Virus record (IMG/VR): IMGVR_UViG_3300033388_001272
Coordinates: 1 to 23,929 of that record
Origin: a virus
Direction: 5' to 3' (one strand)
Length of the DNA: 23,929 bases
Part shown: one piece after another, positions 1 to 23,929 of the stretch
Position numbering within the stretch: the first letter of the stretch is position 1
How the letters are laid out: each line of letters begins with the position of its first letter
The notes under the pieces: generated by a model
Told to the model about the DNA's origin: nothing
Database searches by the model: none
What the model saw: only the letters and a program-made list of their open reading frames with translations
Position numbers and translations under genes: made by a program

Positions 1-599
1 CAATTTGCTTTAATTCCAAACTTTTCGAGATTGGCAATTGCATGGTATTTTTTAGCTGCAATTTCACCGTCATAGTTTTTTGGATGCTGCATTGAGAAAT
101 CGACATTTAGCGTGCCATCTGTGATCAATCCAACAGTGAAACAATCTTTCATGAAAACAGGATCGGCAAATTTTATCATATTGGTCATTGTGACAACCGG
201 CCACCCGTTAGCATGTAGATTGCTGCAAAATTCGTGAAAGTCTTCTCTGAGTGTTGGTTCTCCGCCGGAAAGAAGAAAGGAATATCTCTGTAACTTCAAG
301 TCAATTAATAGCTTGTCGTAATATTCAGCGGTTTTTTCTTCAGTTTTAACACCAGCAGTGAAACACCACTTGCATGACATGTTGCACTTGTCTGTTACCG
401 GCACAAGAATAGCCTTATTATGCCCCACTGTCGTGGTGTTATAGTTGTCAATAACCGTACTGGCATCAGGATCAATAAGTGCCTCTTGTTTGCCATGGAC
501 AGGGCAATCTTTAATCATGTGCGCCGCGCCATCTCTGATTATTATCTCAGCAGGAATGCGCTTGTAACAGGTTGAACATATAGAAAGTGTTTTCAGCAT
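1..599 (-). CDS. Radical SAM protein, N-terminal part (runs off the left edge)
   Basis: The reading frame starts at the ATG at 597-599 and stays open to base 1, so about 199 N-terminal residues are visible and the C-terminus is missing. The radical SAM [4Fe-4S] motif CNMSCKWC (C72, C76, C79; CX3CX2C) is followed by SGGEP at 111-115, the usual SAM-binding motif. Before it lies a Cys-rich segment with CSTC (8-11), IPAEI and CPVHG (32-36). This resembles the N-terminal metal-binding part of the MJ0619/Tes/GrsA-like radical SAM group (family knowledge). The ATG overlaps the TAA of the preceding gene (TAATG), so it is translationally coupled to the virion gene block. The substrate cannot be read from the sequence. 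Peptide, lipid or nucleotide modification are all possible. Confidence 0.85.
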   Translation of the reverse strand, partial: MLKTLSICSTCYKRIPAEIIIRDGAAHMIKDCPVHGKQEALIDPDASTVIDNYNTTTVGHNKAILVPVTDKCNMSCKWCFTAGVKTEEKTAEYYDKLLIDLKLQRYSFLLSGGEPTLREDFHEFCSNLHANGWPVVTMTNMIKFADPVFMKDCFTVGLITDGTLNVDFSMQHPKNYDGEIAAKKYHAIANLEKFGIKAN

Positions 600-805
600 T
601 ATGCAATATCCGTCAAAATTCCATGCTCAAAAGTAAGCGTTTTTGTCCCTGATGGCGTTGTAACGTCAAGTGTCCCATCATAGCCTTTATTTATTGCCAA
701 GGTCATATCCCTGATCCATGCCGCCCATTCAGGCTCGATGCCGCCGTCTTTTTCTTCAAGTCCCTTTGACAAGTTTGGGTATGATATCTGTTTTACTTCT
801 GCCAT
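599..805 (-). CDS. Small phage protein of unknown function
   Basis: A 68-aa acidic protein starting MAEVKQISYP. The ATG at 803-805 overlaps the TAA of the gp10-like gene (TAATG), and its own TAA overlaps the ATG of the radical SAM gene, so all three are translationally coupled. An in-frame TTG six bases upstream is less likely as the start. There is no signal peptide or membrane segment. It contains a Trp-rich patch (EPEWAAWIRD), and its position after the tail-machine genes suggests a minor structural or accessory role. The function is not recognised. Confidence 0.75.
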   Translation of the reverse strand: MAEVKQISYPNLSKGLEEKDGGIEPEWAAWIRDMTLAINKGYDGTLDVTTPSGTKTLTFEHGILTDIA

Positions 806-2220
806 TACCAAGATCCTAAATCAAAATAAAGATAAGCGTCGATAATTGAAGTCTTTGCCGCACCATCACCTTCAAGCTTATAGATTCTATCTGCCGATTT
901 GCCAAGGCCGTTTAGTCCACCCCAGATAAGCTTTTTGCTATACTGTCCAGATTTGCCCATGGTATTTTGATGTTGATTGCTCCATGTTTTTCCGCCATCG
1001 TCTGACCACGAAAGCCATATCTGTGGCTTTTCTCCTGCCAGAGCAAAACCAGTGTCCATATTAACCTCAAGTGAGTTATGGAATATATCAAAGCCACTTT
1101 CGCTAATGTGCTGTGCTGTCCTTAGCCATTTAATCGGCTCACCACCGTCAAGCCTGGTATCCATGTCAAGCAAGTAAATCTTGCCATCTGCATAATCACC
1201 AATGAGGTTTTTGTTGCCAAAGAATGCGTTACAGTTTGCACGCCACCGGCCTTCTTGTGTTCCGGTTGACCTTTGGTGCCAAAAACCCGTAGAAAGATCA
1301 TAGGCGAACGTTTTGCCGCCTGTTGGGAAGGTTAAAATGTAAAACGTGTTGCCTTCTTGGGTATATGTGAAACCGATAGCGTCAGAGAATGTCCCTAATC
1401 CTTCGATTTGATGCTCAATTTGTGGTGTTGATATAATTTGTGGGGCGTATCCCCTGGCAAGCCATATTTGGTTAGTAATTCCAAGCCACATCACAGCGTT
1501 GTCGCCAGAAGCCACACTTGCAGGGGCTATGGTGCCGATTGCTTGCTCTGTCCCTTTCATTAGATCAAAGGGAAAGTCAGCCCCGCTGTTAAACCAGTTT
1601 TCAAGATTTTCTTTTCCAAAAAGCCTTAATTCTCTGCCGTTGGAAAAAATAGTGGAAATTGTGTCAGATTTTGTTTCTGCGGTAGCAAAATGCAAGGCAT
1701 CCCATGAGGTAAAGTCATATAAACCTGAGATGTTGAACTGGTCAGAGTCAGGCACCGAAACTATACCGTAACCATCTTGATACGTTAGGCTTGATGCACC
1801 GGGAAAATCACCATCAGCAATTGCAGCCGCTGTGGTTGTTGAAACGGTATAAGTCCAGCCATTTACAGAACCATCGGCAATCATTATTTGCAGCCTGTTT
1901 TTCTCCATCCATGTGTTTCCAGAAGAAGAAATACCAGCAAGCGCCCCCCGGTCAGTTACAGCCCCAACGCTGTCTATCTCAAATATGTTTCCATCCGAGA
2001 CAGCGTAAAGAAGGGCATCCCATGCCAGCATCTGGTCTACCTTTTCGCCTGTACCAAGGTCTGCAAATTCGGTTGAACCTGGAACCCTATACATTGAGAC
2101 AGGAGATTTGCCTTGCTGGCTGTCAATAACAGGAAAAATATTTATAGCTTCCTGGGCGTTAAGGTTGCCAGAATGCGCTTTGTATGATCCGCCAACAAAT
2201 GGTATCTGTACTTTAGGCAT
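805..2220 (-). CDS. P22 gp10-like packaged-DNA stabilisation / tail-hub protein
   Basis: A 471-aa protein that opens MPKVQIPFVGGSYKAHS, followed by an N-terminal pattern (LNAQEAINIFPV) typical of the phage stabilisation protein family (Phage_stabilise, P22 gp10). In P22 gp10 binds below gp4 on the portal and helps close the packaged head. Many short beta-strand-like repeats with Gly, Trp and Asp fit the beta-propeller-like fold of these hub proteins. The length matches P22 gp10 (about 470 aa). It sits directly after the gp4-like gene, two bases from its stop, as in P22. The assignment rests on family resemblance and gene order. Confidence 0.85.
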   Translation of the reverse strand: MPKVQIPFVGGSYKAHSGNLNAQEAINIFPVIDSQQGKSPVSMYRVPGSTEFADLGTGEKVDQMLAWDALLYAVSDGNIFEIDSVGAVTDRGALAGISSSGNTWMEKNRLQIMIADGSVNGWTYTVSTTTAAAIADGDFPGASSLTYQDGYGIVSVPDSDQFNISGLYDFTSWDALHFATAETKSDTISTIFSNGRELRLFGKENLENWFNSGADFPFDLMKGTEQAIGTIAPASVASGDNAVMWLGITNQIWLARGYAPQIISTPQIEHQIEGLGTFSDAIGFTYTQEGNTFYILTFPTGGKTFAYDLSTGFWHQRSTGTQEGRWRANCNAFFGNKNLIGDYADGKIYLLDMDTRLDGGEPIKWLRTAQHISESGFDIFHNSLEVNMDTGFALAGEKPQIWLSWSDDGGKTWSNQHQNTMGKSGQYSKKLIWGGLNGLGKSADRIYKLEGDGAAKTSIIDAYLYFDLGSW

Positions 2221-2222
2221 GT

Positions 2223-2564
2223 TTAAAAGCTCGAATATTCAGTAGTTACATATGAATAGCGTTTTGCAGCGTTTCTAATCAGGTTACGCCACCCAAGCCC
2301 CGCATCATTCTCAAGTTGGACTTTGTAGTCACCTGGCTGGTTGGTTTTCATCTGGTCGGCAACAATAGCAACAACAGGTATAACCGCCCAATCGGGTATA
2401 AGGTCGATCTGCCAATTGGCCACATCTTCCTCAATGAACTTATTGTAAACTTCAATATACTTTTTCTTCGCTGCGACGAGGTCGGCACCTTTCGCCGCCT
2501 CGCCCTCAGGAAGAACGCGGAGTTTAACTAAAACTTTGTTTGCAATATCAACTTGCGTTGCCAT
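2223..2564 (-). CDS. P22 gp4-like head-completion protein
   Basis: A 113-aa, mostly helical protein starting MATQVDIANKVLVKLRVLPEG. N-terminal 'IANKALxxLG'-type helices are typical of gp4/gp6-like head-tail connector proteins. P22 gp4 binds the portal after packaging as the first tail accessory factor. This copy is shorter than P22 gp4 (about 166 aa), so the C-terminal extension linked to muralytic activity in P22 is probably absent. The gene overlaps the end of the upstream gene by 17 bases and is followed by gp10, as in P22. The assignment is inferred mainly from position and size. Confidence 0.7.
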   Translation of the reverse strand: MATQVDIANKVLVKLRVLPEGEAAKGADLVAAKKKYIEVYNKFIEEDVANWQIDLIPDWAVIPVVAIVADQMKTNQPGDYKVQLENDAGLGWRNLIRNAAKRYSYVTTEYSSF

Positions 2565-2916
2565 TTGCTTTTTCCCTTATTAAAGAGATTGCTTGCTCTT
2601 TGTCGGTGTATTCGCCTTCAAGTTGAGCAACGAATTTTTTAAGCGTTGAGTGGTGAACGTCTTCAAGTGCTTTTCCGTCAAGTAGACCGTCAGCATCAAG
2701 AGCAAGTAGAGGCTTGTCTTTGTCGCTGCCTGTCGTCTTTGGTTCGCCAACTTCGTCAAAGTGGCTATTGCCCGCAAACTTATCAACGACCAGGCCACCA
2801 TGTGGTAGCTTTATGCTACAATCAACATCAACAGGCGTACCTTTGGGGCAATCAATGCCGTACATATTCAATGACTTATGGTCGCCGTTGTAGCTAAACT
2901 TTCTTACTTCTGACAT
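2548..2916 (-). CDS. Structural-region protein of unknown function
   Basis: A 122-aa acidic protein starting MSEVRKFSYN. A strong ribosome-binding site (AGGAGG) lies 9 bases before the ATG. The N-terminal half looks beta-rich. The C-terminal half (about 80-122) is helical, with a HHSTLKKFVAQLEGEYTDKEQAI segment that resembles small helix-extension-helix modules in phage head proteins. It overlaps the gp4-like gene by 17 bases, so the two are coupled. It lies between the coat region and gp4, so a head or connector accessory role is likely. No family is recognised with confidence. Confidence 0.7.
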   Translation of the reverse strand: MSEVRKFSYNGDHKSLNMYGIDCPKGTPVDVDCSIKLPHGGLVVDKFAGNSHFDEVGEPKTTGSDKDKPLLALDADGLLDGKALEDVHHSTLKKFVAQLEGEYTDKEQAISLIREKANGNAS

Positions 2917-2940
2917 TTTCTTTTTCCTCCTAAAAGTTTT

Positions 2941-2996
2941 AAAAAGAGGGCCGGTTGTTTATTCTGGTTACGGTTCCAGCGCCCATTATAACCCTC
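2941..2996 (-). terminator. Probable intrinsic terminator, leftward
   Basis: Read leftward, GAGGG (2992-2996) can pair with CCCTC (2946-2950), with alternative inner pairs GGGC/GCCC and CTGG/CCAG, followed by TTTTT (2945-2941). It lies just past the stop of the signal-peptide protein. The stem is interrupted, so the call is moderate. Confidence 0.4.
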
Positions 2997-3002
2997 AATA
3001 AA

Positions 3003-3494
3003 TTAAGGGGTCAAGTAGTAAACAACAAGCCGAATAGTACCGGCTACCGCCGTACCCGCTGCCGTAGTTGCCTTAACAAAAATATTTGTCTTTGTCGTCT
3101 TGGTTGACTTGTCAGTCAGATAGGCACCATCAAAGTTTGCTATTCCGCCAGCTTGGCAAGTTGTGTCGGCGGTCAAGTAGCCGTTTGCATCGTCAGCATC
3201 ACCAACATCGATAACAAGTGCTGTTCCTGAGTCGAGGTCATCACAAGCAAGATACCCACCGATAGGAATAGCGCCACGAGGTATTGAGCCCATGCTAATC
3301 ACATCGGCTGTCTCGGTTTCGGTGGTCGTCGCTTCGTGTGACTTTGAAAGAGTTGCAAGAGTAAAACCAGAAGCTTTATAGCCTACGGGAGATAATAGAA
3401 GCTCATCCCCCGCCGCCGTTTCACCAGCACCAAGAGCAATGCTTGGGATTAGTAAGAATAAGGATGCCAACAGCACCAATAAATGTTTTTTCAT
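3003..3494 (-). CDS. Secreted / decoration-like capsid-region protein with signal peptide
   Basis: A 163-aa protein. Residues 1-22 form a textbook Sec signal peptide: MKK, then an LLVLLASLFLLIPSIAL core and an ALG-A cleavage site. The rest (about 60-163) is beta-rich, with 'GSIPRGAIPIGG', 'DLDSGTALVIDVGDADDANGYL' and a final 'GTIRLVVYYL'. This pattern is common in small phage proteins encoded next to the coat gene and usually regarded as head decoration or fibre-like proteins (family impression, not verified). Two Cys (in LACDD and TTCQAG) could form a disulphide after export. It is flanked on both sides by leftward terminators, so it may be a separate unit. GAAGGA precedes the ATG. A signal peptide is unusual for a capsid-block protein. 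Confidence 0.75.
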   Translation of the reverse strand: MKKHLLVLLASLFLLIPSIALGAGETAAGDELLLSPVGYKASGFTLATLSKSHEATTTETETADVISMGSIPRGAIPIGGYLACDDLDSGTALVIDVGDADDANGYLTADTTCQAGGIANFDGAYLTDKSTKTTKTNIFVKATTAAGTAVAGTIRLVVYYLTP

Positions 3495-3520
3495 GTCTTT
3501 TCCTTCTTTTAAATTGTTTC

Positions 3521-3565
3521 AAAAAGGTCAACCTGGGGCTAGGAGATTAAAACCCCAGGTTGACC
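3521..3565 (-). terminator. Strong intrinsic terminator after the coat gene, leftward
   Basis: A perfect 13-bp inverted repeat (3526-3538 with 3553-3565; GGTCAACCTGGGG and its complement) has a 14-base loop. Reading leftward it is followed by TTTTT (3525-3521). It lies 37 bases past the coat stop codon and probably ends or attenuates the capsid transcript. Confidence 0.85.
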
Positions 3566-3601
3566 GCTACAACCAAGTGGAGGTTGAGGCTCGGTTGTAT
3601 C

Positions 3602-4696
3602 CTATGCGTCAGCTACAGCCGCGAAATAGCCAGTAACTACACCATGGTCTTTAAGATCGTCGGTGTCACTGTCGCCAGTTCCGAACAGCATCTTTTTAAT
3701 TTCATACCACTGGCGAATAGCGATACCCTGCTTGTCTTTATAGTCAAACTCTTCCTCAATTGACTGTGGCCGTTTAGCCACTGCCATGCCGACAGCCTGT
3801 GCGCCGCAAAGATAGCTGGCAGCAACATCAATACCGCCAGCGCCAGCGCCGGTGATAATTGGAATGTCTTCGACTTCAATGACGAAAATATTGTCATAAA
3901 TGTAGTCAGCACCGGTGAAAAGTGGGTTTGACTTGCCACGATTCCGAGCGTCACGATTAGCTTGCACAAACGTGGAGTCTGTCGCAAGGTCGCGAACATG
4001 CAGAGAAGGACAGAACATAATATAGCTGTCAGATGTTACCCCGCCCTTACGTGGCTTGATTGGTCTGACTTTTGGGTCTGCACCTTTTGCAATGCGTTTA
4101 AGCAGGGTTACAGCAGCCGCTGAAATCTGATCCGCTGAGTTGTCAATATTGGCAAGAGCCGCGCTATGATCGCCAGGGCCAGAGTTGTTAGACTTCAGCG
4201 CACCAAAGAGAACACGGTCAGCATTGTCAACAAGCCAAGCATCTTTTTGCACTTCTGATGCGTCATCATAATCAACGCCATTGAACGAACCAAGAGCGGC
4301 AATAATCTTGTCGCGGGTCAATTCCATTTCCCAATCAATAAGAACTTCTTTACCGGCATCACGTAAAGGAATGGCGGAAAACTGATCCTCAAGAACAGGG
4401 ATTCGAACAGCGTGCCGGTACTGGTCAACTGTAATCTTGAAGCTACGAGAGTCCATTTCTTCCTCGTTTCCTTCAAGAGTTGAGCTACCAGTAGTTGCTG
4501 CACCCTTAAGACGATTAACCAGAGCGAAGGTAACACTATCACCTTTCTTTTTGGTCAGGTCTTCTTTTACCTGGATTACGGAGTTTGTTTTTGTGCCCAT
4601 GTAGGGCTTGAAAATATTAGCGTCGAGAGCTTCTTTGTAAAATTTAGCATCCCACTGCTGAACGGTTAAACCTGCTGATGCCTGTGAGTCGGCCAT
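3602..4696 (-). CDS. Major capsid protein (DUF4043 / N4 gp56-like)
   Basis: A 364-aa protein starting MADSQASAGLTVQQWDAKFYKEAL. The opening 'Q.W...L...A...T...F....G....I...KE.LTKKKGDSVTF' matches the DUF4043/N4-gp56-type HK97-fold coat proteins. The length suits a T=7 coat subunit. It comes directly after the acidic scaffold gene, 13 bases away, and before a strong terminator, as expected for a highly expressed coat gene. The HK97-fold assignment comes from family knowledge. It should form the icosahedral shell around the scaffold core. Confidence 0.88.
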   Translation of the reverse strand: MADSQASAGLTVQQWDAKFYKEALDANIFKPYMGTKTNSVIQVKEDLTKKKGDSVTFALVNRLKGAATTGSSTLEGNEEEMDSRSFKITVDQYRHAVRIPVLEDQFSAIPLRDAGKEVLIDWEMELTRDKIIAALGSFNGVDYDDASEVQKDAWLVDNADRVLFGALKSNNSGPGDHSAALANIDNSADQISAAAVTLLKRIAKGADPKVRPIKPRKGGVTSDSYIMFCPSLHVRDLATDSTFVQANRDARNRGKSNPLFTGADYIYDNIFVIEVEDIPIITGAGAGGIDVAASYLCGAQAVGMAVAKRPQSIEEEFDYKDKQGIAIRQWYEIKKMLFGTGDSDTDDLKDHGVVTGYFAAVADA

Positions 4697-4709
4697 AATA
4701 AATTACCTC

Positions 4710-5552
4710 TTAATCGTAAAGGTCCTCGGCAGTACTGGTGTTTATGACCTTCTGGTCTTGCACACCTTTACTGCTGACAGTTGAAAGAGACTCCGGCGGG
4801 CCATCGTCTTTGGCCTGTTTGTCTTTGTCGGCCTTCGACTCTGCCTCGATCTTGGCTCTTACTTCTTCCTCGATCTTGACACGAAACGCCGCTGGATCTC
4901 CGATTTCTTTTAACGCGATTGATTGTTTCCCGGCCTGGTAAATGAACTCGGCAGGGTCATCGGCTTCAGACATTTTCTGAAAAAGTGTGGTGTCATTTTT
5001 AGAAAGCACACCAAACTCTGCAAAGGCAGCATCGAACTTTTCTTCGCCGTGTTTTTCTTTGCCGAAACGAGCGTAGATTTTAAAGTTTGCCTTATGGACT
5101 TCCATAGCCGTATTCGCCTTGAGGCTTTCGACTGACTTGTCGGGATCGTCCCAAAAGGTTTTTTTATCATCTTCGCCGCCTTTTTCGTCTTTGTTGTCTG
5201 TGCCACCGGCAAGCTGTTTCTTTAAACTTTCGTTTTCCGATTCAAGGTCTTGCCGTTTTGTACGCTCCTTTTTAAGATCATGATAGATTCCAGACTTTTC
5301 CTTGTCGTCGTCGGAGAGCTCAAGCTTCTCTTTGTCGTCAAGGATATCGTCGGCCTCATCATTTTTTGGCTTGTCGTCTTTCGTGTCAGCGTCAGCCTGT
5401 TGCTCGTCGCCCTTATCATCTTTTAGCGCACCTTCTCCGCCACCTGATGCATCTTGCGCCACAACCGCCTCTTCTGCTCCATCGAAAAGCATCTCATTGC
5501 TTGGAGGTACAAAAGTTTCTTCCTGCTGTTCTACTAATTGTTCATCTGGCAT
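4710..5552 (-). CDS. Scaffolding protein
   Basis: A 280-aa, very acidic, low-complexity protein rich in Asp, Glu, Lys and Gln. A coiled-coil-like central region (about 85-125; 'KDLESENESLKKQLAGG' type) is followed by a charged tail. This is typical of P22 gp8-like scaffolds, which guide coat assembly and leave the procapsid. The position between portal and coat supports it. I chose the ATG at 5552. An in-frame GTG at 5561 lies only 2 bases after AAGGA, too close for good initiation. The strong terminator at 5653-5695 lies upstream, so this gene needs read-through or its own promoter, and I see no clear promoter. Confidence 0.82.
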   Translation of the reverse strand: MPDEQLVEQQEETFVPPSNEMLFDGAEEAVVAQDASGGGEGALKDDKGDEQQADADTKDDKPKNDEADDILDDKEKLELSDDDKEKSGIYHDLKKERTKRQDLESENESLKKQLAGGTDNKDEKGGEDDKKTFWDDPDKSVESLKANTAMEVHKANFKIYARFGKEKHGEEKFDAAFAEFGVLSKNDTTLFQKMSEADDPAEFIYQAGKQSIALKEIGDPAAFRVKIEEEVRAKIEAESKADKDKQAKDDGPPESLSTVSSKGVQDQKVINTSTAEDLYD

Positions 5553-5652
5553 TCCGTTCACAATCCTTTTTCAACTGTCTATCAGCGTTGACCTGTAGCG
5601 GCAATTAGCGGTGCCGGACCGAATCCCCTAAAAGCCGGGGCAGCTATGGGCA

Positions 5653-5695
5653 TAAAAAAAAGGGCAGTGTGGTGATGTGGCACCACACTGCCCTT
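5653..5695 (-). terminator. Very strong intrinsic terminator, leftward
   Basis: A perfect 15-bp stem (5660-5674 with 5681-5695; AAGGGCAGTGTGGTG) with a 6-base loop. Reading leftward it is followed by eight or nine T (5661-5653). It closes the portal-to-Tad2 accessory unit and insulates it from the scaffold/coat genes. In the rightward direction it has no long T-run. Confidence 0.92.
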
Positions 5696-5775
5696 AAGTT
5701 TATCTTGCGTCTTTCTTCCTAACTGGCCGGAAAGGTCGAAAAAACCCTGGTTTTAAAAGAACTATTTACTACTTT

Positions 5776-6045
5776 TTAAACGTCTTCCCAATCATCTGCT
5801 AAGATATCGTTAATGCTTGGCACCCACATACTATGAGAGCCATCAACGCACTTTATTTGCAGATATGGATTGCAAATAAAAGAATCCCCTTCTTTCATTC
5901 TCCACGCCTCTGCTGTTTGCTTGTTACAAGGTATACCTTGGGGATATCCTTTTTGTAGCGCCACAAACATGCCTTTTCAATTCCACCCATTACGGGCGAC
6001 TTTGCGTCCTTCCTTTAGCTTACGTAACGCTTCTTCAAAGGTCAT
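5776..6045 (-). pseudogene. Tad2-like (DUF2829) anti-Thoeris gene interrupted by one in-frame TGA
   Basis: From the ATG at 6043-6045 (AAGGAAG 8 bases upstream) the frame reads MTFEEALRKLKEGRKVARNGWN. It then meets TGA at 5977-5979 and continues in the same frame KGMFVALQKGYPQGIPCNK to VPSINDILADDWEDV and a normal stop. Both halves match the Tad2/DUF2829 fold: N-terminal 'F.EAL..LK.GKKVAR.GWNGKGM' and C-terminal 'PY...K..DG...W.PS..D.LA.DWE'. The TGA occupies the place of the conserved Gly in GWNGKG, so one GGA-to-TGA change explains it. Total length of 89 codons equals a normal Tad2. Tad2 proteins sequester the cyclic ADP-ribose signal of Thoeris defence (known). The part after the stop has an ATG (5968-5970) and might be expressed alone. 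Other genes here end in TGA, so general recoding is unlikely. Confidence 0.85.
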
Positions 6046-6058
6046 AATAGTTACTTCC

Positions 6059-6193
6059 TTATTTTTTAATCAACCGTTTGTGCATATCCCATAAAATATC
6101 AAGCCTCTCAACATTTTCAGGAACACACACTTGATTAGTTGCCGCACACGCCGACAATAAAACAGCTATCAACACGACGAATACTATCCTCAT
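6059..6193 (-). CDS. Small lipoprotein (44 aa), possibly Rz1-like
   Basis: A short gene whose ATG (6191-6193) overlaps the TGA of the gp49-Tad2 fusion gene in an ATGA junction. Its TAA lies just before the Shine-Dalgarno sequence of the interrupted Tad2 gene. The product begins MRIVFVVLIAVLLSACAAT, a signal peptide ending in a lipobox (LSAC, Cys16), so it should be a lipid-anchored periplasmic or outer-membrane protein of about 29 mature residues. Small phage lipoproteins include outer-membrane spanins (Rz1) and superinfection-exclusion proteins. Here it sits in the accessory block, far from the lysis genes, so the exact role is open. Confidence 0.8.
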   Translation of the reverse strand: MRIVFVVLIAVLLSACAATNQVCVPENVERLDILWDMHKRLIKK

Positions 6194-6708
6194 GCCTTAG
6201 TCTCTTCCTTGTCTGTTTCAACAACTTCCTCAATCTCATCAAATATAATCCAAGCATCAGAAAACATTTCGATATGAGTTGGGGCGTATGGAACTTTTTT
6301 CCCGCTGCCAAGACAGAATGCAATATATGGCTCTGTCATCAAACTATTCTCATCCGGCAACTGTGCCATCAAATGAACGCCACCAGGAATCCAATGAGGC
6401 AATGTAACCTTGTGGCCTTTTTGGAGTGCTGCAAGAGCAAGCCCGAAAGTCATTCCATCAATTCGCTCATATGCTTTGTCAAAAACGTCTTTTGGGCTCC
6501 ATGATTGATAATTATCTTCGTACTCAACTAGGTACCCTTCGGTAGACTTGTCCGTTGAGACTGTCCTGTGCAACTGTTTATATGCCTCACCTGCGTTCAT
6601 TGGCTTGGCTTGGATCATTTTAACGCCAAGGTATAGTTGCATACCATCGTTAGGCTCGTCGGCTGGTTTATTTAAGTTCTTCTTGATGTCCTTCACTTTG
6701 TTGCTCAT
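6190..6708 (-). CDS. Fusion of gp49/66-family domain and Tad2-like domain
   Basis: A 172-aa protein. Residues about 20-80 ('MQLYLGVKMIQAKPMNAGEAY' to 'GYLVEYEDNYQSWSPKDVFDKAY') match the phage N4 gp49/Sf6 gene 66 family. Residues about 85-160 ('MTFGLALAALQKGHKVTLPHW' to 'VPYAPTHIEMFSDAWIIFDE') match the Tad2/DUF2829 fold, with the N-terminal helix-Trp motif and the C-terminal PY...P...D.W motif. The acidic tail is Glu-rich. The start is the ATG at 6706-6708, eight bases after GGAGG. A TTG 15 bases upstream overlaps the ribosome-binding site. The Tad2 half suggests anti-Thoeris signal binding. The gp49/66 half has no firm function. The fused Tad2 has PHWIPGG where most have RKGWNGKG. Confidence 0.78.
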   Translation of the reverse strand: MSNKVKDIKKNLNKPADEPNDGMQLYLGVKMIQAKPMNAGEAYKQLHRTVSTDKSTEGYLVEYEDNYQSWSPKDVFDKAYERIDGMTFGLALAALQKGHKVTLPHWIPGGVHLMAQLPDENSLMTEPYIAFCLGSGKKVPYAPTHIEMFSDAWIIFDEIEEVVETDKEETKA

Positions 6709-6731
6709 TTCATTAACCTCCAAGTTAATTA

Positions 6732-7100
6732 TTAATTATTAAAAAGATCCCTGGCAGAGTACAGCAAAGCCATAAACCTCTTTTTAGGGTTTTCGTCAGC
6801 GTTTAACGAAAAATGTTTATAGGTGTGCGGTGGGCCATAACCCTCGTATTCCTCTCCGTCTTCGTCGATATGCGTACCATATGTTGACTTGACCATCCAT
6901 TCAAAATCAAGCCTAAAAGCGATTCTTCCCCACCCTTCATCACCTTTTCTGCCCCTTTCTATTATAATATTAAACTTAGAGTCATAATCTTGAAGAAACC
7001 CAACTGCCTTAATGTTTTTAAACTTTTTATTTATTAATGGGAACACCCAATCGTATGAGTCTTTTAACTCCTTTCCGTATAGTCTGTTTTTCTCTTCCAT
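6732..7100 (-). CDS. Unknown phage protein (122 aa)
   Basis: Starts MEEKNRLYGKELKDSYDW at the ATG at 7098-7100, six bases after a perfect AGGAGG. An in-frame upstream codon at 7118 lies before this site and is unlikely as the start. The protein is soluble, rich in aromatic and charged residues, with a HIDEDGEEYEGYGPPHTYKHFS stretch. It has no signal peptide or membrane segment. It lies between the membrane peptide and the gp49-Tad2 fusion, in the accessory group after the portal, where moron or anti-defence genes are often found (inference). No family is recognised. Confidence 0.75.
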   Translation of the reverse strand: MEEKNRLYGKELKDSYDWVFPLINKKFKNIKAVGFLQDYDSKFNIIIERGRKGDEGWGRIAFRLDFEWMVKSTYGTHIDEDGEEYEGYGPPHTYKHFSLNADENPKKRFMALLYSARDLFNN

Positions 7101-7114
7101 AATCAACCTCCTAA

Positions 7115-7207
7115 TCAATTATTGAATATACCTATAATGGCAAGTGCCACCAAGATAGCCTTGTCTATAATGTAAATTGATGCACATACGATTATCAGTG
7201 TTTTCAT
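7115..7207 (-). CDS. Small membrane peptide (30 aa)
   Basis: The ATG (7205-7207) overlaps the portal's TGA in an ATGA junction, so it is probably translated by re-initiation. The product MKTLIIVCASIYIIDKAILV continues to a second hydrophobic run ALAIIGIFNN. It could form one or two short membrane helices broken by Asp-Lys. It ends 15 bases before the next gene's ATG. Function unknown. Precise coupling and hydrophobicity argue that it is real. Confidence 0.6.
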   Translation of the reverse strand: MKTLIIVCASIYIIDKAILVALAIIGIFNN

Positions 7208-9069
7208 TGCACCGGAGCCCTAGAAGTATCAACAACCACCTTCTGTATCTGGGCCATGTTCTCCATTGTCTCTGACTTTTTCTTGTCTGTATCGGCTACT
7301 TTGTTTTCTATATCGACTACTTTTGCTTGCTTCTCGATTTCTATAAGTTCAGCCGCTTGATCTTGTGCCTGTTTCGCGGCTTCCTCTCCGCCTTTTTTCT
7401 TGCCAAGCATCCTGTCTTTGTTTCGAATGCTTGAGGCCTCGATAATCATCTCAAAAGCTTCAATTTTGTACTGCTCTGGTACTGATGGGTAAAGTCGGGC
7501 AAGCTCTGCGAACTGTTCTTGCTGCAAACTAACAACGTCTGGCACATCCTCAATGATAATATCAACGTCAAGCTCTGCAACATTATTGGCAACTGTGAAA
7601 ACTGCGTTAGGATCTTGATAGTTTACGCCTTTCTCTTGCATCATGCCAATAAAGTCTGAAGTGGCCTGTTCTTGTTGTGCCGGATCCACGTTTTGAATTC
7701 TCTGTTGGTGCTGTGCCCACATATCACCGACAGTCACAGGAGCGTTTAGGCCAACCCATTCAAGGTTATTTTCATCGTCTGTTACACGGATCCATTTTTC
7801 TTCGCCCCAAAATTGCTTAATACGATTCCATATTGATCGGTAAACTCTGTGGTCGAATTGGCTTAACATGTCGAACAATGGCCCAAGCTCAACTTGACCA
7901 GCTTGGCCGCGTGCCTCTAACGCTCTACCAGATTGCGCCTTTTCTTCTTTGCCAGTAAGTGAAGCATTTGCACCAACATCGTCAATCTCTCTTTTTGCCT
8001 CTTGCATCATACTGAACTGTGCTGCCGCCATATCATTCGTGTCGAGAATCTTCCAATCGAACCCCTTCATATACTCAACGTGGCCATCTGCTTTGGATAG
8101 TTCACGCTTCATTTTCTGTATATCTTTGACAGCGCCTTTTTCTCCTGCTGTCTGCCTTAATGACATAAAGTGCAAACCTTTAGACCGGCGCTTGTTAACT
8201 TCGTCTTGTGGATCGATAAGAGTTCTTACAAATCCATATCGATTTCCTTCACGGTCAACTTTTGCGCTTTGGAAAATTAACGGGCACTCTGGAATGCCAT
8301 CTTCATCAAGGTAAAATGATTTTTTTGCCGCCTCAAGTATGCCGCCTTTTGTAAAAACACACCTGTACCACATGCCTTTATGCTTGTAGTACATCTCAAT
8401 TATTCTGACCCGCTTTCTATCATTGTCGCCCCATGAAATACGTGGCGTATCCTCATAGGTTTCATCAAGATCACCAGGCACCAGGGATGCGTCAAGGGCT
8501 TGTTCTTTATCTTCACCTGGCCATTTTTCTTTTGCGTCATCAAGGTCCATCCATGTGACAGTGCCAAGATAATTTGCATCACTAAAGTCTTTACGCCTTG
8601 AGTGTGGATCATAAAATAAACGGTCCCACATGATGTTATTCAAGACAATAACCATTTCGCCCTTGGCATTCTTCTTAACTATTACTTCAGCGCCGCACGT
8701 TCCCTCAATGGTAAGATTAGCAAAAGACTCGGACCGCTTACCGTCCCACATTTCTGCATCTGTTACATATCTCAATGCATCAGTGGCAGCATTTGCAGCA
8801 TCTTCGTGAATTGGTGTTCTCGGAAAGGCTTTCGGCCCTCTTCGCCTCATTTGCTCAAGGCCAATAAGAAAATCAATCTTAGGCTGGACTCGGTTTATGG
8901 TGATAGCCGCCTGGCCACGTTTGGCAAGGTCTGACCTTTCTTTTTCTGTCCACTGCTTATGGTCGTAGTAATCACGGTCACGCTCTGACAGCTTACGAGC
9001 ATTTAACGTCATCTCTGCCGATGACTCATACCACTGTATTTTAGTTTCGAGACTTACGCCGTTTTCCAT
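7204..9069 (-). CDS. Portal protein (P22-like)
   Basis: A 621-aa protein starting MENGVSLETKIQWYESSAEM. The N-terminal RKLSERDRDYYDHKQWTEKE segment and 'RGQAAITINRVQPKIDFLIGLE' are hallmarks of P22-type portals. The C-terminal region is Ala/Gln/Glu-rich and helical, matching the crown/barrel. Length is somewhat below P22 gp1 (725 aa), with a shorter C-terminal barrel. It forms the dodecameric DNA gate at one capsid vertex and binds terminase. The gene overlaps the large terminase by 16 bases, and its own TGA overlaps the ATG of a small membrane peptide. Confidence 0.92.
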   Translation of the reverse strand: MENGVSLETKIQWYESSAEMTLNARKLSERDRDYYDHKQWTEKERSDLAKRGQAAITINRVQPKIDFLIGLEQMRRRGPKAFPRTPIHEDAANAATDALRYVTDAEMWDGKRSESFANLTIEGTCGAEVIVKKNAKGEMVIVLNNIMWDRLFYDPHSRRKDFSDANYLGTVTWMDLDDAKEKWPGEDKEQALDASLVPGDLDETYEDTPRISWGDNDRKRVRIIEMYYKHKGMWYRCVFTKGGILEAAKKSFYLDEDGIPECPLIFQSAKVDREGNRYGFVRTLIDPQDEVNKRRSKGLHFMSLRQTAGEKGAVKDIQKMKRELSKADGHVEYMKGFDWKILDTNDMAAAQFSMMQEAKREIDDVGANASLTGKEEKAQSGRALEARGQAGQVELGPLFDMLSQFDHRVYRSIWNRIKQFWGEEKWIRVTDDENNLEWVGLNAPVTVGDMWAQHQQRIQNVDPAQQEQATSDFIGMMQEKGVNYQDPNAVFTVANNVAELDVDIIIEDVPDVVSLQQEQFAELARLYPSVPEQYKIEAFEMIIEASSIRNKDRMLGKKKGGEEAAKQAQDQAAELIEIEKQAKVVDIENKVADTDKKKSETMENMAQIQKVVVDTSRAPVQ

Positions 9070-10520
9070 GATGTGTCATTCCCCGACTCTTCTTTGTCGA
9101 ATGCTTTGTCCCAACGGTCTTCTTTGTCTTTTCGCTTCTCTGATAAAGGCCTTGTGTATGGTCGGCTCATGGCGGCATACCTTGTTTCGTCTGCCGCGTG
9201 GTCTTCCATGCTTGTGTTTAAATCCTCTGGCCTGTTTTCGTCGTGCTGAAGTGCTGGTATAGTTCTAATCGAATCTCTGCAAGTTTCAAAGAAATAAATC
9301 ATAGGGCGTTGATCTTCGCCCTTCATTCTGTCGCTTACCTGATCCCAACCTGGAACCCTTGAATTATCAGCTTGAAAGAATGTGAGTTCTTCCTCTTCGT
9401 CAAGCATCTTTTCTGCAATGCTTGGCCCATCGTGGTTGGCAAATATAGCAGGGTCAGCAACATGATAGTCAATTTCCTCTCCTGGCTGTTGTCTGTCAAT
9501 AATTCCTTTCGCAACCTGCCTCGATGTAAGCTTGCAGCCTGTGTCTGCCTTTGCACCTTCTTTTTGCCCGTACCATTCGCGGTAACGAATAAGAGCGCCT
9601 TTTGGATATTGTCGGCCATCTGGTAATATATCGCCCTCTGAAACAGTCCACCAACCAACAGAAAAAGGTTTTGCAGATCCCCAATCGAAAGAGACAAATT
9701 TAATCCATTTTTTAGGAACTTCAAAAGGCTTGATAATAAGCTTAACAGACCAACAGTCAAAGAAAGCGCCCTCGATGATATTCCAATCAGCATAACGCAT
9801 AGCCTTAACCAAGGCCTCAGAACCAAGCCCCTCAAGCCTATCTTCATACTCTGGATCATCTTCAAGCAACGATGGGTTATCGTCAAGCAGTGCCCTGATA
9901 TATTGGCGCAACATGCCGCCTTCCTTCTTGCTTGCCCTGTGTATTTCACCTTCAAGGGCCGAATCAACGAAAGTAGTTTTGACAAACAAATGGCCAATCC
10001 CGCCAGGGTTAGAGCCGCAAACAATGCGAGGGAACATGCCTTTGTATTCTTTTGGGAGTGGAGGAAGGCCGACCTTTCTAACCCTGCCTCGGAGGTATCT
10101 GTAGATTGTTTCTGTGAAGTGGGTAAGCTCATCGATAAGCAATACATGCATCTCTGAGCCTTGGTACTTGAATCTGTGCTTTTCGTCTTTACAGTGACAA
10201 AGGAATATTTTCGAACCATTCCAGAACCTAATCTCTTTGTCTGTAATTTCCGCAAGGCCAGCATCAACCCAAACCGCGAGAAGGTTTCTAAAACCTTTTG
10301 GGCCTTCGATATGGTTCTTGACAAGGTCGTCTTTAATCCTGCGAAACAGATAAACCTGAAGGCCAGCAATGGCAACACACCAAATAATTGCCGCACACCG
10401 CATAAGGTGGCTTTTACCGCCTCCTGCTGCACCGCCATACAATATCTCAGTGGCTGTCGAGAATAAGCACTTAAGTTGCTTGTCATGTAAATCAAGATTT
10501 ATCTCGGCTTGCTGTGACAT
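9054..10520 (-). CDS. Terminase large subunit
   Basis: A 488-aa packaging motor. The Walker A motif GGAAGGGKS lies at 29-37 and Walker B with catalytic acid (VLLIDE) at 126-131. The RNase-H-fold nuclease domain starts with FVSFDWG at 275-281, and a second conserved Asp follows in VADPAIF. It translocates DNA into the procapsid through the portal and cuts the concatemer. Length is typical of P22 gp2-like terminases. The start overlaps the small subunit by 29 bases and its end overlaps the portal, a continuous coupled packaging module. The Shine-Dalgarno sequence is weak, consistent with coupling. Confidence 0.95.
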   Translation of the reverse strand: MSQQAEINLDLHDKQLKCLFSTATEILYGGAAGGGKSHLMRCAAIIWCVAIAGLQVYLFRRIKDDLVKNHIEGPKGFRNLLAVWVDAGLAEITDKEIRFWNGSKIFLCHCKDEKHRFKYQGSEMHVLLIDELTHFTETIYRYLRGRVRKVGLPPLPKEYKGMFPRIVCGSNPGGIGHLFVKTTFVDSALEGEIHRASKKEGGMLRQYIRALLDDNPSLLEDDPEYEDRLEGLGSEALVKAMRYADWNIIEGAFFDCWSVKLIIKPFEVPKKWIKFVSFDWGSAKPFSVGWWTVSEGDILPDGRQYPKGALIRYREWYGQKEGAKADTGCKLTSRQVAKGIIDRQQPGEEIDYHVADPAIFANHDGPSIAEKMLDEEEELTFFQADNSRVPGWDQVSDRMKGEDQRPMIYFFETCRDSIRTIPALQHDENRPEDLNTSMEDHAADETRYAAMSRPYTRPLSEKRKDKEDRWDKAFDKEESGNDTSWKTA

Positions 10521-10956
10521 TAAGAACAGGAATTAAATTTTTACCATCTTTTCCGGTAAGTTCACTTTTATCTGTCAACCCTAAGTCGCGTGCTATAATG
10601 TTGGCATTTAGTATGCCAGCCGCTGCACCTTCAAACTTTTGCGAATAGAGGATGTCGTCTACTGCGCCAGTGACCCACAAAAAATCATCTCTTTTCCTAT
10701 ACTCTTTGTAGCCACTTTCAGACAACCCAAGCCGCAACCTAAGACCTGCTAAGGTCATTGCCCTCATTTTTGTAACGGTTGTTTTTTTAACAACACCATT
10801 ACTGCAAAAAACTTTCTGTTCTCTTATCGGGTTTTTTTCAACGTACAGAAAATATCTACAACATGCTTTCCACAAATCGTCAGGCGTTTCGTACTTCTTT
10901 TCTCTGCCGTCTTTTGAACGAAGAAGATAATATTTATTTCCTTTTGGTGGTGCCAT
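10492..10956 (-). CDS. Terminase small subunit (P22 gp3-like)
   Basis: A 154-aa protein starting MAPPKGNKYYLLRSKDGREK. 'PPKGNxYxxxR' and the following helical core (LWKACCRYFLYVEKNP, LAGLRLRLGLS) match the DNA-packaging protein gp3 family, which binds the packaging site and feeds the large subunit. An acidic tail with TGKDGKNLIPV is typical of terminase small subunits. No clear Shine-Dalgarno sequence precedes the ATG. A TTGACA hexamer (complement of 10987-10992) lies close upstream, so a short-leader transcript is possible. The gene begins about 70 bases after the replication-like gene. Confidence 0.85.
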   Translation of the reverse strand: MAPPKGNKYYLLRSKDGREKKYETPDDLWKACCRYFLYVEKNPIREQKVFCSNGVVKKTTVTKMRAMTLAGLRLRLGLSESGYKEYRKRDDFLWVTGAVDDILYSQKFEGAAAGILNANIIARDLGLTDKSELTGKDGKNLIPVLNVTASRDKS

Positions 10957-11026
10957 GACAAAATCACAACACGATTTGCACTAAAATGTCAAGTTATTTA
11001 TGTCAGCCTTTAGTCTCCACGCCAAA

Positions 11027-12001
11027 TTAAAACCCAAAACTCTTAAAATGTGAATTCCTATCAAACGAATATATTTCACATCCGTTTGGCTTGACCGCTT
11101 CAATCATTCTTTTATCTGGGCAACCATCGTAGAATTGACCGCACGCCCCGCAAGTGTCGTGATTAAAAACTAACCCATCCTGGCCATCTTCTGAGCCTTC
11201 ACCCTTTTTCCTGGTCTTATAAAAATCTGTGCATATCCTGCCAAACTTAGCTTGGTCAAGGCTCCACAAAAAATCTGGTTTAAAATCTAATTTCCCCATG
11301 AGAAAATCAGAGCCCTTGAAATTACCAAAGAAATTATCTTTCCAGAAATTAAGCTCTGGGTTTTCATCCCACCTGTTTTGAATTTCATGGCACAGCAAAG
11401 CAGGCGGAACGCCAACAGGTGTTAAATGCTTACATTTTTCATTCCATAAGTCTATTATTTCTCGGAGTGGAGCTTGCGTTGTTTTGGTTTGCTTTTCTGG
11501 TTCTGCAAAAACTGTAGATTCAACCTGTTCTTCTTTACTCTCCTTTACTTCCTTTACTTTACTATGTGTACTTCTACCCCCGGAAACCCCGCTGAAGTCG
11601 GTTACCGTCACGGCAATAACAGTTTCCGGCCCTGAAACGGGTTTAGTTGGTATATCATTAATCCTTTTAGAGTAAACAGGTTCTAAGTTTTCGACAAAAT
11701 TATCGGACCAAAGTATATTATTGTCGTATAGTTCCTGGTCAAAAGCCCTAAGTCTTACGCAGTAGTCAAGGATTTCCTTAGTTATAGACTCAGAAACACC
11801 CATTTCCGACACGTAAAACAACCAATCAATTTCGTCTGAGAAATCAAAGAAATGATCCTTAGACTTTCCAAGCTTTTCTAAGGTCTGGAAAAATACGGCA
11901 TATCCATCGCTTTTAAATTTTGACTTAAGAAGTGTTATAGTTTTTTTATGTGCTACTTGGTGGGGAAAATATTCGACCGTTCTTGATTCTTTTCTGGCCA
12001 T
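11027..12001 (-). CDS. DUF4373 (Lin1244/Lin1753-type) replication-like protein
   Basis: A 324-aa protein. The N-terminal half (about 8-115; 'YFPHQVAHKKTITLLKSKFK', then DGYAVFFQTLEKL and FVENLEPVYSKR) is the DUF4373/Lin1244-N domain seen in phage replication-initiation proteins. It has a winged-helix character and probably binds the origin. A low-complexity Lys/Glu/Ser linker follows, then a Cys-containing C-terminal part (CGACGQFYDGCP) that could bind zinc. I chose the ATG at 11999-12001, 12 bases after GGAGG. A TTG at 12013 touches the Shine-Dalgarno sequence. A structured 5' leader precedes it. No helicase motif is present, so a loader or initiator role is inferred. Confidence 0.7.
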   Translation of the reverse strand: MARKESRTVEYFPHQVAHKKTITLLKSKFKSDGYAVFFQTLEKLGKSKDHFFDFSDEIDWLFYVSEMGVSESITKEILDYCVRLRAFDQELYDNNILWSDNFVENLEPVYSKRINDIPTKPVSGPETVIAVTVTDFSGVSGGRSTHSKVKEVKESKEEQVESTVFAEPEKQTKTTQAPLREIIDLWNEKCKHLTPVGVPPALLCHEIQNRWDENPELNFWKDNFFGNFKGSDFLMGKLDFKPDFLWSLDQAKFGRICTDFYKTRKKGEGSEDGQDGLVFNHDTCGACGQFYDGCPDKRMIEAVKPNGCEIYSFDRNSHFKSFGF

Positions 12002-12043
12002 TTTAAAAGACAACCTCCGACTAAGGTGCGACAGAGAAATGAA

Positions 12044-12097
12044 GTACGGGCGGCAAGTTGTCGAGGCTTGCCATTCAGTCGCTAAACCTATCCGTAC
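12044..12097 (-). promoter_or_regulatory. Structured 5' leader (nested hairpin) of the replication-like gene
   Basis: GTACGG (12044-12049) pairs with CCGTAC (12092-12097), and GGCAAG (12052-12057) pairs with CTTGCC (12067-12072). The element starts a few bases after the likely transcription start of the promoter below and lies about 40-95 bases before the ATG. There is no T-run, so it is not a terminator, and it lacks the T-arm of a tRNA. Confidence 0.4.
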
Positions 12098-12109
12098 AAT
12101 TAAAGTATC

Positions 12110-12137
12110 ACATTACAAAATTAAAAAAACAAGTCAA
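12110..12137 (-). promoter_or_regulatory. Possible leftward promoter for the replication/packaging genes
   Basis: Reading leftward, TTGACT (complement of 12132-12137) is followed after 16 bases by TAATGT (complement of 12110-12115). An alternative -10 GATACT with an upstream TG lies a little further on. The -10 match is weak. Confidence 0.3.
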
Positions 12138-12399
12138 CACCTATCTTGCAAAACCCCTGTACCCAAAAAACATACACACACTGATGGTCCATACACGCCT
12201 GCGCTTCAATGCAGCAGTTAAAAGTTAAAGTTTTCTCGGTGTGTTTATTATAGGTAATATGCATTTGATTTAAGAATTTTATTAGTTATTTTAGGCATTT
12301 ATAAATATTTTAATAAACTGCGTGATGGTTATTGACACTGTTAAATGGAAAATAGTTTCCTTAAACTAGGCTTTACGCCCGCTTACCCGCGTACTTAAA

Positions 12400-12606
12400 T
12401 CAAATCCCTGGTAATTCTGTGGCATATTCATACCTTCCGGTAGCCACGCCGGGGTAATGCTCCCAATCGTGTGGTTTATGTAGGTTTGGGTTGTACCTTC
12501 TGTAAACATCCTCACCCCATACACTTTCGCCATCACTCTCCAATGACACGGGGAACCACGCAAACCATGTATGCCAGGCGTATTTACCGCTTTGTTTTAT
12601 TTTCAT
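12400..12606 (-). CDS. Small Trp-rich conserved phage protein
   Basis: A 68-aa protein starting MKIKQSGKYAWHTWFAWFPV. The ATG (12604-12606) overlaps the TGA of the PAPS-reductase-like gene (ATGA). The 'HTWFAWFPV.L.S.G..VWGEDVYRR' pattern, with Trp-rich strands followed by a charged strand, recurs in small phage proteins of unknown function (family impression). There is no membrane segment. It is probably co-expressed with the reductase-like protein and is the last gene before a 400-bp gap. Confidence 0.75.
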   Translation of the reverse strand: MKIKQSGKYAWHTWFAWFPVSLESDGESVWGEDVYRRYNPNLHKPHDWEHYPGVATGRYEYATELPGI

Positions 12607-13334
12607 ATCCCCAATACCCCACAAAGTATCCCACATTCTGCTACTACGGGTGGAGTGCCACGCCCTCTCTTTGGGTCGAGTTCATCAAGGTATATCCGCC
12701 CTTTCTTGTCTTTCAAGCACGTAGCTCCGATTTGCCTTTCCATTTTGGCCCGTTCTTCAAACACCTTGGGGAAATCAACTCGTATCTTGTTCCAGTACGC
12801 CATACCTCCCTTCACGCAGCCTATGCAGTTGTTGTTCGTATATCCCATTTCATACATAGCTGGCCGTTTTATTCCACTGGCGGTTAAAATCTTATGTACG
12901 TCATTTTTGCTCATCCGCAAATCTACAAGTGGGAATATATGCTCCCTGGTAGGCATCTGTTCTTCAAGGCCCAAACACCTTCCGGCTTCGGTATAGTCTA
13001 TACCCCACACATAACTTAACGGCTCCTTGTCGTGTTGCCTCTCAAATTTGAGCCGTAAGTCACGTTTTAGTCGCATGGAGCAAGCCGCACCTGTTGGCCC
13101 ATTTATATACCCTTTCCCGCCAGCTCCGAGACAGGCGGAGGCAACAGTTTTGTGCTTATCCTGCAGGATCTCCACCGGTTTGCCAAACCAATCTTCACAG
13201 TCCCGGACAAATCGCATAGTGTCTCCATGTTGGTCGTCAATGTGCGTGTATATTATTCTGTCTATTTTATCGATAGCTAATTTTGTAGCCACTGCGCTAG
13301 AGCCACCAGCCGAAAACCAAGATATTGTTGTCAT
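12603..13334 (-). CDS. PAPS reductase-like protein (adenine nucleotide alpha-hydrolase fold)
   Basis: A 243-aa protein. The N-terminal WFSAGGSSAVATKLA (6-20) is a PP-loop-type nucleotide-binding motif in which the usual SGGKDS is changed to SAGGSS. It has IYTHIDDQHGDT at 28-39 and a possible metal-binding NNCIGCVKGG (CX2C) near 166-175. This matches the phage group of phosphoadenosine phosphosulphate reductase-like proteins. They may act in sulphur or nucleotide metabolism or DNA modification. The reaction is not established for phage copies. AAGGAGA precedes the ATG. The gene lies immediately left of attC site A, the 3' border of what would be its cassette. Confidence 0.85.
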   Translation of the reverse strand: MTTISWFSAGGSSAVATKLAIDKIDRIIYTHIDDQHGDTMRFVRDCEDWFGKPVEILQDKHKTVASACLGAGGKGYINGPTGAACSMRLKRDLRLKFERQHDKEPLSYVWGIDYTEAGRCLGLEEQMPTREHIFPLVDLRMSKNDVHKILTASGIKRPAMYEMGYTNNNCIGCVKGGMAYWNKIRVDFPKVFEERAKMERQIGATCLKDKKGRIYLDELDPKRGRGTPPVVAECGILCGVLGI

Positions 13335-13394
13335 GTTTCTCCTTTTAAAGCATTTGTACTGCTACTAAATAATGGGCATTGAAACTGCTTTTCC

Positions 13395-13480
13395 AGTTAA
13401 CCAAGTAATAAAGTGGAAGCGAAGAGGTGCGTTTATTAAACCTGCAAGTCCTGGGCGCTCCACTTATTACAACGTTGGGT
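13395..13480 (+). repeat. attC site A
   Basis: R'' is AGTTAAC (13395-13401), one mismatch to RYYYAAC. R' is GTTGGGT (13474-13480), a perfect GTTRRRY. The stem GTAAT, unpaired A (13410), AAGTGG, unpaired A (13417), AGCG pairs with CGCT, CCACTT, ATTAC (13456-13470). The two unpaired bases are in the positions of the extrahelical bases of classical attC sites. The central loop of about 34 bases contains GTTTATTAAAC, a further small hairpin. Confidence 0.85.
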
Positions 13481-13483
13481 TTA

Positions 13484-13777
13484 CTATTCAGCATCTTTAA
13501 ACATGTCATCTTTTGCTTTTTGCAAGTACTCCATGACTACATCAATCGACTTAACATCAGTAAAAACCATTCTGGTATGTGCCAAAGTGTCCAACTTACA
13601 TTCACCATCATCAGTTTTAGCACGTTCAGCCTCCCCGCCAATTTCCATTTCACCTTGGGAAATAAAGGAGACACACCCTATTGTCTCTTTGGGTAAATCG
13701 AGAAGTCCAGCAGTAACTTCAATATCTCCGGTGCCAAACTGTATTACATTTATTCCTGTGTCATCTTTAAAAAACAT
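13484..13777 (-). CDS. Cassette gene of unknown function (97 aa)
   Basis: An acidic protein starting MFFKDDTGINVIQFGTGDIE. The N-terminal half is beta-rich and the C-terminal half helical (DVKSIDVVMEYLQKAKDDMF). AGGAG lies 7 bases before the ATG. It lies alone between attC A and attC B. The TAG stop is three bases from the GTTGGGT core of site A. A perfect TATAAT (complement of 13816-13821) lies before it, so it may have its own promoter as well as the phage one. No family is recognised, which is usual for integron cassettes. Confidence 0.8.
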   Translation of the reverse strand: MFFKDDTGINVIQFGTGDIEVTAGLLDLPKETIGCVSFISQGEMEIGGEAERAKTDDGECKLDTLAHTRMVFTDVKSIDVVMEYLQKAKDDMFKDAE

Positions 13778-13815
13778 AGTTTCACTCCTAGTTTTGGTTA
13801 TTAAAAAGCTGCACC

Positions 13816-13821
13816 ATTATA
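13816..13821 (-). promoter_or_regulatory. Possible -10 box (TATAAT) of the cassette gene at 13484-13777
   Basis: Read leftward, a perfect TATAAT lies 11 bases after the outer core box (GTTGGG) of attC B and about 40 bases before the ATG. There is no good -35 at standard spacing, so activity is uncertain. Confidence 0.35.
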
Positions 13822-13831
13822 CAAACCGTAA

Positions 13832-13917
13832 TCCCAACCAGGGTATCAAGCCGACCAGAATGGGGTTCTTTTTATCAAAGTTACTCCCAGGCTGGCGGCT
13901 TATACCAAGCGTTGGGC
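13832..13917 (+). repeat. attC site B (best preserved)
   Basis: R'' is TCCCAAC (13832-13838). R' is a perfect GTTGGGC (13911-13917). Stem: GGTAT, unpaired C (13847), AAGCCG (13848-13853), unpaired A (13854), CCAG pairs with CTGG, CGGCTT (13896-13901), ATACC. The AAGCCGA, CGGCTTA and AAGCGTTGG segments closely resemble aadA-type attC sites of mobile integrons, which also fix the plus orientation. The loop holds TGGG/CCCA and CTTT/AAAG pairs. Confidence 0.92.
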
Positions 13918-13952
13918 CGCTGGAAGATGCTCTTTCCAGGCGGCCAGTTTTA

Positions 13953-14150
13953 CTACTTTTCTTTAATGACGAGATAGCGAGTGCTATGGACACATTCGGT
14001 CGCCATGTCAGCAGGGTTGTCCAGTGAGATTTCGTGCGACTTGCTATCAGGGGTCACTACTCCATCAACCTCACTGCCCTGATCCCATACTTCAACAACT
14101 AACTTGTGGTCACTTGTGTCAGCGTTTTCAACTCTTACTTGCTTTGTCAT
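13953..14150 (-). CDS. Cassette gene of unknown function (65 aa)
   Basis: A small acidic protein starting MTKQVRVENADTSDHKLVVE. It is probably all beta, with alternating polar and hydrophobic residues (HKLVVEVWD, STRYLVIKEK). 'PDSKSHEISLDNPADMA' gives it the look of a small beta-barrel or binding protein. AAGGAG lies 7 bases before the ATG. It is the only gene between attC B and attC C. The stop is 36 bases from the core of site B. A TATAAC (complement of 14177-14182) lies upstream. No family is recognised. Confidence 0.8.
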   Translation of the reverse strand: MTKQVRVENADTSDHKLVVEVWDQGSEVDGVVTPDSKSHEISLDNPADMATECVHSTRYLVIKEK

Positions 14151-14176
14151 GTTCTTACTCCTTAATAAGGATTTAT

Positions 14177-14182
14177 GTTATA
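14177..14182 (-). promoter_or_regulatory. Possible -10 box (TATAAC) of the cassette gene at 13953-14150
   Basis: Reading leftward, TATAAC lies 12 bases after the GTTGGG core box of attC C, almost the same place as the -10-like box next to attC B. No good -35 is seen. Confidence 0.3.
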
Positions 14183-14193
14183 GGCCAAACACG

Positions 14194-14283
14194 GCCCAAC
14201 CAAGGCCTCAAGCAGATGCGAAGAGGCTATATTTATTAAAATCTGTTAGTACGGTGGCGCACTGCTTATGCCAACCGTTAGCT
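14194..14283 (+). repeat. attC site C
   Basis: R'' is a perfect GCCCAAC (14194-14200). R' is GTTAGCT (14277-14283), one mismatch to GTTRRRY. Stem: GGC, unpaired C (14209), AAGCAG (14210-14215), unpaired A (14216), TGCG pairs with CGCA, CTGCTT (14258-14267), ATGCC. The sequence differs from sites A and B at many positions, yet pairing and both bulges are kept. The TAA of the gene at 14278-14580 lies inside the core box. Confidence 0.88.
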
Positions 14284-14580
14284 TAACTCCTGTATTTGAT
14301 CTATTGCGTTCTTGTATCCACCATTTAGCAAGTTACTTATCCATATGCTTGCTGACAAAGTTGCTATATGCCGAAATCCTTTGTCTTGCAGTTTGTACTT
14401 GTTCATTTCTGCGTCAATAGTCCCATACACCGCATAGTCATCGTTTTTTTTGAAGACAAAAACAAATTCATCTTGCTCCTTATTCGGTGGCAGGCCAAAG
14501 CTAACAAGCTCATGCACAGCCGACACTTCGAGGCTTGGCGTTTGGGCTTTATTTTCTTGTTTATGTTCTACGCTTTTCAT
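14278..14580 (-). CDS. Unknown small protein next to attC C (100 aa)
   Basis: Starts MKSVEHKQENKAQTPSLEVS, with GAGGA 6 bases before the ATG. After a polar N-terminus come 'FVFVFKKNDDYAVYGTIDAE' strands and a C-terminal helix ending 'IDQIQELS'. The TAA lies within the GTTAGCT core box of attC C. The gene therefore butts directly against the recombination site. It may be a further cassette gene whose distal attC is lost or degenerate, or a phage gene at the insertion point. No family is recognised. Confidence 0.78.
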   Translation of the reverse strand: MKSVEHKQENKAQTPSLEVSAVHELVSFGLPPNKEQDEFVFVFKKNDDYAVYGTIDAEMNKYKLQDKGFRHIATLSASIWISNLLNGGYKNAIDQIQELS

Positions 14581-14618
14581 ATTCGTTCCTCATTACTATG
14601 TGCGGGTGATTCAGGACG

Positions 14619-14930
14619 TTAGCTTGCCTTTTTTGAAAATTTACTTACGCATTCCCTATGCTCTTTGTTTCCTTTAAAGCTTACAGTCTTAAACCCACAT
14701 CCTTGAACACAATAGAAGTTTCCGTAGATAGCATATCCACTGGTATGGACCTTATCTTTCATAACACCCCCACAATCTGGGCAGCTAACAAGCAAATTAG
14801 TTGGAACACTTAAGGCTGTACTTGCGCCACCATTGTTGTGGTCTGGTATGTTTTGGGTTTTTATGCATTCCGTACATACTGCATAGTTTGTGTCTTCGCT
14901 AATTTTTTTGTGACAGAAAAGGCAGTACAT
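14619..14930 (-). CDS. Zinc-ribbon protein (103 aa)
   Basis: Starts MYCLFCHKKISEDTNYAVCT. Four CX2C-type knuckles are visible: CLFC (3-6), CTEC (19-22), CPDC (about 50-53) and CVQGC (about 74-78), enough for two zinc-binding sites. The basic tail is FKGNKEHRECVSKFSKKAS. Such small proteins usually bind nucleic acid or protein partners (inference). The TAA is inside AGCTAAC, the same junction sequence as the gene at 14278-14580. Confidence 0.75.
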   Translation of the reverse strand: MYCLFCHKKISEDTNYAVCTECIKTQNIPDHNNGGASTALSVPTNLLVSCPDCGGVMKDKVHTSGYAIYGNFYCVQGCGFKTVSFKGNKEHRECVSKFSKKAS

Positions 14931-14987
14931 AGTCTGTTCTCCTTGGTAGTTGGTGTCAGCTGATTCAGGTTAGTATTCACACTATCG

Positions 14988-15116
14988 CTAATCACCGCAC
15001 AACTTAAAACCACAACGCCAGCAAACAATATGGCTGACTTTTAAGCATACACGCCTTCCACAACAAGGGCACTTACCGCCACGACATTTAGTTGATTTGT
15101 ACATTTCTTTTTTCAT
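14988..15116 (-). CDS. Cys-rich zinc-ribbon peptide (42 aa)
   Basis: The ATG (15114-15116) overlaps the TGA of the ASCH gene (ATGA). The product starts MKKEMYKSTKCRGGKCPCCG and contains two Cys pairs, CPCC and CWRCGFKLC, spaced like a single zinc ribbon. It is strongly basic, so nucleic-acid binding is plausible. A 57-base gap follows before the next gene. This gene is short enough to be missed by usual cut-offs. Confidence 0.7.
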   Translation of the reverse strand: MKKEMYKSTKCRGGKCPCCGRRVCLKVSHIVCWRCGFKLCGD

Positions 15117-15466
15117 ACTTTTATCCATGATTGCGCCCCCTGTTTATGATCGTATTTAATGGGATGGCTGAACCTTATGACATCTTTTAAGACAAGCGGG
15201 AATCTCCACTTTTTATATGTGTCCCATTTTCCATCATATGGAACTTGATGCTTGTCAAAATTTATAATTAGCTGGTCAAAGGATTTTCTGGTTAAGCAAT
15301 CGTGGATCGTTGCTGACCCCACAACTAAGCCGGTTCCTTGCTTTATGAGCCCGATTCTGCCACGGATTTTTATATATCTGTAATGCATTTCCCATGTCTT
15401 TTGGCCAGAGAGGATAAGTTCTATCCATGGTTCTCTGATGATTAGGGCCGTGTCGAAATCTTTCAT
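15113..15466 (-). CDS. ASCH-domain protein
   Basis: A 117-aa protein. 'ALIIREPWIELILSGQKTWE' (7-26), followed by 'IRGRIGLIKQGTGLVVGSAT' and a HDCL strand, is the ASCH (PUA-like beta-barrel) pattern. The usual 'KP.a..I..G.KT.E.R' is present with M in place of R after WE. ASCH proteins bind RNA or modified nucleosides. Some are nucleases or amidohydrolases acting on N4-acetylcytidine. The ATG overlaps the DUF2786 gene stop (ATGA), so it is coupled. Its role here is probably RNA or nucleotide related (inference). Confidence 0.82.
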   Translation of the reverse strand: MKDFDTALIIREPWIELILSGQKTWEMHYRYIKIRGRIGLIKQGTGLVVGSATIHDCLTRKSFDQLIINFDKHQVPYDGKWDTYKKWRFPLVLKDVIRFSHPIKYDHKQGAQSWIKV

Positions 15467-15993
15467 TCCCCAATTTCCCTCCTGATATTTATGCCTGGCA
15501 TAACGTCACTCATTGCAAGCATTCTTTTAACCTTGGCCCTTTCTTCGGCGCTCAACTCCGGCCTATTATCACCATTGCTATCTTCTTGCGGTGGAAATAT
15601 GTCGTGCTTATGTACGAAAGCCTGGTAAGCAATATCGATTTGTTCAGATAAACCTTTCTTAAAAGTAGTAAACTTCAATTCAACTTCAATATATTCTGCG
15701 TCTGTTATCTCCGCGCCTAGAGTTGCCTTTCTGTTTGGCGTAGTATAAATGCTTATTTCATTCCCACAAACGTGATTAAAAATTTGGCACAGCAACCTCC
15801 TGTTAATCTTACCATTACCCCACTTTAACCATCGCATTGTTTTCACATCGCCCGTCAATTGGTCTATGGTAATCCCATGTTTATCCATCAACCTCCCAAG
15901 CATTTCTTTCGCAACTTCTTTTTCACCACCAACTCCTCGCTCGGCAAGAGCCAGCAACTTAGCCAGTTTTCTTTCTAACTTTTCGTGCATCAT
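15463..15993 (-). CDS. DUF2786-domain protein
   Basis: A 176-aa protein. The N-terminal 'LERKLAKLLALAERGVGGEK' and 'AKEMLGRLMDKHGI' are the DUF2786 signature of two helices with the 'KI.KLLALA...' motif. A longer C-terminal region follows with a polar segment and a helix (SAEERAKVKRMLAMSD). DUF2786 occurs in phage and bacterial proteins of unknown function, some near DNA metabolism genes. The first ATG (15991-15993) overlaps the TGA of the RHH regulator (ATGA). A second ATG follows at once. Confidence 0.8.
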   Translation of the reverse strand: MMHEKLERKLAKLLALAERGVGGEKEVAKEMLGRLMDKHGITIDQLTGDVKTMRWLKWGNGKINRRLLCQIFNHVCGNEISIYTTPNRKATLGAEITDAEYIEVELKFTTFKKGLSEQIDIAYQAFVHKHDIFPPQEDSNGDNRPELSAEERAKVKRMLAMSDVMPGINIRREIGE

Positions 15994-16124
15994 TTCTTTA
16001 TAGATCCCAATGCAATTCTTACCAGATGACGAACCTGGCCAGCGAAAGAGCGGCTTTCTTTTTTGGCGAGTTTATCAATATCTTTAATCTCTTCTTTTGT
16101 TAACTGTACGCTTCTGCTTTCCAT
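15990..16124 (-). CDS. Ribbon-helix-helix (Arc/MetJ-type) regulator, 44 aa
   Basis: The product starts MESRSVQLTKEEIKDIDKLA and continues KKESRSFAGQVRHLVRIALG. It has one beta-strand (RSVQLT), then two helices with a turn at KESRSF, the Arc/CopG-type arrangement. Such dimers bind short palindromes through the strand. It is the first gene of the leftward operon. The promoter region just upstream carries four TACATT/AATGTA half-sites, so autoregulation and control of the divergent operon are likely (inference). Its stop overlaps the ATG of the DUF2786 gene. The gene is too short for many gene finders. Confidence 0.78.
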   Translation of the reverse strand: MESRSVQLTKEEIKDIDKLAKKESRSFAGQVRHLVRIALGSIKK

Positions 16125-16145
16125 AAGTATTCCTTGTGTTAAATT

Positions 16146-16214
16146 AATGTATGAATCATTATTACACCGTACATTTAAAAATGTAAAGAGATTTGATTTG
16201 TTTTAATATACATT
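16146..16214. promoter_or_regulatory. Operator-like cluster of four TACATT/AATGTA half-sites
   Basis: AATGTA at 16146-16151, TACATT at 16170-16175, AATGTA at 16180-16185 and TACATT at 16209-16214. The middle two form a perfect 16-bp inverted repeat TACATTTAAAAATGTA (16170-16185), lying between the -35 and -10 boxes of the leftward promoter. The RHH protein encoded next door is the obvious candidate to bind it. Confidence 0.6.
16158..16187 (-). promoter_or_regulatory. Leftward promoter of the RHH/early operon
   Basis: TTTACA (complement of 16182-16187), an 18-base spacer, and AATAAT (complement of 16158-16163), about 35 bases before the RHH start codon. It overlaps the inverted repeat. Confidence 0.6.
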
Positions 16215-16221
16215 GTTTTAC

Positions 16222-16250
16222 TTGACATCATTTTAATTCTGTGCGATAAA
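16222..16250 (+). promoter_or_regulatory. Rightward promoter of the recombination operon
   Basis: A perfect -35 TTGACA (16222-16227), a 17-base spacer and GATAAA (16245-16250; four of six match TATAAT). It is divergent from the leftward promoter, and the four-half-site operator ends 8 bases before its -35. Confidence 0.75.
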
Positions 16251-16356
16251 GATCAAAAGCTAATTCAACGGAGGAATGAAAATCAAATCAGCGAAAGGAA
16301 AAGGTTTCGGATCATTAATACAACATGAACACCTAAACAATAAGAGAGAGGAATCC

Positions 16357-16587
16357 ATGAAAAAGCAAAGACCAAAACTAGAATGCCACTGCAAGCAATG
16401 GGAGTCTTTAGGGACCATTAATCCTGTTAATGCTATTCTTGGGAATAAATACAAAAACCACATCACTGTAAAAAAATACGACAAAACAACGTTGATAATT
16501 CTTTCGTTCATTATTGCCGACCTTGCTATTTTAATCGGTGGAGGCTTTGCGGTTTGGTGGAATTTATTCAGGGTGGTAAAGGGTTGA
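16357..16587 (+). CDS. Small membrane protein (76 aa)
   Basis: Starts MKKQRPKLECHCKQWESLGT. A Cys-rich N-terminus (CHC) is followed by one membrane helix (about 45-68; IILSFIIADLAILIGGGFAV) and a short basic tail. The chosen ATG has AGAGAGG five bases before it. The same frame is open back to an ATG at 16276 (103 aa), but there GGAGG is only one base from the ATG, so that start is less likely. It is the first gene after the rightward promoter. The role is unknown and could be a membrane-acting early protein. Confidence 0.65.
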   Translation: MKKQRPKLECHCKQWESLGTINPVNAILGNKYKNHITVKKYDKTTLIILSFIIADLAILIGGGFAVWWNLFRVVKG

Positions 16588-16588
16588 T

Positions 16589-16864
16589 ATGAGCGAAGAG
16601 AGGCAACGACATTCGAGTATTTTGCTTAAGATAAAGGGCAAGAAACTAACTAAAATTGAAGCATTCCCGGCAATTCAATGGAAACGAAAATGGCGTTACG
16701 GAAAGAAGATGTTCAACCCCAAGCCAAGAAAAGATCCTGGCTGGTGGGAAGATCGATTCAGGATAAGAATTAACGGTGTTTGGCATTCAAAAGGCAATTC
16801 AAAATATACTTTTCTCACTATTGATGAAATCAGAGAATTAACAGCAGGTAAAATAATAATTTAA
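16589..16864 (+). CDS. Basic unknown protein (91 aa)
   Basis: Starts MSEERQRHSSILLKIKGKKL one base after the preceding stop. It is very basic and Trp-rich (IQWKRKWRYGKKMF, DPGWWEDRFRIRINGVWHS), suggestive of nucleic-acid binding. A C-terminal helix reads TIDEIRELTAG. It precedes the ATPase by 12 bases and is probably co-expressed with it. No family is recognised. Confidence 0.7.
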   Translation: MSEERQRHSSILLKIKGKKLTKIEAFPAIQWKRKWRYGKKMFNPKPRKDPGWWEDRFRIRINGVWHSKGNSKYTFLTIDEIRELTAGKIII

Positions 16865-16876
16865 AGAGGACCAACA

Positions 16877-18799
16877 ATGAAACTACTAGAATTAAAACTA
16901 ATCAATTTCAAAAAAATTAAAAATTTTACATTTTCCCCACAAGGCAAAAATGCTGATATTCTCGCTGATAATAAAGTTGGCAAAACAACATTGGCAGATG
17001 CCAATTCATGGTTGCTGGCAGACACCGACAGCCTTGGGAACGCAACATTTGGGATTAAAACCCTTAACCTTGATGGCTCTACTATAAACAAACTTGATCA
17101 TTCTGTTGAGGGCGCTTATCAGCTTAAAGATGGAAAGGTTATTACTCTTAAAAAAATATACCATGAAATCTGGACGAAAAAACGCGGGACCACTACAAAG
17201 GAATTTACCGGCCACGAGACAGAACATTTTGTTGATGGTGTCCCAGAGTCAAAAACAAAATATAAAGCTGTTATCGCAGAAATAGCAGAGCAAGAAGCCT
17301 TCAAGCTCTTGACCTCGCCATCATATTTTTCCACTCAATTATCATGGACAGAACGCAGAAAGCTATTGCTTGAAGTGTGCGGTGATATAACCGAAAAAGA
17401 CATAATCGGCTCCAATAAGGAGCTTGCTGAACTTCCGGCTATCCTTGACGGTAAGACATGCGAACAAATGAAAAAGGTTATCAATGCCAATCGCTTAAAA
17501 ATCAATAAGGAAATTGAGAAAATACCGACCAGGGTTGACGAAGTTGAAAGGGGCTTGTCACCAGAATATGACACCGCCGACGACCTTAAGCTAAAGATAA
17601 AACTTGAAATAGAACTGAAGGGATTAGAGCTTGAATATAAGGCCATAGAGTCAGGTGGCCAGGTTGCGGTTTTAAAACAAAAACTTGCAGAAGCAAACAC
17701 CGCCGTAATTGATTCAGAGAACAATGACAAAAAAGCTCACAGTGATAAAAATTCTGATTCATTTGCGAAAATTGACGCCATCCGAGAATTTATTTCCGGC
17801 GCGACATCTGATAAAAAAACCGCTGATGATTTACAAGCTGAGCATCTAAAAACAATTGGCACAAATATCACACGTATCTCTTTACTCAAAGAAGAATTCT
17901 TTAAAATACAAAAGAGTGAAGTTGATACTTCCGAAACTATTTGCCCAACATGTAAAAGGGATTTTGACGAAAGCGAAATTGATTCGATCTTGGCACAATT
18001 TAATACCAACAAGGCCGATCTTCTCGCAAAGAACAACAAAAACGGAAAAGAGCTTGCTGATATTAACAAAAATCTAACAAGTGAAAACGAAAAGCTTTCT
18101 GAAGTTATCAGCCGACTATCTGAAGAGATTTCTTCAAAGCAAAAAGAACTTGCCGACATTGAAAAACAAACTGGCCCAACCTGTAAATTGACCCCAAGCA
18201 AAGAAACAATTCAAGCGAAAGGCGCTTGCCTGTTGGTAAAAGATGAAATTGAGCTTTTGGAATCAAACAACACTGACGCGTTGCAGAAATCAGGCGTAGA
18301 GTGTGACCGAATTAAAATAAAACTTGAGGCTGTCACCGACCTCCTTAAAACCCAAACTGACAGAGAAAAAGGCGAAACCAGGATTGAAGAGTTAAAGCTT
18401 GAAGAAGAACAACTTGCAAAGGGTTATGAGGAGCTTGAAAAACAGCTTCACTTGATCGAACTTTATACAAAGGCTGAAGTTGAATTGCTTGAGGGTAAAA
18501 TCAATAGCCGGTTCGAACTGGTACATTTTAAGCTTTTCCATGAACAAATAAATTCTGGAATAATGCCAACCTGTGAAGTTTTGGTGGACGGTGTTCCCTA
18601 TAATAATGGGCTAAACAATGGCTCAAGAGTAAAGGCCGGGATTGACATCATAAAGACACTGCAAAAACATTATGGGATTAAGCTACCTATTTTTATAGAC
18701 AACAGAGAGTCTATAACTGGTTACATTGGCATTGATTGCCAGGTTATATCTTTGATAGTTTCTGAGAGTGACAAAGTATTAAGAGTAGAAATTAATTGA
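16877..18799 (+). CDS. SbcC/RecF-like AAA ATPase with zinc-hook motif (phage recombination)
   Basis: A 640-aa protein. It starts MKLLELKLINFKKIKNFTF, the usual N-terminus of SMC-like ATPases. The P-loop is ADNKVGKTTL (30-39), a variant of GxNGxGKTT with Ala, Asp and Lys at usually Gly/Asn positions. Long coiled-coil arms flank CPTC (about 356-359), a zinc-hook-like CXXC. The C-terminus has a signature-like 'GLNNGSRVKAGIDIIKTL' and Walker B 'LPIFIDNRESI' (about 602-612). Proteins of this kind sit with RecT in phages and are thought to help DNA end processing. AGAGGA precedes the ATG. The next gene is a free-standing HNH-type gene that separates it from RecT. Confidence 0.87.
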   Translation: MKLLELKLINFKKIKNFTFSPQGKNADILADNKVGKTTLADANSWLLADTDSLGNATFGIKTLNLDGSTINKLDHSVEGAYQLKDGKVITLKKIYHEIWTKKRGTTTKEFTGHETEHFVDGVPESKTKYKAVIAEIAEQEAFKLLTSPSYFSTQLSWTERRKLLLEVCGDITEKDIIGSNKELAELPAILDGKTCEQMKKVINANRLKINKEIEKIPTRVDEVERGLSPEYDTADDLKLKIKLEIELKGLELEYKAIESGGQVAVLKQKLAEANTAVIDSENNDKKAHSDKNSDSFAKIDAIREFISGATSDKKTADDLQAEHLKTIGTNITRISLLKEEFFKIQKSEVDTSETICPTCKRDFDESEIDSILAQFNTNKADLLAKNNKNGKELADINKNLTSENEKLSEVISRLSEEISSKQKELADIEKQTGPTCKLTPSKETIQAKGACLLVKDEIELLESNNTDALQKSGVECDRIKIKLEAVTDLLKTQTDREKGETRIEELKLEEEQLAKGYEELEKQLHLIELYTKAEVELLEGKINSRFELVHFKLFHEQINSGIMPTCEVLVDGVPYNNGLNNGSRVKAGIDIIKTLQKHYGIKLPIFIDNRESITGYIGIDCQVISLIVSESDKVLRVEIN

Positions 18800-18834
18800 T
18801 TTATTTTTACTTATTGGTATCATTAAACTTCAAT

Positions 18835-18886
18835 AAGCGGATAGGGTTGCTCCGAAAAGCCTGATTCATCACCAGGCCTTCCGCTT
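18835..18886 (+). other. Two-part stem-loop upstream of the HNH gene
   Basis: AAGCGG (18835-18840) pairs with CCGCTT (18881-18886), and GCCTG (18859-18863) pairs with CAGGC (18873-18877). It lies between the ATPase stop and the HNH start and is followed by only four T, so it is a weak terminator at best. It may instead be a regulatory hairpin controlling the HNH gene. It resembles attC inner stems but lacks a GTTRRRY box. Confidence 0.45.
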
Positions 18887-18924
18887 TTCATTTCTGTGAT
18901 GACAACCTTTTGATGGGAGGTTTC

Positions 18925-19458
18925 ATGGGACGACCCAGAACACACAATAAAATTTCAGGAAAATTCGGCAGGCTTTTGATTTTAAAAGAAACAGCCGGAA
19001 CAAGTTACTCTAGAAGATTCTCCTGTCTTTGTGAATGCGGAACAAAAAAGACAGTAAACCTTAACGCCTTACTAAGCGGCAACACAAAGAGTTGTGGTTG
19101 CTTGAAAAGCAAAATGGTTACAGAAAGCAATACCACTCACGGCCTTTCAAAAAGCAAGCTTTATAGGGTTTGGTGCAGTATGCGCCAGCGGTGTACAAAT
19201 AAAAACGATAAAGCTTTTGCCAACTATGGTGGTCGGGGGATATCAGTTTGTGGCGAATGGTCTAATTATTCGCTATTTTACTCATGGGCCTTTGCGAGTG
19301 GGTATGCGGAAGGATTAACCATTGAGCGTGTCGATAACGATGGCATTTATAGCCCTGGAAACTGCTCATGGTTGCCAAGATCCGAACAACCAAAAAACCG
19401 CAGACCTTTCAAGTGTACTGAAAAATGTACCAAAACAGGCAGATTTATTAAAGTTTAA
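18925..19458 (+). CDS. Free-standing HNH/AP2-type homing-endonuclease-like protein
   Basis: A 177-aa protein. Residues 1-60 start MGRPRTHNKISGKFGRLLIL and contain two CX1-2C pairs (CLCECG, CGCL) in a DNA-binding zinc-like module. The C-terminal part 'LYRVWCSMRQRCTNKNDKAF', 'NYGGRGISVCGEW', 'TIERVDNDGIYSPGNCSW' and 'PKNRR' matches the phage HNH/AP2-type homing-endonuclease-like family. GGGAGG lies four bases before the chosen ATG. An in-frame ATG at 18913 lies before this site. It sits as an extra gene between the ATPase and RecT, typical of a free-standing mobile endonuclease. Confidence 0.8.
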   Translation: MGRPRTHNKISGKFGRLLILKETAGTSYSRRFSCLCECGTKKTVNLNALLSGNTKSCGCLKSKMVTESNTTHGLSKSKLYRVWCSMRQRCTNKNDKAFANYGGRGISVCGEWSNYSLFYSWAFASGYAEGLTIERVDNDGIYSPGNCSWLPRSEQPKNRRPFKCTEKCTKTGRFIKV

Positions 19459-19472
19459 TAGAGGAAACTATC

Positions 19473-20318
19473 ATGACAGACCAAACAAAAGTACTAACCC
19501 CTATAGATGGGCTTAAAAAGGTTCTTGACGCAGACAGCGTAAAAACTCAAATGGCTAACGCTATGGCAGATAATGCCCCGTTGTTTATCTCTTCTCTGAT
19601 CGATCTTTATTCAGGAGATAACTATCTTCAAAAATGCGCTCCTGGTAAAGTTGTCATGGAAGCATTGAAAGCTGCCACGCTGAAGCTGCCAATCAACAAG
19701 AGCCTTGGCTTTGCCTATATTGTGCCATACAACAAAAGCATAATGATTGATGGTAAATGGCAAAAAGAGATGATCCCCCAAATGCAAATTGGTTGGCGCG
19801 GTTTTGTCCAACTTGCCATGAGAACAGGGTCATACAAGTTCATCAACGCTGATGTGATTTATAAGGGTGAAATGAAAGGTTATGACAAGCTGACAGGAGA
19901 GCTTGACCTTAAAGGGAAAAAAGAATCGGATGAAATCATTGGTTACTTTGCCTACATTGAGACAGTAAACGGATTTAAAAAAACAATTTATGGCTCAGTT
20001 GATGACATCGAGTCTCATGCAAAAAGATATTCTGAATCATACAAGGCTGACCTGAATAAGCCTGAAGGGAAAAGAAAGTCAGCTTGGCATACAAACTTTG
20101 ACGAAATGGCGCTCAAGACTTTAATTAAGCAAGTTCTTTCTAAATACGGGATCATGTCTGTGGAGATGGTTTCCGCTTTCACCGCCGACCATGACGATAA
20201 AACCCAAGAGCAATCTTTCAACGCTGATGTTGCCGAAAACGCTAATGAAGATTTTATTGATATTGACACCACAACCGGCGAAGTAAAAGAGCCAGAAGAA
20301 ACACAGCCAGAATACTAA
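19473..20318 (+). CDS. recT: RecT-family single-strand annealing protein
   Basis: A 281-aa protein. 'NNYLQKC'-like 'DNYLQKCAPGKVVMEALKAA', 'LGFAYIVPYNKS' and 'QMQIGWRGFVQLAMRTGSYK' are the RecT core signature, in the usual order. The C-terminal tail is acidic and low in complexity. It anneals complementary single strands after end resection, promoting phage recombination and replication. GAGGA precedes the ATG. Its TAA overlaps the next ATG (TAATG), so it is coupled to the MBL-fold gene, the likely exonuclease partner. Length is close to E. coli RecT (269 aa). Confidence 0.95.
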   Translation: MTDQTKVLTPIDGLKKVLDADSVKTQMANAMADNAPLFISSLIDLYSGDNYLQKCAPGKVVMEALKAATLKLPINKSLGFAYIVPYNKSIMIDGKWQKEMIPQMQIGWRGFVQLAMRTGSYKFINADVIYKGEMKGYDKLTGELDLKGKKESDEIIGYFAYIETVNGFKKTIYGSVDDIESHAKRYSESYKADLNKPEGKRKSAWHTNFDEMALKTLIKQVLSKYGIMSVEMVSAFTADHDDKTQEQSFNADVAENANEDFIDIDTTTGEVKEPEETQPEY

Positions 20319-21025
20319 TGACTGTCACAATTAAATCAATAGCGTCATCAAGCAAGGGTAATTGCGATCTGGTTGACGATGGCAAAGCTCAACTTCTGAT
20401 TGAATGCGGCATCTCAATTAAGAAGATTAAGAAAGCCTTGAATTTTTCGCTGTCTGGTATTTCCGGTTGTCTTGTCAGTCACGGTCACGGCGACCACATA
20501 CAAGCCGCCGGAAGGTTGGCTTGTTGCGGCACCGATGTCTATATGAGCGCGGGAACAGCAGAAGAAACAACTTTGGAAGGCCATAGAATAAAAATTATCA
20601 AGCCGATGAAACAATTCAAAATAGGATCATGGACGATACTTCCATTTGATACCGTTCACGATTGCGCCGAACCTCTTGGCTTTTTGATGCAATCAGGAAG
20701 CGAAAAACTATTATTCGCCACAGATACCGCATTCATCAAATACAAATTCAAAGGCCTGAATTACATCATGGTAGAGTGTAACTATGATATGAAAATAGTT
20801 GATGAACAAATTGAGTCTGGGGCAATGGCTCCAGCACAAAAAAACAGGCTCCTAAAGTCTCACTTTGGCCTCGAAAATGTAAAGGATTTTATCAGAGCAA
20901 ACGATATGTCAACAGTCAGAGAGATACACCTGTTGCATCTAAGCGGGGGCAATTCTGATGCCGCCAAATTTGAACGCGAAATCAAGGAAATTTCAGGCGT
21001 TCCAACTTATATTTGCGAGGAATAA
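20318..21025 (+). CDS. Metallo-beta-lactamase-fold nuclease/hydrolase, RecT partner
   Basis: A 235-aa protein. The catalytic metal motif HGHGDH is at 55-60, with further metal ligands probable in 'FATDTAFIKY' and 'LLHLSGGNSD'. 'ASSSKGNCDLVDDG' near the start is the YycJ-type variant of the fold. In phages this family often replaces a lambda-type exonuclease next to RecT (family knowledge). Translation is coupled to RecT (TAATG). It likely resects DNA ends to create the single strands RecT binds. That activity is inferred. Confidence 0.88.
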   Translation: MTVTIKSIASSSKGNCDLVDDGKAQLLIECGISIKKIKKALNFSLSGISGCLVSHGHGDHIQAAGRLACCGTDVYMSAGTAEETTLEGHRIKIIKPMKQFKIGSWTILPFDTVHDCAEPLGFLMQSGSEKLLFATDTAFIKYKFKGLNYIMVECNYDMKIVDEQIESGAMAPAQKNRLLKSHFGLENVKDFIRANDMSTVREIHLLHLSGGNSDAAKFEREIKEISGVPTYICEE

Positions 21026-21026
21026 A

Positions 21027-21290
21027 ATGCCAGAACAAACAGAAACCAAACAACAAGAAGACCAAACCCCGGCCCTGATGGAAAAAATGTTCGATGTCGA
21101 ATCATCATATATAAGCAAGATAGGCCATTCAGACGAACACCAAACCCTAGCTGTGGAGTTCAGCAACGGAAAGTCTTTTTATTATCCTGAGTTTTCAGCG
21201 GAAGATTTTGCAAAATTTCGCTTTGCTGATTCGGTTGGAAAACATTTCCATTTACATATCAAGAATCAATTTGATTGCAAAGCCTGTTGA
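21027..21290 (+). CDS. KTSC-domain protein
   Basis: An 87-aa protein starting MPEQTETKQQEDQTPALMEK. The core 'FDVESSYISKIGHSDEHQTL', 'VEFSNGKSFYYPEFS' and 'ADSVGKHFHLHIKNQF' match the KTSC domain, named for a Lys-tRNA synthetase C-terminal-like fold. The start is the ATG at 21027-21029, with GAGGA five bases before it. The ATG follows the preceding stop by one base. KTSC proteins are common in phages beside recombination genes, with no proven role. Confidence 0.85.
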   Translation: MPEQTETKQQEDQTPALMEKMFDVESSYISKIGHSDEHQTLAVEFSNGKSFYYPEFSAEDFAKFRFADSVGKHFHLHIKNQFDCKAC

Positions 21291-21353
21291 ATAATTAAAT
21301 AAGGGGGTACGCCTATGTATTAAACCGTTCACATTTGGAATCTTGAAAAGCGA

Positions 21354-21382
21354 CCCGCCTCAGACTGTCTGGGGCGGGTTTT
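21354..21382 (+). terminator. Probable intrinsic terminator, rightward
   Basis: CCCGCCTCAGA (21354-21364) pairs with TCTGGGGCGGG (21368-21378) through a 3-base loop, with one GU pair, then TTTT (21379-21382). The T-run is short, so partial read-through to the next genes is likely. Confidence 0.65.
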
Positions 21383-21420
21383 CGAGGTAAGAGGCTAAGA
21401 CAATTTTAAAAAGGGGAAAC

Positions 21421-21570
21421 ATGCCAAAACCAACAATGAGCAAAACAAACAGGCTTTCAGGTTGCAAAGCATATCCCAATAGCGGGGACCCACCAGGGCC
21501 AACTTTGAAGTGGTGCAAGATTGCTCAGGGTGATTGGTGTGGTAATTGCCTCAATAGGAGATTGGTTTAA
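21421..21570 (+). CDS. Small Cys-rich protein (49 aa)
   Basis: Starts MPKPTMSKTNRLSGCKAYPN, with AAAGGGG a few bases before the ATG. Four Cys (C15, C32, C40, C43) with 'WCKIAQGDWCGNC' look like a zinc knuckle or small disulphide fold. It stops two bases before the DUF1367 gene, whose Shine-Dalgarno sequence (AGGAG) lies within it. It is short enough to be missed by length filters. Confidence 0.65.
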   Translation: MPKPTMSKTNRLSGCKAYPNSGDPPGPTLKWCKIAQGDWCGNCLNRRLV

Positions 21571-21572
21571 TC

Positions 21573-22043
21573 ATGAAACGAACATTCATAAAACAATTCG
21601 ATTGCCTATTGCCCTGCGATCCTCCAACGGTTGCGGCTTTCAAGAAAATGAAAAATGGTTCTATCCTTGAATCAGATTTTAAGAAAAAGAATCATTACGA
21701 ATTCCACAAAAAACTATTGATGTTATTTGTGTCTGCTTTTGAATATTGGGAACCTGGGGAAATAAGCACAGAATATGGCAGGCCAGAAAAGAATTTTGAC
21801 CACTTCAGAAAAGAAATAACCAAGATGGCTGGATTTTATTATGTGGTTTATGGGATTGATGGCTCATTCACCATAGAGGCCAAGTCAATATCCTTTGCAA
21901 ACATGGACAACGACGAACGTGAACAGGTTTACCAAAAGGTTTTGACTGTGATTTGTGAAAAGATATTTCCTCAGTTTAAAGATTTTGAGGTTGAGGGTAT
22001 GGCTCAAAAGTATTGGGATGAATTCCTCGGGGGATTTGCGTGA
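21573..22043 (+). CDS. DUF1367 phage protein
   Basis: A 156-aa protein. 'YEFHKKLLMLFVSAFEYWEP', then 'NFDHFRKEITKMAGFYYVVY' and 'EAKSISFANMDNDEREQVYQKV' are the DUF1367 signature in order. DUF1367 genes cluster with phage recombination or Holliday-junction genes, as here with HNH and DUF1064 neighbours. The exact role is not known. AGGAG lies 14 bases before the ATG. The TGA is followed at once by the HNH gene (ATG one base later). Confidence 0.87.
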   Translation: MKRTFIKQFDCLLPCDPPTVAAFKKMKNGSILESDFKKKNHYEFHKKLLMLFVSAFEYWEPGEISTEYGRPEKNFDHFRKEITKMAGFYYVVYGIDGSFTIEAKSISFANMDNDEREQVYQKVLTVICEKIFPQFKDFEVEGMAQKYWDEFLGGFA

Positions 22044-22044
22044 T

Positions 22045-22299
22045 ATGAAAAGCAACTTCAAGAAACAGAAAATCAGGCTTAAGGGCAAAAAGCTTTCCAC
22101 CTTAATAAAGGCTGTTCTTGAGCGTGATGGCCATACTTGCCAGGATAAGAACAGAGAAACTTGCCCAGGCACATATCCGCTTGATTCTCCGCACCACATT
22201 ATTTTTAAGTCGCAGGGCGGAGAAGACACTATGGAGAACTTAGTTACTTTGTGTGGACATTGCCATGGCCTCCGACATGGATTAAATATTGTTAGGTAA
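22045..22299 (+). CDS. HNH endonuclease (84 aa)
   Basis: The compact HNH core is complete. 'VLERDGHTCQ' precedes the HH pair (50-51; SPHHIIFKSQGGEDTMENLV), Asn65, and CGHCH with His74 (71-74). A Cys pair in the region (ETC, CGHC) may bind zinc. The start MKSNFKKQKIRLKG at 22045 lies one base after the preceding stop and fits a minimal domain. It may cut branched DNA during recombination or packaging, as judged from its neighbours. Confidence 0.87.
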   Translation: MKSNFKKQKIRLKGKKLSTLIKAVLERDGHTCQDKNRETCPGTYPLDSPHHIIFKSQGGEDTMENLVTLCGHCHGLRHGLNIVR

Positions 22300-22301
22300 T
22301 T

Positions 22302-22625
22302 ATGAATAAATTCAACGCTAAAAGAATAAAATATGATTCAATATTTTTTGATTCTATTAAAGAATGTAATCGCTACCAAGAATTAAAACTACTTGAACGC
22401 TGTAAAAAGATCCATAGCCTTGAGCTACACCCAAGGTACGACATTATGGTCAAAGATGTTTATATTGCGTTCTACAAGGCAGATTTCAGGTATTTTGATG
22501 TCGATGACGATTGCTGGAAGGTAGAAGATGTTAAAGGGCTAAAGAAAGGAGCTGCTTATCAGCTATTCAAACTTAAGAAAAAGCTTGTTGAGGCAATTTA
22601 TGGTATTGAGATAATTGAGACTTAA
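22302..22625 (+). CDS. DUF1064 nuclease-like protein
   Basis: A 107-aa protein. 'FNAKRIKYDSIFFDSIKECN', 'RYQELKLLERCKKIHSLELH' and 'YKADFRYFDVDDDCWKVEDV' are the DUF1064 motifs. They include the FDS.KE and (A)DF..E-DVKG residues of the restriction-endonuclease-like/T7-endonuclease-I-like fold. Likely substrate is branched DNA. It is the last gene of the rightward operon. Its TAA (22623-22625) overlaps the TAA of the convergent endolysin. Confidence 0.87.
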   Translation: MNKFNAKRIKYDSIFFDSIKECNRYQELKLLERCKKIHSLELHPRYDIMVKDVYIAFYKADFRYFDVDDDCWKVEDVKGLKKGAAYQLFKLKKKLVEAIYGIEIIET

Positions 22626-22990
22626 TAACTCCAAATACACGGGCGTGGCCTTTCTATTGTATTCAGGCAATCATCCAAGTGAATGAATCTTTTATTTCCT
22701 TTTTGCTTCACACCTATACCGGTGAAACCTAATAGCATTGCTTTCTGTACTACAATATACGCCTGCCTACGACTGACCATGACATCACTTGCACAATCGC
22801 CATGTGGCCCGGTCGGGTTTGTTGGGTGGTCAGGGCACCTATACCCGCTTGTCATGTTAAGAACAAACCCACACAAACGCCGTAATATATCCATGCGCCG
22901 TAAATGTTCGTCGCTCATTCCCTGCTTTCGGTTACAATCCCCGCATCTACATCCGGTTTCTTTTTTGGTAAAATATGTTGACTGATACAT
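22622..22990 (-). CDS. M15-family peptidase endolysin
   Basis: A 122-aa protein starting MYQSTYFTKKETGCRCGDCN. Zinc-ligand motifs are GPHGDCASD (H63 and D69) and FIHLDD (H104), with 'MTSGYRCPDHP' in between as in M15A L-alanyl-D-glutamate/D-Ala-D-Ala peptidases. It should cleave peptidoglycan peptides at lysis. I chose the ATG at 22988-22990, 5 bases after the stop of the upstream gene. A longer frame from 23056 would overlap that gene for 60 bases and add no domain. Extra Cys residues near the N-terminus are unusual. Confidence 0.87.
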   Translation of the reverse strand: MYQSTYFTKKETGCRCGDCNRKQGMSDEHLRRMDILRRLCGFVLNMTSGYRCPDHPTNPTGPHGDCASDVMVSRRQAYIVVQKAMLLGFTGIGVKQKGNKRFIHLDDCLNTIERPRPCIWSY

Positions 22991-22995
22991 GGGCG

Positions 22996-23409
22996 TTACC
23001 ACATCCCATTTGCCCTTGCTTTCTGCCCACCAAATAACCATGTTGCTGGTCGCCACAAAATAGCCCTTAAGCCTCTGAATGGTCTTTTAATGGGGTTTTC
23101 TTTCCATTCGTTAAATAGTACAGTTGATATGACTCTTGACGCTTGCCAGTTATTACACGGCGTTCCATCAGCCCACTTACCTGTATTGCATAACTGATCG
23201 TGAAACCACCAAGATTCTGAGTTAATATCCATGGCCCCTGTGGCACCATCAGACAGCATACCGCATTTACATTTAACCCATTTTTTATATTTAATACTGT
23301 AAAACGATATATCTTCAAGCAGAATATACTTATAGCCTTTGCCTGGATACAGCTTGTTTACTGTCGACCTTTCGGCGGCGTTTAGCTTTCGGTAGAAGCT
23401 TGCTTTCAT
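22996..23409 (-). CDS. DUF1353-like phage protein in the lysis block
   Basis: A 137-aa protein. 'CKCGMLSDGATGAMDINSES' followed by 'WWFHDQLC' matches the DUF1353 pattern (SDGAT ... HD..Y), where the Asp/His residues are conserved. 'RPATWLFGG' near the end is an amphipathic segment. It overlaps the holin/spanin-like gene by the ATGA junction at 23406-23409. Often found beside phage lysis genes. Activity unknown. Confidence 0.72.
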   Translation of the reverse strand: MKASFYRKLNAAERSTVNKLYPGKGYKYILLEDISFYSIKYKKWVKCKCGMLSDGATGAMDINSESWWFHDQLCNTGKWADGTPCNNWQASRVISTVLFNEWKENPIKRPFRGLRAILWRPATWLFGGQKARANGMW

Positions 23410-23726
23410 TGTCTTAACCTACAGTTCTGTATGTGAATTGATAATTCTTTAGTTGCTACGGCGAAACCCTCCAACGCTTTTGAGTTTTCCTTGACAACGC
23501 TTATAACGCCATCATGCTGCTCTTTTAAAGTATTAAACCAATCGTTTCTGTCGTCTCCGTGAGACTTATGCAAAGCTTGGAAATCTGCCCGACATTCGCC
23601 CCGGTCTTTTTCATTTTTCCGTATTAGGTACAGAATGCCACCAACCAACACAATCAACCCGAAGGCACCAAGACCGTACATTTTTATTAACTCTGAAACG
23701 AAATCAATTAGTGATTTTGATGGCAT
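23406..23726 (-). CDS. Single-span membrane protein, holin- or inner-spanin-like
   Basis: A 106-aa protein. An N-terminal membrane helix (about 15-36; MYGLGAFGLIVLVGGILYLI) is followed by 'RKNEKDRGECRADFQALHKS' and a long charged helical tail. This fits a BhlA/holin-like protein or an inner-membrane spanin. The lysis context (endolysin two genes downstream) supports either. No separate outer spanin overlaps it. The ATGA junction couples it to the DUF1353 gene. Confidence 0.65.
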   Translation of the reverse strand: MPSKSLIDFVSELIKMYGLGAFGLIVLVGGILYLIRKNEKDRGECRADFQALHKSHGDDRNDWFNTLKEQHDGVISVVKENSKALEGFAVATKELSIHIQNCRLRQ

Positions 23727-23735
23727 TGTATTCCT

Positions 23736-23929
23736 TTAGTATAGTTCTTGCCACACAGCGGCTGACCCAGCCCCTGTGTTCACATCAACCACATAGTAAT
23801 GGCCTGCTGGTACTTCAAAATATATTCCTGCATATTCGCTAACGTTTGCAACGTAATTCAAAAATGCTCTTATAACTGTCACTGTGGAGGTGTCGCTAGT
23901 CATAAAAAAAAAAAAAAATGGTGCTGTAT
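23736..23929 (-). CDS. Tail-fibre-like protein, C-terminal part (truncated by the window)
   Basis: Read leftward, the frame is open from the right edge to a TAA at 23736-23738 and encodes the last 64 residues. It contains TAPFFFFFMTSDTSTVTVIR followed by alternating beta-strands (YAGIYFEVPAGHYYVVDVNT) and ends AVWQELY. Ending in a short beta-strand with Trp just before the stop is common in phage tail-fibre and adhesin tips. Five consecutive Phe come from a run of 15 T (complement of 23904-23918). An ATG after the run (23901-23903) is unlikely to be the true start. Position before the lysis genes fits. Confidence 0.6.
   Translation of the reverse strand, partial: TAPFFFFFMTSDTSTVTVIRAFLNYVANVSEYAGIYFEVPAGHYYVVDVNTGAGSAAVWQELY

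Follow-up and report, generated by a model that had tools for sequence, protein, structure and literature searches.

Integron cassette sites inside a phage genome raise the question of whose cassettes they are. The locus examined here lies in IMGVR_UViG_3300033388_001272, a linear viral record of 23,929 bases, all of which was analysed (the window). It encodes a terminase large subunit, a portal, a major head protein and other phage proteins, and we treat the contig as a phage because the terminase large subunit gene (9054-10520) is present. A sequence-only reading of the window had described three attC sites and proposed that the phage gained one-gene cassettes through a host integron. The features of the locus are as follows.

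9054 to 10520, minus strand: terminase large subunit (TerL) gene; phrog_979, E 1.2e-27; 294 IMG/VR relatives
12603 to 13334, minus strand: left flanking gene, phage PAPS reductase-like; phrog_424, E 2e-41; co-directional with the cassette genes
13395 to 13480, plus strand: attC site A, 86 nt; R'' AGTTAAC, R' GTTGGGT; left-most site of the array
13475 to 13911: cassette 1, 437 bp, from the crossover point of site A (between G and TT) to that of site B
13484 to 13777, minus strand: gene of cassette 1, 97 aa; AGGAG ribosome-binding site; antisense to attC
13832 to 13917, plus strand: attC site B, 86 nt; R'' TCCCAAC, R' GTTGGGC; aadA-like L box AAGCCG-A
13912 to 14277: cassette 2, 366 bp, from the crossover point of site B to that of site C
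13953 to 14150, minus strand: gene of cassette 2, 65 aa; antisense to attC
14194 to 14283, plus strand: attC site C, 90 nt; R'' GCCCAAC, R' GTTAGCT
14278 to 14618: cassette 3, 341 bp, from the crossover point of site C to that of site D
14278 to 14580, minus strand: gene of cassette 3, 100 aa; antisense to attC; its TAA stop codon is in the R' box of site C
14499 to 14624, plus strand: candidate attC site D; R'' AGCTAAC, R' GTTAGCT; overlooked by the sequence-only reading
14619 to 14930, minus strand: possible fourth reversed cassette gene, 103 aa, zinc-ribbon-like; its TAA stop codon is in the R' box of site D

Sites A, B and C lie where they had been placed, with the lengths, stem arms and unpaired bases that had been described. 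The RYYYAAC/GTTRRRY core boxes are also present in all three, except that the R'' boxes of A and B have one mismatch each to RYYYAAC. To score the sites we used a covariance model (R1) trained on 18 attC sites picked by structure next to bacterial integron integrases in a gammaproteobacterial sample. As anticipated by the sequence-only reading, R1 gave significant scores for B (49.1 bits, E 1.1e-9), C (35.5 bits, E 1.6e-6) and A (19.5 bits, E 0.008 with filters off), the last of these weak. Site D scored 20.3 bits (E 0.005), which is also weak; the fifth-ranked match in the window reached 7.5 bits. R1 found 94 matches across 547 kb of integron loci, used as the positive control, and none at E<=5 in 1.04 Mb of TerL-related phage loci, used as the negative control. 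It found three sites in Tetrasphaera phage TJE1, the published number. Since R1 returned nothing for P12002L, and nothing in the 100 of 132 kb of H101 that were searched, its sensitivity is limited outside its gammaproteobacterial training type.

A structural scan for R''/R' boxes, a 6+4 bp stem and one bulged base found A, B and C only, all on the plus strand, while the same scan of 200 dinucleotide shuffles of the window gave 5 matches in total (about 0.025 per window). When the bottom strand was folded as single-stranded DNA, the attC hairpin was the minimum-energy fold for A (z -2.8) and B (z -6.0), and was not for C (z about 0) or D (z +1.1). A comparison of free energies between the strands did not tell the polarity of the sites. 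The covariance model did, and clearly so for B, which scored just 7.5 bits on the minus strand. In site D, R'' and R' are fully complementary, the L'' arm has a 2-nt insertion, and the loop contains the ribosome-binding site and start codon of the cassette 3 gene. Because C and D fold poorly and A and D score weakly, part of the array may be decayed. To the right of the possible fourth cassette gene, R1 recognised no attC. A stretch beside that gene, at about 14781-14978, has AGCTAACAAGC and TGATTCAGG..GTTAG in common with site D and may be a decayed attC; it received no R1 score and is therefore not claimed as a fifth site.

Within 1.23 kb there are thus four attC matches, all on the plus strand and scoring between 49.1 and 19.5 bits (with R1, not the model of IntegronFinder), and they show R''/R' boxes, a GTT crossover, paired L boxes and extrahelical bases on one strand. 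No match to the integron integrase family TIGR02249 was found in the whole 23.9-kb record, so this is not a complete integron with intI, attI and Pc. The contig may be incomplete, and the absence of an integrase holds for the record as assembled. These findings support the view that the region is an integrase-less attC cluster (CALIN) within a phage genome. Such clusters are already known from the virulent phages TJE1, PH101 and P12002L (Qi et al. 2023, PMC9892861); they likewise combine an attC array with small genes and no integrase, and IntI1 recombined five of the six phage attC sites assayed (PMC9892861). As phage attC clusters have been published, with an integrase assay, the presence of attC in a phage is not in itself new. 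Previously, phage attC arrays came from a small set of genomes and were interpreted as ordinary integron arrays. What we consider novel, given those published clusters, is the reversed class described below.

The gene of an integron cassette typically reads the same way as the attC top strand, although this is not strictly required. In the window, each cassette holds one gene, and all three genes are antisense to attC and co-directional with the phage genes to their left. Every gene has a ribosome-binding site beside its ATG and a clearly higher coding score in the antisense direction (antisense versus sense, 30.7 and -3.0 for cassette 1, 13.7 and -6.7 for cassette 2, 23.1 and 2.7 for cassette 3). 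The genes start beside R'', stop at or in the preceding R' box, and sit in a phage context. Bacterial arrays, from class 1 and chromosomal integrons, share with the window the R''/R' boxes, L box arms, extrahelical bases and roughly one gene per attC; they differ in having genes in the opposite direction, and the window has no integrase and no identified attI or Pc.

Phage relatives are known for two of the three window cassette genes. The cassette 1 gene matches phrog_31900 (E 1.5e-10) and has distant, weak Bacillus phage relatives; the cassette 2 protein has relatives, 49-50% identical over almost the whole length, in three IMG/VR contigs that lack attC matches. In the phage collection, one of the four array proteins had these weak Bacillus phage relatives and the other three had no match. 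For the gene at 14619-14930, all Pfam matches were sub-threshold, including one to Lar restriction alleviation (E 0.049). A promoter scan found none in the leader of any cassette gene. To the right of the array, the minus strand encodes an ASCH-domain protein (15113-15466) and a DUF2786 protein (15463-15993).

We asked how common this polarity is by comparing 23 bacterial integron loci with IMG/VR contigs. The IMG/VR sample was drawn with one generic attC pattern; its counts are lower bounds and cover the matches listed. R1 found at least 234 and at least 137 attC matches in its two batches. Polarity was called by coding score and not by a gene caller, and was re-scored by amino-acid composition because longest-ORF calls are unreliable in G+C-rich contigs. 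In the bacterial loci, gene and attC run in the same direction in 84 of 87 callable cassettes, with 3 antisense. In IMG/VR, among the matches listed, 121 of 139 cassettes are antisense and 18 run in the same direction, and the batches agree (76 antisense and 11 same in the first, 45 and 7 in the second). As the cassettes of one contig are not independent, we also give the count by contig: among the matches listed, 51 antisense versus 5 same for 56 callable contigs, with duplicates removed by hand. The difference from bacteria has a Fisher p-value of about 1e-39 for cassettes and 2e-15 for contigs. Family matches support the calls: among the matches listed, 51 PHROG families were matched by antisense ORFs and 14 by same-direction ORFs.

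Since bacterial cassettes have the opposite polarity, the data do not support the proposal that the phage acquired the window's cassettes through a host integron: all three are reversed, and two of the three genes have phage relatives. To judge from these counts, reversed phage-type arrays are a class and not an accident. No earlier report of reversed phage cassettes was found in a literature search that covered sources other than subscription papers and preprints, and the reversed polarity appears to be new. In TJE1 the genes follow the attC direction as in bacteria, whereas in the window and in most IMG/VR arrays among the matches listed they oppose it; where PMC9892861 deals with orientation, it says nothing of genes that oppose their attC.

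The reversed cassettes have further features in common. Among the matches listed, the R' box provides the gene's stop codon in 65 of 121 reversed IMG/VR cassettes, the median distance of the start codon from R'' is 16 nt, and reversed phage cassettes are shorter than bacterial ones (median 436 bp versus 621 bp). Many attC-array IMG/VR contigs among the matches listed carry genes for TerL, phage RNA polymerase, DNA polymerase, primase, tape measure and RecT/RecE; reversed-array contigs (again among the matches listed) have all of these kinds and also baseplate genes. An integron integrase was present in 3 of 47 IMG/VR records among the matches listed. In four contigs (L285, L287, L265 and L288) the reversed arrays lie near single-strand annealing proteins (RecT, Bet, Sak) and RecE-type exonucleases.

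Reversed cassettes are a minority in bacteria (the 3 of 87 above), and on inspection two of those resemble toxins or antitoxins. The reversed toxin-antitoxin cassettes known from chromosomal integrons share with the window a gene that is antisense to attC. The reversed phage cassettes instead encode, among the matches listed, DNA methyltransferases, Dam, a Mom-like protein, Lar, RNA ligase and Gp157. In an alignment of the reversed cassette ORFs of IMG/VR contigs (A2), DNA methyltransferases were abundant and Dam, Mom-like and Lar proteins also occurred, and this richness suggests a counter-restriction cargo.

It should also be noted that canonical same-direction phage arrays do exist, namely TJE1 and 5 of the 56 callable IMG/VR contigs (among the matches listed, L223, L248, L249, L255 and L326). 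L223 carries an IntI. Because their IMG identifiers are of the isolate-genome kind, L223, L248 and L249 may each be a prophage together with a host integron.

Among the matches listed, 30 of 89 testable ends of inter-contig homology blocks lie within 12 bp of an attC crossover, where 2.5 were expected (mean of 500 random placements; maximum 7). Single cassettes recur in different phage contigs at 92-99.7% identity and are bounded by attC crossover points, as in L239/L273 (99.7%), L218/L273/L330 (98-99%) and L231/L261 (92.6%). The contigs L296 and L325 are 98% identical over 5.9 kb and share their flank as far as the first attC; beyond it their contents diverge, with four attC sites in one and one in the other. 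Comparing L296 10410-11276 with L325 8076-8131, the difference consists of three reversed cassettes of about 260-280 bp each. The comparisons support movement of cassettes between phage contigs for other reversed arrays. The earlier suggestion that the array could let the phage exchange small genes with host arrays therefore holds in part: exchange is indicated among other reversed arrays, between phage contigs, and none was seen with host arrays, conceivable though it is.

Could the window's array nonetheless be a relic, left by a single uptake of ordinary bacterial cassettes from a host integron, and its reversed gene direction an accident? In favour of this, a model of bacterial attC recognises the sites, the scores of A and D are weak, and reversed cassettes do occur in bacteria at a low rate. 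At that rate, however, three reversed cassettes out of three have a probability of about 4e-5; moreover, reversed polarity dominates in many unrelated phage contigs and two of the genes have phage relatives, making a single capture unlikely. Alternatively, the hairpins might derive from attC, be retained for a different job, for instance as 5' UTR structures or as terminators separating phage genes, and no longer serve recombination. Every hairpin belongs to a gene's leader and either contains the start codon or lies close to it, and A and B fold stably. A plain RNA hairpin, however, would need neither R boxes nor an extrahelical base, the single-base asymmetry that marks attC polarity is retained (49.1 versus 7.5 bits for the two strands of B), and cassette-exact sharing is seen among other reversed arrays. 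We regard such a change of function as quite improbable.

The resemblance to attC might also be due to chance, or a host integron fragment might have been mis-assembled into a viral contig; in favour of this, the IMG/VR contig is linear and no close relative of it was found. This explanation is strongly disfavoured by the R1 scores and the flanking genes, and we give it hardly any credence: such sites are rare in shuffled sequence, phage genes flank the array, and gene polarity differs from that of host integrons.

The reading we favour, and consider likely, is that the window holds a CALIN of single-gene cassettes in a reversed, phage-type format, probably recombined in trans by a host IntI. 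A phage-adapted cassette pool moved in this way fits better than a host-integron origin. Under the proposed format, a gene would start beside or inside its own attC, run antisense, and end by the preceding attC, at its R' box or close to it; that box would sometimes double as the stop codon. Since the contig has no integrase, the enzyme would have to be supplied by the host. The array would probably act in trans during infection of an integron-bearing host, whose IntI, the presumed enzyme, would recombine folded attC bottom strands in an attC x attC reaction, and single genes would be lost, gained or swapped among phages. Being reversed, the genes are co-directional with the phage operon and would therefore be read by phage transcription; in an array of the host they would be oriented against transcription from Pc.

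Reversal may also bear on replication. In bacterial arrays the attC bottom strand is on the leading-strand template, and inversion of an array raises excision (PMC11023631). The attC bottom strand of a reversed cassette would be the coding strand and, if the gene is co-directional with the fork, the lagging-strand template. Reversal could thus combine the proper gene direction for expression with a more active site configuration. Tentatively, phages might keep an orientation-isolated cassette pool of their own, with co-directional genes and the recombinogenic strand on the lagging template, in which counter-defence genes are exchanged rapidly among phages by host IntI and stay silent in host integrons; we regard this fuller scenario as possible but doubtful.

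The combination of reversed polarity, an R' box that serves as stop codon and cassette-exact sharing suggests phage-adapted gene exchange that needs host integrases. If this is true, integrons would give phages a place to exchange genes, DNA methyltransferases and other anti-restriction genes among them, and cassette polarity would tell members of the bacterial pool from those of the viral one.

For the window's own array, mobility is inferred, because no close relative of this phage was found in TerL, DNA or protein comparisons. Its closest TerL relatives are at most 63% identical, and R1 found an attC match in none of its TerL relatives. GenBank phages gave no DNA-level match to the window, and its cassettes had no relative in the sampled IMG/VR arrays. 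Two sequence patterns were also searched and set aside. Pattern GCTTATRCCAANCGTTRG occurred in 14 IMG/VR stretches, which had no attC structure and several of which were evidently capsid-gene coding sequence. Pattern YCCAACNARGGNNTCAAGCNGA occurred at 41 loci in genome contigs, few of them true attC (L108, L121, L125 and L132), so the attC subtype of the window points to no single host group.

A tRNA search of the window found none, and an Rfam scan at gathering thresholds gave a single match, with none for attC. The match is an int-alpA RNA (RF02996) at 18834-18901 on the plus strand (42.5 bits), directly upstream of a 182-aa ORF (18910-19458, plus strand). This ORF has no Pfam match and has relatives of 37-39% identity in the attC-array contigs L226 and L241/L289.
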